In this document: positions 1 to 64,000 of the stretch, one piece after another
How the letters are laid out: the number at the start of each line of letters is the position of its first letter
Numbering within the stretch: the stretch's first letter is position 1
Assembly (NCBI RefSeq): GCF_004116465.1
Contig: NZ_PDJV01000001.1
Location: 124,001 to 188,000, forward strand
DNA from: Arcobacter sp. F2176
GTDB taxonomy: Bacteria > Campylobacterota > Campylobacteria > Campylobacterales > Arcobacteraceae
Direction of reading: 5' to 3'
Length of the DNA: 64,000 nt
Program-made: the position numbers and the translations under genes
Notes under the pieces: model-generated
Seen by the model: the letters and a program-made list of their open reading frames with translations, nothing else
Told to the model about the DNA's origin: nothing
The model's database searches: none

Positions 1-1
1 A

Positions 2-433
2 AGAGAATTTGAATTAAAGACTCAAAATAGTGAATTAGAAGAAAAATTTGAAAAATTAAAAAATTTGTATGAAGGCACATTAAATGCATTAAAAGTCCTT
101 AAAGACAAAAACATATCAAATGTAAGACAATTAAATCATTATGAACTTCAAGGTGATAACTTAACTCAAAAATATGAAAAATTTATGAATTCAAAAAAAG
201 AAGAAGTAGAAGTTTATATTAAAAGCTTAAATATTGAAAAGAAAAAAAATGAAAAATTAATATTTAAATATGATGAACTTTTAGAATTAGTAAATAATTT
301 AAAAGAAAAAAATACTAATTTAGAAGAAGAGATAAAAAATAAAAATATTAAAATAAATGATTTAAATGAAATACTTCTAAATAAAGAAAATGAGAAATCA
401 AAAAAAGGACTTTTTGATTTTAATAAGAAGTAG
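2..433 (+). CDS. C-terminal part of a coiled-coil protein (5' end outside window)
   Basis: The frame is open from the left edge of the window to the TAG at 431-433, so only the C-terminal 143 codons are visible. The residues are almost all Glu, Lys, Asn, Leu and Ile in heptad-like order, as in a long coiled coil, and the tail is short and Lys-rich. There is no catalytic motif, signal peptide or membrane segment in the visible part. A TTG at 65 could be taken as a start, but the coiled coil continues upstream of it without a break and no ribosome binding site precedes it. Function unknown. Confidence 0.75.
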   Translation, partial: REFELKTQNSELEEKFEKLKNLYEGTLNALKVLKDKNISNVRQLNHYELQGDNLTQKYEKFMNSKKEEVEVYIKSLNIEKKKNEKLIFKYDELLELVNNLKEKNTNLEEEIKNKNIKINDLNEILLNKENEKSKKGLFDFNKK

Positions 434-434
434 T

Positions 435-1499
435 TTACAAGTTCAATCTTCTAATTGGCTCAGCTAAAGGTTTTGCATAATAGTACCCTTGTATATAATC
501 AACTCCAATTTCTTTTACGGTATTTAACTCTTCAATCGTTTCAACACCTTCTGCTAGAAGTTTTATTCCATTTTCATGTGATATTTGTCTAAGAGCTTTG
601 TAAATAGATTGTTTCATAGTATCATTTTGTATATTGTCAATTATATTTCTATCTACTTTTAGAATATCTGGTTTTATATCGATAATCATATTTAAAGATG
701 AATATCCTTCCCCTACATCATCTAATGCAATTAAAAAGCCTTTTTCTCGGTAAAAATTAAGTATTTTTTTCAAATGCTCTTTATCTTGTACTTTTTCTGT
801 TTCAACTACTTCAAAAATGATATTTTTGGGATCATAATCTAATTGTTTTGCCCATTTAACTGTGGCTTGAAGACAAAATTCAGGATCGTATATAGAAGTT
901 GGCAAGAAATTAATAAATATTTTTTTATTTATTCTTTTAGTTGCAGCTGTTTTAAGAGCTGTTTCTCTACATATTTGATCAAGTTTAAAGTTTGTATTAT
1001 TTCTAGTTGATTTTTTAAAAATTTCATCTGGATACATTAGTGATCCATCTGGGTAAACACCTCTTATCAAAGCTTCATATCCAAAAATAGAGTTTTTTTT
1101 CATATCAATGATTGGTTGAAAATGTGAAGTAAAACTTTTATTATATAATATATCAAAAAAAGAAGCATCTTTTATAAAATTTAGATATAAGAAGAGTGGT
1201 TTTGACTTTAATACAGTATTTATAGTAAGTGGATGTCTATGATTTTCTATAAAAACTCTTATCTCTTTTTGTTCTTCTTCTGAGAACTTTTCAATTAATA
1301 AATTAGCATTTTCTTCAAAAAACAAATTTGGATTTAAAGAGATAAAAGAGCATATATTTTCATTTATATTTGTTTCTAGTCCTAATTCATTCACATACAT
1401 CTGTGTTTTTTTTAATAACTCATCTATATTTGAAATAAAATGAACAGTTGATTCACTTCCACAAATATTAAACTCTTCTTTACACGAACATTGAATCAT
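435..1499 (-). CDS. EAL-domain cyclic-di-GMP phosphodiesterase
   Basis: Predicted to hydrolyse cyclic di-GMP to pGpG. The EAL domain covers about residues 122-350. It has the signature EAL at 142-144, then INFLP, EVVETE, the DDVG metal site, LKVDR, AEGVET and a QGYYYAKP end, so the catalytic residues look complete. The first 120 residues match no domain I recognise. They carry three early cysteines (C4, C6, C13), which could bind a metal or act as a redox sensor. There is no membrane segment, so the protein is probably cytoplasmic. It is the last gene of the minus-strand run, 10 bp after pdxH, and ends next to the convergent coiled-coil gene. Confidence 0.93.
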   Translation of the reverse strand: MIQCSCKEEFNICGSESTVHFISNIDELLKKTQMYVNELGLETNINENICSFISLNPNLFFEENANLLIEKFSEEEQKEIRVFIENHRHPLTINTVLKSKPLFLYLNFIKDASFFDILYNKSFTSHFQPIIDMKKNSIFGYEALIRGVYPDGSLMYPDEIFKKSTRNNTNFKLDQICRETALKTAATKRINKKIFINFLPTSIYDPEFCLQATVKWAKQLDYDPKNIIFEVVETEKVQDKEHLKKILNFYREKGFLIALDDVGEGYSSLNMIIDIKPDILKVDRNIIDNIQNDTMKQSIYKALRQISHENGIKLLAEGVETIEELNTVKEIGVDYIQGYYYAKPLAEPIRRLNL

Positions 1500-1509
1500 A
1501 GTATCTCCT

Positions 1510-2151
1510 TTATGGTGCTAATCTATTTATTTCCCAATTATTTTTCTCATTTAATTTATACTCAAATCTATCATGAAGCCTATCTTTACCACCTTGCCAA
1601 AACTCAAAAACTTTTGGTTTTATTATATATCCACCCCAAAAAGAGGGGAAAGGTATTTCTCCTTTTACAAATTTATTTTTTATTTCATCAAATTTTGCTT
1701 CAAGTAGACTTCTTGAAGTAATAATTTCACTTTGGTGAGAGACCCAAGCTCCTATTTGACTACCTTTAGGTCGAGAAAGAAAGTATTTTAAAGAATCAGT
1801 TTTACTAATCTTTTCAATTGTTCCTTCTATTTTAACTTGTCTTTCTAATCCTAACCAAGCAAAATGAATTGCAGCATATGGATTTTCTTCTATTTGCCAC
1901 GCTTTTTTACTCTTATAATTTGAAAAAAATACAAAACCATTTTCATCATACAGTTTTAATAAAACTGTCCTAATAGATGGTTTCATATCCTTTCCAACTG
2001 TTGCCAAACTCATAGCATTTGGTTCTAAAATTTCTGCACTTAATGCTTGTTCAAACCATACTTCAAACTGTTTGATTGGAGAGTTAAGTAAATCCTCTCT
2101 TCTTAAACCTTTTGTTGTATACTCTTGTCTTAATTTAGATAGGTCTTTCAT
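1510..2151 (-). CDS. pdxH: Pyridoxamine/pyridoxine 5'-phosphate oxidase
   Basis: FMN-dependent oxidase that makes pyridoxal 5'-phosphate from PNP or PMP in vitamin B6 metabolism and salvage. The 213-residue length is typical of PdxH. Family motifs are present along the whole length: the N-terminal LRREDL segment, RTVLLK, FFSNYKSKKA (FMN phosphate binding), SRPKGSQIGAW, and the C-terminal EFWQGGKDRLHDR that contacts substrate. It follows the DUF3833 lipoprotein gene by 9 bp and precedes the EAL gene by 10 bp, so it is probably co-transcribed with the lipid cluster. I see no functional link to that cluster. Confidence 0.95.
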   Translation of the reverse strand: MKDLSKLRQEYTTKGLRREDLLNSPIKQFEVWFEQALSAEILEPNAMSLATVGKDMKPSIRTVLLKLYDENGFVFFSNYKSKKAWQIEENPYAAIHFAWLGLERQVKIEGTIEKISKTDSLKYFLSRPKGSQIGAWVSHQSEIITSRSLLEAKFDEIKNKFVKGEIPFPSFWGGYIIKPKVFEFWQGGKDRLHDRFEYKLNEKNNWEINRLAP

Positions 2152-2160
2152 TATAATTCT

Positions 2161-2694
2161 TTACTGTTTTATGATTGTAATAACTAACTCTCCAACCGTA
2201 AAACCAAACTTTTTCATTTTCGAATGATTTATTATTATACCATCTTCTTGTAAATGTAACCAATCTTTTACATTTATATCTATTGTTCCACTTCCATAAG
2301 GAACTCTCATAGTGTAGTCCATCATAACTGTATTTCCTAAGCTTCTTAAAACAGCATCACCAACTATATCAGAAGCAGTTCCTATGTAAGTACCATCTTT
2401 TTGGGGAGTTAAAGTCCAAATTCTTGTTTGTTTTGTACCATCACTATAAACAAATCTTTCATCTAAAGTTCCTACACCATTTTTATCCCAAGAACCATGC
2501 ATATCAGCTTTGAAGCTTTTTATGATTTTTCCACCCATATCTTTTACTATTCCATAAGCTTTTAAATCTCCATTAAAATAATCTTTTGGAATAAACACTG
2601 GTTTTGTATCTTTAAAGTCACTCATTTTCATAGAAGTACATCCTGTAATTAATAAAGTTAAAACGATAAGTAAAGTGTATTTTATAAATCTCAT
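2161..2694 (-). CDS. DUF3833-family lipoprotein
   Basis: A 177-residue exported lipoprotein: a hydrophobic signal peptide ends in the lipobox ITGC with the lipidated cysteine at residue 19. The body, with GSWDKNGVGTLDE and WTLTPQKDGTYIG, matches the DUF3833 family as I know it, a lipocalin-like beta-rich family of unknown activity. The start ATG overlaps the stop of the upstream cfa-like gene (ATGA), which indicates translational coupling. DUF3833 proteins recur beside Cfa, DUF1365 and flavoprotein genes, so a role in handling a modified membrane lipid is a reasonable inference. Confidence 0.85.
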   Translation of the reverse strand: MRFIKYTLLIVLTLLITGCTSMKMSDFKDTKPVFIPKDYFNGDLKAYGIVKDMGGKIIKSFKADMHGSWDKNGVGTLDERFVYSDGTKQTRIWTLTPQKDGTYIGTASDIVGDAVLRSLGNTVMMDYTMRVPYGSGTIDINVKDWLHLQEDGIIINHSKMKKFGFTVGELVITIIKQ

Positions 2695-3917
2695 GCTACT
2701 AATCCTTTGTTTAAATCTATATTTTGATCTCTTGTTAGTGTAACTTGTACTAAGTTTACATTTCTAGTTAAAAATGCAGCTTCACAATAATTAAGATACA
2801 TTTCCCACATTCTTAAAAAGTACTCATCAAATCCTAGTTTTTTTATCTCTTCTTTTTTATTTAAGAAGTTTTGATACCAGATATTTAAAGTCTTTGCATA
2901 ATCTTCTGTAAACTCTTCCATATGTAATAAATTTAGGTTTGTATGTTTTGTAGTTGTTTCTAATATTTTAGAAACACTTGGCAAATGTCCACCAGGGAAT
3001 ATATATTTTTGAATAAAGTCTGTACTATTACTATAGTGTTTATATCTTTGGTCTGGCATTGTTATTATTTGTAAAACAACAACACCACTTGGTTTTAGTA
3101 ATGATTCACACTTTTTAAAGAAAATATCAAAGTACTCTTTTCCTACAGCTTCAAACATCTCTACAGCGATAATTGAATCAAATTTACCTTCTAAATCCCT
3201 ATAATCTTTTAGCAAAATATCTATGCTTTCCTCCACTTTATGTTCTTTAAACTTCTCCTCACAAAGTCTTTTTTGTTCAGTACTAAGTGTTACTGTTGTT
3301 ACTTTACATTGTTTTTCTTTTGCTAAATGTAAAGCCATAGAACCCCAACCTGAGCCAATTTCAAGTACATTATCACCTTTTTTTAGGTTTAATTTATTGG
3401 CAAGGTGTTCTATTTTTCTTTTTTGTGCTGTATATAAATCTTCATCTTTGTCTTTAAATATTGCAGCTGAATACATCATTGTATCATCCAAAAAAAGTTT
3501 ATAAAAGTCATTTGATAAATCATAATGCTCTGAGATATTTTTTCTCGAATTCTTTTTTGAATTTTTTCTTAGGAGATGTTTTACTTTGTTAAAATGAGGA
3601 AGAAGATTTATTAAGAAATTTTTTGCATTATCTTCACTTTTTATTCCTATGTGTTTTGAATTTAATAAAGCTATTTTTATTAAATTTGTTAAATTACTTA
3701 CAGAAAATTCTTTATTCATATAACTCTCCGCAAAACCTATATCTCCATAAAAAAGAAGGTTTTTAAAGAAACTATAATCATGTATTTCTAAACAAATTTC
3801 TTCATCTAACTTATTCCCATAATATTTTATTTGACTATTTGGGTATATTACTTTTAAATTTCCTATTTGGATTTTAGATAATAAATTCTCACCAAATTTA
3901 TGCCATAACTTTTTCAC
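2691..3917 (-). CDS. Cyclopropane-fatty-acyl-phospholipid synthase-like SAM methyltransferase
   Basis: A SAM-dependent enzyme that alkylates the double bond of unsaturated acyl chains in membrane phospholipid. It shows an N-terminal lipid-binding region, then the Rossmann motif VLEIGSGWGSMALHLA, EMFEAVG and FPGGHLPS, all typical of CFA/mycolic-acid methyltransferases. I place the start at the GTG at 3917 (408 aa). AAGGAG lies six bases upstream, and the GTG shares one base with the DUF1365 stop. A TTG 42 bases further upstream has no ribosome binding site and would create an artificial overlap. Because DUF1365 and a flavoprotein are adjacent, the product may be a methylated or furan fatty acid precursor and not a cyclopropane lipid. 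Confidence 0.9.
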   Translation of the reverse strand: MKKLWHKFGENLLSKIQIGNLKVIYPNSQIKYYGNKLDEEICLEIHDYSFFKNLLFYGDIGFAESYMNKEFSVSNLTNLIKIALLNSKHIGIKSEDNAKNFLINLLPHFNKVKHLLRKNSKKNSRKNISEHYDLSNDFYKLFLDDTMMYSAAIFKDKDEDLYTAQKRKIEHLANKLNLKKGDNVLEIGSGWGSMALHLAKEKQCKVTTVTLSTEQKRLCEEKFKEHKVEESIDILLKDYRDLEGKFDSIIAVEMFEAVGKEYFDIFFKKCESLLKPSGVVVLQIITMPDQRYKHYSNSTDFIQKYIFPGGHLPSVSKILETTTKHTNLNLLHMEEFTEDYAKTLNIWYQNFLNKKEEIKKLGFDEYFLRMWEMYLNYCEAAFLTRNVNLVQVTLTRDQNIDLNKGLVA

Positions 3918-4660
3918 TAGTATCTCCTTATTTGATCTTCTTTTATAGGTTTTTTCCAAACTAGTCCCAATCTTTTTAGTTTTATTGATTGCCAGATTGT
4001 TCGGGTTACTACAAAAAAAGTTAAAAATGTATGTTTTAAGAATAGTTTTAATACATTCTTTGATGAAAACTCCAATGAGTTTCCATTAAAATATGCACAA
4101 AGTACTCGATTTTTATTTTCATATAAATCGATTTTTACTAACATCGATTTTTCAGCATACTTAAAAGTAAATTCATACTCTCCAACTCTACTAAAAAAAG
4201 GAGAGACATACATATCTTTTTTTACTATTGCTTTATATTTATTTCCTTTTGTTTCTTCTAAGTCAAGATTATAAATAACTCTACCACCATTGTAGTTATG
4301 TACTTCTGCTAAAAGTTTACTTGGTTTATTGTTTTCATCATTTATAATTAAAAGACTTATTGGATTAAAAACAAAATTCATTATTCTAGGAAGTGTTATA
4401 AAATGCATTCTTAAAGATTTTTCCACATTATGGGCTTTTAATAGATACTCCACATTATCTAAAAAACTTTTCTTTTGTCCAAAATGATCTTTTGACAAAA
4501 AAGAAAATAAATTAAATTTATTAGTCGAAAACAGGGTGTTTTTTAATGAATTTATATCGCTTAAATCAATGTCTAACATAAAAAATTTATACTTAAAAGT
4601 ATGTTCAACTGGTAAAAATCTTTTATGATATATTATTCCATCAAAAAATTTATGACTCAT
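3917..4660 (-). CDS. DUF1365 protein
   Basis: A DUF1365-family protein of about 247 residues, recognised by the N-terminal G.IYHKRFLPVEHTFKYKFFM segment, the HFITLPRIMNFVFNPISLL motif and the VHNYNGGR region. Activity is unproven, but the family almost always sits between a flavin-dependent amine-oxidase-like gene and a Cfa-like gene, as here. I chose the ATG at 4660. It overlaps the upstream stop as ATGA and has AGGA at suitable distance, whereas the ATG at 4669 has its AGG directly adjacent. A C-terminal hydrophobic stretch (LKHTFLTFFVVTRTIW) may associate with the membrane. Confidence 0.88.
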   Translation of the reverse strand: MSHKFFDGIIYHKRFLPVEHTFKYKFFMLDIDLSDINSLKNTLFSTNKFNLFSFLSKDHFGQKKSFLDNVEYLLKAHNVEKSLRMHFITLPRIMNFVFNPISLLIINDENNKPSKLLAEVHNYNGGRVIYNLDLEETKGNKYKAIVKKDMYVSPFFSRVGEYEFTFKYAEKSMLVKIDLYENKNRVLCAYFNGNSLEFSSKNVLKLFLKHTFLTFFVVTRTIWQSIKLKRLGLVWKKPIKEDQIRRY

Positions 4661-5892
4661 AATCCACATCCTAAATCTTGAGCAATAGTATTAGCACTCC
4701 ATAAACCATCTTCGTGGAAGCCATATCTCCAATAAGCACCTGCAAAATATGTATTGTTTACTCCATTTATTTCTTCTCTTCTTTTTTGCATATTTATTGT
4801 ATTTATGTCAAATTGAGGATGAGAATATTCAATTTTTTCAATAATATTTTCTACATTATCTATCTCATTTAAAGATACAAAATAGTCTTTTTTACTTTTT
4901 AAATTTTGCAATCTATTTATCCAATATGATAAAGTAACATTTGCATTTCCATTATTACTTTTATAATTCCAAGCTGCATAGATTTTTTTATTTGGATATA
5001 AAACATTATTATCATTATGAAGTAGGGCACTATTATTTTTATATTTAAAAGTACCTAATATCTCTTCTTCAATAGAAGTTGTATCTTTTATTAACTCTAA
5101 AGCTTCAGGAGCATGCATTGCAAATATTACTTTGTCATAGATTGATTTTGTATTATTTGCATGGTGTAATACTACTTTGTTATTTTCTCTTGTAACAGAA
5201 ATAACATCAGAGTTTAATATTGTTTTTCCTGAGATTTTTTCAATGATTTTATTTACATAATTTATACTTCCATTTGATACAGTTAACCATTGATGATGAC
5301 TATTTACTCCCAGTAATCCATGATTTTTGAAAAAGTTTATAAATGTATAAGCTGGAAAGTCATGCATTTTATCACTAGGCGTTGACCAAATAGCTGCCCC
5401 CATAGGAATTAGATATCTATTTTTAAATGCTTCTGAGTAGTTTTCTATATATTCACCTAATGATTTGTTTAATTGTGGTGAATTTATTTCTAAATCAAAA
5501 TTTGCTCTTTCATTAAAATTTAATATATCTTTTATCATTTTATAATGGGTTAGAGAAAATAGATTTTTCTTTTGAAAAAACATTCCTTTTAGTGATTCTC
5601 CATTGTAAGCTACATTTGATTTAGTATCCCAAAAGCCAAAACTCATATCTGAGTTTTCTATTTTTACATCAAGATCCTCAAATAGTTTTGTAAGAAGAGG
5701 GTAGGTTGCATAATTAAATACTAAAAATCCAGTATCAACTCCAAATTTCTTACCATCTTCTTCAACTTGTGTAGTTCTTGCATGTCCACCAAATCGATTA
5801 TCTTTTTCATATAAATCAACTTCATGTTTACTACTTAATAAATAAGCGCTTCCAAGTCCACTTATTCCAGCACCTAATACGGCAATTTTCAT
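4657..5892 (-). CDS. FAD-dependent amine-oxidase-like flavoprotein
   Basis: A 411-residue flavoprotein with an N-terminal dinucleotide-binding fold: AVLGAGISGLGSAYLL near residue 5, followed by DLYEKDNRFGGHARTT. The C-terminal FAD motif is FAGAYWRYGFHEDGLWSA, and the family is the NAD(P)-binding/amine-oxidase group found in Cfa-DUF1365 operons. It probably oxidises an acyl chain or related lipid, and the natural substrate is not known to me. The ATG has AAGGA seven bases upstream. It follows the lipocalin gene by 9 bp and overlaps the DUF1365 gene by 4 bp. Confidence 0.9.
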   Translation of the reverse strand: MKIAVLGAGISGLGSAYLLSSKHEVDLYEKDNRFGGHARTTQVEEDGKKFGVDTGFLVFNYATYPLLTKLFEDLDVKIENSDMSFGFWDTKSNVAYNGESLKGMFFQKKNLFSLTHYKMIKDILNFNERANFDLEINSPQLNKSLGEYIENYSEAFKNRYLIPMGAAIWSTPSDKMHDFPAYTFINFFKNHGLLGVNSHHQWLTVSNGSINYVNKIIEKISGKTILNSDVISVTRENNKVVLHHANNTKSIYDKVIFAMHAPEALELIKDTTSIEEEILGTFKYKNNSALLHNDNNVLYPNKKIYAAWNYKSNNGNANVTLSYWINRLQNLKSKKDYFVSLNEIDNVENIIEKIEYSHPQFDINTINMQKRREEINGVNNTYFAGAYWRYGFHEDGLWSANTIAQDLGCGL

Positions 5893-5901
5893 ATTTAATC
5901 C

Positions 5902-6399
5902 TTATGAATGTTTTGAGTAAATAAGTTTTGAGGTATCCATAAAGCTACCTAAAAAATCCAAAATCTTATTTAGTTCTTCTTTTTCTATATCTTTTGATTT
6001 ACTCATTATCCAAATATTCTCAAAATCACTACTTGCCATTACGGCAGTTTGATAGTCATTTATATAAATAATTCTGTATTCACTTGTAAATATGAAAAAA
6101 TATGTCATATCTATCTTTGACATAGAATCTTTTTCTTTTGGAACTGCTTTGCCTTCATACTGAATAATATTATTAGTATCATTTTTGTCATAACACCTAT
6201 TAAATACTTTAAACGCATTGCTATCGACTAGTTTATATTCAACAGTAGGTGACAAACAATTTTTCTCAAAATAATTATATGTGCGTGCAATCTCAAACCA
6301 AGTGCCACTAAAAAGTTTAGGGTCAACAAAACTAACACTTTGTGGAGTTTTTGAATATAAATAAATGAAAAAAAACATTAATACAAAAACCATACGCAT
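5902..6399 (-). CDS. Blc-like bacterial lipocalin (exported)
   Basis: A 165-residue lipocalin that probably binds fatty acids or lysophospholipid in the envelope. An N-terminal hydrophobic segment (residues 3-16) forms a signal peptide. The first lipocalin motif GTWFEIAR is clear, followed by LSPTVEYKL and a C-terminal MSKSKDIEKEELNKIL segment like that of Blc. Unlike E. coli Blc there is no lipobox cysteine, so it should be a soluble periplasmic protein. AGGAG lies five bases before the ATG. It is the first gene of the lipocalin-flavoprotein-DUF1365-cfa-DUF3833 run, and the 82-bp gap upstream probably holds its promoter. Confidence 0.88.
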   Translation of the reverse strand: MRMVFVLMFFFIYLYSKTPQSVSFVDPKLFSGTWFEIARTYNYFEKNCLSPTVEYKLVDSNAFKVFNRCYDKNDTNNIIQYEGKAVPKEKDSMSKIDMTYFFIFTSEYRIIYINDYQTAVMASSDFENIWIMSKSKDIEKEELNKILDFLGSFMDTSKLIYSKHS

Positions 6400-6481
6400 A
6401 TTAACTCCTAAAATTCTATTATTATGATTATATAAATAGAATAAATAATTTAATAGTTAGTTTTTGTCATTTCATAAATTA

Positions 6482-7723
6482 TTATTGGTCTTTGTACTTT
6501 TTTATAAAGAATACTGCTAAAAGTTTAAATAATATGGGAAGAATAGAATAAAGCATTATAAGAGTATTTAAAGCTATGGTAGAGACATTATTTGCATCAA
6601 AACCAACTAATTCTAACACAATAAAAGTTATAAATACAGCTAAGGCTAAAGATAGTTTTGTAATCATATTCCAAAAACCAAAGAGTACACCTGATATTTG
6701 GTTGCCTAAGGTTTTTGATTTTTGAGCAATGTCAGATTGAATGGAAGCCGGTATTGCCATATCTGCACTTAGACTTATTCCTGTACAAAATGAGATTATT
6801 CCAAATAATATATAGTTTTGTTCTCCTAAAAATGGAACAAAAGAAAAAGATATAACTGCAAAAAGAATTGAACTTATCCAAACTTTTTGTTTATTGATTT
6901 TCTTAGATAAATATATCCAAAAAGGCAAAGCAATTACAGCTGATAAAAAATAAACTAATAAAAGAGCTCCTGTGTATTCTGGTGTTTTAAGTACTAATTG
7001 CACATAAAATAAAAACAAAGTTGCAGGAATAGCATTTGCGAGATTATTTAATATAAAAGCTATAAAAATATTATTTGCTTTTGAAAAGTCTTTTTTAAAC
7101 TTTTTCAAACTATCAAAAAAAGCTAAGGTTTCAATTTTATCTTTATCTTCTTTTATAGATAAAATAAAAATTAATATAACTATAGGAAAAACTATTACAG
7201 AACTTTTTAAAAGTAAATTCAAACTCTGCTTTGCATCTTCAGAAATACTATAAATGTAAGGTAATAGAAGTGCTATAACTACACCAACTATTGTAAAAAC
7301 TTCCCTTGAAAATGATAGTTTTGTATTATCATAATAATCTTTTCCAAGTTCTGCATTTAAAGCAAGATAGGGAATATTTATAAAACTCCAAGAGATATAA
7401 GTTAAAGCAGAAAAAAGAAATAACCACCAAAAGGAGTTTGAACTTGCAGGATGAATAAGAAAATAAAAACTGAAAAGTAAAACTATACTTCCTCCTGCTA
7501 TTAAATAGCTTTTTTTTATTTTTTTATCACTAATAAGTCCAATAAAAGGATCACTAATCATATCAAGTAATCTTGATAAAAAAAGTGCAATACCCACAAG
7601 TGCAATATTCAATCCTACTTCATTTACATAAAAATTTGGTAAATAAATATATATAGGTAGTCCCAAAAAAGCTACTGGAATAGCTAGTATTCCATAAGCA
7701 ATCTTTTCAAATATTTTATTCAT
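6482..7723 (-). CDS. GPH-type (MFS_2) sugar/cation symporter-like transporter
   Basis: A 413-residue polytopic inner-membrane protein with about 12 hydrophobic helices. The segment LLDMISDPFIGLISDK matches the D..DP..G..SD signature of the glycoside-pentoside-hexuronide:cation symporter family. Genes of this class recur in Cfa-DUF1365-SDR clusters, where the cargo is unknown and need not be a sugar. Its start overlaps the stop of the NTF2-like gene (ATGA), so the SDR, NTF2-like and transporter genes form one translationally coupled unit. Confidence 0.87.
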   Translation of the reverse strand: MNKIFEKIAYGILAIPVAFLGLPIYIYLPNFYVNEVGLNIALVGIALFLSRLLDMISDPFIGLISDKKIKKSYLIAGGSIVLLFSFYFLIHPASSNSFWWLFLFSALTYISWSFINIPYLALNAELGKDYYDNTKLSFSREVFTIVGVVIALLLPYIYSISEDAKQSLNLLLKSSVIVFPIVILIFILSIKEDKDKIETLAFFDSLKKFKKDFSKANNIFIAFILNNLANAIPATLFLFYVQLVLKTPEYTGALLLVYFLSAVIALPFWIYLSKKINKQKVWISSILFAVISFSFVPFLGEQNYILFGIISFCTGISLSADMAIPASIQSDIAQKSKTLGNQISGVLFGFWNMITKLSLALAVFITFIVLELVGFDANNVSTIALNTLIMLYSILPILFKLLAVFFIKKYKDQ

Positions 7724-8154
7724 GCTTTTAGCTTATTTTTTATATATTTAATAATATATTTTAATAGCGGTATCTTTTCATAAATGTTTACTCCACTATC
7801 CCAATAATCAATATGTGAGATAACTTTACCTTTTGAAGAAAATTCAACTCTACTTACACCTATGAACAGTTCATATTCTTTACTTTCTCTTGAAGTTTTA
7901 TATTTAAAAATCCATCTAAGATATGCAATATTATCTTTTGTAATTATTTCAGTAACATTAAAACTTGGTTCTTCTAATGTTTGATACATATGATTAAAGA
8001 TTCTTATTAAAGAACTTAAATCATTTATTTTTTGAAAGGGATCTTCAAAATAGATATCTTCTGCAAATATAATTTTATAATCATTTATATCTAAATCTTT
8101 ATTCAAATTTTCAAAAAATAAAGCGTAATTTTGGGCATGTTGTTTATAATTCAT
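7720..8154 (-). CDS. NTF2-like (SnoaL-type) protein
   Basis: A 144-residue protein with the cone-shaped NTF2-like fold suggested by an N-terminal helix pair, EDIYFEDPFQKI, then alternating strands such as YLRWIFKYKT and GKVISHIDYWDSG. This superfamily includes isomerases, hydratases and pure ligand binders, so the activity cannot be named. It overlaps the SDR gene upstream and the transporter gene downstream by 4 bp each. The fixed pairing with an SDR suggests that both act on one small hydrophobic substrate. Confidence 0.82.
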   Translation of the reverse strand: MNYKQHAQNYALFFENLNKDLDINDYKIIFAEDIYFEDPFQKINDLSSLIRIFNHMYQTLEEPSFNVTEIITKDNIAYLRWIFKYKTSRESKEYELFIGVSRVEFSSKGKVISHIDYWDSGVNIYEKIPLLKYIIKYIKNKLKA

Positions 8155-8903
8155 TTTAATAACTTCTTATTTATTGCTAGTGATATTTTATAAGGTAACA
8201 TTGCCATTAATCTTAAAAATAAAGATATCTTAAAAGGAAATCTTATCTCAAAAGAGTATTTTTTATTTATTCCTTCATAAATATTCTTTGCAGCAACTTC
8301 ACTAGTAATTAAATCAGGCATATCAAAATCATTTTTTTTGGTTAATCTAGTTTTTACAAAACCATGATTGATAATTTGAACTTCAATATTTTTTACGATT
8401 AGTTCTGCTTGAATAGATTGGGCAAAGTTTACAAGAGCAGCTTTACTTGCACTATATCCTCCACCATAAGGAAGACCAAAATAACTTGATAAACTGGCAT
8501 TAAAAACCAATCGTCCATATCCTTGTTTTTCATAAAAAGGTATAAGGGTTGTAGTTACTCTTAATGCTCCTAGATAATTGATATTTGTCATATTTTCATA
8601 ATGTTTAATATTCCAATTTTCCATAGACATAACTTCATAAACAGCTGCATTAAAAATAGTAATATCAATTGTATCAAATATATTAAAAACTTTTTTTACA
8701 GATGATTCTACACTTTGTGTATTAGACACATCAATATTTAATAAATTTAATTTTTTTGGGTATTGTTTTTGTAAAGCTAGTAATTCTTTTGATGATTCTA
8801 TTGTTCTAGAAGAGGCTATTATCTTGTAATCTAGTTTTAAATATATATTTAAAAGATCTAATCCAATGCCACTACTAGAACCTATTATCCAAATATTTTT
8901 CAT
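8151..8903 (-). CDS. Short-chain dehydrogenase/reductase
   Basis: A 250-residue NAD(P)-dependent oxidoreductase of the classical SDR family. The nucleotide-binding motif is GSSSGIGLDL near residue 8, NAAVYE is the NAG-type motif, and the catalytic set is a Ser in FNASLSS with YSASKAA (Tyr and Lys). It is the first gene of the SDR-NTF2-transporter unit, with an AAGG eight bases before the ATG. The substrate is unknown. The context suggests a lipid-derived ketone or alcohol, which is inference. Confidence 0.92.
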   Translation of the reverse strand: MKNIWIIGSSSGIGLDLLNIYLKLDYKIIASSRTIESSKELLALQKQYPKKLNLLNIDVSNTQSVESSVKKVFNIFDTIDITIFNAAVYEVMSMENWNIKHYENMTNINYLGALRVTTTLIPFYEKQGYGRLVFNASLSSYFGLPYGGGYSASKAALVNFAQSIQAELIVKNIEVQIINHGFVKTRLTKKNDFDMPDLITSEVAAKNIYEGINKKYSFEIRFPFKISLFLRLMAMLPYKISLAINKKLLK

Positions 8904-8975
8904 AGTTAAACCTTTATTTGAGAAGTTTAACTGTGTTTTATATTTTTTTGTATGCTTTATATGTTAGTTAATAAA

Positions 8976-10190
8976 TTATTGAAAATCACAAAGAGGGTAG
9001 TTCTCAATAACAAAATCGATATCTTTGTCTCCTCTACCGCTTAAATTAACTAATATTGTTTCGTCTTTACTTAAACTTGGTGCTAATTTCATAGCATATG
9101 CAACTGCATGAGCAGATTCTAATGCTGGAATTATTCCCTCTAGTTGAGATAATTTATAGAAGGCATTTACAGCTTCTTTATCATCGCATAATCCAACTTT
9201 TGTTCTTCCGCTATCCATTAAAAATGCATGTTCTGGTCCAACAGATGGATAGTCTATTCCACTTCCTATAGAGTAAACTGGTGCTGGTTCCCCATTCTCA
9301 TCTTTTAACATAATAGAATTAAATCCATGCATAATTCCTTCACTTCCATATGTTAAACTAGCTGCATGTTCACCTAAATTTTCACCTCTACCTAAAGGTT
9401 CAACTCCATATAAATTAACACCTTCATCATCAATAAAACCTGAGAATATTCCCATAGCATTTGAACCACCACCAACACAGGCAATTACATAATTAGGAAG
9501 TTTATTCTCATGCCCCCAGAACTGTTCTCTAGCTTCAATTCCAATTATACTTTGAAAATCTCTAACCATCATAGGAAAAGGATGCGGACCTACAACTGAA
9601 CCAATGCAATAAATAGAGTTTTCTGTATCTGCTAAGTATGCCTCAAAAGCTGAATCGACTGCTTCTTTTAGAGTTTTTAAACCGTGACTTACTGGTACTA
9701 CTTTTGCACCCAGTATTTTCATTCTAAGTACATTTGGGTGCTCTTTTTTTATATCAACTTCACCCATATGAATCTCACACTCTAATCCAAAATATGCAGC
9801 TGCAGTTGCAAGTGCAACACCATGCTGTCCAGCTCCTGTTTCTGCTATAACTTTTTTCTTACCTAAATGCTTAGCTAATATTACTTCAGCCATACAGTGA
9901 TTTAGTTTATGGGCTCCCGTATGGTTTAAATCTTCTCTTTTTAAATATATCTTCGCACCACCACAAAATTGCGTTAAATTTTTGGCATATGAAATAGGAG
10001 TGGGTCTTCCTTGATAATGTCTTCTTACATATTTTAACTCATTTATAAATTCTTCTGAGTTTTTAATTTCATTATATGCTTTAGTAATTTCTTCAAATGG
10101 TTTTATTAGTTGTTCTGGAATATAAGAACCACCAAATCTACCGAAATACCCTTTTTTATCAGGATATGAACTTAAATATGAATCTTTCAT
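8976..10190 (-). CDS. trpB: Tryptophan synthase beta chain
   Basis: PLP enzyme that joins indole and serine to make tryptophan. The length of 404 residues and the motifs are those of Trp[13 protein letters not shown] with the PLP lysine at K95, [10 protein letters not shown] with the catalytic Glu at 117, [10 protein letters not shown] for the phosphate, and the C-terminal LSGRGDKD. After the PLP lysine it reads HKLNHCMAE where most TrpB1 proteins have HKINN, a mild divergence. No trpA is adjacent and trpD lies 26 kb away, so the trp genes are dispersed. It appears to be a single-gene unit with its own -10 box. Confidence 0.95.
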
Positions 10191-10220
10191 TTTTACCTCA
10201 TTTTTTTAATTACTATGCGT

Positions 10221-10226
10221 ATTATA
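10221..10226 (-). promoter_or_regulatory. -10 box of trpB
   Basis: TATAAT on the minus strand, 31 bases before the trpB ATG, in a 64-bp AT-rich gap. No good -35 is visible, as is usual for promoters of Campylobacterota. Confidence 0.5.
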
Positions 10227-10254
10227 AGGAAATAGGAGTTAAATAAAGATTATA

Positions 10255-12888
10255 TTATTTAAGTGGTAATTCAATAGTTACTTTAGTAAAAGTAGTCTTG
10301 TAGTTTTGGATGTCTATATTACCTTTTAAGTTTTGCGTTATGATTTTATGAGTCATATATAAGCCAAGACCTGTTCCTTGTGATTTATGTTTTGTAGTAA
10401 AGTATGGTTCAAAGACTTTATCTATAATTTTATTATCAATTCCTCCTGCATTATCTATTATTTCAATAATTGCATAATCAGTATTTTTAAGATAAGTATT
10501 AATTTCAATATTTTTATCTTCTATATTTTTTTCAACCAAAGCATCTTTTGCATTATTTAAGATATAAATTAAAGCTTGATTTAACTCATTCTCATTTGAA
10601 ATAATTGTTAATTTATTTGTTGAATTATTTGTTATCTTTATTCTATTTTCAAGAAAGCTATCATTTAAAATACTTAGAACTTGGTTTATGCATTTAGATA
10701 AATCAAATTCTTTAATAGTTTTTTCTCCATTTAAATAATTTTGAAAATCATTAATGATTTTAGATAAATATTGTGTCTTATCCTCTATCTCATCTATTGT
10801 TTTAAAAAATAATTCTTCATCTAATTGATTATACTCTTTTTGAATCTTTAACCCTGTAACTGCAGTAGAAATGAAACTAAGTGGTTGCCTCCATTGGTGG
10901 GCAATATTACTTAACATTTCACTTAAACTTGCAATTTTAGATTGTTGTAGTAAAAGTCTTTCTCTTTGTCTTATTTCTGTCATATCAATAGTTGATAATA
11001 TAATTGTATTATTGTTTTCAAAAAGTATATTTTTTGATTTAAGCATAATTGGGAAAGTAACATTTTTAGAATTTATGGCATTTAGTTCAATTGAATTTTC
11101 TCTTGAGTCCTTTATTATAAGATCTATATCTTTATCTAAAATAAAAAGTTTTTCTATAGGAAAATAAAATAATTCTTCTTTAGGATATTGAAACATTTTT
11201 ATAGCTTGATTATTTACAAAAATAATTTTTCTATCTTTTAAAATAAAAATTCCATCTACTGTAAAATCAAGTAAACTTTTAAAACTTTCTAATGAAAGTT
11301 CAAGTTCTGATTTAGCCAAATTTAACTCTTTTTGATATTTAGTTAATTGTCTATTTTTGTAAATAATTATAAAAAATATGATTATTATAGGAATTAAGAT
11401 TTTAAACATAAGTTCATAATCAAAAGGTTTAACAAATTTTAAGTCTAACCATTTATTATATATATTCTCTTTTTCTTCTAGTTTTTGACTATCTAATGCT
11501 TTATTTATAATATCTTTTAAAATTACATAATCATCTCTTATCATTACTTGTAAGTTATAGTCAATATTAGTGTTACCCGAAATTTTAAGATTGTGCAAAC
11601 TATTTTTTTTAATATTATAAGCAAGCACAGGCATACTATCTACTACTGCAAACACTTTATTAGATGAAACAAGTTCTAATCCTTGTGTTATATTATCAAC
11701 AAAGACAAAATTTAGATAAGGATAATTTTCGTGAAGTAATTTGTAAGCAGTATAATTTCTTCCAACTGCTATTTTTTTGTCTTTTAAAGATTCCACATTT
11801 GGTATATAATTTTGATCTTTGGTTGTAACAATTCCAATAGGAATTTTAAAATAAACTTTTGAGAAAATTGCATATTTTTCTCTATCTTTTGTTTTTGAAG
11901 TTGTAACAATAACATCTTGAGTTTTATTTTTAATCTCATTTAAAGATTTATAAAATTTATCTTCAGTTTTATATTCAACTTTTAAATTTGTTTTTTTTAC
12001 TATGTTATACCAAAAATCAAATCCTAGTCCATAAGCTTTTCCATTGTCAATAAAACTAATTGGTGCCCAATTGGTTGTAAAAGATACTCTTATTGTATGA
12101 TTTTTAATAAATTCTTTCTCTTTTTTAGTTAAATATATTGCATCTTTATTTGATTCCCATTTTTCATTAAGATATTCAATTTCATCAGGAGTAATACTTT
12201 TAATTGCCTTATTTAATGTCTCAACTAAATCTGGACGGTTTTTTCTTACACCTAAAAATATATTTTCATTAAAGTCTTTTATTTTAGGTATTAGTGAAAC
12301 TTTTAATGTATTTAAAAATGCATTATTAATATAGTGTTTTGCTGTAAGATTGTATTGAATTGTTCCATCAATTTTTTGATTTTTTATATCTGCAAATATA
12401 TCATCCAATGAGTTATAAAATCTAATTTTTATTTCCGGATAATTTTTTAAAATTAAATTTGTATTAGCCCAGCCTCTAATCATTCCAATAGTTTTATTAT
12501 TTAATGATTTTATGTCTTTTAGTTCTAATCTATTAATACTAGTAACTATGGCTAGTTTCTGTTTCAAAAACACATTTGTAAATAGTAAAAAGTCTTCTCT
12601 ACTTTTTTTATATAAAACGCCAGTTAATACATCTGCTTTTTGTGATTTTAATTTTTCTATATTATTAGACCATTCATCAGGTAAAAATATAGGTTTAAAA
12701 TTTCCTTTTTCGCCTAATAATTTAATATAATCGAGAATATAACCTTTGGCTACTTGGTTGTCATAAAAGCTGTAGGGAATCCAATTTAAATCAGAAGTAA
12801 AATATATATTTTCTTTTTTAATGTCTTTATTTATTGTATTTGCAAAAATATTAATTAAAAATAATAAAATAAATAATAAATATTTCAT
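10255..12888 (-). CDS. Sensor histidine kinase with two periplasmic solute-binding domains
   Basis: An 877-residue hybrid sensor. A signal peptide (residues 1-17) is followed by two tandem SBP_bac_3 modules (about 27-250 and 265-495), each with the amino-acid-binding-protein look (for example SDLNWIPYSFYDN and TTNWAPISFIDNG). A membrane helix follows near 505-525, then a PAS domain, an H-box with IAHQWRQPL, and a HATPase domain with NAGGID and GTGLGLYM. It should bind a small ligand in the periplasm and phosphorylate an unknown partner. It carries no receiver of its own and no response regulator is adjacent. Confidence 0.92.
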   Translation of the reverse strand: MKYLLFILLFLINIFANTINKDIKKENIYFTSDLNWIPYSFYDNQVAKGYILDYIKLLGEKGNFKPIFLPDEWSNNIEKLKSQKADVLTGVLYKKSREDFLLFTNVFLKQKLAIVTSINRLELKDIKSLNNKTIGMIRGWANTNLILKNYPEIKIRFYNSLDDIFADIKNQKIDGTIQYNLTAKHYINNAFLNTLKVSLIPKIKDFNENIFLGVRKNRPDLVETLNKAIKSITPDEIEYLNEKWESNKDAIYLTKKEKEFIKNHTIRVSFTTNWAPISFIDNGKAYGLGFDFWYNIVKKTNLKVEYKTEDKFYKSLNEIKNKTQDVIVTTSKTKDREKYAIFSKVYFKIPIGIVTTKDQNYIPNVESLKDKKIAVGRNYTAYKLLHENYPYLNFVFVDNITQGLELVSSNKVFAVVDSMPVLAYNIKKNSLHNLKISGNTNIDYNLQVMIRDDYVILKDIINKALDSQKLEEKENIYNKWLDLKFVKPFDYELMFKILIPIIIIFFIIIYKNRQLTKYQKELNLAKSELELSLESFKSLLDFTVDGIFILKDRKIIFVNNQAIKMFQYPKEELFYFPIEKLFILDKDIDLIIKDSRENSIELNAINSKNVTFPIMLKSKNILFENNNTIILSTIDMTEIRQRERLLLQQSKIASLSEMLSNIAHQWRQPLSFISTAVTGLKIQKEYNQLDEELFFKTIDEIEDKTQYLSKIINDFQNYLNGEKTIKEFDLSKCINQVLSILNDSFLENRIKITNNSTNKLTIISNENELNQALIYILNNAKDALVEKNIEDKNIEINTYLKNTDYAIIEIIDNAGGIDNKIIDKVFEPYFTTKHKSQGTGLGLYMTHKIITQNLKGNIDIQNYKTTFTKVTIELPLK

Positions 12889-12970
12889 AATAAATCTTTT
12901 TATTAAAATTTAATAATTGTAACATAAAATATAAAATATAACTGAATAATATTTATTTAATTGTAAATAT

Positions 12971-12996
12971 TAAAGTAAGGAGAGTTCCTTACTTTA
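12971..12996 (-). terminator. Hairpin terminator of dnaJ overlapping its stop codon
   Basis: A perfect 11-bp stem (12971-12981 with 12986-12996) and 4-nt loop. The distal arm contains the dnaJ stop codon at 12994-12996. The following transcript is AT-rich but has no long U tract. Confidence 0.7.
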
Positions 12997-14118
12997 CTTA
13001 AACCACTTTTTTACTTTATCGAACATACTTTCAAAATTTCTTTCATGTGGTTTACTCTCAATTCCAAAACTTTCTTGAAGTTTTTCTAATAACTCTTTTT
13101 GTTCTTCATTTATGCTTTTAGGATATTTAATTTTTACTTGAACAATTAAATCACCTTTACCATATCCTTGAACAGATTTGATACCTTCACCTTTGAACTT
13201 AAATTGTTCTTTATCTTTTGTTCCCATTGGAATATCAAGAGATAATTTTCCTCTTAACCCAGGAATAGTAATATTATCACCAAGAGCTACTTGTGTGAAG
13301 AATAATGGAACTTCAATATAAATATCATCATCATGTCTTATAAAATGAGGATCTTCTTTTACATTTATTTGTAAATATAAATCACCTCTTGTACCATCTG
13401 GGGCAATATTTCCTTTATTTGATACTCTAATTCTATTCCCATCATTTACACCTTCAGGAATATCAACATTAAACTTCTCTTCATGAGTTTCATATCCTGT
13501 TCCAGAACATTTTTTACATTTCTTAGCTATTGATTCTCCACTTCCGTTACAAGTAGGACATGTTTGTGCAAAGGTCATAAAACCTTGTCTTGTATGAACT
13601 TGTCCTTGACCTGCACAAGTTTTACAAGTAGATAATTTACCATCTTCTGCTCCAGTTCCTTTACAAGGTTTACATGCAGTTTTGTATTTATATACAACTT
13701 CTTTTTTAGCACCAAAAGCTGCTTCATTAAATTCAACTTTTAATTCAACCCCAATATCTAAATTATAACTATATGTTTTTCTTTGTTGTCTTCTTTGACC
13801 ACCGCCAAAACCTGATTGTCCAAACATCTCTTCAAAAATAGAACTTAAGTCGTCAAAACCACCACTAAAACCACCTCTACTTTGTCCTCGTCCTTCTAAT
13901 CCAGCTTTTCCATATCTATCATATAAAGCTTTTTTTTCTTCATCACTTAAAACTTGATAAGCTTCATTAATTGCTTTAAATTTTTCTTCAGCCTCTTTAT
14001 CATCTGGATTTTTATCAGGATGATATTTCATTGCCATTTGTCTATAAGCTTTTTTTATCGTACTTTTATCAGCGCTTTTTGTCACTTCTAATAATTCATA
14101 ATAATCTATGTCTAACAA
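12994..14118 (-). CDS. dnaJ: Chaperone DnaJ
   Basis: Hsp40 co-chaperone that stimulates DnaK ATPase and binds unfolded proteins in the cytoplasm. The J domain is at the N-terminus with the HPD triad (KYHPDKNP), followed by a Gly/Phe-rich region, four CxxCxGxG zinc repeats ([32 protein letters not shown]) and the C-terminal substrate-binding domains. I place the start at the TTG at 14118 (374 aa). AGGAG lies seven bases upstream of it. The TTG five codons earlier would place this ribosome binding site inside the gene. It is divergent from recR, with no dnaK or grpE next to it. Confidence 0.96.
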
Positions 14119-14182
14119 AGTATTTCTCCTCAAATTATTTTAAAAACTGCGCGATTTTATCTAATTAATCATAAATCTTTGA

Positions 14183-14188
14183 TATAAT
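14183..14188 (+). promoter_or_regulatory. -10 box of recR, positioned for a leaderless transcript
   Basis: TATAAT ends six bases before the recR ATG at 14195, so a standard start site would fall on or next to the A of the start codon. No ribosome binding site lies between. Confidence 0.65.
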
Positions 14189-14194
14189 CGCCAA

Positions 14195-14767
14195 ATGAAA
14201 CTTGGATTAAATAAATTTTACGACTTAGTAGAAGCATTTGAAAACTTACCTACAATAGGTAAAAAATCAGCACAAAGACTAGCTTATCATATTATTATGA
14301 ATGATAATTATTGTGGGATTAAAATTGCACATAGCATAGAAAATGCATTAAAATCAATAAGAAAATGTTCAAAGTGTGGTTGCATGAGTGAACATGAAAT
14401 TTGCGAAATTTGTTTAGATGATGAGAGAGAGTCTAGTTTTATTTGTGTTGTTCAATCTGCAAAAGATATTTTTACAATTGAAGAATCAAAACAATTTAAT
14501 GGAAAATATTTTGTTATATCACATTTAGATGAAATAGTTCTTGACCAATTAATCTCATATGTAAAAACAAATAAAGTAAAAGATATTCTTTTTGCTATAT
14601 CTCCTTCATTATCCAATGATGCTTTTATTTTATTTATTGAAGATAAATTAAAAGAATTTAATATAAATTTTACAAAAATAGCGCAAGGTGTCCCAACAGG
14701 GGTTAGTTTAGAAAATGTTGATATCTTATCATTAGCAAAAGCAATACAAAGTAAAGTGTTAATTTAA
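14195..14767 (+). CDS. recR: Recombination mediator RecR
   Basis: RecR works with RecO (and RecF) to load RecA on gapped DNA. The protein is 190 residues, close to the usual 190-200. It has an N-terminal helix-hairpin-helix (FENLPTIGKKSAQRLAYHI), a four-cysteine zinc site (CSKCGCMSEHEICEIC) and a Toprim domain with ICVV and the end motif ARG/VPTG region (AQGVPTGVSLENVD). The mRNA looks leaderless. The next gene starts directly after the stop. Confidence 0.95.
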   Translation: MKLGLNKFYDLVEAFENLPTIGKKSAQRLAYHIIMNDNYCGIKIAHSIENALKSIRKCSKCGCMSEHEICEICLDDERESSFICVVQSAKDIFTIEESKQFNGKYFVISHLDEIVLDQLISYVKTNKVKDILFAISPSLSNDAFILFIEDKLKEFNINFTKIAQGVPTGVSLENVDILSLAKAIQSKVLI

Positions 14768-14768
14768 A

Positions 14769-14945
14769 ATGGAAGAACGAATTATTTGTCAAAAGTGTGT
14801 TTACTATTATGTTACTTGGCAGGGTGGTAGAGCACATGGATGTAAAGCATATGGCTTTAAATCACAAACACTGCCAAGCATAGTTGTAAAAAATTCTAGT
14901 AGATTAGACTGTAAGTTTTATCAAAAAAAACCAAATACTAAATAG
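14769..14945 (+). CDS. Small cysteine-rich protein (58 aa) behind recR
   Basis: A 58-codon gene beginning one base after the recR stop. It has a CQKC pair at residues 7-10 and further cysteines at 25 and 48, so a zinc-ribbon-like fold is plausible. Basic and aromatic residues (CVYYYVTWQGG, HGCKAYGFKS) suggest nucleic acid contact, which is inference. It ends ten bases before the next start. I believe similar small proteins occur in other bacteria, but I cannot name the family. Confidence 0.8.
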   Translation: MEERIICQKCVYYYVTWQGGRAHGCKAYGFKSQTLPSIVVKNSSRLDCKFYQKKPNTK

Positions 14946-14954
14946 GAAGTTTTA

Positions 14955-16388
14955 TTGTCATTTAAGGAGCATATATTATATTTAGAAATTAACAAAATCA
15001 AAATTTTTAGATACATACTTGCTAATGAAGAAATCCTAAATATTCTTGATAAATATGAAATTAGTATTGATGATTTTATAAAAAAACTTTTAAGTAAGAT
15101 TTTTGAGAATATAGTTTCATATTTAAATGAACAAACAAATGAATTATCTTTTTTATCTAAGATGAAATTTGATAAAAGTGAGTACTTTTATATTCTACGA
15201 AATCTAAAAAATTCTATACATTTGCATATGAAAAATAAGAAACTTGATGATTATCTTTTTAGAAAAACTACAGATGAAATCTTTGATTCTTTCTACTTAT
15301 ATTTACTAAATAAAAATGATGATAAAATAAAAGTAGAAGATAAAGAAAAAATAACTTATTTATTAACTCTTTTAGATGAGCATCTACCATTAGTTGATAT
15401 ATCACTTGATGGAAAAGTTATAGAATCAAGTAAAAGTTTTGATGAACTTTTTTTATACAAAGAAGAAAGCTCAAATCTTAATATTTTAGATTTAATTATT
15501 TATAAAAAAAATGCTATAAATTTTTTAAATAATATTTTAAAACATAACAACTTTGTTAGTGAAGTAGAAGTCCAAAAATGTGATAAAACAGTTTTTTGGG
15601 TAAATATAAGTTCTATTAGAAAAGAAGATACCCTCACACTAATTTTTAAAGATATAACTTATAAAAAAAACCTAGAAAAACATAAAAAAGCCTTTTTAGA
15701 ACAATCAAAAACGGCAGCTATGGGTGAATTGATATCAATGATAGCTCATCAATGGAGACAACCATTACAGACTGTTTCAATATTAGCACAAAAATTAATC
15801 ATAACTAAAACGACAGAAGGACATATTAATAATGAGATATTAGAAAAATCGGTTAAAGAAATAGATACTCAAGTAAACTATATGTCTAGAACAATTGATG
15901 ATTTTAGAAATTTTTTTAAACCAGAAAGTATTAGTGTTAACGCTAAACCTAGTACTATTATAGAAAAAGCTGTAAAATTTTTGCATTATGTATTAACTAT
16001 TAATAATATTGATTTTGAGTTAGATATAAAAAAAGATTATGAAATCAGTATAATTGAAAATAATTTAATTCAAGTCTTAATTAATATTATTAAAAATTCT
16101 ATTGATGTACTTTTAGAAAGAAATATCCAATCAAAGAAAATAATTATTAGATGTGATTTTAACGAAAATTATGTAATAATTGAAATCGAAGATAATGCAG
16201 GCGGAATACCTAAAGAAAATTTAAAAAAAGTTTTTGATTCATATTTTACAACTAAAAATGATGAAAAAGGTACCGGTCTTGGATTGTATATGAATAAAAT
16301 TATTATTGAAGACCATAGTTTAGGGAAACTAAGTGTAAAAAATGGTTCAGATGGTGCATTATTTAAAATTGAATTACCAAGGGAATAG
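14955..16388 (+). CDS. Cytoplasmic PAS sensor histidine kinase
   Basis: A 477-residue kinase without a membrane segment. Residues 1-130 are a mostly helical region that I do not recognise. A PAS-like domain follows (about 135-235), then an H-box with MIAHQWRQPLQTV near 265 and a HATPase domain with NAGGIPKENL and GTGLGLYM. The start is a TTG at 14955 with AGGAAG five bases upstream. Part of the recR-Cys-rich-kinase-dUTPase run. No receiver is adjacent, so the partner is unknown. Confidence 0.9.
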   Translation: MSFKEHILYLEINKIKIFRYILANEEILNILDKYEISIDDFIKKLLSKIFENIVSYLNEQTNELSFLSKMKFDKSEYFYILRNLKNSIHLHMKNKKLDDYLFRKTTDEIFDSFYLYLLNKNDDKIKVEDKEKITYLLTLLDEHLPLVDISLDGKVIESSKSFDELFLYKEESSNLNILDLIIYKKNAINFLNNILKHNNFVSEVEVQKCDKTVFWVNISSIRKEDTLTLIFKDITYKKNLEKHKKAFLEQSKTAAMGELISMIAHQWRQPLQTVSILAQKLIITKTTEGHINNEILEKSVKEIDTQVNYMSRTIDDFRNFFKPESISVNAKPSTIIEKAVKFLHYVLTINNIDFELDIKKDYEISIIENNLIQVLINIIKNSIDVLLERNIQSKKIIIRCDFNENYVIIEIEDNAGGIPKENLKKVFDSYFTTKNDEKGTGLGLYMNKIIIEDHSLGKLSVKNGSDGALFKIELPRE

Positions 16389-16397
16389 GAGTTAATA

Positions 16398-17318
16398 TTG
16401 TTATATGAGGATTTAAAAATTGCTACAAAATCTTTAGGATTTTATACTATTGAAGATTTTGCAAAATATATAGGTGTTACAACATCAGAAATTTTAAAAT
16501 GGGAAGAGAAAGATGAAATACCATATACTATCTCTTTTATTATTCATTTATTAAAAGGTGAAGAAAAATTACCAGAAAGTACTAGTTTAGATACTTTAGT
16601 AGAAGAGTGTTTGCCTCTTGCAACACTATTAGAAGAAGCATCTAGTTTTCCACATAAATTAGAAGAGATGTTTTTATTACAAAAAGAATTAAATGACTCA
16701 ACAAATGGTAAAAATTGGGAATTAGGAACTAATAAATATGGTAAAGAGATTAATTGGTTAAGATGTATTCACATGGAAGTTTCAGAACTAATTGAATCAA
16801 CTCCTTGGAAACACTGGAAAAATATCAATGCAGCACCTGATATGAATAATATTCATGTAGAGTTAGTCGATATTTGGCACTTTTTAATGTCTTATATTTT
16901 ACAAGAAACAAATATTCCAAAAGCCGTTTCATTGGTAAATACACATTGTATTTATGAAGCAAATAGTGAAGTAGATGTAAAACTTATGGTAAAAGAATCT
17001 GAAAAGCTTTCTTATATTTCACTAGCTATTCAAACTGGGAATATGCCATCTTTTTCAGGGATTGAGAGATTTATCGATCAATATTTTAGATGTTGTAAGA
17101 TTTCTGGATTATCATTTACTTGGTTGCAAAAACTTTATATTGGAAAAAACTGTTTAAATAAATTTAGACAAGACAATGGTTATAAAGAAGGAACATATAT
17201 CAAAGAATGGAATGGAAAAGAAGATAATGTAATTATGGTATCAATATTAGAAGAGTATGAAAATATTGATTTTAACCTTTTATATACAAAACTAACAGAA
17301 GCTTATTCAAAACTGTAA
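16398..17318 (+). CDS. dut: Dimeric dUTPase with an HTH-like N-terminal extension
   Basis: Hydrolyses dUTP to dUMP and PPi to keep uracil out of DNA. From about residue 75 on, it matches the all-alpha dimeric dUTPase family of Campylobacter: the metal-site pairs are E127/E130 in HMEVSELIES and E155/D158 in HVELVDIWHF. Campylobacter enzymes are about 230 residues, whereas this one has 306. The extra 60-70 N-terminal residues read FAKYIGVTTSEILKWEEKDEIP, like a repressor-type helix-turn-helix. The start is a TTG with AGGAG six bases upstream. It follows the kinase gene by 9 bp. Confidence 0.9.
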   Translation: MLYEDLKIATKSLGFYTIEDFAKYIGVTTSEILKWEEKDEIPYTISFIIHLLKGEEKLPESTSLDTLVEECLPLATLLEEASSFPHKLEEMFLLQKELNDSTNGKNWELGTNKYGKEINWLRCIHMEVSELIESTPWKHWKNINAAPDMNNIHVELVDIWHFLMSYILQETNIPKAVSLVNTHCIYEANSEVDVKLMVKESEKLSYISLAIQTGNMPSFSGIERFIDQYFRCCKISGLSFTWLQKLYIGKNCLNKFRQDNGYKEGTYIKEWNGKEDNVIMVSILEEYENIDFNLLYTKLTEAYSKL

Positions 17319-17335
17319 AGAGATTTTCTCTTTAC
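17315..17335 (+). terminator. Hairpin overlapping the dUTPase stop codon
   Basis: A perfect 9-bp stem (17315-17323 with 17327-17335) with a 3-nt loop. The stop codon of dut lies in the left arm. There is no U tract and azlC starts 14 bp later, so it may act as a partial terminator or protect an mRNA end. Confidence 0.5.
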
Positions 17336-17349
17336 TGTGAATCTACATA

Positions 17350-18039
17350 ATGATAAAATCAAAAGAATTTAAAACAGCCCTTAAAGTATCAATTCCCGTT
17401 ATGATGGGTTATTGTGTACTTGGTTTTGCTTTTGGTTTATTAATTACTAGTTTAGATTATCCTTGGTATTTGGCACTTTTGATGTCAATATTTATTTATG
17501 CAGGTGCCTTACAGTTTTTGGCTATTGGTTTTTTTAGTTCAAAACTTGGCTTGATTGATATTTTTATTACCTCTATTTTTGTAAATATAAGACAATCTTT
17601 TTATGGCTTATCAATGCTTAAAAAGTTTAAAAAATCTGGAAAGCTCAAACCCTATTTAATTTTTGGACTTACCGATGAAACTTACGCTTTACTTACTAGT
17701 ATAAAAGATGATGAGCAATTAAAGAAAAAATATTATTACTTATATTTATGCGGTCTTAATCAATTTTATTGGGTGATAGGGACACTTTTGGGAGCTGTTT
17801 TTGGAACAAATATATCTTTTGATACAAAAGGTTTAGATTTTTCCTTAACAGCACTATTTGTTATATTAGCTATCGAACAATATAAAACAAATAAAAATAT
17901 TACACCTTTTGTAATTGGAGCTGTTACTTCTATTTTGGCAATTATTCTTGTACCAATAAATAATATGCTTATATTTGCTATTGTTTGTTCTTTATTAGGA
18001 ATGTTTATTCTTAGAAAAAGGCTAAATAATGACAAATAA
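17350..18039 (+). CDS. azlC: Branched-chain amino acid exporter, large subunit AzlC
   Basis: A 229-residue inner-membrane protein with several hydrophobic helices and AzlC motifs: FGLLITSLDYPWYLALLMS, YAGALQFLAIG, NIRQSFYGLSML and GLTDETYALL. AzlC with AzlD exports branched-chain amino acids or analogues. It overlaps azlD by 11 bp, the usual arrangement for this two-gene exporter. Confidence 0.93.
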   Translation: MIKSKEFKTALKVSIPVMMGYCVLGFAFGLLITSLDYPWYLALLMSIFIYAGALQFLAIGFFSSKLGLIDIFITSIFVNIRQSFYGLSMLKKFKKSGKLKPYLIFGLTDETYALLTSIKDDEQLKKKYYYLYLCGLNQFYWVIGTLLGAVFGTNISFDTKGLDFSLTALFVILAIEQYKTNKNITPFVIGAVTSILAIILVPINNMLIFAIVCSLLGMFILRKRLNNDK

Positions 18040-18355
18040 TGAAATATATTTAGCAATAGCAGTAATGGCAATAGCAAACTATATTACAAGGGTATTCCCT
18101 TTTTTATTTTTTGTAAAGCATGAACCACCAGCTTGGGTTGTATTTATTGAGAAAAACTTTCCTCCAATAATTATGACTATTTTGATATTTTATACACTTA
18201 CAAGTGTAGATTTTAAATCAGCTCCCTATGGATTAAAAGAACTTTTAGCTATAGGATTTACAGTATTTTTACACCTAAAATTTAATAACTATTTAGTATC
18301 AATTATATTAGGAACTCTTTTTTATATGGGTCTTGTGCAGTTTCTTACCTTTTAA
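18029..18355 (+). CDS. azlD: Branched-chain amino acid exporter, small subunit AzlD
   Basis: A 108-residue protein with four hydrophobic segments. The ITRVFPFLFF near residue 19 and FIEKNFPPIIMTILIFY are typical of AzlD. It forms the exporter with AzlC and is translationally coupled to it. Its 3' end overlaps the end of the convergent DUF711 gene by 4 bp. Confidence 0.92.
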   Translation: MTNNEIYLAIAVMAIANYITRVFPFLFFVKHEPPAWVVFIEKNFPPIIMTILIFYTLTSVDFKSAPYGLKELLAIGFTVFLHLKFNNYLVSIILGTLFYMGLVQFLTF

Positions 18356-18374
18356 GGTACCAATAAAACTGCAC
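18335..18374. terminator. Bidirectional hairpin inside the overlapping 3' ends of azlD and the DUF711 gene
   Basis: A 9-bp outer stem (GTGCAGTTT with AAACTGCAC) encloses a second palindrome, TACCTTTTAAGGTA. Both stop codons lie inside the structure, so it can end transcription from either side. Confidence 0.6.
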
Positions 18375-19584
18375 TATTGCACAAATCATCACTTTCAAAG
18401 TTTGTAATATCTCCAGCTTTTAATCCTGGAACGGGGAATAATCTTACAGTTAATGGCTTATTTAATCTAAATGCCATAGTTCCAGTATCTCTACAAATAT
18501 CAGCAATCTTTTCAACGCTAATATCTCCCTCAATAGGAACAGTATCAAGTCCTATTCCACAAACTGATGAATATGTAAGAAGTGAGCGTATCTCAAACTC
18601 ATTATTCTTTGTGGCAAGTGCTAAACCTTCATCTTCAACAACTGCTAGCATTAGTCCAGAAAAGCCAATAAGCTCACAGCCTTTTTGACCTTTAAAGACT
18701 TTTGTTAAAAGTGCAGATGCTTCAATAGTACCAGAAGCTCCAAAGTATGGAACACCCAAAAGTTTATATACATCTACCATAGATGAACAGTTTTTAGAAG
18801 GAGCAGCAGAGGTATCAATTCCTGCAAACTTTCTTTTAAAGTCATGTTTAAAATTATTAAGAATTTTTAAAACATCATTTATATGATATTGTAAAGAATT
18901 ACTCATGATTTCATATGATTTTTGCCAGTTTTTATTATGGTCTTTTTCTTCAGGCAGACTTTTTAAAGCAGCTACTAGTAAATCAGGTGTTTCAAGTCCT
19001 AAAGCAAAACAATCTTCATCGCTACTATTATGATAAGAAGCTGGAAAGTAGGGAATTAATGGTTTACAATTATAATTTATAGTAAAGTTAAAATTACCTT
19101 CACCATTTGGTGTTATTTTGGCTATTTCTTTGACTACTTTTGCACATTCCAAGGTCTTAACTGCATCTGGAATTCCCAAATCATCAACTCCAATATTAAC
19201 ACAAACATTACATAAGTCTCCAAATTTTTGGACTAGTATTGGCAACATTTGTATTTCATTTGAAGTTTTTGCTTCACCGATGGCAAATCGTATTCTAATA
19301 TCAGGCATAGAATCACTTTTTAGCAAATCAGATAAAAATTGCATATCTTTTATAGCACTTTGCAAAGTTGATGTATCAAGATACTCTCCAAAAGCATTTG
19401 TTACTATTCTTATACTTTGAACTGTATATTCATTTTGGTTAAATTCTTTTGATAATTTTCCCCCAAATAATGAAGCCTCTTTTATTTTCTTTTCCCAAGT
19501 TGATTTATCTTTTGTAAGAGTTAAAAAAGAAGTTATAGTTCTTATTTTACATAAATCTTTGTTTTTTAAATTGTTGTTTATCAT
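18352..19584 (-). CDS. DUF711 (UPF0210, PFL-like) protein
   Basis: A 410-residue DUF711-family protein, recognised by NAFGEYLD, FAGIDTSAAP, FGASGTIEAS and the near-C-terminal SSVCGIGLDTVPIEGD. The family resembles glycyl-radical-enzyme barrels in structure, but its reaction is unknown to me. Firmicute relatives are usually paired with an ACT-domain protein, which is absent here. Its start is one base from the end of the GNAT gene (shared nucleotide at 19584), so the two are translationally coupled. Confidence 0.88.
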   Translation of the reverse strand: MINNNLKNKDLCKIRTITSFLTLTKDKSTWEKKIKEASLFGGKLSKEFNQNEYTVQSIRIVTNAFGEYLDTSTLQSAIKDMQFLSDLLKSDSMPDIRIRFAIGEAKTSNEIQMLPILVQKFGDLCNVCVNIGVDDLGIPDAVKTLECAKVVKEIAKITPNGEGNFNFTINYNCKPLIPYFPASYHNSSDEDCFALGLETPDLLVAALKSLPEEKDHNKNWQKSYEIMSNSLQYHINDVLKILNNFKHDFKRKFAGIDTSAAPSKNCSSMVDVYKLLGVPYFGASGTIEASALLTKVFKGQKGCELIGFSGLMLAVVEDEGLALATKNNEFEIRSLLTYSSVCGIGLDTVPIEGDISVEKIADICRDTGTMAFRLNKPLTVRLFPVPGLKAGDITNFESDDLCNSAVLLVP

Positions 19585-20150
19585 TATTTTCCTAAAACTC
19601 TTTTTGATGTATCAAAAACCATTTCATAGTATCTGTTATTATTAAATTCAAACTCTTGAATAACATCAAGTCCTAGTTTTCTTTTGTGAGCAGCATATGA
19701 TCTTTCATTGATTACATTTACAAAAGTTACCAAAATAGGATATCTTTTAGACATAGACTCTAAAGCAAAATCAAAAAGCTTTTCTAAAAGACCACTTCCT
19801 CTAACACTTTTATCAATACACACAGGTCCATATTGGTAAGAATTATCTACAGTTAAAGTTTGTCCTAAATAGTTTAATTTTGGTAAGTCTTTTATCATAT
19901 GTACAAACATCGGCCATTTTGACCAAAATTGCCAAGAAGCTGACATAACATATCCTAAAACTGTGTCTGCTTCAACTGCTATAAATATTCCTTGTTCTTC
20001 TTCAATAATTGCAGTAAGTTCTTCTTTTGAAAATCCTGTGGTTACAAATCCATCTTTTTTATCTTCTTGGGCTATAGTTGCTAATTGGTATTTTGCATGT
20101 AGTTTTAATATATTATCTATATCTTTAAGTTCTGCGATTTTTAATTGCAT
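19584..20150 (-). CDS. GNAT-family N-acetyltransferase
   Basis: Predicted acetyl-CoA-dependent transferase. The acetyl-CoA-binding region reads YGPVCIDKSVRGSGLLEKLFDFAL, followed by the strand VTFVNVINERSYAAHKRKLGL. I place the start at the ATG at 20150 (188 aa), which has GGAG seven bases upstream. An ATG twelve codons earlier lacks one. The acceptor substrate is unknown. Coupling to the DUF711 gene suggests a shared pathway, and a Crp-type regulator lies just upstream on the same strand. Confidence 0.87.
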   Translation of the reverse strand: MQLKIAELKDIDNILKLHAKYQLATIAQEDKKDGFVTTGFSKEELTAIIEEEQGIFIAVEADTVLGYVMSASWQFWSKWPMFVHMIKDLPKLNYLGQTLTVDNSYQYGPVCIDKSVRGSGLLEKLFDFALESMSKRYPILVTFVNVINERSYAAHKRKLGLDVIQEFEFNNNRYYEMVFDTSKRVLGK

Positions 20151-20215
20151 TTTTTTCTCCGTAAAATTAATAGTGAAAGTATACAACCAAAAAAAAATAT
20201 TTTCATTAACCTATG

Positions 20216-20818
20216 TTAATTTTTCATCTCTTTTCTAATTCTTGATAAAGCAACATCCGTAATGCCTAAATAAGAAGCAATATGATAGTTTGCAACTGCA
20301 TTTTCAATCATAGAATAATCATTCAAAAACTTTTCATAACGCTCTCTTGCACTTAAAAGTAGAAAATCAGCCTCACGTCTCTCTTTTTTGATTACAAGAT
20401 TTTCGTATATTCTTAAAAGTAAATCATTCCATTGTTTATATTGCATACCTAGTTCTAAAAGTTTTTTATAGGGTATGTGTAAAGTTATAAAGTCACTAAG
20501 AACTTCCACACTAAAAGGAGAGGGAATTCCTTGTGATACTGAAGAAATACTACTTAATAGATGTCCTTGTTTTTCTGCAAAAGATTTATTGAACTCTTTA
20601 CCATCATCAGTAAGGTAATAATATCTAGCTAGTCCATTAATAAGAAAATAAAAATCATCAATATGGTCATCTACATAAAAAAGATGTTGACCTTTTTTTA
20701 ATGTTTTTGTTTTAAAATATTTTTTTGCTATTTCCCAATTTTCATCTGAAAGGGGAGATATATTATTTAATATTGGATATAAAATATCAAACTGTTTATC
20801 TTTATTCATTATTTTCAT
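20216..20818 (-). CDS. Crp/Fnr-family transcriptional regulator
   Basis: A 200-residue regulator. The N-terminal cyclic-nucleotide-binding-like beta barrel (about 20-130) includes LKKGQHLFYVDDHIDDFYFLINGL. The C-terminal winged helix ends in ASYLGITDVALSRIRKEM as the recognition region. There is no FNR cysteine cluster. It resembles the short Crp-like regulators that control a neighbouring gene, here possibly the GNAT and DUF711 genes. It overlaps the end of the receiver-PAS gene by 17 bp, or 8 bp if the second ATG is used. Confidence 0.88.
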   Translation of the reverse strand: MKIMNKDKQFDILYPILNNISPLSDENWEIAKKYFKTKTLKKGQHLFYVDDHIDDFYFLINGLARYYYLTDDGKEFNKSFAEKQGHLLSSISSVSQGIPSPFSVEVLSDFITLHIPYKKLLELGMQYKQWNDLLLRIYENLVIKKERREADFLLLSARERYEKFLNDYSMIENAVANYHIASYLGITDVALSRIRKEMKN

Positions 20819-22073
20819 TCTTAAATGTTTTAAGTTCCTCTTGTAAATTAGTCACTAAATCTAATAAAGATGCTATTCTTTTTTCATGATCTACTCTTTT
20901 TTTATCAAGAGCTTTTATTTGTTCTTCTTTGTATTGAATAATAGCTTTTAAATCTTCAAGTTCTTTTGTAATAGTTTTGTTATGATTTTTTATTATTAAT
21001 AGTTGTTTTGTCATTATGTCAAATTGTTTCTTTTTATCTTGTTTCATCATTAAATCCATTTTATTATATTCAATGTTTTGGGTTTCATAAATCTCCAGTT
21101 GTGATAAAAGATTTCGTATCTTATTTTCATAAGTAATAATTTTGTCTTTATAAAGTTTTGTATTATCATTACAACTAGTTGCTTTTGATAATATATCTTC
21201 TTTTTCTTTTTTATGGTTTGCAATCTCTTTTTTATATAAGGTCAATTGTTCTAAAAATTTTTTATTTTGTGCTCTTCTTTGGTTTTCTTCTTCTGTCACT
21301 AAAAACCGTATGCTAATAAATTGAGTAATTTCTTTACCTGCATCATCATAAATTGGAATTATTTTTGTATTTACAAAATATGTTTCATTGTCTTTAGATA
21401 GATGTTTTAGCGTTCCTTCCCATATTTTACCTTTTCTTGCTGTTTCCCATATCTCTTCGTATAAACTTGCTTGAACATCTGGATGTTTTAGAATACTATG
21501 ATTTTTACCTAATATTTCATCTTCTAGATATCCTGATATATCAATAAAAGCATCATTTACAAAGGTGATATTTCCATCAAAATCAGTTTTTACAACTATT
21601 GCTTCTTTATTTAAAACAGATAAGTAAGCTTCCATTTCTTTCTTTTGTAATTCAAAATTCTTTTTATAATATATTTCTTTACAAATTTTTTCTACACTTT
21701 TATCAATTATTGAAAAATCTAATGGTTTTAATAAGTAGGAACTTACATTTAAGTTTATTGCTTTAATCATCTGTTCAGATTCACTTCTTGCTGTTGTAAA
21801 AATAAAAGGAATATCTTTATTTAATTCTCTTATTTTTTCAAGAAGTTCTATGCCATCGATTTTAGGCATATTAATATCGCTAATAATTAAATCAAAAGGT
21901 TCTTTATCATTTGTAGCTTTAATAAAGGCATCATAGGCTTCAAAACCATTGCTACATAAGATTGATGTATCAAATTTTTTATTTAAATATTTTCCAAAAA
22001 TCATTCTTGCTTGGTCTTCATCTTCAACATATAAAACCTTTAATTTTTTGATAAAGTCTTTAATGTTTTCCAT
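20802..22073 (-). CDS. Response regulator with PAS domain and coiled-coil tail
   Basis: A 423-residue cytoplasmic protein. The receiver domain (1-125) has the acidic pair in YVEDED, the phosphoacceptor Asp in IISDINMPKIDG and the Lys in LLKPLD. A PAS/PAC domain (about 150-270) reads TDFDGNITFVNDAFIDISGY. The last 140 residues are charged coiled coil without an output domain I recognise. Its role could be scaffolding or binding a partner. It is divergent from the kinase operon starting at 22215, and these kinases are candidates for its partners. Confidence 0.9.
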   Translation of the reverse strand: MENIKDFIKKLKVLYVEDEDQARMIFGKYLNKKFDTSILCSNGFEAYDAFIKATNDKEPFDLIISDINMPKIDGIELLEKIRELNKDIPFIFTTARSESEQMIKAINLNVSSYLLKPLDFSIIDKSVEKICKEIYYKKNFELQKKEMEAYLSVLNKEAIVVKTDFDGNITFVNDAFIDISGYLEDEILGKNHSILKHPDVQASLYEEIWETARKGKIWEGTLKHLSKDNETYFVNTKIIPIYDDAGKEITQFISIRFLVTEEENQRRAQNKKFLEQLTLYKKEIANHKKEKEDILSKATSCNDNTKLYKDKIITYENKIRNLLSQLEIYETQNIEYNKMDLMMKQDKKKQFDIMTKQLLIIKNHNKTITKELEDLKAIIQYKEEQIKALDKKRVDHEKRIASLLDLVTNLQEELKTFKNENNE

Positions 22074-22214
22074 ATAGATATCCTTTTGTAATATAAAAGT
22101 TATTAATTTTATTATTCTTAAACTAAAAACTTGCTAATTTAAAATAATAATAATAAAATATAATGTCTTGTATTATAATGTATTTTACTATTAAATTTAA
22201 AATGTGAGTCAATA

Positions 22215-24152
22215 ATGTTAGAGTTCATAAAAAATTTTAAAAAAAGCATTGGGTATATTCTTATTAAAAAGGTATATCTTACATATTTTATTATCATGAT
22301 AATTTTCATGTTTTATCAAATATTCTCAGAATATGATAATAATAAAAAAGAGGCTTATAAACAATTTTATAAAGTAGAAAAAGTTTACAAAGATTTATTC
22401 TCAAAATATCATATTGATAAAGATAATTTTGCATTTGATGAAATAACAAAAACTATTTTTAAAACTAGTAATATTTCTGGACTTGTAGCAATTGATAGTT
22501 CAAAAAACTTTAAGTTCTTTAAAGGAGCTATTGGTACATCATTTACAAAAGATGTAAATGAAAAAAATAAAGATGTAAGCTTTTATGAAGATAATTATTT
22601 TTTTAAACATAGAATAAAAATTGATGTTTATGATAAAAAAGATTTAGAATTAATTCTATTTATCAAAAAAACTGATATTTATAACCTTGTTTGGGATACA
22701 GTATTTCTTATTTTATTAAATATGATTTTTGGAATGATTATTCTTTGGGTACTTTTTTCTATTTTTACTGCAAAATATTTAATAAAACCTTTAAATACAA
22801 TTATTGATGCTACAAATAAATTTGATATTGAAGAACATGAATTTATTGAAATAAACTTAGATGATTTACAAAATAATGAGTTTTATAAGCTTTCAAATGT
22901 ATTTAATAAAATGTCAAAAAGAATCAATGAAGCTTATATCAATATGGAACAGTTATCCATGATAAAAGAGATTCAAAAAAATAAGCTAGAAGATCAAAAA
23001 GCAGAATTAATCCAAGCAAATAAATCAAAAGATGATTTTTTGGCAAATATGAGCCATGAACTAAAAACACCATTAAACTCAATAAATGTAATTAGTGATG
23101 TAATGATGAGAAATAAAACAGAGAATTTAGATGAGAAACAAATCAAAAATATAGGAATAATAAATAAATGTGGGAAAGATTTATTATACTTAATAAATGA
23201 TGTATTAGATATTTCAAAACTAGAAGCAGGGCAAATAATACTTAATAATGATGCGATAAATATAAAAGATTTGATAATGAGTATTTATGATATGTTTTAT
23301 CCACAGACAAAAGCAAAAGAGATTGACTTTGTATTAAAAGTAGATGATAGTTTAGAGACAATGTATAGCGATGAAGATAGGATAAAACAGATAATAAAGA
23401 ATTTATTGAGTAATGCATTGAAGTTTACTGAAAGTGGTAAAATAAGTTTAATAGTAAAAGATGAAGATAAAGATATAAAAGTAATAGTAAAAGATGAAGG
23501 AATAGGAATACCAGAAGATAAATTAGAAAATATTTTTGATAGATTTAAACAAGTAGATGGAAGTACTACAAGGAAGTATGGAGGGACAGGATTAGGACTT
23601 GCTATATGTAAAGAACTGGCACATTTATTAAAAGGTGATATTACTGTTACTAGTGAACTTGGTAAAGGTTCTACTTTTGAGCTTATTATTTGCAAAAATA
23701 TTGATTTAATGAATACTTTAAACTTACTGGATATAAAAGATGAATCAACTCAAAGTACTAATTCAACATCAGTACTTAAAGAAATTGATGGAGAAAATAT
23801 ATTTATTAACTTTGATGATAGTGAAGATATAAAAAAAGAGTTAATTTTGGTTTATAATAATGAACCAATAAAATTCTTTAGTGTAATTATGGATTTAAAT
23901 AAATTATATGAAGTGAAACAAAGTGCCAATTTGTCAGAAATAAAGGAACTTTATAATAAAAAAACATCAAAAGTTATAGTTGATATTAGTAGTTTAAATT
24001 CTTATGAAGTAGATAATATTGTACAGACTTTTGCAGAGAATTTAATTTTAATATATAAAAATGAAATTGATTTAGAATTAAGTAAAAAAGTATACAAAGT
24101 TATTCAAGAACCTTTGAATTATGAAAAAATCATTAATATAAAAAAGAGTTAA
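22215..24152 (+). CDS. Membrane sensor histidine kinase, first of a duplicated pair
   Basis: A 645-residue kinase with two membrane helices (about 17-40 and 160-190) around a short periplasmic sensor, a HAMP-like linker, HisKA with MSHELKTPLNSIN and HATPase with KDEGIGIPEDK and GTGLGLAI. Residues 270-498 come from a stretch that looks identical in DNA to the next gene. The final 110 residues look like a worn receiver domain without a recognisable phosphoacceptor Asp, which is inference. It is followed after one base by the second kinase gene. Confidence 0.92.
   Translation: MLEFIKNFKKSIGYILIKKVYLTYFIIMIIFMFYQIFSEYDNNKKEAYKQFYKVEKVYKDLFSKYHIDKDNFAFDEITKTIFKTSNISGLVAIDSSKNFKFFKGAIGTSFTKDVNEKNKDVSFYEDNYFFKHRIKIDVYDKKDLELILFIKKTDIYNLVWDTVFLILLNMIFGMIILWVLFSIFTAKYLIKPLNTIIDATNKFDIEEHEFIEINLDDLQNNEFYKLSNVFNKMSKRINEAYINMEQLSMIKEIQKNKLEDQKAELIQANKSKDDFLANMSHELKTPLNSINVISDVMMRNKTENLDEKQIKNIGIINKCGKDLLYLINDVLDISKLEAGQIILNNDAINIKDLIMSIYDMFYPQTKAKEIDFVLKVDDSLETMYSDEDRIKQIIKNLLSNALKFTESGKISLIVKDEDKDIKVIVKDEGIGIPEDKLENIFDRFKQVDGSTTRKYGGTGLGLAICKELAHLLKGDITVTSELGKGSTFELIICKNIDLMNTLNLLDIKDESTQSTNSTSVLKEIDGENIFINFDDSEDIKKELILVYNNEPIKFFSVIMDLNKLYEVKQSANLSEIKELYNKKTSKVIVDISSLNSYEVDNIVQTFAENLILIYKNEIDLELSKKVYKVIQEPLNYEKIINIKKS
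23022..23710. repeat. 689-bp direct repeat, copy 1 (kinase core)
   Basis: By reading the two stretches side by side I find no mismatch between this segment and 25504-26192, including at third codon positions. It encodes the HisKA and HATPase domains. Similarity ends abruptly at both edges. Confidence 0.95.
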
Positions 24153-24153
24153 G

Positions 24154-26556
24154 ATGAGTAAGGAGATTAAACTTCAAAAGATATTGTCATCACATTTTTT
24201 AAAATTTTCTTTGATTCCTATAATTATAGTTGAAGTTACTTTATTAATATTGTATTTTTCTATCAATCAATATATTTCGATAAAAAATACTAATCTACTT
24301 TTAAATGAAGCCCAATTTCATAGTCATGAACTTTTAAAAAATGAAGCAAATTTTATAAATGATAAATTGTTAGAAGTTTCAAGATTAGCCCAAATATTGC
24401 AAAGAGAGCACGAAAAATTATTTCAAGATCCAAAAAAATTTATACTCCCAAATGGAGAACCTACTTTTGAAGTTGCTAGTAATGGAGTTTATTACAAAAC
24501 AAACCATATTGGTGCTAGTTTATATTATTCATCTAAAACAAAAATGACTAAAAAAACAAAATATAAAGCACTATTTACAGAATCTATGGATACCTCTTTA
24601 GAAAGTATAGTTAATTTTAATCCTAATATTGTAGCAGCTTATTTTAATAGTTGGGATAATATGAATCGACTTTATCCTTTCATAAATAAAGTTTATGAAC
24701 AATATGGTAATCATATACAAATGGAAGATTATAATTTTTATTATCTTGCAGATAATAAGCACAATCCTAGTCATAAACCTGTATGGACAACTCCTTATTT
24801 AGATCCAGCAGGTAATGGTTGGATGTTATCATGTATAGTTCCAATTTATAAAAATGATTTTTTAGAAGGAGTTACAGGATTAGATATAACAATTGATAGT
24901 TTTGTTAAGAACATATTAAATAGAAAGCTATCATATAATGCAAACTTGTTTTTGATGGATGAAAATGCAATGATAATAGCTATGTCAGAAAAAATAGAAA
25001 AACCTGAAGAATTTAATATACTTAAAAGTAAAAGTCCTTTTGCTGAACACTTTAAAAATCTTATTAAAAGTAATTTGAATAACTCTACATTAAATATTAA
25101 AGATAAAGAATACTTAACCTTAAAACAAGATATTAAAGAGACTAATTGGAAACTAATGATTTTAATAGATAAAGATGAAATATTTAGTTCTATTGTCTAT
25201 TTACAAAATTTATCTAATAAAATCGGATATATAACTATCATCATATTAGTGTTCTTATATATTATTTTCTTCTATTTTCTAATTAATAAAATAAATAAAT
25301 TTTCATACACAATAACTAAGCCTATAAAAAAATTGTCAAATCAAACTTCTCAAATAAAAACAACAAGTGCCAAAGTCAATTTAATTAGTACTAATATATT
25401 GGAGATACAACAACTAAACAATAACTTTGAAAGAATGATGAATGAGTTAAAGGAAAGAACAAATAAATTATATGAATCAAAAATACTTGCAGAAGAGTTA
25501 GCCAAATCAAAAGATGATTTTTTGGCAAATATGAGCCATGAACTAAAAACACCATTAAACTCAATAAATGTAATTAGTGATGTAATGATGAGAAATAAAA
25601 CAGAGAATTTAGATGAGAAACAAATCAAAAATATAGGAATAATAAATAAATGTGGGAAAGATTTATTATACTTAATAAATGATGTATTAGATATTTCAAA
25701 ACTAGAAGCAGGGCAAATAATACTTAATAATGATGCGATAAATATAAAAGATTTGATAATGAGTATTTATGATATGTTTTATCCACAGACAAAAGCAAAA
25801 GAGATTGACTTTGTATTAAAAGTAGATGATAGTTTAGAGACAATGTATAGCGATGAAGATAGGATAAAACAGATAATAAAGAATTTATTGAGTAATGCAT
25901 TGAAGTTTACTGAAAGTGGTAAAATAAGTTTAATAGTAAAAGATGAAGATAAAGATATAAAAGTAATAGTAAAAGATGAAGGAATAGGAATACCAGAAGA
26001 TAAATTAGAAAATATTTTTGATAGATTTAAACAAGTAGATGGAAGTACTACAAGGAAGTATGGAGGGACAGGATTAGGACTTGCTATATGTAAAGAACTG
26101 GCACATTTATTAAAAGGTGATATTACTGTTACTAGTGAACTTGGTAAAGGTTCTACTTTTGAGCTTATTATTTGCAAAAATATTGATTTAATCCAAGGTT
26201 TAGAAGTTTTAAGTTTAAGTACAGAAACTTCTAATTCAATAAAAGACACTTCTCCCAATGAAGAAATTTATATTCTAAATAGTAATCCAATTTTATTTTT
26301 TAAAATTATAAGTCAAATATCTTCAAAATATAATATAATTTATATTAAAGATTTAAAAGAGATTAATTTAAGTAAGGATACAAAAATAATTTTGGAAGCA
26401 TCTTCTTTAAAAGAAGAAGATATTATATATATAAAAGAGTATAAAATAAATAACTTAATTCTAATTACAGAAGGAAAGATAAATAAAGAGTTGGATGATT
26501 TAGTAATTTTGTCTATAGATAAATCGCTTGAAAATATTGATTACTCTTTAATTTAA
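24154..26556 (+). CDS. Membrane sensor histidine kinase with dCache-type sensor, second of the pair
   Basis: An 800-residue kinase with an N-terminal membrane helix (about 17-40), a large periplasmic double-Cache-like domain (about 45-345: WTTPYLDPAGNGWMLS and GVTGLDITID are typical) and a second helix (about 355-375). A linker follows, then the same HisKA/HATPase core as the preceding gene (residues 451-679). The last 110 residues again resemble a degenerate receiver. The sensor differs entirely from that of its neighbour, so the pair offers two inputs into one output core. Confidence 0.92.
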   Translation: MSKEIKLQKILSSHFLKFSLIPIIIVEVTLLILYFSINQYISIKNTNLLLNEAQFHSHELLKNEANFINDKLLEVSRLAQILQREHEKLFQDPKKFILPNGEPTFEVASNGVYYKTNHIGASLYYSSKTKMTKKTKYKALFTESMDTSLESIVNFNPNIVAAYFNSWDNMNRLYPFINKVYEQYGNHIQMEDYNFYYLADNKHNPSHKPVWTTPYLDPAGNGWMLSCIVPIYKNDFLEGVTGLDITIDSFVKNILNRKLSYNANLFLMDENAMIIAMSEKIEKPEEFNILKSKSPFAEHFKNLIKSNLNNSTLNIKDKEYLTLKQDIKETNWKLMILIDKDEIFSSIVYLQNLSNKIGYITIIILVFLYIIFFYFLINKINKFSYTITKPIKKLSNQTSQIKTTSAKVNLISTNILEIQQLNNNFERMMNELKERTNKLYESKILAEELAKSKDDFLANMSHELKTPLNSINVISDVMMRNKTENLDEKQIKNIGIINKCGKDLLYLINDVLDISKLEAGQIILNNDAINIKDLIMSIYDMFYPQTKAKEIDFVLKVDDSLETMYSDEDRIKQIIKNLLSNALKFTESGKISLIVKDEDKDIKVIVKDEGIGIPEDKLENIFDRFKQVDGSTTRKYGGTGLGLAICKELAHLLKGDITVTSELGKGSTFELIICKNIDLIQGLEVLSLSTETSNSIKDTSPNEEIYILNSNPILFFKIISQISSKYNIIYIKDLKEINLSKDTKIILEASSLKEEDIIYIKEYKINNLILITEGKINKELDDLVILSIDKSLENIDYSLI
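25504..26192. repeat. 689-bp direct repeat, copy 2 (kinase core)
   Basis: Second copy of the segment at 23022-23710, in the same orientation and offset by 2482 bp. It encodes residues 451-679 of this kinase. I see no differences from copy 1. Confidence 0.95.
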
Positions 26557-26569
26557 ATAAAAGGAAAAC

Positions 26570-27682
26570 ATGATGGAAAAGTTTAGTATTCTTATATTAG
26601 ATGATGTAGAAGAAAATATATATTCATTAAAACTTATGATAGAAGATAGCTTTGATACAGAAATTTATACTGCCTTAAATGCACAAGATGCAATTTCAAT
26701 ACTTATGAATAACAAAGTAGATCTTATACTAAGTGATATTCAAATGCCTGATGTAGATGGATTCCAATTTGTTGATTACATAAAAAGTTTAGAAATAACA
26801 AAAGATATTCCAGTTATTTTTATTACAGGAATTTATGATAAAGACTCATATCAAAAAAAAGGTTATGATTTAGGAGTTATTGAATATATTTCAAAACCAA
26901 TTGATAATGATCTATTAACATCAAAGTTAAAAGTATTTATAAAGATATTTGAAGAAAAAAAGAGTTCAAAAGAAGAGTTAGACCAAGCAAATAAACTTCT
27001 CGTTCATAATGCAAAAATGGCTAGTATGGGAGAAATGATTGGTGTTATATCACATCAATTAAAACAACCTTTAAATATTATGTCATTATATTGTAACGAT
27101 ATAAAATATTCATATGATACAGATGATTTAGATAGGGAAACAATAGATAAATTTGATAAAGATACAAAGCAACAAATTAAACATATGACAAATACAATTG
27201 ATAGTTTTCTAAACTTCTTTAACTCTGAAAAAAAACTCACAACAATACCTATAAAAAAAGCAATTGTTACTTTTATTGACTTAATGAAAGCTCAAATTAG
27301 AAAAAGTGGTATAGACTTAAAAGTTGACATTGAAGATGCTTATATAGTAGGTGTAGAGATGGAATTAGCACAAGTTTTTATAAATATTATTACTAATTCA
27401 ATTCAAGCATATAATGAAAGAGAGATAGAAAATAGGCCTATTGAAATAAAAGTATACAAAGAAAATGACAAAGTTATTTTGACAATTGGCGACTTTGCAG
27501 GTGGAATTGATGAAAATAATATGGAAAAACTTTTTGATCCATATTTTACTACAAAAAGTGATGGAACAGGGATTGGTCTTTATATGGTTAAATTAGTAAT
27601 AATAAATAGCTTTAAAGGTGAATTGAAAGTTGAGAATAGTGATAAAGGGCTTAAATTTATTATGACTTTCCCTTCAGCATAA
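26570..27682 (+). CDS. Receiver-histidine kinase hybrid
   Basis: A 370-residue cytoplasmic protein with an N-terminal receiver (1-120: LDDVEEN, phosphoacceptor in ILSDIQMPDVDG, Lys in ISKPID) fused to a kinase with the H-box SHQLKQPLNIM near 165 and HATPase motifs FAGGIDENN and GTGIGLYM. It lies 13 bp after the second kinase gene with AAAGGAAA before the start. It is the likely next step in a phosphorelay from the two membrane kinases. The order receiver-then-kinase is typical of relay intermediates. Confidence 0.91.
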   Translation: MMEKFSILILDDVEENIYSLKLMIEDSFDTEIYTALNAQDAISILMNNKVDLILSDIQMPDVDGFQFVDYIKSLEITKDIPVIFITGIYDKDSYQKKGYDLGVIEYISKPIDNDLLTSKLKVFIKIFEEKKSSKEELDQANKLLVHNAKMASMGEMIGVISHQLKQPLNIMSLYCNDIKYSYDTDDLDRETIDKFDKDTKQQIKHMTNTIDSFLNFFNSEKKLTTIPIKKAIVTFIDLMKAQIRKSGIDLKVDIEDAYIVGVEMELAQVFINIITNSIQAYNEREIENRPIEIKVYKENDKVILTIGDFAGGIDENNMEKLFDPYFTTKSDGTGIGLYMVKLVIINSFKGELKVENSDKGLKFIMTFPSA

Positions 27683-27703
27683 GAGTAAGAATAAACTTAC
27701 TCT
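27682..27703. terminator. Bidirectional hairpin between convergent genes
   Basis: A perfect 8-bp stem (AGAGTAAG with CTTACTCT) around a 6-nt loop, filling the 19-bp gap between two convergent stop codons and touching both. Confidence 0.65.
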
Positions 27704-28202
27704 ATCTATAGTCATTTTTATACTCAACATAGTGAGCTGCATGTTTGATAAGCTTATCAACATCTTCTTCACTTAACTCTTTTACTACTTTTGCAGGACT
27801 ACCCATAATTAAACTTCTTGGAGGAAAGACTTTTCCAGAAGTTACAAGAGAATTAGCTCCAACTATACTTCCTTCACCAATAACAGCATTATCTAAAATG
27901 GTTGCACTCATACCAATTAGACAATTATCTTCTATTTTACAACCATGAAGCATAACTTTATGACCAACTGTTACATTATCACCAATTATCGTTTTACTAT
28001 CTGTATCTGTATGAATACAAGACAAATCTTGTATATTTGTATTTTTACCTATTTTTACTTCATTTACATCTGATCTTATAACACATTGAAACCAAACAGA
28101 TGAATCTTCTCCAATTTCAATATTACCGATTAAATCAGCACTAGGAGCAATCCATGCACTTTGGGCAATTTTTGGATAAAACTCTTTAAATTTTAATATC
28201 AT
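27702..28202 (-). CDS. Gamma-carbonic-anhydrase-like hexapeptide protein (YrdA type)
   Basis: A 166-residue left-handed beta-helix protein. The hexapeptide repeats run through IGNIEIGEDSSVWFQCVIRSD and INGVTVGHKVMLHGC-like turns. The metal-site histidines typical of the family are visible (IHTD, GHKVMLHGC). These proteins bind zinc or iron and some hydrate CO2, but many YrdA/PaaY-type members have no proven activity. Single gene, convergent with the kinase operon. Confidence 0.9.
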   Translation of the reverse strand: MILKFKEFYPKIAQSAWIAPSADLIGNIEIGEDSSVWFQCVIRSDVNEVKIGKNTNIQDLSCIHTDTDSKTIIGDNVTVGHKVMLHGCKIEDNCLIGMSATILDNAVIGEGSIVGANSLVTSGKVFPPRSLIMGSPAKVVKELSEEDVDKLIKHAAHYVEYKNDYR

Positions 28203-28249
28203 ATTAATATCCTGTAGATAAATTTGAAATATTATATCTACACAAATTA

Positions 28250-28277
28250 AAAGCTAAATAAAAATTTATTTAGCTTT
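28250..28277 (-). terminator. Terminator hairpin of the M14/ATP-grasp operon
   Basis: A perfect 13-bp stem (28250-28262 with 28265-28277) with a 2-nt loop. The M14 stop codon at 28266-28268 lies inside the stem. It marks the end of the four-gene operon. Confidence 0.7.
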
Positions 28278-30854
28278 ATATTCTAAAATAACTGGTTCTG
28301 AGTAATTTGGAACATCATCATAAGTAAATATTGCATAATACTTATCAATATCAGTTGCTCCAAAATCATCTAAAGTATACTCATCAACCCCAGCATAAAG
28401 TTTTTGTCCATCTTGTGCAGATAAAGGTTTTCTAAAAGGATTTTTAATAACTTTTGCTCCTACAAAATCTGAATCTTTTGGATTATTCCAAGAGACTTTT
28501 ATTTTTCCATTTTCCATTGTTAATTGAGCATTTGTTACTTTTTCAACAGGAAATCTTCTTTTTGGTATATATTCAAGAATAAGTTTTGGACATAAAGTAC
28601 TATTATTACTTGCTTCCCATGAAACAGTTTTATCTTTTAATACTCTAAAGGCAGATGTTGGTTTTAATACAAAAGAGATGTCTGATTTAGTTTTTAATTT
28701 TTCGTTTAAAGTGATTTCAGAAAAAGAATCAAACATAAAGTATTGGGTTTGATTATTTTTAAGTTCAGTTGCACTTACATCATAACCAATATTTTGAATA
28801 ACTTCCCTAGATGTAATATTTCTATAACTTTTATTTATATCATCGTCTACAAACTCCAAATGGAACCTAATGTCATCTTTGATATAAATCTTTGTAGAGT
28901 TTAATTCAAAATAAGCTTTAGTAATCATTGTATCATTATAAGGAGGAAGAGATGAAAGATTAAATTGAAAGGTAGAATATATTTTATTTCCATTTTCATC
29001 AAAACCTGGAGCAATAACATCTTCTAATACTTCATTCTTACTTACTGTATAAATAGACTTTGGAAACAAAGCTATACTTGTAGGTTCAATAGTATAAGTT
29101 AATTCTAGTCTTGGTCTATATGTTAATCCAAAACCAAACTTTCCATATCCAATATCCCATTGCATCATCTGTTTATTTCGTCCAATTTTTAACTCTTTTG
29201 GACCTTCAACTCTTAAGATAATAGTATCATCTTTTATAGATTTTTTTAAATCATCACACTCTAAACCTGATAAATGCCAATTTCTCCAAATACCTTGTGT
29301 AAGTTGATGAGACTCAGTAGGGCGACCAATATATCTGATTATCTCCATATTATTTACATCTTCAAAATTTGTAATATCACCCATTGTATCTTGATTAACA
29401 AGTCCTACATTCCATTCACCATACTTTTCAATTGTAGTTGAAACTCTGTTTATAGGATATAGATTAAATGAAGCTAATTTTATAAGTGCATTTTGAGGAA
29501 GTGATTTTACATTTATAGAAATAATAGCATATGAAATACCTTTGTTTTCATCAATTCCTACAAATAAAGAATTGACACCAAAATGTTTAGGATTATTGTT
29601 TAAATTCTCTGCTACATAACCAGTACCTTTTGCATTAGCATAATAAGTTCTACTATACTCATCATATTCAACTAATGTTCTAATCTTAATTTGAGGATAA
29701 AAAGGTGACTTTTGATTTGTTTTTTTATTTACAACTCTAATGTTGTAATAATAATCTTTATTTGAAGCTAAATTTATATCGCTAAATTCTAAAGCTTGAG
29801 TTTTGGCAATTAAGTTAGAAGAGTTACAAAATTGTTTATCTTTTTGGCTTCTAAATATTTCAAAATATATATTTTTGTTTAATTTATAATTCCATTTTAA
29901 TGTTACATGATTTGAACCAATTTCACTAGCTTCAAAACTATCTACTCTTTTCATTAAAGATGCTTTATCATAATTATCTACTTCTTTTAAAGCATATATT
30001 AGTGCCGGAATATGTTCTCTTATATTTTCATTCATATCTTCCATATAATCACTAATATTTCTAGTTCCTACTTCCACAACTGAAGAGAGTATTCCTTGTG
30101 AATAATAAAATTCTCTTCCACTTCCTGATATCAATTTTGCAGGTGGTTTACCTTGATGTATACCATATTCCCGCCCTGATATCTTTCTAATCTCTTCAGC
30201 CATATTTGCACATAAAGTATTCATATCAATTGTATCAATTGTATCTTCATGTCTAAAGTCATGTGCTGGAAAGAAAACATTACCTTGACTGTGGTAATCT
30301 AAGGCAATAGTAATATTAGGATGAGATAAAACAAATTCTCTTAAACTTTGAGTTTCAGGCTCAGAAAAAGGTTCAGGACCTCCATATACATTTGAAGAGG
30401 TATTTGTAGATTTTACAAATCCAATAGGGAAGTTTCTATTTAAGTCAACTCCATATGTTCCATCTAAATTCTGTCTTCTATTCTTTCTCCAAAAAGAAAA
30501 ATGCTTTCTTGAATATTCATAACCATCAGGATTGGCACAAGGTACCATATAAATAGTACTTTCATTTAAATATGTCTGTAAAGTCGGATCGGTTTCCAAG
30601 TTTTTTAATATATAAGATGCAAACTCTATAGCTAACTCATGTCCAATCCACTCTCTAGCGTGAATTGTTCCTGTATAAAATAGGGCAGGTTTACTATTTG
30701 CAGTTTCAATATTTTTTGATATTGTTATTAAATTAATATTCCTTTTTTCCCAAGTTTGACCAATGGATTCTATTTTGAAATATTCTGGATATTTTGCTTC
30801 TAATTCTTTAAAAATTGTTGTTGAAGCCTCGTATGATCTGTATAATCTTTTCAA
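28266..30854 (-). CDS. M14 zinc carboxypeptidase with FN3-like and DNRLRE-like domains
   Basis: An 862-residue metallocarboxypeptidase. The M14 domain (about 1-290) has the zinc ligands H65 and E68 in HAREW and H188 in DYHSQG, the carboxylate-binding LNRNF at 138-142, and the catalytic Glu at 261 in VVEVGTR, so it should be active. FN3-like (about 300-395) and DNRLRE-like beta domains (about 400-770) follow, then a second FN3-like end. No signal peptide is visible, although such accessory domains usually belong to exported proteins. The start is a TTG with GGAGA eight bases upstream, 4 bp after the ATP-grasp/HhH gene. Last gene of the operon. Confidence 0.88.
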   Translation of the reverse strand: MKRLYRSYEASTTIFKELEAKYPEYFKIESIGQTWEKRNINLITISKNIETANSKPALFYTGTIHAREWIGHELAIEFASYILKNLETDPTLQTYLNESTIYMVPCANPDGYEYSRKHFSFWRKNRRQNLDGTYGVDLNRNFPIGFVKSTNTSSNVYGGPEPFSEPETQSLREFVLSHPNITIALDYHSQGNVFFPAHDFRHEDTIDTIDMNTLCANMAEEIRKISGREYGIHQGKPPAKLISGSGREFYYSQGILSSVVEVGTRNISDYMEDMNENIREHIPALIYALKEVDNYDKASLMKRVDSFEASEIGSNHVTLKWNYKLNKNIYFEIFRSQKDKQFCNSSNLIAKTQALEFSDINLASNKDYYYNIRVVNKKTNQKSPFYPQIKIRTLVEYDEYSRTYYANAKGTGYVAENLNNNPKHFGVNSLFVGIDENKGISYAIISINVKSLPQNALIKLASFNLYPINRVSTTIEKYGEWNVGLVNQDTMGDITNFEDVNNMEIIRYIGRPTESHQLTQGIWRNWHLSGLECDDLKKSIKDDTIILRVEGPKELKIGRNKQMMQWDIGYGKFGFGLTYRPRLELTYTIEPTSIALFPKSIYTVSKNEVLEDVIAPGFDENGNKIYSTFQFNLSSLPPYNDTMITKAYFELNSTKIYIKDDIRFHLEFVDDDINKSYRNITSREVIQNIGYDVSATELKNNQTQYFMFDSFSEITLNEKLKTKSDISFVLKPTSAFRVLKDKTVSWEASNNSTLCPKLILEYIPKRRFPVEKVTNAQLTMENGKIKVSWNNPKDSDFVGAKVIKNPFRKPLSAQDGQKLYAGVDEYTLDDFGATDIDKYYAIFTYDDVPNYSEPVILEYKAK

Positions 30855-30858
30855 AAAA

Positions 30859-32358
30859 TCATTCTCCTATTTTTAATCTAGACTTCAATTGACTAAATTT
30901 ATTTTTCCCAATACCTTCTAGCTCTTTTAATTCATTGATATCTTTTAAACTTGTCACTTTTTTTCTATAATCAAGAATAATTTTTGCAAGTTTTGGCCCA
31001 ATTCCATTTATTTTTTTTAGAATCTCTATAGTAGCAGTATTAATATCTATTCTCATATCATCGATACTTTCATCCCAAGATTTTAACATCTGAGAATCTA
31101 TTGATTCTAATTCAAGTAAATCAGAACTATCAGTGATAATATTTTCTTCTAAATACTCTTTTATTTCTATAGCCAAATCCTCTTCCATCCCATACAAAGA
31201 CATTAAATCAGTTAAAGTAGCTTCATTTAAATTTATTCTTTTCTTTTCATATTCATCTTCAGTTTTTTTACTATTTTTAGATTGATTAGCATTTTTATCA
31301 GGTGCAATTGAATCTGGAACATCCCCATTATTACTTATTTCAGTCAAAGACATATCAAAATTATCTTTTGTATCATTTAGATAATATTCTCCATCAAAGC
31401 TTGGTTTATATTTACTAAATCCAATGTTTCTCATAGTTCGTAATAAAGAGGAATCAATTTTTCCTAATTCTTCCCATGAAAATAATGGAACATGAGGTTT
31501 TTTAAATCTTCCTTTTGAAAAATCCCACATCAAATATTGACAAATCCAATCTCTTATATAAGGAAATGCTGCAAATGCTGTCGCACACTCTAAAATATAT
31601 GCTTTTCCAGTTTTTGCACTAATTGCAATATCGCAAGCCCAGTATTCTGCTTTTGCAGCTTTACTTGCTTTTACAGCAAGTTCTAGAGCATTCATAGGGA
31701 TATTTTCATAAGACATCGAACCTCCTTGTGAAGTATTTGTTATCCATTGATTTTTACCTGAATATCTCCAAAAGGCACAAATTGGCTTATGCCCAATAAG
31801 CATTACTCTTATATCTCCAGAATCCTTTAAATCAATAGCATTTTGAGTATAAATTGGGTTATATTTTTTTTCATCTAAAAGTTTTTTTGCATCTTTAAAA
31901 CTATCTGCTTTATGGACAAAATAACCACCATAATTTGATGGACCATAACTTCTTTTTATGATTTGAGGATAAGTTGCTTTATTTTTTAAATATTCATAAC
32001 CTTCATCTTTATCATAAAAGATTTTTGTTTTAGGAATAGAAATTTTATACTTTTTACAAAAGAGGGTAACATTCTCTTTTGATCTATTTGAAAATTGTGT
32101 TTCAATTGAAGGTACAAATCTCACATCGGGGAGTTCTTTTGATATTTGAACAAAAGTCTCATAAGCAGTTGCAGGAATATTACCTATTAATATTTTAATT
32201 TTTTTTCTTTTGATTTCTTTTATGAACCTTGCTTTATCATTTTTCCAATGATAAGTAACAGTTTCAATTTTATCAGGCCATCCTTTAAAATTTGATTTAT
32301 CAAAAAACCTCATTACATAATCAAGATATAATAATCCTATTTTTGGCAATTTTTTCAT
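30859..32358 (-). CDS. ATP-grasp (RimK-like) ligase fused to tandem helix-hairpin-helix units
   Basis: A 499-residue protein in two parts. Residues 1-300 are an ATP-grasp ligase: IIKRSYGPSNYGGYFV is the nucleotide-binding loop, NTSQGGSMS is a RimK-type motif, and ACDIAISAKTGKAYILECA carries the metal-binding acidic residues. A low-complexity linker rich in Asn, Lys and Asp (about 330-372) leads to two ComEA-like HhH units (375-435 and 436-499) with INLNEAT and INTATIEILKKINGIGPK. ATP-grasp ligases join a carboxylate to an amine. HhH units usually bind DNA. It overlaps the first ATP-grasp gene by 4 bp. Substrate unknown. Confidence 0.87.
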   Translation of the reverse strand: MKKLPKIGLLYLDYVMRFFDKSNFKGWPDKIETVTYHWKNDKARFIKEIKRKKIKILIGNIPATAYETFVQISKELPDVRFVPSIETQFSNRSKENVTLFCKKYKISIPKTKIFYDKDEGYEYLKNKATYPQIIKRSYGPSNYGGYFVHKADSFKDAKKLLDEKKYNPIYTQNAIDLKDSGDIRVMLIGHKPICAFWRYSGKNQWITNTSQGGSMSYENIPMNALELAVKASKAAKAEYWACDIAISAKTGKAYILECATAFAAFPYIRDWICQYLMWDFSKGRFKKPHVPLFSWEELGKIDSSLLRTMRNIGFSKYKPSFDGEYYLNDTKDNFDMSLTEISNNGDVPDSIAPDKNANQSKNSKKTEDEYEKKRINLNEATLTDLMSLYGMEEDLAIEIKEYLEENIITDSSDLLELESIDSQMLKSWDESIDDMRIDINTATIEILKKINGIGPKLAKIILDYRKKVTSLKDINELKELEGIGKNKFSQLKSRLKIGE

Positions 32359-33266
32359 TTTTTATCCCCTTTTTTAGTTTTTCTATCAATTAAATCTACA
32401 ATCAAATCTATTTTTTTATCATTGAAATCTAACCCTAATTTTTCTTGTTCTGGTGTTGCAAAAGCAGGTATTCCATTTACTTCTAAAACAACAAATTCTT
32501 CTTTTTTTCTATCATAAATTATATCAACACCTGCAATATCAAGTCCTGTAACTTTAGCTGCTTTTAGTGCCAAATTGATTACATCATCATTTGGTTCTCT
32601 TAGAAATATACTTCCACCGCTTGTGACATTTGTTCTCCAATCATTCCCACCTGCTTTTCTACCATAACATCCTACAAATTGTCCATCAACAATATCAATT
32701 CTATAATCAGTATTATCATATTCAATAAACTTTTCAACATAAAAGTATCTTAAATCCATTTGATTTAAAAAAGGAATAAGCATATCTAATGTTTCTTCAT
32801 TTTCTATTTTAGTAAGACCAACTCCACCCCAACCATCAGTTGGTTTATAAACCATTTTTGACCATTTTTTCATAATAGTATTTAAATGATGAGTATCATC
32901 CCTATGACAAAGTTTATAATCTGCAGTTTTTACACCATTTGTTCTTAACAAAAATGATGTATGAAACTTATCTTCTGTTAATTCAAAAGAATCATAATTA
33001 TTAATCATAGGAATAACTCTATTTAAGGCTTTATACAAATACATTTGATATTGGGTTTGTTCTCCAGCATTATATGAAAAAAACAAGTCAAGTTTATCTA
33101 ATTTCATTTTATCATAAACAATATGACCATTTTTTGCAATTGCATTTCGCAAATTTAAATTAGAAATTGTTTCTATATTTCTCTCTTTTAATTTTTCTAT
33201 CATTTTTGTTTCTATAACATCTCCACCACCATTTTGATAAAGCCACATACCTATTTTTCTATCCAT
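32355..33266 (-). CDS. RimK-like ATP-grasp amino acid ligase
   Basis: A 303-residue ATP-grasp enzyme that should form an amide bond between a carboxylate and an amino acid using ATP. Typical motifs are KPTDGWGGVGL (ATP loop), DYRIDIVDGQFVG, NDWRTNVTSGGS and VDIIYDRKKEEFVVLEVNG, where the acidic residues and Asn bind Mg-ATP. It resembles RimK, LysX and the cofactor F420/tetrahydrosarcinapterin ligases, but no such pathway is present nearby. It lies 11 bp after the M20 peptidase gene and overlaps the second ATP-grasp gene by 4 bp. Confidence 0.88.
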   Translation of the reverse strand: MDRKIGMWLYQNGGGDVIETKMIEKLKERNIETISNLNLRNAIAKNGHIVYDKMKLDKLDLFFSYNAGEQTQYQMYLYKALNRVIPMINNYDSFELTEDKFHTSFLLRTNGVKTADYKLCHRDDTHHLNTIMKKWSKMVYKPTDGWGGVGLTKIENEETLDMLIPFLNQMDLRYFYVEKFIEYDNTDYRIDIVDGQFVGCYGRKAGGNDWRTNVTSGGSIFLREPNDDVINLALKAAKVTGLDIAGVDIIYDRKKEEFVVLEVNGIPAFATPEQEKLGLDFNDKKIDLIVDLIDRKTKKGDKK

Positions 33267-33277
33267 AATAATTCCTT

Positions 33278-34372
33278 TTAATCATTATTTTGAAAATGAG
33301 CTAAAATTTTAGTCATTAAATCAATTCTAGCTTGAAAACTACTTTTCAAGGCTCTTTCTTTTACTGTGTGATCACCATCTCCAAATGGACCAAATCCATC
33401 TAAGGTTGTAACTCCACAGGAGGCAACAATATTTGCATCACTTACACCACCTCTTTTTTCAGTTAATATTTTACTATTGGTAATTTTTTCTATTTGAGTA
33501 ATTAAATCTAATTGATTAGGATTTTCTTGCATAACATCTCTTTGGATTGAACCTGCTACTGTAGATATAGTCCCATTTATATAAGATTTATCTACTATTT
33601 TGTCTATACCCTTTAAAACTCTTTGTTTTTCATCATTTGAGGTGTATCTTATTTCTAAAGTAATTTCACATTTAGGGGATATTGTATTTGCTCCAATTCC
33701 ACCATTAATCTTTCCAACATTTACAGTAGTTTCTAAATCAAGGTTTGTCAATTTAACTAAATCTTGTAATTTAAAACTAGCTTCTAAATTTGCATCTATT
33801 CCTTTATCATAACTATTCCCTGCATGTGCAGCCTTTCCTTCAATTAATATTGTAAAAGTTCCTACTCCTTTTCTTTGAGTAACAACTTCCATATTTTCAC
33901 CAGCTGCTTCAAAAACAAAACATATATCATAATTTTTTGCAATATATGAAGTTACAAATTTAGAATCATCACTTCCAGACTCTTCATCTGATACAAGTAA
34001 AAAATCTATATTATGAATTTCTTTATTTGTAATAAAAATATTTCTAAGAGCTTGTAAAGCAACAATATTCCCACCTTTCATATCACAAGCACCAGGCCCA
34101 TAAATCCAATCTTCATCTTCTGTAACAGATTCAAAAGTATCAGGAGGGAATACGGTATCATTATGTCCTAAAAGTAGAATTTTTGTGCCATTTCTTTTCT
34201 TTGATAAAAAAAGTAAGTGATCACCTATTAATTCACGAGAGTAACTATTTTTTTGAAAGTTTAAATCTTCCAGCCATCTTGACATGTGTTTGCCAACTTT
34301 ATCAACACCATCTTTATTTTTTGTATAAGAGTTTATACTCATTATAGTGATCAAATCGCTTAAATAGTTCAT
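33278..34372 (-). CDS. M20 metallopeptidase (carboxypeptidase G2-like)
   Basis: A 364-residue dizinc peptidase of the M20 family. Metal and catalytic motifs are GHNDTVFP (His, and Asp as base helper), GPGACDMKGG (bridging Asp), SDEESGS (catalytic Glu-Glu), EAAGENM, KAAHAGN in the lid domain and the late GDGDHT. Closest in character to glutamate carboxypeptidase G2, which cleaves C-terminal glutamate from peptides or folates. No signal peptide, so it is cytoplasmic. First gene of the four-gene ATP-grasp operon, with its own -10 box. Confidence 0.9.
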   Translation of the reverse strand: MNYLSDLITIMSINSYTKNKDGVDKVGKHMSRWLEDLNFQKNSYSRELIGDHLLFLSKKRNGTKILLLGHNDTVFPPDTFESVTEDEDWIYGPGACDMKGGNIVALQALRNIFITNKEIHNIDFLLVSDEESGSDDSKFVTSYIAKNYDICFVFEAAGENMEVVTQRKGVGTFTILIEGKAAHAGNSYDKGIDANLEASFKLQDLVKLTNLDLETTVNVGKINGGIGANTISPKCEITLEIRYTSNDEKQRVLKGIDKIVDKSYINGTISTVAGSIQRDVMQENPNQLDLITQIEKITNSKILTEKRGGVSDANIVASCGVTTLDGFGPFGDGDHTVKERALKSSFQARIDLMTKILAHFQNND

Positions 34373-34396
34373 TTAATATCCTTAATATATAATTTT

Positions 34397-34402
34397 ATTA
34401 TA
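34397..34402 (-). promoter_or_regulatory. -10 box of the M20/ATP-grasp operon
   Basis: TATAAT on the minus strand, 24 bases before the M20 start. It gives the operon a promoter separate from argG. The rest of the gap 34403-34537 holds no clear gene. Confidence 0.5.
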
Positions 34403-34537
34403 AGATAGTAGCATTTTAGTTACAAATGATCTAGAATTAAACTATTTAATAGAAAATCATAATCTTGAGTTATATAATAATTTTTATATAATTAATAATA
34501 TAGATGATAGCACAGAATATATATTTGGGAAGGGGAG

Positions 34538-34560
34538 AGGTGGTTATTTTTTAACCACCT
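34538..34560 (-). terminator. Terminator hairpin of argG
   Basis: A perfect 9-bp stem (AGGTGGTTA with TAACCACCT, 5-nt loop) directly after the argG stop. No long U tract follows on the minus strand. Confidence 0.6.
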
Positions 34561-34563
34561 TAG

Positions 34564-35805
34564 TTAATTATTTTTTTTCTTTTGACCTGCGATGATAAAT
34601 CTAAGAGCATTAAGTCTAATAAAACCTTCTGCATCTTTTTGATTATATACTTCGTCTTCTTCAAATGTAGAGTGAGCTTCTGAATATAAAGAGTTAACAG
34701 ATTCTCTTCCTACAACCATAACATTACCTTTGTAAAGTTTTAATCTTACAGTACCTTCAACATTTACTTGAGTTGCATCAATTGCAGCTTGAAGCATTTC
34801 TCTCTCTGGAGAAAACCAATATCCTTGATAAATTAGTTTTGCATATTTAGGCATCATTTCATCTTTTAAATGAGCAGCTTCTCTATCTAAACATATAGAT
34901 TCAATAGCTCTATGAGCTTTTAACATAATTGTTCCACCTGGAGTTTCATAACATCCTCTTGCTTTCATACCTACATATCTATTTTCTACAATATCAACTC
35001 TTCCAATTCCATGTTTATTACCATAATCATTTAATTTTTTAAGTAATGTTGCAGGAGATAATTCTTCCCCATTGATTGATATTGGATCACCATTTTTATA
35101 CCCAATAGTAATGTATTCAGCTTCATCAGGAGCTTTTTCAGGAGAAGTTGTCCATAACCACATTGATTCTTCTGGTTCATTATTTGGATTTTCTAAATGT
35201 AAACCTTCATATGAAATATGTAAAAGATTTGCATCCATAGAATATGGGCTAATAGCTGGGTTTCCATCTTTATCAAGATGTTTTTTGTCTATTTCAATTC
35301 CATTTTTTTTAGCATAAGCTAATAATTTTTCTCTAGAATTTAAATCCCATTCTCTCCAAGGTGCAATAACAGTAATCTCAGAATCAAGTCCTAGATAACC
35401 TAATTCAAATCTTACTTGGTCATTTCCTTTTCCTGTTGCCCCATGAGAAACAGCATCTGCACCCATTTTATGTGCAATTTCAATTTGTTTTTTTGCAATT
35501 AAAGGTCTTGCAATTGAAGTACCTAATAAATATTCACCTTCATAAATTGCATTTGCTCTAAACATAGGAAATACATAATCTTTTACAAACTCTTCTTTGA
35601 TATCTAGTATAAATATATTTTCAGGTTTAATTCCACAAGCTAAAGCTTTAATTCTAGCTGGTTCAACTTCTTCACCTTGACCTAAATCAGCTGTGAATGT
35701 AATAACTTCAGCATTATATTCATCTTGAAGCCATTTTAGTATTGTAGATGTATCAAGTCCACCACTATAGGCTAATACTACTTTTTTTACTTCTTTTTTA
35801 CTCAT
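34564..35805 (-). CDS. argG: Argininosuccinate synthase
   Basis: Joins citrulline and aspartate with ATP in arginine synthesis. It is 413 residues long, with the N-terminal PP-loop [15 protein letters not shown], then [20 protein letters not shown] and [16 protein letters not shown], all characteristic of ArgG. The start has AGGAT before it. It is divergent from the S4-domain gene and separated from the ATP-grasp operon by a hairpin and a promoter, so it is probably a single-gene unit. Confidence 0.97.
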
Positions 35806-35858
35806 TTTTATATCCTATATCATAGTAATTTTAAGGAGTTATTTTATCTTATCTTAGC

Positions 35859-35864
35859 TATAAT
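35859..35864 (+). promoter_or_regulatory. -10 box of the S4-domain gene, positioned for a leaderless transcript
   Basis: TATAAT ends seven bases before the ATG at 35872 and no ribosome binding site lies between. Transcription should start at or next to the start codon. Confidence 0.6.
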
Positions 35865-35871
35865 CTTGTTT

Positions 35872-36135
35872 ATGAGAATAGATAAATTTTTAAACGCAGT
35901 TAATATAACAAAAAGAAGAGCAGTTGCTGAAGATATGCTGGAGCATAAAGTAGTTCATATAAATGGTATGCCAGTCAAAAAAGCAAAAGAAGTTAAGGTT
36001 GGGGATTTAATTGAAATTAAATACTTAGAGTATATAGAAGAGTATAAAGTACTACAAATTCCACAAACAAAATCAACTCCAAAATCAAAACAAACAGAAT
36101 ATATAGAAAAACTAAAAGGAAAAGATGATGTTTAG
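35872..36135 (+). CDS. S4-domain RNA-binding protein (HslR-like)
   Basis: An 87-residue protein made of one S4 RNA-binding domain: MRIDKFLNAVNITKRRAVAEDM followed by VHINGMPVKKAKEVKVGDLIEI. HslR of E. coli, a relative, binds the 50S subunit and helps release stalled chains; a similar role here is inference. I chose the ATG at 35872. An in-frame TTG two codons earlier would lie almost on the -10 box. The tail is Lys-rich. It overlaps trpD by 11 bp. Confidence 0.88.
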   Translation: MRIDKFLNAVNITKRRAVAEDMLEHKVVHINGMPVKKAKEVKVGDLIEIKYLEYIEEYKVLQIPQTKSTPKSKQTEYIEKLKGKDDV

Positions 36136-37111
36136 TAAAGACAAACTAAAATTTGATGATATATTTGAAAATAGACTTCCAGTGGAAGAAGTTAGAGAAT
36201 ATTTAATCAAATTATATGAAGATGGAGAAACCGCTGAACAAATAGCAGCAGCAGCTGATGCAATGAGAGATCATCTTATTGCTTTACCAGTTGATTATTC
36301 TTTAAAAGATGAGTTAATTGACAATTGTGGAACAGGTGGAGATAAATCAAATAGTTTTAATATCTCAACAACAGTTTCATTACTTTTGGTTGCTTGTGGT
36401 TCAAAAGTAGCAAAGCATGGGAATAGAAGTATTACAAGTAAGTCAGGAAGTGCTGATATGCTAGAAAAGCTTGGTATAAATCTAAATTTAAATATTGATA
36501 ATCAAGTAAAAATGCTTGAAAATACTGGTTTTGTATTTATGTTTGCCCAAAATCATCATCCTTCTATGAAAAATATTATGCCTATACGAAAATCAATACC
36601 ACATAGAACTATTTTTAATATTTTAGGACCTTTAAGTAATCCTGCAACAGTGTCAAAACAATTAATTGGTGTTTTTAGTGATGAATATATCCATAGAATG
36701 ATTACAGCTCTAAGTCTTTTAGATACAAGAAGAGCTATGGTGGTCAGTTCTAAAGATGGAATGGATGAAATTTCAATTAGTGATGTTACTTATGCAACTA
36801 CATTAATTGATCAAAGAACAAGTGATTTTATAATAGATCCTAGAGATTTTGGCTTAGGTATGTATTCAAAAGATGATATTTTAGGTGGTGATGCAAAAGA
36901 AAATGCTCAAATCTCAAGAGATATCTTAGAAGGCAAAGTAACTGGCGCAAAACTTGATATTGTATTACTTAATGCTGGCGCAGCACTATTTATTGATAAT
37001 AAAGCAAAAGATATAAAAGAAGGTACTGAAATAGCAAGAGAGGCTATTAGTTCTGGAAAAGCAAAAGAAAAACTTGATCAAATCATTAATTTTTCTAAAA
37101 GTATGAAATAG
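36125..37111 (+). CDS. trpD: Anthranilate phosphoribosyltransferase
   Basis: Transfers phosphoribose from PRPP to anthranilate, the second step of tryptophan synthesis. The 328-residue protein has the PRPP site DNCGTGGDKSNSFNIST, KHGNRSITSKSGSADMLE and FNILGPLSNP, as in TrpD. The start is an ATGATG pair with AAAGGAAA upstream; either ATG may be used. Other trp genes are not adjacent, and trpB is on the other strand near 9-10 kb. Confidence 0.96.
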   Translation: MMFSKDKLKFDDIFENRLPVEEVREYLIKLYEDGETAEQIAAAADAMRDHLIALPVDYSLKDELIDNCGTGGDKSNSFNISTTVSLLLVACGSKVAKHGNRSITSKSGSADMLEKLGINLNLNIDNQVKMLENTGFVFMFAQNHHPSMKNIMPIRKSIPHRTIFNILGPLSNPATVSKQLIGVFSDEYIHRMITALSLLDTRRAMVVSSKDGMDEISISDVTYATTLIDQRTSDFIIDPRDFGLGMYSKDDILGGDAKENAQISRDILEGKVTGAKLDIVLLNAGAALFIDNKAKDIKEGTEIAREAISSGKAKEKLDQIINFSKSMK

Positions 37112-37118
37112 GATAATT

Positions 37119-37538
37119 TTGGAAAAAATAGAATTAGTTTTAGAAGAAAATGATTTAATTAAAATCATTAATAAATTAGATAAAATAATTGATAAAAAAG
37201 AGTCAATTATTTTATTAAGAGGTGATTTAGCAAGTGGTAAGACTACTTTAGTTAAAAACTATGTAAAGTTTTTGAAAATCGATGATTTAGTTACATCACC
37301 AACTTTTTCAATTCAAACAATTTATGGGGAAAATATTTACCATTATGATGTTTATAATAAGAGTTTAGAAGAGTTTATATCTTTAGGCTTATTAGAAGAG
37401 TTTGAAAAAGAAGGTATTCATTTTGTAGAGTGGGGGGATGATAGATTAAATGAACTTCTTAACTCTTATGGCTTCCATACTATTAAAATAGATATTGAAA
37501 AATTAGAAAATAAAAGGCGATATATAATTAATGCATAA
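37119..37538 (+). CDS. tsaE: tRNA threonylcarbamoyladenosine biosynthesis ATPase TsaE
   Basis: P-loop ATPase that works with TsaB and TsaD to place t6A at position 37 of tRNAs. At 139 residues it is the usual size. It shows the Walker A LRGDLASGKTTLVKNY, the SPTFSIQTIY segment, HYDVYN and a late HFVEWGD. Start is a TTG with AATAGGA five bases upstream. It follows trpD by 7 bp and overlaps lptB by 8 bp. Confidence 0.93.
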   Translation: MEKIELVLEENDLIKIINKLDKIIDKKESIILLRGDLASGKTTLVKNYVKFLKIDDLVTSPTFSIQTIYGENIYHYDVYNKSLEEFISLGLLEEFEKEGIHFVEWGDDRLNELLNSYGFHTIKIDIEKLENKRRYIINA

Positions 37539-38253
37539 ATTAAGAATAGAAAACATAACCAAAAACATTAAAAAAACTCAAATTTTACATGGTATTTCAC
37601 TTGAAGTTAAATCTGGAGAAATAGTTGGTTTACTAGGACCAAATGGAGCAGGGAAAACTACAACTTTTTATACAGTTTGTGGACTTGTAAAACCAAGTTC
37701 AGGTAAAGTTTTTCTTGATGAAACAGATATTACAAATCTACCTTTGCATAAAAGGGCATTGAGAGGAATTGGCTATTTACCACAAGAGTCATCTATTTTT
37801 AAAGACTTAAGTGTAGAAGATAATTTAATGCTTGCAGCACAAATTGTTACAAATGATAAGGCAGAACAATTTAAAAGAGTAGAAGAGTTACTTGAAGTTT
37901 TTAATATTGAACCTATTAGACAAAGAAAAGGAATTTCTTTATCAGGAGGGGAAAGAAGAAGAACAGAAATAGCAAGAGCTTTAGTATCAAAACCAGTTTT
38001 TTTATTGCTTGATGAACCTTTTGCAGGGGTTGATCCAATTGCGGTTAAAGATATTCAAGAGATTATCAATCAATTGACACTTAGAGGTATAGGCGTATTA
38101 ATAACAGATCATAATGTAAGAGAAACCCTTCAAATATGTGATAGGGCATATGTTATGAAAAGTGGGACATTATTAGCTTCTGGAAATAGTGATGAGATTA
38201 GAAATGATGTAAGCGTAAGAGAACACTACCTAGGAGAAAGTTTTACTTTTTAG
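37531..38253 (+). CDS. lptB: LPS export ABC transporter ATPase LptB
   Basis: ATPase that powers lipopolysaccharide extraction by LptFG. The 240 residues contain Walker A GPNGAGKTT, Q-loop YLPQESSIF, signature LSGGERRRTEIARAL and Walker B LLDEPFAGVDPIAV; the FAGVDPIAV form is typical of LptB. The C-terminal REHYLGESF also fits. Co-transcribed with trpD and tsaE. The other lpt genes lie outside the window. Confidence 0.95.
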   Translation: MHKLRIENITKNIKKTQILHGISLEVKSGEIVGLLGPNGAGKTTTFYTVCGLVKPSSGKVFLDETDITNLPLHKRALRGIGYLPQESSIFKDLSVEDNLMLAAQIVTNDKAEQFKRVEELLEVFNIEPIRQRKGISLSGGERRRTEIARALVSKPVFLLLDEPFAGVDPIAVKDIQEIINQLTLRGIGVLITDHNVRETLQICDRAYVMKSGTLLASGNSDEIRNDVSVREHYLGESFTF

Positions 38254-38268
38254 AAGTAAAAAATTCTC
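38234..38268. terminator. Bidirectional hairpin over the convergent stops of lptB and the receiver-GGDEF-like gene
   Basis: An inner 8-bp stem (TTTTACTT with AAGTAAAA) sits on an outer 5-bp stem (GAGAA with TTCTC). Both stop codons lie in or at the loop. Confidence 0.55.
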
Positions 38269-39497
38269 TCTTCTTCATTTTCTAGTGCTTTGTTTAAAGC
38301 AGAACTTAATCTTTGTAAAATAAGATCTTCATTATCATCATTTTTCAATTCAACGACTCCAAAAAAACTGTGTTGAGAAAGTTTTTTATTCATAAGCATT
38401 GTATTTAAAATATTTTCAAGTTTATAAGATACATTTAATGCACCATCTAAATCAGTTTCTGGAAGTAAAACTATAAAATGTGATTTTTCAGCTTTAAAAC
38501 AAATATCATGTTCTCTAATATTATTTTTAATTAATTCACTAATATCATTTAAAAAGTCTTCATAAGAGATAATTTTTTCATCTATATTTTTTACGCTTAG
38601 TTTTATTAAAGATAAATCTTTTCTATATCTTCTAACTCTTTTTGATTCAATTGAAAAAATCTTGTGAAATTTATTTAGATTGTATAAGCCTGTTATTAAG
38701 TCATGGTTATATTTATATTCGAATAGATTTGATTTTTCATTTAAATTTGTAATATCAAATAAAGAGACTAGAAAATATATCTTTTCCTTTTCTATTTTTG
38801 TAACATTTAATTTAAAAGTTCTTGTAACATCAACTACTTTTATCTTTATTAAGACATTTTCATTATCTAAATTAGATATAAACTCATACCAAGGAGTAGT
38901 TTTCAACTCTTCTTTCGTAGAAAATTGTTCTTTGTCTAATAATATTTTTTCTAAATTTATATCAAATACTTTGAAGTTTTTTGAAAATATATCATTCTGT
39001 GCAACTATTTCCCCATCTTCTATAATAGCTACCAAACTATCTTGTTTATTTAGTAACTCAAGAATAGAGTCATCAAATTTATTGTTACTAGTATATATAA
39101 TATTTTTTAAAAACTTGTGTTCTAAACATTTTGTAATATTTTTTATTAATTCATATAAGTCTAAAGGTTTTAAACAATATGAACTAATACCTAATTCAAT
39201 AGATTTTTTATAAAAACTAGAATCAGTATGTGCTGTTGTTACGATACTAGGTATATTTGAATTAATTTCATTAATTCTTTTTATCATCTCTAACCCATTC
39301 ATTTTAGGCATATTAATATCAGCAATAATTAAATCTATATCAGGATTATTTTTAAATGATTCAAGACCTTCTTCTCCATCGTTGCAGACAAACAATTTAC
39401 CAATAATACTATTTAAAATATTAGAAGTGAAATTTCTTATTTCTTCTTGGTCTTCCACATAAAGTATATTTAGTTGTTTAAAAAAATCTTTATTCAT
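38250..39497 (-). CDS. Response regulator with degenerate GGDEF domain
   Basis: A 415-residue protein. The receiver (1-125) has YVEDQE, the phosphoacceptor in IIADINMPKMNG and CLKPLD. A PAS-like middle part follows (about 140-245). The C-terminal part starts with the diguanylate-cyclase-like HDLITGLYNLNKF and keeps the fold, but the catalytic GGDEF is replaced by the region KAEKSHFIVLLP. It should therefore not make cyclic di-GMP; it may bind GTP or a partner. Its 3' end overlaps that of lptB by 4 bp (convergent). Confidence 0.88.
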   Translation of the reverse strand: MNKDFFKQLNILYVEDQEEIRNFTSNILNSIIGKLFVCNDGEEGLESFKNNPDIDLIIADINMPKMNGLEMIKRINEINSNIPSIVTTAHTDSSFYKKSIELGISSYCLKPLDLYELIKNITKCLEHKFLKNIIYTSNNKFDDSILELLNKQDSLVAIIEDGEIVAQNDIFSKNFKVFDINLEKILLDKEQFSTKEELKTTPWYEFISNLDNENVLIKIKVVDVTRTFKLNVTKIEKEKIYFLVSLFDITNLNEKSNLFEYKYNHDLITGLYNLNKFHKIFSIESKRVRRYRKDLSLIKLSVKNIDEKIISYEDFLNDISELIKNNIREHDICFKAEKSHFIVLLPETDLDGALNVSYKLENILNTMLMNKKLSQHSFFGVVELKNDDNEDLILQRLSSALNKALENEEERIFYF

Positions 39498-39538
39498 AAT
39501 ACCTTCTATTTTATATTAAAATTTTGTTTGAGATTAAT

Positions 39539-40264
39539 TTATTTTGCAAAAATATTAAGTGCATTTTTTAAATCTTCTTCTGTATCAATACCAAAGGATT
39601 TAGACTCTACTTCAACCATCGCAATTTTCTTTTCATGATAAATTGCTCTTAATTGTTCAAGTTTTTCTATGCTTTCAGTTTGTGCTGCAGGAAGTTTACA
39701 AAACTCATCTAAACTTTTGACAGTAAAACCATAAATTCCCAAATGTCCATTATATGTGGCATTCTCATAGTGGTCTCGGTAGTATGGAATTTTGCTTCTA
39801 GAAAAATATGTGGCATTTCCCTTGTCATTTAATAATACTTTTACATGATTTGGATCATCTGCTAATTGTGAAGATATCTTTTTATGGCAAGATACAATCA
39901 TAATATCTTCTTTATTGTCTCTAACTTCTTTTACTCTACTAATAACAGCTTTTATCACATCAACTTCTATAAAAGGTTCATCAGCTTGAACATTAATAAC
40001 GATATCATCTTCTTTTAAATTGAGTTTTTTGGCTGCTTCATTTATCCTATCCGTTCCACTTTGATGTTCATTTGAAGTGATAATAGCATTTATTCCATGT
40101 TCTTTTGCTAATCTTATTACATCCTCAGAATCTGTAGCGATTGTTACATCATCTAAACTACTTACTTGTTTTGCAGTTCTTATAACCATAGGTAAACCAA
40201 GTATATCAACTAAGATTTTATTTTGAAATCTACTAGAATTTAATCTTGCAGGTATTATTATCAT
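39539..40264 (-). CDS. kdsB: 3-deoxy-manno-octulosonate cytidylyltransferase (CMP-KDO synthetase)
   Basis: Activates KDO with CTP for the LPS inner core. The 241 residues begin with IIIPARLNSSRFQNKIL, followed by DDVTIATDSEDV, HQSGTDRINEAAKKL, INVQADEPFI and HLGIYGF, as in KdsB. Lies between two signalling genes on the same strand, 12 bp after the kinase gene upstream. Confidence 0.95.
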   Translation of the reverse strand: MIIIPARLNSSRFQNKILVDILGLPMVIRTAKQVSSLDDVTIATDSEDVIRLAKEHGINAIITSNEHQSGTDRINEAAKKLNLKEDDIVINVQADEPFIEVDVIKAVISRVKEVRDNKEDIMIVSCHKKISSQLADDPNHVKVLLNDKGNATYFSRSKIPYYRDHYENATYNGHLGIYGFTVKSLDEFCKLPAAQTESIEKLEQLRAIYHEKKIAMVEVESKSFGIDTEEDLKNALNIFAK

Positions 40265-40276
40265 ATTTTGTTTCCT

Positions 40277-41680
40277 TTAAATTATTATAGGCAATTTTAT
40301 TTTAATAGTTGTTTCATTTGAGACTGAGTTAACTTCTATTGTACCTTTTAAATGCATTTCGATAATACTTTTAACAATGTATAATCCTAATCCTACACCA
40401 TGTTTCTCATCTTTTGTTGAAAAATATGGTTCGAATATTTTGGAAATATTATGTTTAGGGATTCCACCTGCATTATCGTGAAAGGATAATGCAACAAAAT
40501 CGTTTATTTTTTTAACTTCTATAAATATCCTTTTATTATCTTCCATCATATTTTTTTGCATTGCTTCAATAGAATTTTGAACAAGATTATTAAATACAGT
40601 TACTAATCTATCTTGATAGGTTTCTAGTATTAAAGTTTCATCACATATTATTTCGAAGTTAACGACCCTTTTATATGGTTTGATTAAAGTTTCAAACAAT
40701 TTTTTTAATTCTACTACCTCTTTTTGTCCCTCAAACTCTATTAGGGATTTAAACTCTTCTATTGTATTTGATAAAGTTTTTACACTTTCATTTATTTTTT
40801 TTAAGCCTTCATAAAAAGGTCCATTATCATCTATGTCAAGAGACAGTTTCTGAGCAATAATAGAAATTGTATTAAGTGGTTGTCTCCATTCATGAGAAAT
40901 AGTTCTAATAGTATCTGTCATAATATTTAGCTTATTATCTTGAACTAATAGTTTTTCAGATTGTTCTAAAGTATGAGTAATATCAAACATAAGAGCTGTA
41001 AATCCAGTAATATCACCATATTTATTATAAATTGGTTTTATTTTAAGGTCTACCCAAAAAATGTCATTATTCTTTTTTACATTTTTGATTTTCCCTGTCC
41101 ATTCTTTGCCACTTTTTATACTACTCCACAAATCTTCAAAAAGTTCTTTAGGAGAGTCTTCATGTTGAATAACTGCATGTGATCTTCCTAATAGTTCACT
41201 TTTTGAATAACCTGTTAATTTACAAAAAGCATCAGAGACTTCAGTAATAAAACCAAACTTATCTGTATGACTTGAGATAACATATTCATTTAAAATTTGG
41301 TCATCTGAGATTTGTTTTGTAATATCTTTAGTATTTAAAACAAAAAGCTTTTTATTTAACATAAGAGAAACAGTCACTTTAAGATAAATTGGTTTCTTAT
41401 CTTTTCTTGTACAAACAAGATTCATATCTGTATCATATGAATTTATCATATTATTTTTTAAAAGTTGTAAAAACGAGATTTTGTATGATTCATTAACTAA
41501 ATCAACAAAATTTAAAGATAGTAATTCTAAACTTGTATATCCAAGTATTGGACTTAGAGCATCATTTACATACAAGAATTTACTCTTAAAATCAATAATA
41601 GCAATTCCATCCCATGAGTTATTAATTATTTCTTTTAATTCATAGTTTGTATTTTTCAATTTTTCTAAATCTGAACCCAT
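40277..41680 (-). CDS. Cytoplasmic histidine kinase with two PAS domains
   Basis: A 467-residue kinase without membrane segments. Two PAS domains lie at about 8-120 (DFKSKFLYVNDALSPILGY) and 130-245 (FGFITEVSDAFCKLTGYSKSELLGRSH). A linker, the H-box TISHEWRQPLNTI and a HATPase domain with NAGGIPKHNI and GVGLGLYIV follow. The second PAS resembles aerotaxis-type PAS sequences, so redox or oxygen sensing is possible. The receiver protein at 38250-39497 lies beyond kdsB and is a possible partner. Confidence 0.9.
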   Translation of the reverse strand: MGSDLEKLKNTNYELKEIINNSWDGIAIIDFKSKFLYVNDALSPILGYTSLELLSLNFVDLVNESYKISFLQLLKNNMINSYDTDMNLVCTRKDKKPIYLKVTVSLMLNKKLFVLNTKDITKQISDDQILNEYVISSHTDKFGFITEVSDAFCKLTGYSKSELLGRSHAVIQHEDSPKELFEDLWSSIKSGKEWTGKIKNVKKNNDIFWVDLKIKPIYNKYGDITGFTALMFDITHTLEQSEKLLVQDNKLNIMTDTIRTISHEWRQPLNTISIIAQKLSLDIDDNGPFYEGLKKINESVKTLSNTIEEFKSLIEFEGQKEVVELKKLFETLIKPYKRVVNFEIICDETLILETYQDRLVTVFNNLVQNSIEAMQKNMMEDNKRIFIEVKKINDFVALSFHDNAGGIPKHNISKIFEPYFSTKDEKHGVGLGLYIVKSIIEMHLKGTIEVNSVSNETTIKIKLPIII

Positions 41681-41717
41681 TAAAAACCTAAATAAACTTA
41701 TTTTTATATCTTTTCAT

Positions 41718-41723
41718 TATAAT
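41718..41723 (+). promoter_or_regulatory. -10 box of polA
   Basis: TATAAT 29 bases before the polA ATG, with AGGGAAAA as the ribosome binding region in between. Confidence 0.45.
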
Positions 41724-41752
41724 ATAAAAACTTTAAAACTAGGGAAAATTTA

Positions 41753-44455
41753 ATGGATAATGATAATTTAAGTGCAAAAAAAACGATAACTGTAATAGAT
41801 ACATTTGGCTTTTTATTTAGAAGTTTTTACGCACTACCACCTTTAAAATCAAAAGATGGCTTTCCAACAGGATTATTAACAGGATTTATGAATTTTATAT
41901 CAAATGTTGGAAAAGATTTTCAAACTGATTATATTGTTTTTGCACTTGACTCAAAAGGTAATACTTTTAGAAATGAAATATACGATCAATATAAATCTCA
42001 TAGACCAGATGTACCAGAAGACTTATTAAAACAACTTCCCATCGCAATCTCTTGGATAGAACAGATGGGATTTAAAACGGCAATTAAAAGTGGCTTTGAA
42101 GCCGATGATATTATTGCCTCAATTGCTCATGATGCAAGAGAAAAAAACCTTGAAGTTAGAATTGTAAGTCATGATAAAGATTTATACCAATTGATTGATG
42201 ATGATACAGTTTATTTATTTGACCCTATAAAAAAAGTGATAATAAATGAGGGAAAATGTTATGAAAAATATGGTGTTCATCCTAAACAATTTACGGATTA
42301 CCAATCACTTTTAGGCGATAGTGCAGATAATGTTCCAGGAGTAAAAGGAGTAGGTGCTAAAACAGCAGAAGCTTTAATAAAAGAGTTTGGAACTTTAGAA
42401 AATATTTATGAGAATATTGAAAGTGTACCAAAGCCTAGATGGAAAACACTTCTTTTAGAAAATAAAGAGATGGCGTTTATTTCAAAAGAATTGGTAACTT
42501 TAAAAAAAGATTGTCATTGCATAGATATTTTAGATGAATTTGAATTACCAAAAGAGAACCCAATCTTGATAATCCAGGATACTTTACTAAAATATGATTT
42601 AAATAAAATAGTAGAAAGAGTTCATCAAAATGGTCTTAACTATAAAACAGAACTTCCAAAAGTAAAAGAAAAAATAAATTATGATTTTATATTATTAGAT
42701 ACAAAAGAAAAACTAGAAGAAGTAATAAATGCTATTCCTAAAGATTCAATTGTAGCTTTTGATACAGAAACGACTAGTTTAGATACAAAAATAGCCAAAA
42801 TAGTTGGTTTTTCTTTTTCTTATGAAGATAATAAAGCATACTATATCCCAATAGCTCACAAATACTTAGGTGTTCCAGAACAAGTTTCACTATCTGATGC
42901 TAAAAATGCTATTAATAAATTAAACAAGTTTAAATTAATTGTTCAAAACTTTAAATATGATTTTGACATTATAAAATTTAATTTTGATATTGAGTTAAAA
43001 CTATTCGCTGATACTATTATCTTAGCTTGGTTATTAGATAGTAGTTCAAAAGTAGGACTTGATGCTTTAGCAAAAAACTATTTTGAATATACAATGATTG
43101 CCTTTAAAGATGTAGTTAAAAAAGGTGATGACTTTTCTACTGTTGATATTTCAAATGCTTGTAATTATGCAGCGGAAGATGCTTTAATGACATATAAAAT
43201 ATACTTTAAACTATTAGAAGAGTTTAAAAAACAAAATTGTGAACATCTTTTAAAAATAGCAGATGATTATGAGTTTAAATTTATTGATGTGTTAATAAAT
43301 ATGCAAAATAATGGTGTGAAAATAGATACGCAAATCTTAGAAAATCTTAAAATTCAAAATCAAGAATATATTCAAGAGCTTACAAAAAAGATTCATGCAC
43401 TTGCTGGAACTAAATTTAATATAAATTCTCCAAAACAATTAGGTGTAATACTTTTTGAAACATTAGGATTAACTGCTTCTAAAAAAGGGAAAACTGGATA
43501 TAGCACAAATGAAGTTGTATTAAATAAATTAGTAGACTCACATGAAATTATTTCAGTAATATTAGATTATAGAGAAGCTTATAAACTACAATCTACATAT
43601 ATAGAACCCCTTTTAGAATTGGCTTCTAAAGATAAAGAAAATAAAATTTATACTTCTTTTTTACAAACAGGAACAGCAACAGGAAGACTTAGCTCAAAAA
43701 ATCCAAACTTACAAAATATTCCAGTAAAAAGTAGTGCAGGTAGAGAGATAAGAAAAGCCTTTATTGCAAGAAATGGATATAAACTTGTAGGTATTGATTA
43801 TTCTCAAATAGAATTAAGATTATTGGCTCACTTTAGTAAAGATAAAGCCTTAGTAGATGCTTTTAATAGTGATTTAGATATTCATAGTCAAACAGCTGTA
43901 AAAATATTTGGAGAAGAAGAAGCAAAGCAAAAAAGAAATATTGCAAAAACAATTAATTTTGGATTACTTTATGGAATGGGAAGTAAAAAACTAGCAGATA
44001 CCCTTAAAATAACTCCCAAAGAGGCTAAAGTTTATATTGATTCTTATTTTGAAGCCTTTACAAATGTAAAAGAATATATGAAATCAATTGAAGATTTTGC
44101 TTTAGAAAATGGATATGTTGAAACTTTAATCAAAAGAAGAAGAATATTTGATTTTAACACAGCAAATACAATGCAAAGAATAGGTTATTTAAGAGAAGCA
44201 GTTAATACAAAATTTCAAGGAAGTGCAGCAGATTTGATAAAATTATCTATGATAAAAATCTTTGAAAAATATAAAAATAATGAAAATTTAAAAATGATTT
44301 TACAAATTCATGATGAACTTATTTTTGAAGTTAAAAATGAAAATTTGGATGAAATAACGAATGATTTGAAAAAAATAATGGAAAATATATTTACACTAGA
44401 GATACCTTTAAAAGTATCTGTGGCTATAGGTAATAGCTGGGGTGATTTAAAGTAA
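41753..44455 (+). CDS. polA: DNA polymerase I
   Basis: A 900-residue repair and Okazaki-fragment polymerase with all three parts. The 5' nuclease (about 1-290) reads FGFLFRSFYALPPLKSKDGFPTG and DSADNVPGVKGVGAKTA. The 3'-5' exonuclease (about 310-490) keeps the acidic pair in FDTETTSLD, so proofreading should be intact. The polymerase domain has TGRLSSKNPNLQNIP, GIDYSQIELRLLAH, the O helix KRNIAKTINFGLLYGMG and the final IHDEL. Single gene with its own promoter. Confidence 0.97.
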   Translation: MDNDNLSAKKTITVIDTFGFLFRSFYALPPLKSKDGFPTGLLTGFMNFISNVGKDFQTDYIVFALDSKGNTFRNEIYDQYKSHRPDVPEDLLKQLPIAISWIEQMGFKTAIKSGFEADDIIASIAHDAREKNLEVRIVSHDKDLYQLIDDDTVYLFDPIKKVIINEGKCYEKYGVHPKQFTDYQSLLGDSADNVPGVKGVGAKTAEALIKEFGTLENIYENIESVPKPRWKTLLLENKEMAFISKELVTLKKDCHCIDILDEFELPKENPILIIQDTLLKYDLNKIVERVHQNGLNYKTELPKVKEKINYDFILLDTKEKLEEVINAIPKDSIVAFDTETTSLDTKIAKIVGFSFSYEDNKAYYIPIAHKYLGVPEQVSLSDAKNAINKLNKFKLIVQNFKYDFDIIKFNFDIELKLFADTIILAWLLDSSSKVGLDALAKNYFEYTMIAFKDVVKKGDDFSTVDISNACNYAAEDALMTYKIYFKLLEEFKKQNCEHLLKIADDYEFKFIDVLINMQNNGVKIDTQILENLKIQNQEYIQELTKKIHALAGTKFNINSPKQLGVILFETLGLTASKKGKTGYSTNEVVLNKLVDSHEIISVILDYREAYKLQSTYIEPLLELASKDKENKIYTSFLQTGTATGRLSSKNPNLQNIPVKSSAGREIRKAFIARNGYKLVGIDYSQIELRLLAHFSKDKALVDAFNSDLDIHSQTAVKIFGEEEAKQKRNIAKTINFGLLYGMGSKKLADTLKITPKEAKVYIDSYFEAFTNVKEYMKSIEDFALENGYVETLIKRRRIFDFNTANTMQRIGYLREAVNTKFQGSAADLIKLSMIKIFEKYKNNENLKMILQIHDELIFEVKNENLDEITNDLKKIMENIFTLEIPLKVSVAIGNSWGDLK

Positions 44456-44490
44456 AATAAAAAAGTTTTTTATTAAAAAATAATTTTCTT

Positions 44491-44519
44491 TTGACAAGAA
44501 AAATAAATTTAGCTATAAT
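44491..44519 (+). promoter_or_regulatory. Consensus sigma-70 promoter of the response regulator gene
   Basis: TTGACA (44491-44496), a 17-base spacer, and TATAAT (44514-44519): a perfect match to the bacterial consensus. It drives the gene starting at 44551. Confidence 0.8.
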
Positions 44520-44550
44520 AAAACTAAATAAATCAATTAAAGAGTAATGA

Positions 44551-45261
44551 ATGATTAAAACATTAAAAAATATTAGAAAACTAAATAATGCAAAATTATT
44601 AGTTGTAAGTAGTGATTTAAATGTTAAAAAGTCTTTAGAGCAAGATTTAGATAATTATTTTAAAGAAGTTAGTTTTGTCTCAAATAATAAAGATGCATTA
44701 ATCTTGTCAAGCCAAAGTACTTATGACCTTGTAATTATAGATACTCAATGTGATGGTATGATTTTCAAAGATTTTTGTTTTGAATTAGCTGAAATTGCAC
44801 AAACTCTTCCTAAAATAATAATTTCTAGTGAGGATAATAGTGAAGATATAGTTACAGCTGTAAATTGTAATTCATACACATTTATTTCTAAACCCTTGCG
44901 ATTACAAGATTTAAAACTAGCAATTATAATGTGCTTAAATCAGACAAAAAGAGGTGACAAAGTTGAATTCCAAAATGGAATTTATTTTGATGAATATAGA
45001 GATCAGTTCTTTAAATCTGGTGGAGCAGCAATTGATTTCACAAGACTTGAAAAAGGCTTTTTAAAACTCCTTATTACAAGAAGAGGAGAAATTACTGATT
45101 ATGATACAATAAAAGAAATTGTATGGAAAGGTAAAAATATGTCTATTTATACAATGAGGAATATTGTAAACAAAATAAGACAAAAAACTTATTATGAAAT
45201 AATTAGAAATCATTCTAATAAGGGATATGTAATTGACGAAACAGGTATGAAGAGATTCTAA
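44551..45261 (+). CDS. OmpR-type response regulator with an atypical receiver
   Basis: A 236-residue DNA-binding regulator. The receiver (about 12-125) has a single acidic residue where most have two (VVSSDLN). It keeps a putative acceptor Asp in VIIDTQCDG and the Lys in ISKPLR. The C-terminal winged helix (about 150-232) reads FTRLEKGFLKLLITRRGEI and NIVNKIRQKTYYEIIRNHSNKG. Strong promoter just upstream. Followed by two small genes in the same direction. Possibly works with little or no phosphorylation. Confidence 0.88.
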   Translation: MIKTLKNIRKLNNAKLLVVSSDLNVKKSLEQDLDNYFKEVSFVSNNKDALILSSQSTYDLVIIDTQCDGMIFKDFCFELAEIAQTLPKIIISSEDNSEDIVTAVNCNSYTFISKPLRLQDLKLAIIMCLNQTKRGDKVEFQNGIYFDEYRDQFFKSGGAAIDFTRLEKGFLKLLITRRGEITDYDTIKEIVWKGKNMSIYTMRNIVNKIRQKTYYEIIRNHSNKGYVIDETGMKRF

Positions 45262-45279
45262 ATAATAAAGGGTGCCTAA

Positions 45280-45471
45280 ATGGAAGAACTAATTTTGACA
45301 AAAGATGAATTAGTCGAGATGTTTGAAAATCATATTCTTGAAGACACTCAAAAAGGTTGGCTCTTTGATAAAAAAGTAGTAGAAATTATTGCTTTACATG
45401 AAGTTGAACCTAAATATCTACAAGATATTACAAATGCAAAATATTATAAAATAATCCCGAAAGGTAATTAA
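45280..45471 (+). CDS. Small conserved-looking protein of unknown function (63 aa)
   Basis: A 63-residue acidic protein with no motif that I recognise. It opens with EELILTKDELVEMFENHIL. A ribosome binding site (AAAGGGTG) precedes the ATG, and the stop overlaps the start of the next gene by one base, so it is very probably translated. Sits between the response regulator and a zinc-binding protein gene. Confidence 0.75.
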   Translation: MEELILTKDELVEMFENHILEDTQKGWLFDKKVVEIIALHEVEPKYLQDITNAKYYKIIPKGN

Positions 45472-45725
45472 TGTCACACTGTCCGTTCTGTAAAAAAAAG
45501 ATTGCTATGAGCAAAGCATTTTGTTCAAGAAGTTGTAAAGAGAATTATTTTCAACTAATAGCAATACAAGTTCCAAAACCATTCTTAAAAAGAATATTTG
45601 TGTTTTGTGATCCTGAACAAAGAGAAGCAGAAATAGAAAACTTCGCTGATAGACATGGTTGGCGATTAGATTTATTAAAGAATAAAATTGATGAATTAGC
45701 TATAGAACATGGTTTCACCAACTGA
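45471..45725 (+). CDS. Small zinc-ribbon-like protein (84 aa)
   Basis: Begins with CPFCKKKI and FCSRSCKENYF, a CxxC...CxxxC set like the treble-clef zinc sites of DUF2116 or YacG-type proteins. The C-terminal 45 residues are helical (EAEIENFADRHGWRLDLL). Probably binds zinc; partner unknown. Coupled to the 63-residue gene. A 73-bp gap without visible gene separates it from the convergent lgt. Confidence 0.78.
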   Translation: MSHCPFCKKKIAMSKAFCSRSCKENYFQLIAIQVPKPFLKRIFVFCDPEQREAEIENFADRHGWRLDLLKNKIDELAIEHGFTN

Positions 45726-45798
45726 CTAGATTAAAAGAATAAAGAAGTTTCTAATTAACTACAAAATATCAGCATTTAAATCTTAAATAATCTAAAAA

Positions 45799-46611
45799 TT
45801 ATGATAATTTCTTTTTCATAATAAATAAAATTAAAACTGCTACAATTAATATACAAAATGATTGTAGCATACCCATTGTAAGCCATCCACCATATAAAAA
45901 TCCTAATTGAACATCTGGTTGTCTAAAAAACTCAGCAGTTATTCTAGCAGTTGAATAACACAATGCATAAATAATAGCTAATTGTCCATCAAATTTTTTC
46001 CTATTTCTAAAATACACTAATATTAAAAAGATAACCAAACCTTCAAGGAATGCTTCATATATTTGAGAAGGATGTCTTAAAACACCATCGACATATATTC
46101 CCCAAGGTAAGTCTGTAACTCTTCCTACAAGCTCTTGATTAAAGAAGTTTCCAAATCTACCAAATATATATCCAAAACTAATTCCTAGAACTGCAATATC
46201 AGTTATAAACCAAAAAGAGATTTTATTTTTTTTACAAAAAAGAAGAGAAGCAATTAAAAAACCAATAAAAGCTCCATGATAACTCATTCCTGAAATTCCA
46301 ACATATGTTCCATCAACAAAAGGATTAAATATTTGCCATGGATGAGTTAAATAATATTTAGTATGTGTATCATAAAATAAGACATATCCTATTCTTGCAC
46401 CCAAAATTACTCCGATCTCTGCCCACCAAATATATGAATCGAAAATCTCTTGTTTGATATTTATTTTGTCATAGTTTATAAACCATTTAGCAACATAAAT
46501 TGCACTTAATAATGCAAGCGCATACATAATCCCATACCAATGAACTGAAACAGGACCTAAATGAAATGCTATTGGGTTAAACTGAGAATAAATATTTTGC
46601 CAAAACTCCAT
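45799..46611 (-). CDS. lgt: Prolipoprotein diacylglyceryl transferase
   Basis: Inner-membrane enzyme that attaches diacylglycerol to the lipobox cysteine. The 270 residues hold about seven membrane helices and the motifs HWYGIMYALA, GARIGYVLFYD, the signature GRFGNFFNQELVG and HPSQIYEA. It serves the lipoproteins seen elsewhere in the window (2161-2694, 60124-60264). Its start shares a base with the stop of the Fe-S protein gene. Confidence 0.96.
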   Translation of the reverse strand: MEFWQNIYSQFNPIAFHLGPVSVHWYGIMYALALLSAIYVAKWFINYDKINIKQEIFDSYIWWAEIGVILGARIGYVLFYDTHTKYYLTHPWQIFNPFVDGTYVGISGMSYHGAFIGFLIASLLFCKKNKISFWFITDIAVLGISFGYIFGRFGNFFNQELVGRVTDLPWGIYVDGVLRHPSQIYEAFLEGLVIFLILVYFRNRKKFDGQLAIIYALCYSTARITAEFFRQPDVQLGFLYGGWLTMGMLQSFCILIVAVLILFIMKKKLS

Positions 46612-47909
46612 TAATCTAATGCCTCAGCTATCAATTCAATTGGATTTTTAAATACAACATCAACATCTGCTTGATACAAAGAATTTGTAATTTGCATTCT
46701 ACAGGCACTACATTCTGCACTTACAACTTGAGCTTTAGTCTCTTTTATCATTGCAGCTTTTGGTGCACCTGCTGCTTTTGCGAAGTCATATTTTTCAGTT
46801 TGCATAGTAACTCCTCCAAAACCACAACATCTATTTGAATCACTCATTTCTGTTAAAATATAATTTTGTTTTAATAAATCTCTTGGCTCTTTCCAAACAT
46901 TTTGCATCTTTTTAGCATGACAGGGATCATGATAAGTTACCACATCATCAATTTTTTTACCAGAGTTTGCTAGTACTTCTTTTAATTTTGTATTATTCTC
47001 AAGCCATTTTGTAGCCATAAACACTTTTTTAGATAGTTTTACAGCTCTTGCTTTCCACTGGGGTTGATTATGTAAATAGTGTTCCCAATCTTGATTAATC
47101 ATAGCACTACAGGTAGCTTCAGGAATAATTATGGCATCAACATCATCAATCCATGTTTCAAAATACTCTATATTTTTTTTAACTAAATAATCAACAGTAT
47201 CAAAATCACCTGTAAAATATGCAGGTGCACCACAGCATAATTGTTTTTTAGGAATAAAAATATCTATTTCTAATTTTTTTAAAATATCAACTAAACTATC
47301 ACCAATATTTGTATAACTATAATTTCCCATACAACCAATAAAAATAGCAACTCTATTTTTGATATTAGTATCTTTATTTACAACATTTGCAGGTATATTT
47401 TCCGGATATTTATTTAAAAATGTTCTTTTATCTGCATAAGGTAAGGCTCTATCTTTTTTTACAATTGGTAAAGAAAATCTAGGAACAGCTGAACTACTTT
47501 TTTCTTCTATTTTTATAGCACATGTTTGAAACATCCATCCAAGTTTAGACATAAAGTCCATAATCTTTCTATGTCTTAACAAAAAGAAAAAAGCTCTTTT
47601 ATACCAAGCTATTCCATATTTTTTTGCAATATCAGAACGAACTTGCTCAATAATCATATCTGTTGGTAAGTCATTTGGACAAACTTCAACACAGTTTGTA
47701 CATAAAAAACAGCTTTCGAATATATCTTTTGCTGTTTTATCTAACTCTAATTCATCTCTCTCATATGCACCTAATAAATCAATAAATCCTCTTGGACTTG
47801 TTGCTTCATCTTGATTTATATTAAATATTGTACATACAGGTTTACATTTTCCACATTTAACACAATCATCGCTAATGCTTGTATAATCAAATTTATTAAT
47901 TTCTTTCAT
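46611..47909 (-). CDS. GlcF/heterodisulfide-reductase-like Fe-S oxidoreductase subunit
   Basis: A 432-residue soluble protein with two 4Fe-4S motifs at the N-terminus (CVKCGKCKPVC and CFLCTNCVEVC) and two CCG domains (FIGCMGNY...LCCGAPAYF and HDPCHAKKM...CCGFGG). Such proteins pass electrons from a flavoprotein dehydrogenase (glycolate, lactate or glycerol-3-phosphate) to the quinone pool or a heterodisulfide. No dehydrogenase gene is adjacent, so the substrate is open. Overlaps hemN and lgt by one base each. Confidence 0.88.
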   Translation of the reverse strand: MKEINKFDYTSISDDCVKCGKCKPVCTIFNINQDEATSPRGFIDLLGAYERDELELDKTAKDIFESCFLCTNCVEVCPNDLPTDMIIEQVRSDIAKKYGIAWYKRAFFFLLRHRKIMDFMSKLGWMFQTCAIKIEEKSSSAVPRFSLPIVKKDRALPYADKRTFLNKYPENIPANVVNKDTNIKNRVAIFIGCMGNYSYTNIGDSLVDILKKLEIDIFIPKKQLCCGAPAYFTGDFDTVDYLVKKNIEYFETWIDDVDAIIIPEATCSAMINQDWEHYLHNQPQWKARAVKLSKKVFMATKWLENNTKLKEVLANSGKKIDDVVTYHDPCHAKKMQNVWKEPRDLLKQNYILTEMSDSNRCCGFGGVTMQTEKYDFAKAAGAPKAAMIKETKAQVVSAECSACRMQITNSLYQADVDVVFKNPIELIAEALD

Positions 47910-49276
47910 TATATAGTTTTACTAAACCTTCTTTTATTTTCAGGAATTTTTTTCAAATAAGCATCAAAAGGCATACAAATATTTCTTATTAGCATTGCAC
48001 CTGTTGGATTTACTTTTATAAACTCTTTATCTAATGTCATTAGTTCAGCTTCAATAAACTCATCTAAAGCATCCACATCTTCTTTGAAGTATTCAAAAAA
48101 ATCAATATGGAACTTCTCTTCAACTCTTTTAATATTTAAAGAGAAATTACTCATAAGTTCCATAATTACGAATTGTCTTAGTTGGTCATCTGCACTTAAT
48201 TTATAACCTTTAAATGTAGGTAGTTTACCATTATCTAAAGCCTCTTCATACTGTTTTAAATCTTTATAATTTTGTGCATAATAATCAACCCCATCACCAA
48301 TTGATGTAACACCAATACCTATTAAATCAGCTCCACCTTTAGTAGTGTAACCTTGAAAATTTCGATGTAATTCCCCTTTTTCAATTGCTTTAAAAAGTTC
48401 ATCATTTTCTTTTGCAAAATGATCCATACCTACCATTTTATAACCATTACTAGTAAAAAAATCAATAGTATCTTTTAAAATAAGTAGTTTTTCACTAGGT
48501 GGAGCAAAAGTAGTTTCATCAAACTTCCTCATAGTCTTCATAAGCCAAGGAACATGTGCATAATTAAATACTGCAAATCTATCTGCATCAAGTTTTACTA
48601 TTTTACGAAGTGTTTCATTAAATGTTTCTCTATTTTGATGTGGTAAACCATAAATCAAATCTATATTTATAGATTTGATTCCAGCTTCCCTAGCTATATT
48701 CACAACATTTTGAGTTGTTTCATATGGTTGGATTCTATGAATTGTTTTTTGAACTTCTTCATCTAAATCTTGAACTCCAAAACTAAGTCTATTACAGCCA
48801 CCTTTTTTAAGAACATCCATGTGCTCTTTTGTAAAATATCTTGGATCCACTTCACATGAGATTTCAGCATCACTACTAAAGTTTGGAAAACTTCTTTTTA
48901 TCATAGTAAAAACTTCATCTAATTGTTCAGGAGAAAAATATGTTGGTGTTCCTCCACCAAAGTGCATTTGAGTCACTAATCTTGAGGTATCTAACTTCTT
49001 TTCTAGTAGTTTTAACTCTTTTTGCAAGTACTTTAAATATCTTACTTTTTTATCTTCTTTAGATGTGAAAATAACATTACATCCACAGAAATAACAGGCA
49101 CTTCTACAAAATGGAAGATGAAGATACAATGAAAGATTTCTTGATGAATCTTGTTTTGAAAAAATATCTATTAAATCATCTTGTGAAAATTCTTCTGTAA
49201 ACTCAGGAGCTGTTGGATATGAAGTATATCTAGGTCCTGGCTTTGAGTATTTTTCGAATTTTTTAAAATCAATCAT
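47909..49276 (-). CDS. hemN: Oxygen-independent coproporphyrinogen III oxidase
   Basis: Radical SAM enzyme that converts coproporphyrinogen III to protoporphyrinogen IX without oxygen. The N-terminal [17 protein letters not shown] and the cluster motif [10 protein letters not shown] are typical of HemN, with FGGGTPTY and ISCEVDPR following. I favour the ATG at 49276 (455 aa): it directly precedes the family's usual first residues and has GGAAAAAG upstream. An ATG four codons earlier (49288) lacks a ribosome binding site. Overlaps argF by 8 bp. Confidence 0.95.
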
Positions 49277-50195
49277 TTCTTTTTCCATCTAACCAAACCA
49301 TAACACCTTTTTGTGCATGTAGTCTATTTTCAGCTTCTTCAAATACTTTACTTTGAGGTCCTTCAAATACCTCTTCAGATACTTCATATTCTCTATATGC
49401 AGGTAAACAGTGTAAGAAAATAGCATCATTAGTTGCATAAGACATAAGCTTTGTATCTACAATATAACCTTCAAAATCTTTTACTCTTTTTTCTTTTTCA
49501 TCTTCTTGTCCCATTGATACCCAAGTATCAGTTGTAACAACAGTTGCATCTTTTATAGCTTCAATTGGATCATTTCCAATTATTATTTTTGCACCTGATT
49601 CTTTTGCAAATTCTAAAGCTTTATTTAAAATCTCTTGTTTAACTTCATAACCTTTAGGAGTAGCAATTCTAAGTTCAAATCCAAGTTTTGATGCTAACAT
49701 AAGCCATGAATGGGCTAAATTATTTCCATCTCCAACATATGCAGCAATCAAATCTTTATCTTTGCCTTCTTCCATAATTGTCATATAATCAGCCATAAGT
49801 TGTACTGGATGAAAATCATCAGTTAGTCCATTTATAACAGGTACTTTTGAATATTTTGTAAACTCTTCAAGCTTTGAGTGTTCAAAGGTTCTAATCATCA
49901 CCATATCAACCATTCTTGAAATAACTCGTGAAGTATCACTCATTGGTTCACCTCGTCCTAGTTGTATATCATTTGATGATAAGAATAGTCCTATCCCACC
50001 TAATTGATAAATACCTGTCTCAAAAGATACTCTTGTTCTTGTTGAACTTTTTTCAAAAATCATTCCAAGTACTTGTTTAGGTAAATACTCTTTAAAATTT
50101 CTTTGTTTTGTTTCAGCTTTTATTTGCTTTGATAGTTCTAGAATTTCTAATAATTCTTCTTTACTAAAATCTGCAATTGTTAAGAAATGTCTCAT
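49269..50195 (-). CDS. argF: Ornithine carbamoyltransferase
   Basis: Makes citrulline from ornithine and carbamoyl phosphate in arginine synthesis. The 308 residues carry [13 protein letters not shown] (carbamoyl phosphate site), [41 protein letters not shown] and the ornithine loop [11 protein letters not shown]. First gene of the argF-hemN-FeS-lgt run. The arginine product of ArgF feeds ArgG, encoded 14 kb away. Confidence 0.96.
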
Positions 50196-50308
50196 TCTAA
50201 TCCCTTGTTTTTATAAAAGCAAATATTATATTAGAATTGGCTTTATTTTAAACTTAATTATTAATATAGTTTACTTAAAAAATATAAATAAATTTCTTGT
50301 GAAAAGAC

Positions 50309-50368
50309 CTTAAAATGACACTTTAGTGACTTTTTAAGTAATGACAAATTAAGACAATATTACTTAAA
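50309..50368. promoter_or_regulatory. Overlapping inverted repeats in the argF-nrdD intergenic region
   Basis: A 30-nt imperfect palindrome at 50309-50338 pairs 12 of 15 positions (CTTAAAA...TTTTTAAG around CACT/AGTG). Its right arm is reused in a perfect 10-bp inverted repeat, TTTAAGTAAT (50333-50342) with ATTACTTAAA (50359-50368). The site lies 28-90 bases before nrdD in a 201-bp divergent gap and is a candidate operator. The protein that binds is unknown. Confidence 0.45.
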
Positions 50369-50396
50369 CTTTGCTTATTAGATTTAAGGGAAGAAA

Positions 50397-52511
50397 ATGG
50401 ATAAATATATATTCAAAAGGGATAAAGAAAAAGAGGAATACCAATCTTATAAAATAAAAGATGCAATTAAAAAGGCATTTAAAAGTGTACAAGTAAATTA
50501 TGATGAAAGAGTATTTTTTAATGTTGTTAATAAATTAGGATTAATTGAAGAATTATTTGTAGAAGATATTCAAGATATTATAGAAAAAGAACTTTATAAT
50601 TTTAATTATTATGAAGTAATGAAGTCATTTATGGTATATAGACATACTCATAAACTTCAAAGAGAGCATGTTTTAGGATTAAGTGAAGATACAACTTTTA
50701 TAAACTCAACACAAACTGTGGAAGAGTATATTTTAAAAAGTGATTGGAGAGTAAATGCTAATTCTAATACTGGATATTCACATGCTGGTCTTATAAATAA
50801 TAGTGCAGGTAAAATAATTGCAAATTATTGGCTTGATAAAATATACTCTAAAAAAGAGGGATATGCACATAGAAATGCTGATTATCATATCCATGATTTG
50901 GATTGTTTAAGTGGATATTGTGCAGGTTGGAGTTTAAGAATTTTACTTGATGAAGGATTTAATCAGGTTAGAGGAAGAGTAGAAAGCACTGCTCCAAATC
51001 ATTTTAGAGAAGCTTTAGGACAAATGGCAAATTTCTTAGGAATATTACAAAGTGAGTGGGCAGGAGCTCAAGCTTTTAGTAGCTTTGATACTTATTTAGC
51101 TCCTTATGTATTTAAAGATAACTTAGAATATAAAGAGATAAAAAAAGCTATTCGAAGTTTTATTTATAATCTAAATGTTCCAGCGCGTTGGGGACAAAGC
51201 CCTTTTACAAATGTCACTATTGATTGGACTGTTCCAAATGATTTAAAAGATCAAATTCCAACACGAAATCAGAAACATCTTTTTAAAGACTTTGAAGATG
51301 AAATTCTTTTAAAAAAACTAAGAATTAAAGGTTATACCTCATTTGAAGAGTTAACCTACAAAGATTTTCAAAATGAGATGAATCTTATAAATAAAGCCTA
51401 TTATGAAATAATGACAGAAGGGGATAAAACAGGTCAACCTTTTACTTTTCCTATTCCTACAGTTAATATCACTGAAGATTTTGATTGGTATGGTGAAAAT
51501 ACAGATTTATTATTTGAAAATACAGCAAAGATTGGAAGTTCATATTTTCAAAACTTTGTGGGTAGCCAATATGTCAAAGATGAAAATGGAAATTTAATTC
51601 CAAATGAAAAAGCTTATAAACCAGGTCATGTTAGAAGTATGTGTTGTAGATTACAACTTGACTTAAGAGAACTTCTTAAAAGAGGAGGTGGTTTATTTGG
51701 AAGTGCTGAAATGACAGGAAGTATTGGTGTCGTTACTATCAATATGGCTAGGCTGGGATACTTGTATAAAGGAGATATAAATAGTCTACTTAAAAAACTA
51801 GAAGAGTTAATGGACTTAGCAAAATCTACATTAGAGAAAAAAAGAGTTTTTATTCAAGATATGTATGAAAGGGGTCTTTTCCCATATACAAAAAGGTATC
51901 TAAAAGGATTTAATAATCACTTTTCAACTATTGGTGTAAATGGTATGAATGAAATGTTAAAAAACTATTTTTCTAATAAAGTTGATATGTCTTCAGATAT
52001 TGGAAATGATTTTTGTATCCAAATATTAGATTTTATGAGAGATAAAATGATTCAATATCAAGAAGAGACTGGTAATCTATATAATCTTGAAGCAACACCA
52101 GCTGAGGGTACAACTTATAGATTTGCAAAAGAAGATAAAAAAAGATTTAAAGATATCATTCAAGCTGGATTTGATAAAAATATCTACTATACAAACTCTT
52201 CTCAACTTCCAGCAAATTATACTGATGACCCTTTTGAAGCATTAACTCTACAAGATGACCTTCAATGTAAATATACAGGTGGAACAGTTTTACACTTATA
52301 CATGAATGAAAAAATTTCATCTGTTGAAGCTTGTAGAAAATTTGTAAAAAATGTACTTACAAACTTTAGGCTTCCGTATATAACAGTTACTCCCTTATTC
52401 TCTATTTGTGAAAAACATGGTTATATAAGTGGAGAACATGAATTTTGTCCAAAATGTGATGAAGAAATTTTAAAACAGGAGATTAAAGATGAATTATCAA
52501 GAATTGCTTAA
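50397..52511 (+). CDS. nrdD: Anaerobic ribonucleoside-triphosphate reductase, catalytic part lacking the glycyl-radical segment
   Basis: Class III ribonucleotide reductase that makes deoxynucleotides without oxygen. An ATP-cone (about 1-95) precedes the barrel with HIHDLDCLSGYC (Cys 170 and 175) and RSMCCRLQLDLRELL. The C-terminal zinc site is C671 in ICEKHGY and CPKC at 684-687. In full-length family members the glycyl-radical motif follows within a few residues; here the frame stops at 704. The missing segment is encoded by the next ORF (52489-52653), which overlaps by 23 bp. AAGGGAAG precedes the start. Confidence 0.94.
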   Translation: MDKYIFKRDKEKEEYQSYKIKDAIKKAFKSVQVNYDERVFFNVVNKLGLIEELFVEDIQDIIEKELYNFNYYEVMKSFMVYRHTHKLQREHVLGLSEDTTFINSTQTVEEYILKSDWRVNANSNTGYSHAGLINNSAGKIIANYWLDKIYSKKEGYAHRNADYHIHDLDCLSGYCAGWSLRILLDEGFNQVRGRVESTAPNHFREALGQMANFLGILQSEWAGAQAFSSFDTYLAPYVFKDNLEYKEIKKAIRSFIYNLNVPARWGQSPFTNVTIDWTVPNDLKDQIPTRNQKHLFKDFEDEILLKKLRIKGYTSFEELTYKDFQNEMNLINKAYYEIMTEGDKTGQPFTFPIPTVNITEDFDWYGENTDLLFENTAKIGSSYFQNFVGSQYVKDENGNLIPNEKAYKPGHVRSMCCRLQLDLRELLKRGGGLFGSAEMTGSIGVVTINMARLGYLYKGDINSLLKKLEELMDLAKSTLEKKRVFIQDMYERGLFPYTKRYLKGFNNHFSTIGVNGMNEMLKNYFSNKVDMSSDIGNDFCIQILDFMRDKMIQYQEETGNLYNLEATPAEGTTYRFAKEDKKRFKDIIQAGFDKNIYYTNSSQLPANYTDDPFEALTLQDDLQCKYTGGTVLHLYMNEKISSVEACRKFVKNVLTNFRLPYITVTPLFSICEKHGYISGEHEFCPKCDEEILKQEIKDELSRIA

Positions 52512-52653
52512 AAAAAATAGTGAAAAAAGAACAAAATGTATAGTTTATACTAGAGTTATGGGTTATCATAGACCAGTTGAAAGCTTTAATATAGGTAAAA
52601 AAGGTGAACATAAAGAAAGACTCAAATTTGTTGAATCAAAAAATTGTTTATGA
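52489..52653 (+). CDS. Separate glycyl-radical domain of NrdD (54 aa)
   Basis: A 54-codon gene with AGGAG seven bases before the ATG. Residues 17-47 read CIVYTRVMGYHRPVES followed by FNIGKKGEHKER, the pattern that normally ends class III reductases: Gly25 in RVMGY corresponds to the radical glycine. It overlaps the nrdD end by 23 bp and the nrdG start region by 26-50 bp, each in another frame, so the operon is translated in a coupled way. The good ribosome binding site and intact motif argue for a real gene and not for debris of a frameshift. The complex presumably forms in trans. Confidence 0.85.
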   Translation: MNYQELLKKNSEKRTKCIVYTRVMGYHRPVESFNIGKKGEHKERLKFVESKNCL

Positions 52654-53308
52654 TTTTACAAAATTTACAACTACAGATTACACAGGATATTTATCTTGTG
52701 TAATCTGGTTTAAAGGGTGTAATATGAGATGTCAGTATTGTTATAATGATGATATTGTATTTTCTAAAAATGGTAATTACACTTTAAATGATATTTTAAC
52801 TTTTTTGAAAAATAGAGTAGGGATGCTTGATGCTGTTGTTTTATCAGGAGGAGAAGCTACACTTTATGATTTAAGTGATTTTTGCAAAAAAATAAAAGAA
52901 TTAGGATTTAAAATAAAATTAGATACAAATGGCACAAATTTTACATTAATAGAAAAACTCACAAAAGAAAAACTTATAGATTATATGGCAATTGATTTTA
53001 AAGCACCAAAATATAAATACAAAACAATAACAGGCATAAATGCATACACTAAGTTTATTAATATAATAAAATATTTAATAACTATTAATTTCACTTTTGA
53101 ACTTAGAACTACAGTTAATTCAAGCTTGTTAGATGAAAATGATCTAAACAATATGATAAATATACTTACTAATTTGGGATATCAAAATACATACTATTTA
53201 CAAAATTTTTTACAAACTAGTTCAAATATTGGAAATATTCAAAAACAAAGAGATATAAATAAAGAAGAACTTATACAAAATAGTTTAACTATTCAATGGA
53301 GAAATTAA
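52604..53308 (+). CDS. nrdG: Anaerobic ribonucleotide reductase activating protein (NrdG2-type radical SAM)
   Basis: Radical SAM enzyme that generates the glycyl radical on NrdD. The cluster motif is CNMRCQYC in WFKGCNMRCQYCYND, followed by LSGGEATL and KLDTNG, as in the TIGR02495-like NrdG group. It could start at the GTG at 52604 or at a TTG at 52628, which is closer to the family's usual beginning (YDFTKFTTTDY); neither has a strong ribosome binding site, consistent with coupling to the small gene upstream. Its 3' end overlaps the convergent response regulator by 24 bp. Confidence 0.92.
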   Translation: MNIKKDSNLLNQKIVYDFTKFTTTDYTGYLSCVIWFKGCNMRCQYCYNDDIVFSKNGNYTLNDILTFLKNRVGMLDAVVLSGGEATLYDLSDFCKKIKELGFKIKLDTNGTNFTLIEKLTKEKLIDYMAIDFKAPKYKYKTITGINAYTKFINIIKYLITINFTFELRTTVNSSLLDENDLNNMINILTNLGYQNTYYLQNFLQTSSNIGNIQKQRDINKEELIQNSLTIQWRN

Positions 53309-53965
53309 ATATCCTTGACCTAAGACATTTTCAATAATATCTTTAGACATTTTTAATCTTAATCTTTTTATAAAAGTTCTAAGTCTCTCATCACTTACTT
53401 CATCACTCCAAAGTGTAGATTTGATTTCTTCAGGACTTACAATAGTATTTTGATTCTTGATTAATAAATATAGAAAATCCTTTTCTCGCTTTGTAATATT
53501 TACAATTTTTCCATTTTCATACAAAGTCATAGTATTATTATCAAAGGTAAAATTCTCTTTTAATCGTACTCTTTTTTGTTTATTTATCTTAGGTGCTATT
53601 TTCCTAATATGCTCGATAAGTTCTTCTGGATCAAAAGGTTTAATAAAATATTTATTTATTCCTATATCAATAGCTTTTAATAACTTGTCTTTATCAGAAT
53701 GAGCACTTAATACAATAATAGGAATTGATTCATCAAACTCTTTTATTTTTTGTGTCATTTCCAAACCATCACAAAGTGGCATCATAATATCAGTTATTAT
53801 AATATCAGGCTTAAATGATTTAAACTTTTTTAAACCTTCTTTACCATCTTTAGCAATAATTACAGAGAAAAAATAATCATTTATAGCATCTTTTAAAAGT
53901 TGAGCTAATCTTTTTTCATCTTCAACTATTAGTATTTTTAAATATTTTAATAACTTATCTTTCAT
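53285..53965 (-). CDS. OmpR-type response regulator
   Basis: A 226-residue regulator with a complete receiver (IVEDEKR, acceptor Asp in IITDIMMPLCDG, FIKPFD) and a C-terminal winged-helix DNA-binding domain (ITKREKDFLYLLIKNQNTIV and RTFIKRLRLKM). It follows the kinase gene by 7 bp on the same strand and is surely its partner. Targets unknown. Confidence 0.93.
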   Translation of the reverse strand: MKDKLLKYLKILIVEDEKRLAQLLKDAINDYFFSVIIAKDGKEGLKKFKSFKPDIIITDIMMPLCDGLEMTQKIKEFDESIPIIVLSAHSDKDKLLKAIDIGINKYFIKPFDPEELIEHIRKIAPKINKQKRVRLKENFTFDNNTMTLYENGKIVNITKREKDFLYLLIKNQNTIVSPEEIKSTLWSDEVSDERLRTFIKRLRLKMSKDIIENVLGQGYLISPLNS

Positions 53966-53972
53966 ATTCTTC

Positions 53973-55184
53973 CTAATTATTTAAGGGGATAAAAATTGTA
54001 AAATTAGAACCATTTTCAAAGTTTTTATGAATTAGCTCACCTTCTAAACTTTTTTCAATAATCATTTTTGACATAAACAATCCCAATCCTGTACCTTGAC
54101 TTTTATGTTTTGTTGTAAAATAAGGGTCAAATATTTTATCTAAGTTATCTTTACTAATTCCACCTGCATTATCTATTATTTCTAGCTTTGCATATTTTTT
54201 GCCTAAAAATTTTTCTTCACTTAACTTTATTTGTATGATTTTTTTATCTGTATGGTTAAGTATAAAGGCATCTTTTGAGTTTTGAATTAGATTAATAATC
54301 ACTTGAGTAAGTTCATTTAATACACCTAGAACTTGATAATTTAATGGTACATCTATATTTAAGTTTATATCTTTTATAACTTTCTTTAAAATTAAAATAG
54401 CTTCATCAACTGCTTTTTTTATCTCAAAACTTTTTTTATCTTTTTGTGGATTAAAAAAGTTTGAAAAATCATCTATTGTAGAAGACATACTAGATATCAA
54501 ATTTTTGCTCTCAATATAAAGCTCATCTAGTTTCTCTTTTTCATTTGTATTAAAGAACTTTTTCATATTAAAAAGTGTAAGATTAAGCTCAGTTAAAGGT
54601 TGTCTCCATTGGTGAGCAATATTTCCTAACATTTGACCTAAACTTGCCATTCTTGATTGTAGAAATAGAAGTTTTTGTTTCTCTTCATTCTTTATAATTT
54701 CTTCTTTTACTCTATGTTCCAAAGTTTTATTTAATTCTTTTAACTCTTTTGTTTTATAAAAAACTCTATTTTCTAAATCTTTATTTAATTCTTCTAACTC
54801 TATTTCTTTTTTTTCTAATCTTTTTTTTAATTCAACTTCTTCTGTTACATCATATCTTATAGCAATAAACTCTTTTATTTTATCATTTTCATCTAAAATA
54901 GGAGTAATCGTAGTATTTAAATAAACAGTTTTCCCATCTTTTGTGAGATTTTTAACTGTAGCTTTGTATGGTTTTTTATTTAAAATAGTATCCCAAAGTA
55001 GAGTAAAGTTACTCTTTGGGATATCGGGATGTCTTACAATATTATGATTTGAACCAATTAATTCTTCATATTTATATCCAGAAATTTTGCAAAACTCATC
55101 ATTGACAAAAGTTATTATTCCATTAATATCAGTTTTTGATACTATATTTGAATTTTCAATTGCCTCTTGATAAGTTTGGCTCAT
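53973..55184 (-). CDS. PAS-domain histidine kinase paired with the adjacent regulator
   Basis: A 403-residue cytoplasmic kinase. One PAS domain (about 10-125: TDINGIITFVNDEFCKISGYKYEELIGSNH), a coiled-coil signalling helix (about 125-185), the H-box IAHQWRQPLTELN and a HATPase domain with NAGGISKDNL and GTGLGLFM. The PAS resembles aerotaxis-type sensors, so a redox cue is possible. It begins one base after hemB ends, linking it to heme synthesis by transcription. Confidence 0.91.
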   Translation of the reverse strand: MSQTYQEAIENSNIVSKTDINGIITFVNDEFCKISGYKYEELIGSNHNIVRHPDIPKSNFTLLWDTILNKKPYKATVKNLTKDGKTVYLNTTITPILDENDKIKEFIAIRYDVTEEVELKKRLEKKEIELEELNKDLENRVFYKTKELKELNKTLEHRVKEEIIKNEEKQKLLFLQSRMASLGQMLGNIAHQWRQPLTELNLTLFNMKKFFNTNEKEKLDELYIESKNLISSMSSTIDDFSNFFNPQKDKKSFEIKKAVDEAILILKKVIKDINLNIDVPLNYQVLGVLNELTQVIINLIQNSKDAFILNHTDKKIIQIKLSEEKFLGKKYAKLEIIDNAGGISKDNLDKIFDPYFTTKHKSQGTGLGLFMSKMIIEKSLEGELIHKNFENGSNFTIFIPLNN

Positions 55185-55185
55185 T

Positions 55186-56160
55186 TTATTTTCTATTTAA
55201 AAGCTCACAAGCTTCTTTTGCATGATATGAAATAATAATATCAGCACCCGCTCTTTTAAAAGACACTAAAGTTTCCATCATAGTTCTTTCATAATCAATT
55301 AACCCAGCAATTCCTGCATTTTTAAGTAAGGCATATTCTCCACTTACATTATAAACTGCTAATGGTAGATTTGAACTATTTCTAATATCTCTTACAATAT
55401 CCAAATATGCTAATGCTGGTTTTACCATAAGTATATCTGCACCTTGATTTTCATCTTGAATTGATTCTTCAATAGCTTCTCTTCTATTTGCTGGATTCAT
55501 TTGATAAGATCTTCTATCACCAAAAGATGGAGTTGAATCAGCAACATCTCTAAATGGACCATAATAAGCACTTGCAAATTTAGTAGAATATGCCATGATG
55601 GGTAAATCAGTAAATCCATTTTCATCTAAAGCAGTTCTTAAAGTTTCAATAATACCATCCATCATTCCACTAGGAGCTATCATATCAGCACCAGCACGTG
55701 CATGAACAAGAGCTTGTTGGGCAGATATTTCTAATGTTTTATCATTATCAACTGTTTGAGTTTTTGGGTCAAGTATTCCACAATGTCCATGGTCTGTATA
55801 TTCACAAAAACACAAATCAGTAGATACAAACATAGTAGGGAACTTCTCTTTTACAGCTCTTATTGTTCTTGCTATTATACTTTCATCACACAAACATTCA
55901 CTTCCTACAGAGTCTTTAACATCTGGAATACCAAATAAAATAATTGAATTTAAACCTATACTTTGAATATATTCACACTCTTTTAAAATCTCATCAATAC
56001 TCATTTGAAAAACACCTGGCATAGATGCAACTTCAGTTTTAATACCATTTCCTTCAACTACAAATAGTGGATATATAAAATCATTTGGGCTTAGGTTTGT
56101 TTCTTGCACTAGTGCTCTTAAATTTTCATTAATTCTTAATCTTCTTAATCTTTTAAACAT
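55186..56160 (-). CDS. hemB: Delta-aminolevulinic acid dehydratase (porphobilinogen synthase)
   Basis: Condenses two 5-aminolevulinate molecules to porphobilinogen in heme synthesis. The 324 residues show [16 protein letters not shown], the metal-binding [13 protein letters not shown] region, [10 protein letters not shown], the Schiff-base lysines in [14 protein letters not shown] and VKPALAYLD, and YNVSGEYAL. Divergent from ribA. First gene of a unit with the PAS kinase and regulator. Confidence 0.96.
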
Positions 56161-56179
56161 TCTATTTACCTCTTTTAGA

Positions 56180-56185
56180 TATAAT
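56180..56185 (+). promoter_or_regulatory. -10 box upstream of ribA
   Basis: TATAAT, 35 bases before the ribA ATG in the 60-bp divergent gap. No FMN riboswitch would fit in the remaining leader. Confidence 0.45.
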
Positions 56186-56220
56186 CTGCACCATTTTAAC
56201 AGTTTAAGGTTTAAAAAGAT

Positions 56221-56784
56221 ATGAATATAGAAGAATCAAATATTGCAAATTTACCAACAACACATGGTAATTTTCAAATACAATCTTTTAAAGAACATCA
56301 CAAAGAACATTTAGTAATTTTTTCAAAAAATTTAGGTGATGTTGTAAATGTAAGAGTACATTCAGAATGCTTAACAGGAGATGCAATTGGCTCATTAAAG
56401 TGTGATTGCCAAGCCCAATTAAATTTCTCATTAGATTATATAAATAAAAATAGTGGTATGGTTATATACTTAAGACAAGAAGGAAGAAATATAGGTTTAC
56501 TTAATAAAGTAAATGCTTATGCCCTACAAGATAAAGGATTTAATACAATCGAAGCAAATCATCAATTAGGTTTTCAAGCTGATGAAAGAACTTATGAAAT
56601 AGTAGAATATATTTTAAATAAATTTAATATCAAAAAAATAAATTTAATAACAAATAATCCGCATAAAATTGAAAGTTTAGCTAATATAGAAATTGTAAAA
56701 AGAATTCCCGTAGTTGTGGGAGAAAATGAGAATAATAAAGGCTATTTAAAAGTCAAAAAAGAAGAAATGGGGCATTTGCTATAG
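56221..56784 (+). CDS. ribA: GTP cyclohydrolase II
   Basis: Opens the ring of GTP in the first step of riboflavin synthesis. It is a single-domain form of 187 residues, without a RibB part. The zinc-site cysteines are in [15 protein letters not shown], the catalytic region in [20 protein letters not shown], and the C-terminal NNPHKIESL is also conserved. Stop and start overlap with rsmG by one base. Confidence 0.95.
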
Positions 56785-57368
56785 TGAAAATAAATAATTT
56801 AAAAGAGTTAAATTTAGAAGAAGATTTTTTACCAAAATGTGAAGAGTTTAAAAAGACTTTACAGCATTGGGGCAAAGTACATAATCTTTCAGCTGAATTA
56901 GAAGATGAGAAAATAGAAAAGAATATATATGATTCTATTTATGTTTTAAAATTTATAAAAGAGTATAAAACTGTTGCAGATATAGGAACAGGAGCTGGTT
57001 ATCCTGGGCTTATTTTAGCAATGGCAAGACCTAATATTAAATTTTATTTAATAGAACCTAGAGCAAAAAGAGTTGCTTTTTTAAATTTTATTAAAAACTC
57101 ACTAAAATTGGATAATGTAGAGATATTATGCAATAGAGTAGAGTATGTAAAAGATATTAAAGTTGATTTAATCACTTCAAGAGCAGTTACGAATACTTCT
57201 TTATTATTAGACTTAACAAAAGATATTTCAAGTGAAAATACATCTTATTTATTTTATAAAGGTAGTATGCTTGAATCAGAACTTGAAGAAGCAAAAATAC
57301 ATAACTATGAAATAATCAAAAAAGATGAAAAAAGAAATTACTTATATATAAATAAAGGAAACAAGTAA
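56784..57368 (+). CDS. rsmG: 16S rRNA m7G527 methyltransferase RsmG
   Basis: SAM-dependent methylation of G527 in 16S rRNA. The 194 residues contain ADIGTGAGYPGLILAMA (SAM loop), LIEPRAKRVAFLNF, and the late SRAV motif. It starts with GTG sharing one base with the ribA stop and ends sharing one base with the next gene, so the small operon is tightly coupled. Confidence 0.93.
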   Translation: MKINNLKELNLEEDFLPKCEEFKKTLQHWGKVHNLSAELEDEKIEKNIYDSIYVLKFIKEYKTVADIGTGAGYPGLILAMARPNIKFYLIEPRAKRVAFLNFIKNSLKLDNVEILCNRVEYVKDIKVDLITSRAVTNTSLLLDLTKDISSENTSYLFYKGSMLESELEEAKIHNYEIIKKDEKRNYLYINKGNK

Positions 57369-57589
57369 TGGTATTTAAAGCATTAGCAGTACTTATTATT
57401 TTATTTATTGTTTATATTCTATTTTTTAAAAAAAGAAGAGAGAGTGAAATCGGCAATAAAAAGACAAAAAGAGAAGAATCTATCTCAGATATAATGGAAG
57501 AGTGTCCCACTTGCAAAACTTATGTCTCAAAAAAAGAAGCCATATTAAGTAATGGGAAATACTACTGTTCAAAGGAGTGTCTACAATGA
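57368..57589 (+). CDS. Small membrane-anchored zinc-binding protein (PP0621-like)
   Basis: A 73-residue protein with one N-terminal membrane helix (about 3-20), a basic linker, and a CPTCKTYVSKKEAILSNGKYYCSKEC metal site spread over positions 47-71. I recognise it as PP0621-like; function unknown. The site probably binds zinc on the cytoplasmic face, judging by the positive residues after the helix. Confidence 0.82.
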   Translation: MVFKALAVLIILFIVYILFFKKRRESEIGNKKTKREESISDIMEECPTCKTYVSKKEAILSNGKYYCSKECLQ

Positions 57590-57957
57590 TAATACTTGGC
57601 GATGCTTTAGTACCATATGAAGAGACTTCATTTATAAATAAACTTGAAAATATAACAAATACAAAAGCAAATTCTACTATTTTATTTGATTTTAATGAAA
57701 ATTATCTAAAATATTCTTATGAAAATAACTTGTTTACAGGAGTTATTGTTCATACATTAAAAGAAGCACTTTATGCAAATGCTTTACATGCTAAGTATAT
57801 TATATGTAATAAACCTCTAGATAAAACTATTCAAGATATTGCTGAAAATTATATGTTTGATTCTAAAATATTAACAATAATTGAATCTAATGATGAACTT
57901 GAAATAGTAGCCATGAATAAAATTGATGGTGCAATATATAAAAATTTGTTAGGATAA
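57586..57957 (+). CDS. Hypothetical protein, 123 aa
   Basis: No family recognised. I place the start at the ATG at 57586, which overlaps the previous stop (ATGA) and has AAAGGAG eight bases upstream. A GTG nine bases earlier would lie inside that ribosome binding site. The sequence suggests an alternating alpha/beta fold (IILGDALVP, NSTILFDFN, TGVIVHTLKEAL, AKYIICNKPL, SKILTIIES, ELEIVAMNKID), like a small nucleotide- or metabolite-binding domain. No catalytic motif seen. Part of the ribA-glyS operon. Confidence 0.8.
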   Translation: MIILGDALVPYEETSFINKLENITNTKANSTILFDFNENYLKYSYENNLFTGVIVHTLKEALYANALHAKYIICNKPLDKTIQDIAENYMFDSKILTIIESNDELEIVAMNKIDGAIYKNLLG

Positions 57958-57959
57958 AC

Positions 57960-58106
57960 ATGAAAGATATACTTGATATAATAGTTATTATAGCTTTTGT
58001 AATAATAGTTTTTGGATTTATTAGAGGCTTCAATAAACAACAAATTGCAAAACATACAAAAAAATTAGAAGAAATCGAGAAAAGGGAAAAAGAGAAAAAT
58101 GAATAA
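57960..58106 (+). CDS. Small single-pass membrane protein (48 aa)
   Basis: A 48-codon gene 2 bp after the preceding stop, with AGGATAAAC before the ATG. A membrane helix covers about residues 4-20 and a charged, helical C-terminal tail follows (KKLEEIEKREKEKNE). It overlaps the glyS start by 8 bp. Function unknown; the coupling on both sides supports translation. Confidence 0.75.
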   Translation: MKDILDIIVIIAFVIIVFGFIRGFNKQQIAKHTKKLEEIEKREKEKNE

Positions 58107-60114
58107 ACCATTATTAATTGAAATAGGTGTTGAAGAACTACCTGCTATACCATTTTTAAAAGAGTTACCAAATATTGAAAAAAAATGGAGTGATATTTTA
58201 GAAAAATTTAAACTATCAACTGATTTTGACTTTTTTTATACTCCAAGAAGGTTGGTTCTTTGGCATAGAGAATTTAATTTAACGCAAGAAGATACAACTG
58301 TTGAACAATACGGAGCTCCTATTGCAATTGCTTATAAAGATGGAAAACCAACAGGTGCAGCAATTGGTTTTGCAAAAAAATGTGGAATAGAAGTAGATGA
58401 TATTAAAACAATTAATAATGGAAAAGATGAAGTTTTATACTTTAAAAAAGAAGAGAAAGGAAAAGATTCAAAAGATTTATTAAATGAAATGATAAATGAA
58501 TTTATTAATGCACTTGATTTTGGAAAATCTATGAGATGGGCTAGTAGAACGGATAGTTTTATAAGACCTATACGAAGTCTAATAATGATGTTAGGGGAAG
58601 AAATAGTTGAGGGTGAAATTTATGGTGTAAAAAGTTCAAATAAATCTTTCGCTCATAGAATGGTCTCTTATGAAGCATTTAGCTTTGATTTTGCAGGAGA
58701 TTACTTTTGTAAGTTAGATAAAAATGGAGTAATTTTATATCCAGAAGATAGAAAAAAGATTATATTAAATCAAATGAAAGATATAGAATCACAAAACAAT
58801 CTAAAAATAGATATAGATCCTGAATTATTAGAAGAGATTGTTGCAATAACAGAATATCCAACAGCTCTATTGGGTAGTTTTGATGAAGAGTTTTTAGAGT
58901 TACCAGAAGAAGTAATTGTAACTTCAATGAAAGAACACCAAAGATACTTTGCAGTTTATAAAGATGGAAAACTATCAAATAACTTTATTGTTGTATCAAA
59001 CTCTAAAACAGAAGATTTCTCTTTTATAGTTGCTGGAAATGAAAAAGTTTTAAGACCAAGATTATCAGATGCTATGTTCTTTTATAAAAATGATTTAAAT
59101 AATGGATTATCAAATGAAGGTTTGAAAAATCTAGTTTTCGTAGATGGACTAGGTTCTATGTATGAAAAATGTGAAAGAGAAGTAAAAATAGCTTCATATT
59201 TAGCCCAAATATTTGAAGTAAAAGAAAAAGAGTTATTAACTAAAGCAGTGATGCTTTCAAAAGCTGATTTGATGTCTGAAATGGTTTATGAGTTTACTGA
59301 ATTACAAGGACTTATGGGATATTACTATGCAAAAGCTGCAGGAGAAGATGAGTTAGTTTTTACAGCTTTAAAAGAACAATATTTACCTGATGGTGAAGAC
59401 TCAGATTTACCTTCAAATAAATTCTCTGCAATAGTTGCCTTGTCTTATAAACTTGATAACCTTATGGGACTTTTTAGCGTTGGTAAGATTCCAACTGGTT
59501 CAAAAGATCCATTTGGATTAAGACGAGCAGCAGCTGGTATTGTAAAAATTGCTATGGAACACAAAGTTGAAGTAAATCTTTCAAATATAATTGATAATTT
59601 ATTAGATACTTACAATGGATTAAAAAAAGAAAAATTAATTGAATTTTTCAATGAAAGATTATTTAAAATATTTGATGTAAACCCATCTGTAATAAAAGCA
59701 GTATTAGGGAGTAGAGAAGGGGATATTTATAAAATTTCTCAAAAAATTTGTGCTCTTAATCCAATAGTATTAAGCGATGACTTTAAAGAATCATCAACGA
59801 CTTTTAAAAGAGTAGCAAATATCATTAAAGATATTAATATAAATAGTTTATTAAGTGTTGATGAATCTTTATTTGAACAAGAAGAAGAAAAAAATTTATA
59901 TGAAACTTATACTCTGTTAATAAATAAAAAATATAATTCTTATGAAGAAGAACTTGATGCCCTATTTTCTTTAAAGCCAAAATTAGATAAATTTTTCGAT
60001 AATGTTTTTGTAAATCATGAAAATGAAAACATAAAAACAAATAGAAAAAATCTAATAGGACTTGTTTATCAGGCTTTTAGAAATATCGCAGATATTAAAG
60101 AGATTACAATATAA
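58099..60114 (+). CDS. glyS: Glycine-tRNA ligase beta subunit
   Basis: Large subunit of the bacterial alpha2-beta2 glycyl-tRNA synthetase, responsible for tRNA binding. The 671 residues open with LLIEIGVEELPA and include FYTPRRLVLW, EYPTALLGSF, KEHQRYFAV, GLGSMYEK, YYAKAAGED and KDPFGLRRAAAGIV, all typical of GlyS. The alpha subunit gene (glyQ) is not in the window. Confidence 0.96.
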   Translation: MNKPLLIEIGVEELPAIPFLKELPNIEKKWSDILEKFKLSTDFDFFYTPRRLVLWHREFNLTQEDTTVEQYGAPIAIAYKDGKPTGAAIGFAKKCGIEVDDIKTINNGKDEVLYFKKEEKGKDSKDLLNEMINEFINALDFGKSMRWASRTDSFIRPIRSLIMMLGEEIVEGEIYGVKSSNKSFAHRMVSYEAFSFDFAGDYFCKLDKNGVILYPEDRKKIILNQMKDIESQNNLKIDIDPELLEEIVAITEYPTALLGSFDEEFLELPEEVIVTSMKEHQRYFAVYKDGKLSNNFIVVSNSKTEDFSFIVAGNEKVLRPRLSDAMFFYKNDLNNGLSNEGLKNLVFVDGLGSMYEKCEREVKIASYLAQIFEVKEKELLTKAVMLSKADLMSEMVYEFTELQGLMGYYYAKAAGEDELVFTALKEQYLPDGEDSDLPSNKFSAIVALSYKLDNLMGLFSVGKIPTGSKDPFGLRRAAAGIVKIAMEHKVEVNLSNIIDNLLDTYNGLKKEKLIEFFNERLFKIFDVNPSVIKAVLGSREGDIYKISQKICALNPIVLSDDFKESSTTFKRVANIIKDININSLLSVDESLFEQEEEKNLYETYTLLINKKYNSYEEELDALFSLKPKLDKFFDNVFVNHENENIKTNRKNLIGLVYQAFRNIADIKEITI

Positions 60115-60123
60115 GGATTACAA

Positions 60124-60264
60124 ATGAAAAAATTTTTAGCTCTTATCACATTGGTAACATTTATTGTTGTATTAAGTGGATGTGCTACATGGAATGGTGT
60201 TAAAAAAGACACTTCTGATGCCTATGATGCGACAAAAGAAGCTATTCATGATGCAACAAAGTAG
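60124..60264 (+). CDS. Entericidin-like small lipoprotein (46 aa)
   Basis: A 46-codon gene 9 bp after glyS with AAGGATTAC before the ATG. A signal peptide ends in the lipobox LSGC with lipidated Cys20. The short mature part (ATWNGVKKDTSDAYDATKEAIHDATK region) is helical and charged, as in entericidin-type proteins. Function unknown; entericidin relatives in other bacteria relate to envelope stress. A terminator overlaps its stop codon. Confidence 0.82.
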   Translation: MKKFLALITLVTFIVVLSGCATWNGVKKDTSDAYDATKEAIHDATK

Positions 60265-60284
60265 TTAGTTTACTTTGTTGTTTT
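60254..60284 (+). terminator. Terminator of the ribA-glyS-lipoprotein operon
   Basis: A perfect 10-bp stem (CAACAAAGTA with TACTTTGTTG, 7-nt loop) followed by TTTT. The lipoprotein stop codon lies in the left arm and loop. Confidence 0.75.
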
Positions 60285-60288
60285 ACTA

Positions 60289-60570
60289 TTAAAAGTATGG
60301 TAAATAAATTTTATAGTCTTTATTTATTTTAAATAAAATATTTAAAGACATTTTTTGAAGTAGAGTAAATTTTTTATATAAAACAATATATTTATTTGGT
60401 AAAAAATCAAACTTGATATTATTTTTTGTTAAAGTGTAAGTTATTTTTATTAATTCTCTTTTAGCTAATTCGTATTCATTATCATAATCAAATTTTAAAA
60501 CCTTATTTTCATTGTCAAATTCATAGTAGGCTAAGTTAAGTGAATCGATTTGTGTTTTTATATCTTTCAT
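60289..60570 (-). CDS. Stand-alone copy of the HemD N-terminal extension domain (93 aa)
   Basis: A 93-residue protein of unknown function. It clearly resembles residues 1-75 of the HemD protein at 61572-62471: compare KITYTLTKNNIKFDFL here with KITYVLSKNNIRFDIL there, and IVLYKKF with IVINKRF. There is no metal site or signal peptide. It ends right against the terminator of the convergent operon. A 133-bp AT-rich gap upstream probably holds its promoter. Confidence 0.7.
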   Translation of the reverse strand: MKDIKTQIDSLNLAYYEFDNENKVLKFDYDNEYELAKRELIKITYTLTKNNIKFDFLPNKYIVLYKKFTLLQKMSLNILFKINKDYKIYLPYF

Positions 60571-60703
60571 GTTATTACTTTATTTAAATTTGTTATTATA
60601 TTATTTTATTATCCATTAGTTAACAGAAGATTAACAAACTAATCTTTTTTTAAGAAAGTATGAGTGATTTTTTAGAAATAGAGTGAAAATTCACTCTATT
60701 TTA

Positions 60704-60949
60704 TTATTTACAAGTAGAAAATGAGATTTTACCTTCATTTTTTTGCAAGAGTCCTTTCCCTATACCTTTTACATTTAAAAGATCTTCTTTGTTTTTAAAA
60801 CACTTATGTTCAGTTCTGTATTGAACGATTGCTTCAGCTTTTTTAGCTCCAATTCCATTTAGTGTTTTTAATTCCTCAACAGAAGCTTTATTCATGTCAA
60901 TTGCAAATAAAGCCAAACAAAACAGCACTAGTACCAAAATAATTTTCAT
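60704..60949 (-). CDS. ComEA-like helix-hairpin-helix protein (exported)
   Basis: An 81-residue protein: a signal peptide (about 1-16) followed by one tandem HhH unit, MNKASVEELKTLNGIGAKKAEAIVQYR and NVKGIGKGLLQ. It matches the short ComEA-type DNA receptors that pull incoming DNA into the periplasm during natural transformation. GGAG precedes the start. Single gene. An 81-residue size without long linker is normal for Campylobacterota forms. Confidence 0.87.
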   Translation of the reverse strand: MKIILVLVLFCLALFAIDMNKASVEELKTLNGIGAKKAEAIVQYRTEHKCFKNKEDLLNVKGIGKGLLQKNEGKISFSTCK

Positions 60950-61045
60950 TTATTCTCCTTAATTTAAATAATATATTATTATAAAATTTAAATTAATTTA
61001 TGCTTTAATAATAATTATTATGAAACTATTAAGAATAAAATATAT

Positions 61046-61546
61046 TTATTTATTATTTATAAACTTTAAAACATCTTCGAAATTTCCAGATATAATCTGT
61101 TTAACACTACAGGCAATCATTAAATTTATAGAATAATCAAAATCTTCAATAATCATATTGGCATTATCAACATATACATTATTAAGAAGTTTCTTTTCCT
61201 CATCTTTAAAGCTATCTAAATAACTTTGATTGTTTTCCATATAGCCATAAACATCTTTCCCTATAGCCTTTGCATATCCACACTCCCAAATTGTGCCAGA
61301 ATCAGCCTCTTTGCCACGGAATTGATTCAAGTTTGCAATAACAATATCTGATTGATGTATTAATTCAACATTTGCTTTATAAATATCTTGTGCTATCTTT
61401 TGTTTATTTTGATTAAAATCAACAACATTATCTAAAGGATACAATCCTTCATATCCATACTCTTTACAAAGGCTAGAGTAGTTTTCTCCTATTTGTATAG
61501 ATTCTTGTTTAAAAACATCAAATCCAGCAATATATATTTTTTTCAT
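61046..61546 (-). CDS. Nucleoside 2-deoxyribosyltransferase-like protein
   Basis: A 166-residue member of the Nuc_deoxyrib_tr family. It has the N-terminal IYIAGFDVF, the acidic IVIANLNQFRG, and DSGTIWECGYAKAIGK, where the Glu is the expected nucleophile. Such enzymes transfer deoxyribose between bases or cleave damaged nucleotides. Probably a salvage or clean-up role. It lies 25 bp after hemD on the same strand. Confidence 0.85.
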   Translation of the reverse strand: MKKIYIAGFDVFKQESIQIGENYSSLCKEYGYEGLYPLDNVVDFNQNKQKIAQDIYKANVELIHQSDIVIANLNQFRGKEADSGTIWECGYAKAIGKDVYGYMENNQSYLDSFKDEEKKLLNNVYVDNANMIIEDFDYSINLMIACSVKQIISGNFEDVLKFINNK

Positions 61547-61571
61547 ATTATTTTGTCCTATTCAAATAATT

Positions 61572-62471
61572 TTATAAAAGTATTGCTTTTTTTATACAAG
61601 AACTTATCGAAGTCTTTTCTGAAAGTATTGGTTTAATATTAGAAGGAAAATACTTTAAAGTTGTTTCTCCAATTGATATTGCCTTAAAGCTATGATGCCA
61701 TTTAAAGGTTTTAAAAAAGTATTCTACAGTAGAAGGTGAGGAAAATATTATCTTTGAATTTTTTGGCAAAATCTCTTTAATCAAAGGTTCTACATAATTG
61801 TTTTCATAAATAATCACTTCTTCTGATAAAATGCCATTTTTATTTAAATCATCTGATATATTTGATGTAATTTTATTGCCTCTTATATATAAAACTTTTT
61901 TATTTTTTAATTCATATATCAATTCGTTTGTAAATTCATAAGTATTGCTCTTATTCGCAATTAAACTAATATATCCACCTAATTCTTTAACTTTTTTTGC
62001 ACTTTCTTTTCCAATAACATAAGAAGGGATATTTTTCCAATCACTATTAACATTATCAATACCCATAACACCATGTTTTGAGCTAAATACTAAAGCATCA
62101 AATTTTGTAAGATTTATATCTTTTTTTAAATATTTTATTTCAAATAAAGGAATGTTTTTTGCCCATTTTCTCTTTTGATTATTCAATAGATAGATATTTT
62201 CTTTTGAATTATTATAATCTTCTATTTTATTTTTTATTTTATTTTTAATTCTATCAAAAATAGAAAACCTTTTATTAATTACTATCATATTATTATTTTC
62301 GAGAATATCAAATCTTATATTATTTTTTGAAAGTACATAAGTAATTTTAAAAAATTCTTTTTTTATATTCTCATTAATATAATCTACTTCATTTAAAAAA
62401 ATGTTTTTTTTATAATCATAGTCAAAATAAATAAGTTTAAGTGTTGGAATAATTTGTTCAATTTTTTTCAT
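61572..62471 (-). CDS. hemD: Uroporphyrinogen-III synthase with an extra N-terminal domain
   Basis: Closes and rearranges hydroxymethylbilane to uroporphyrinogen III. From about residue 95 it matches HemD: IPLFEIKYLK, FDALVFSSKHGV, IPSYVIGKESAKK, NKKVLYIRGNK, SKIIFSSPSTVEYFFKTF and the conserved IGETTLKYFP. Residues 1-75 form an added domain not normally present, which resembles the 93-residue protein at 60289-60570. About 75-95 is a basic linker. The start has no strong ribosome binding site. It is the last chromosomal gene before the tRNA fragment. Confidence 0.88.
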   Translation of the reverse strand: MKKIEQIIPTLKLIYFDYDYKKNIFLNEVDYINENIKKEFFKITYVLSKNNIRFDILENNNMIVINKRFSIFDRIKNKIKNKIEDYNNSKENIYLLNNQKRKWAKNIPLFEIKYLKKDINLTKFDALVFSSKHGVMGIDNVNSDWKNIPSYVIGKESAKKVKELGGYISLIANKSNTYEFTNELIYELKNKKVLYIRGNKITSNISDDLNKNGILSEEVIIYENNYVEPLIKEILPKNSKIIFSSPSTVEYFFKTFKWHHSFKAISIGETTLKYFPSNIKPILSEKTSISSCIKKAILL

Positions 62472-62801
<330 letters not shown>

Positions 62802-63344
62802 TTATATTTGGAAGTCGTAGAATAGGGTTATTTTTTCTTTATTATTTGTAATTAAATCAAATCTTGAATCAATTATTGCTTTTTTTATATTTCTATTTAT
62901 TTCGGGATATTTTGATTTTTTTTCGTATTTTATTTCACTTATATTTTTATTTTTATCTATTTTAAAAGCTACTATTATTTTTTCTCTTAATCCATGTTCC
63001 TTGTACAATTCAGGAATTGTTAAATGTTTTAATACAATTATTTCATTTATGTTTTGTTTTAAATATTTTTTATTTTTTTGTTCTTCGTTTAGCTGTGCAT
63101 CTATTTTATTTTGTCTTGTTTCTAAGTTAGTTAAATTATTTGATAAAGCACTTCCTTTTACTATAGTATCTTCATCAATTTTTTGTGTTTCTATTTTTGC
63201 TCTTGTTCTTCTTTCTTCTCTTACAACATAGTATTTTATTTTTTTAGTTTCTACTTGTTTAAAATCTGTATTAATTAAAGAGTTTTCTAATGATGAACTA
63301 AATAATATATTTGCTGTTATTATTGAAGTAATTATTATCTTCAT
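62802..63344 (-). CDS. Exported protein with TonB-C-like end
   Basis: A 180-residue protein. A signal peptide (about 1-16) precedes a charged helical middle. The last 70 residues (LREKIIVAFKIDKNKNISEIK, then EINRNIKKAIIDSRF) resemble the C-terminal domain of TonB-type proteins. There is no N-terminal anchor with a proline-rich spacer, so it is not a standard TonB. Overlaps the next upstream gene by 4 bp. Probably part of the integrated element; function unknown. Confidence 0.65.
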   Translation of the reverse strand: MKIIITSIITANILFSSSLENSLINTDFKQVETKKIKYYVVREERRTRAKIETQKIDEDTIVKGSALSNNLTNLETRQNKIDAQLNEEQKNKKYLKQNINEIIVLKHLTIPELYKEHGLREKIIVAFKIDKNKNISEIKYEKKSKYPEINRNIKKAIIDSRFDLITNNKEKITLFYDFQI

Positions 63345-63658
63345 ATATTTATAACCTTTTCATTATAATTAATTTCTTTTTCTTCTTCTTTTTTCTCTAT
63401 TTTCAATGTACTTTTTATATCATCAAATAATATTGCAGTAGGTGGTAAAAATATTAATGATATAGTCCAAACTATTTTATTAGATTCTTTTACATAGTCT
63501 GTTAGTAAATTAGTTATAAAACAATATAGCCATAAAATAAAATACATTATTCCTATGATTATCATCATAGATGTGTCATTTTCTCTTATACTCATATAAG
63601 TCATTCCTGAAAATGCACTTAAATATAGTATTGTTAAATATGGTCTATAAGGTTTCAA
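63341..63658 (-). CDS. Small membrane protein with about three helices (105 aa)
   Basis: A 105-residue protein with hydrophobic segments at about 8-24, 30-55 and 63-80 and a Lys/Glu-rich tail (KIEKKEEEKEINYNEK). No family recognised. It sits between the repressor gene (1 bp away) and the TonB-C-like gene (overlap 4 bp), so the three form an operon within the putative element. Confidence 0.65.
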   Translation of the reverse strand: MKPYRPYLTILYLSAFSGMTYMSIRENDTSMMIIIGIMYFILWLYCFITNLLTDYVKESNKIVWTISLIFLPPTAILFDDIKSTLKIEKKEEEKEINYNEKVINI

Positions 63659-63659
63659 T

Positions 63660-63989
63660 CTATTCCTTTATTTTTAATCTTTCAGCATTTAATATATGAT
63701 AAAAAATTTCATTCATTTTATTATCTGCTTCTTCTATTATTTTGTGGTTTTCTTCTTTAAAATTAATGTTTTTTATTAATTTTTCTGATTTTTCTCCATT
63801 TAAAATATAATTTAAATCTAATTTTTCAATAATACAAATTGAATTTATTTCTTTATATGGAATTTTTTCTCTTCTTCTCCAGTTGGTAAATGTACCTTGT
63901 ATAATTCCCATATATTCGTACATTTCTTTATCTGTTTTTATGTTTAATTTTTCTTTTAATCTGTTAAAGACTTCATCAAAATAATTCAT
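63660..63989 (-). CDS. CI-type phage/element repressor
   Basis: A 109-residue DNA-binding protein with an N-terminal helix-turn-helix of the bacteriophage CI-repressor type: KTDKEMYEYMGIIQGTFTNW then RRREKIPYKEINSI and LDLNYILNG. There is no peptidase (LexA-like) domain, so it is a short form. It probably controls the element that begins at the tRNA fragment. The gene ends 11 bp from the window edge, so its promoter lies outside. Confidence 0.8.
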   Translation of the reverse strand: MNYFDEVFNRLKEKLNIKTDKEMYEYMGIIQGTFTNWRRREKIPYKEINSICIIEKLDLNYILNGEKSEKLIKNINFKEENHKIIEEADNKMNEIFYHILNAERLKIKE

Positions 63990-64000
63990 TTTTAATTATT

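Follow-up and report, generated by a model that had tools for sequence, protein, structure and literature searches.

Two adjacent sensor histidine kinase genes, HK1 and HK2, in the window (the whole stretch of 64,000 nucleotides analysed here, from genome G000) carry a kinase core that is identical at the nucleotide level. The best overall explanation is a recent conversion of the core in the direction from HK2 to HK1, between kinases that had long been separate, with a common receiver as the proposed function; we consider this likely.

HK1 (22215..24152, plus strand) encodes a 645-aa membrane sensor histidine kinase, which consists of a short sensor of unclassified type (aa 1-270), the kinase core (271-495), and a degenerate receiver tail (496-645; 23700..24149, plus strand). 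HK2 (24154..26556, plus strand) encodes an 800-aa sensor histidine kinase with a dCache-type periplasmic sensor (aa 1-451), the kinase core (452-676), and then a degenerate receiver tail (26182..26553, plus strand). The genes are arranged head to tail, and the stop of HK1 and the start of HK2 are 1 nt apart. The two sensors are unrelated, and only that of HK2 is recognisably dCache. Both proteins are orthodox sensor histidine kinases (Pfam HisKA, 6e-18; HATPase_c, 3e-31), and the translated cores contain the motifs SHELKTP, NLLSNALKFT, DEGIGI, and GTGLGL (phospho-acceptor His and N/G boxes). The neighbouring genes are RR-PAS (20802..22073, minus strand), a response regulator with REC and PAS (Pfam Response_reg, 5.9e-21; PAS_9, 2.9e-15) in which the catalytic receiver residues are present, and RR-HK (26570..27682, plus strand), a fusion of REC with a HisKA/HATPase kinase (Pfam) that is of the Rec-controlled kinase type and is the proposed common partner of HK1 and HK2.

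The identical tract was determined by direct comparison and with a repeat finder. Copy 1 (23022..23710, plus strand; the HK1 core) and copy 2 (25504..26192, plus strand; the HK2 core and likely donor) show 0 mismatches in 689 bp at an offset of 2482, and the initial annotation, which had reported this identity including silent sites, proved exact. The maximal exact run is precisely 23022-23710; both edges are abrupt, and the identity of the flanks drops within one base to 12-25 of 50 positions, the background for DNA of 26% GC. The tract comprises 229 whole codons plus 2 nt and encodes HisKA and HATPase_c (Pfam), that is, the DHp and catalytic domains; its first residues are KSKDDFLANMSHELKTP and its last residues are ELIICKNIDL. 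No further repeated 40-mer was found on either strand of the 64-kb window, and no third copy or mobile cassette was found in the whole genome, where the next match was a 97-bp piece at 72%. Chance and purifying selection are both excluded, as the identity extends to the silent sites.

The sensor parts and tails had initially been described as differing almost completely. For the tails, this holds at the DNA level but not at the protein level, where they are homologous (28% identity over 127 aa; E, 4e-4). A profile built from 16 such tails detects receivers among PDB structures (best E, 3e-4), and a Pfam Response_reg match was obtained for 4 of the 16 members of the tail family; the HK1 tail gave no Pfam Response_reg match. 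The AlphaFold model of the HK1 tail has five beta-alpha units in receiver order, with moderate confidence (pLDDT 62), and the Foldseek search with this model returned no match under 0.001, with receivers still ranking high. In both tails the metal-binding acidic pair is substituted with Asn (NN/NS); in addition, the phospho-Asp position is Glu in the HK2 tail and the Lys position is Glu in the HK1 tail. A hybrid histidine kinase with a working receiver was considered and rejected on these grounds (acidic pair missing from both, plus Asp from HK2 or Lys from HK1). From these residues and profiles, the tails are best read as pseudo-receivers, which probably regulate and do not accept phosphate.

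The two genes are much older than their identity. Orthologues of HK2 are present in about 20 Arcobacteraceae genomes, mostly as solitary genes in varied contexts (sensor identity, 58-67%). Full-length orthologues of HK1 (sensor, core, and tail) are present in G104 and G105 (50-51% identity over 643-645 aa), where they are located between the orthologues of RR-HK and RR-PAS, the latter directly adjoining them; G099, G101, and G103 also have HK1 orthologues, as judged from sensor identity (44-46%). Since each gene has separate orthologues, HK1 and HK2 each had their own core before the identity arose. The scan of genome contigs with the HK2 sensor detected two loci only, in an Aliarcobacter metagenome-assembled genome and in Oceanobacter, and both same-genus genomes (G001 and G002) are without HK1 and HK2. 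The HK1 and HK2 cores agree at all 225 codons and all 56 fourfold sites. In comparison, for five flanking genes of G000 and same-genus G001, 256 of 1533 conserved codons (17%) and 111 of 509 fourfold sites differ; at this rate, the probability of zero changes in the core is about 1e-18. The homogenisation is placed within the last ~8% of the time since the G000-G001 split (95% bound), a relative date that assumes similar silent rates. Thus, the homogenisation took place long after the divergence from G001, the nearest relative compared. The silent-site identity in a bounded tract with diverged flanks, together with the older orthologues of each gene, is what recent gene conversion leaves, and a recent conversion appears well supported by these comparisons. 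The initial annotation had preferred such an event to an old duplication, and the silent sites and the separate orthologues bear this out, as does, with moderate support, a core that follows the HK2 orthologues while the sensor follows those of HK1.

Within the kinase family, this pair stands alone. Among the 75 other within-genome pairs (76 in all), the best nucleotide identity was 78.5%, for a tandem pair in G123, and the next longest exact run was 48 nt. Lineage-wide concerted evolution, or recurrent homogenisation, was therefore rejected; because no other pair is homogenised, the conversion between HK1 and HK2 is taken as one recent local event and not as routine upkeep of the family.

With regard to the output of the two kinases, RR-HK is the principal candidate. 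The core of the kinase subfamily was found in 50 of 104 family genomes (E <= 1e-60) and RR-HK in 45 of 104 (E <= 1e-75), and all 45 of the latter also carry the kinase core (Fisher, 3e-24; phylogeny was ignored, so that independence is overstated). In at least one of the five core-only genomes (G122), a relative of RR-HK adjoins the kinases and misses the cut-off. There are one to four such kinases per genome and mostly one RR-HK, and for 52 of the 58 RR-HK genes a kinase of this kind is found at a distance of no more than 3.5 kb. G001 is without the block 20814..27702, which includes all four genes, and the junction is inside the 5' end of the adjoining regulator gene. From G002 the block 22084-27696 (HK1, HK2, and RR-HK) is absent and RR-PAS is left behind as a decayed relic, with TAG at codon 22, the phospho-Asp changed to Asn, and the acidic pair ED changed to EN (single case). 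The joint absence and the decay of the receiver pocket suggest that HK1, HK2, RR-HK, and RR-PAS belong to one pathway. Since G001 and G002 are without the block, we also considered its arrival as a whole by horizontal transfer; this is disfavoured, because the broken RR-PAS in G002 and the grouping of RR-PAS, HK1, and RR-HK in G104 and G105 favour loss.

Identical DHp domains should share an intrinsic receiver preference, from what is known of kinase specificity (PMC2991266). The dCache ligand sensor and the second sensor would then pass phosphate by way of identical transmitters to one common receiver, most likely the REC of RR-HK and perhaps RR-PAS too, which would amount to an OR-type integration of two inputs. 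A scheme with two inputs and one output has good indirect support from gene content and gene order. According to the initial annotation, the shared core keeps both inputs connected to one output; a common output is indirectly supported by synteny, co-occurrence, and joint absence, but "keeps" is too strong, because genomes with two or more such kinases show no homogenisation (at most the 78.5% given above). This same lack in the relatives, which gives no sign of selection maintaining the identity, would also suit a neutral conversion without signalling meaning, with HK1 and HK2 acting on other partners or each on an output of its own. We regard this as rather unlikely, since the receiver preference expected of identical DHp domains and the three links with RR-HK just mentioned argue against it.

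As for the direction of copying, the core of the window groups with the HK2 orthologues in the DNA core tree (support, 95/91), and forcing it to group with the HK1 orthologues gave AU p values of 0.046 (DNA), 0.054 (protein), and 0.074 (codon positions 1+2), values at or close to rejection. The HK1 sensor groups with the HK1 orthologues. This combination fits a replacement of the HK1 core by that of HK2, and the direction from HK2 to HK1 appears moderately supported by the trees. A mosaic core (part HK1-like and part HK2-like) was also considered and rejected; sliding identities gave no clear switch. The tail trees are poorly resolved, with a slight lean to a swapped-tail arrangement: the HK2 tail goes with the HK1 orthologues in the best tree, and the HK1 tail leans to the HK2 orthologues (0.2 log units from the best). 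Such an arrangement, together with the geometry of a tandem direct repeat, would be expected if HK1 and HK2 had recombined within the core (by integration or unequal exchange), which would have produced the tandem and swapped the tails, with the cores equalised then or later. However, the signal from the tails does not reach significance (AU, 0.12-0.5), the HK2 tail is a very long branch, and the 1-nt gap between the genes resembles an established operon; moreover, when cores that are about 70% alike cross over, the products are a pair of complementary hybrids and not identical copies, so that conversion is needed anyway. We therefore judge this history to be quite improbable.

Still less probable is a recent domain transplant, offered in the initial annotation as an alternative to conversion, by which the HK1 sensor was joined to a newly copied HK2 core and HK1 is a new gene. 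In the core tree, a single core lineage can bear sensors of differing types, which indicates that sensor swapping does occur in the family. Nevertheless, HK1 has orthologues in five genomes, the full-length ones with core and tail, and a fresh copy is expected to carry the tail of HK2, yet the tails are only 28% alike. In the conversion that we prefer, HK1 and HK2 would be long-separate kinases of one Arcobacteraceae subfamily, located beside their likely common partners RR-HK and RR-PAS, and intragenic gene conversion would recently have put a copy of the HK2 core in place of that of HK1. The mechanism would be recombination of the RecA type between the two homologous cores, presumably as a single event in the direction given above, and the tract may have ended where usable homology runs out, upstream at the coiled linker and downstream at the diverged pseudo-receiver tail.

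The genome assembly of G000 is a draft (98 contigs, 3.27 Mb) in which 16S is present once, on a small contig, and it therefore resembles an assembly of short reads. Even so, the pieces can be joined in one order only, since two direct repeats around a unique spacer leave a single linear path; the 100% identity of the cores is an upper estimate, because a few copy-specific SNPs deep in the repeat might be merged. The collapse of two similar, non-identical cores into one consensus, for which the 98 contigs and the one collapsed 16S could be cited, is the least probable reading of all, since copies differing by more than a few percent would separate with any usual k-mer, the unique spacer fixes the linear order, and other paralogous cores of the family differ by >20% and assemble apart. 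The deletion of 2482 bp between the copies is in frame and is predicted to yield a 619-aa kinase with the HK1 sensor and the HK2 tail; the predicted risk of this deletion at the repeats, as raised initially, is structurally sound.

More generally, we tentatively propose a modular network in Arcobacteraceae, in which a Rec-controlled kinase would be the dedicated target of one to four membrane kinases. The sensors of these kinases would be interchangeable, the transmitter constant, and the tail a pseudo-receiver, and from time to time conversion of the transmitter would reset a drifting sensor onto the common partner. The association with RR-HK across the family, together with a regulator that lacks its phospho-aspartate in a genome without the kinases, defines a pathway that can be tested. 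HK1 and HK2 also constitute a natural experiment, two sensors on an identical transmitter, for separating input from output.

In Bacillus, several sensor kinases (KinA-KinE) with similar transmitters and varied inputs act on one receiver, Spo0F; unlike their diverged cores, the cores of HK1 and HK2 are identical in DNA. In the Leptospira Lvr system, the hybrid kinase LvrA acts with the Rec-controlled kinase LvrB (PMC5863495, PMC13269768), the latter described as a prototype of Rec-controlled kinases (PMC13269768). As in Lvr, a kinase would work here with a soluble REC-HK protein, and RR-HK aligns over almost its full length with NCBIfam hybrid_RR_LvrB; membership of RR-HK in the LvrB family (NF047466) was rejected (93.9 bits against a cut-off of 500), so that only the architecture is alike. 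Unlike Lvr, the present locus has two sensor kinases with degenerate receiver tails and belongs to the phylum Campylobacterota. Gene conversion and concerted evolution of bacterial paralogues have been described (PMC6053082), and for two-component genes such conversion has been suggested as possible (PMC4603909). HK1 and HK2 resemble concerted paralogues in their silent-site identity and older flanks, but differ from the cases in PMC6053082, which does not mention kinases, in that the conversion is limited to one domain and is a single recent event. In the open-access literature, we found no reported case of conversion between histidine kinase cores and no description of a pathway from HK1 and HK2 to RR-HK.

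The nearest precedent is found in the same phylum: Tlp2, Tlp3, and Tlp4 of Campylobacter jejuni are dCache chemoreceptors with sensors about 30% alike and identical signalling domains (PMC9769880), and recombination among C. jejuni Tlps has been described (PMC6433261). As in HK1 and HK2, these are paralogous membrane receptors with identical signalling domains, which in the Tlps feed one pathway. In contrast to these chemotaxis receptors, HK1 and HK2 are histidine kinases, are adjacent in tandem, and have one recognisable dCache sensor. Thus, the event is of a known kind in a new setting. Models of how two-component systems evolve emphasise insulation after duplication (PMC9208753), and HK1 and HK2 provide a clean natural case of the opposite, in which the specificity half of one kinase would have been overwritten by that of its neighbour and the input half kept.

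The kinase core of the type shared by the adjacent sensor histidine kinases HK1 and HK2 showed near-perfect co-occurrence with the REC-HK protein (window 26570-27682) in the family-wide set (104 genomes, G000-G123), and within genus g11 the presence and absence of the two were identical. Two congeneric genomes, G001 and G002, carry an empty site. At the deletion junction in G001 (L237:2201-2217), the two flanking alignments overlapped each other by 17 nt; a deletion between short imperfect repeats is suggested, and the start of the Crp-like gene appears to have been trimmed by it. In G002, the site without HK1-HK2-RR-HK is adjoined by a relic of RR-PAS, the REC-PAS response regulator (L238:2339-3620; homologue of window 20802-22073), with TAG in frame at codon 22, Asn at the phospho-Asp position and a changed acidic pair. 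The empty site in both genomes is bordered by a gene run (window 28266-33266) recognized by eye as an M14-type peptidase, whose C-terminal part is long, followed in the list by a pair of ATP-grasp-like proteins, of which one ends in a tail resembling ComEA/helix-hairpin-helix.

The C-terminal tails of the HK1/HK2 kinase subfamily (window 23700-24149 in HK1 and 26182-26553 in HK2) are a degenerate, fast-evolving receiver domain, which was under the Pfam detection level in most members. On one core lineage (L104:7360-12216 in G098; L228, L229 and L234), the sensor types changed between dCache, HK1-type, and sensors adjoining binding-protein-like genes, and frequent sensor swapping is therefore suggested. 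A second near-tandem pair of this family (L226:3260-5098 and 7007-8578 in G123) ranked next in similarity after the HK1/HK2 pair, with a core DNA identity of 78.5%; older or partial homogenisation could be the cause.
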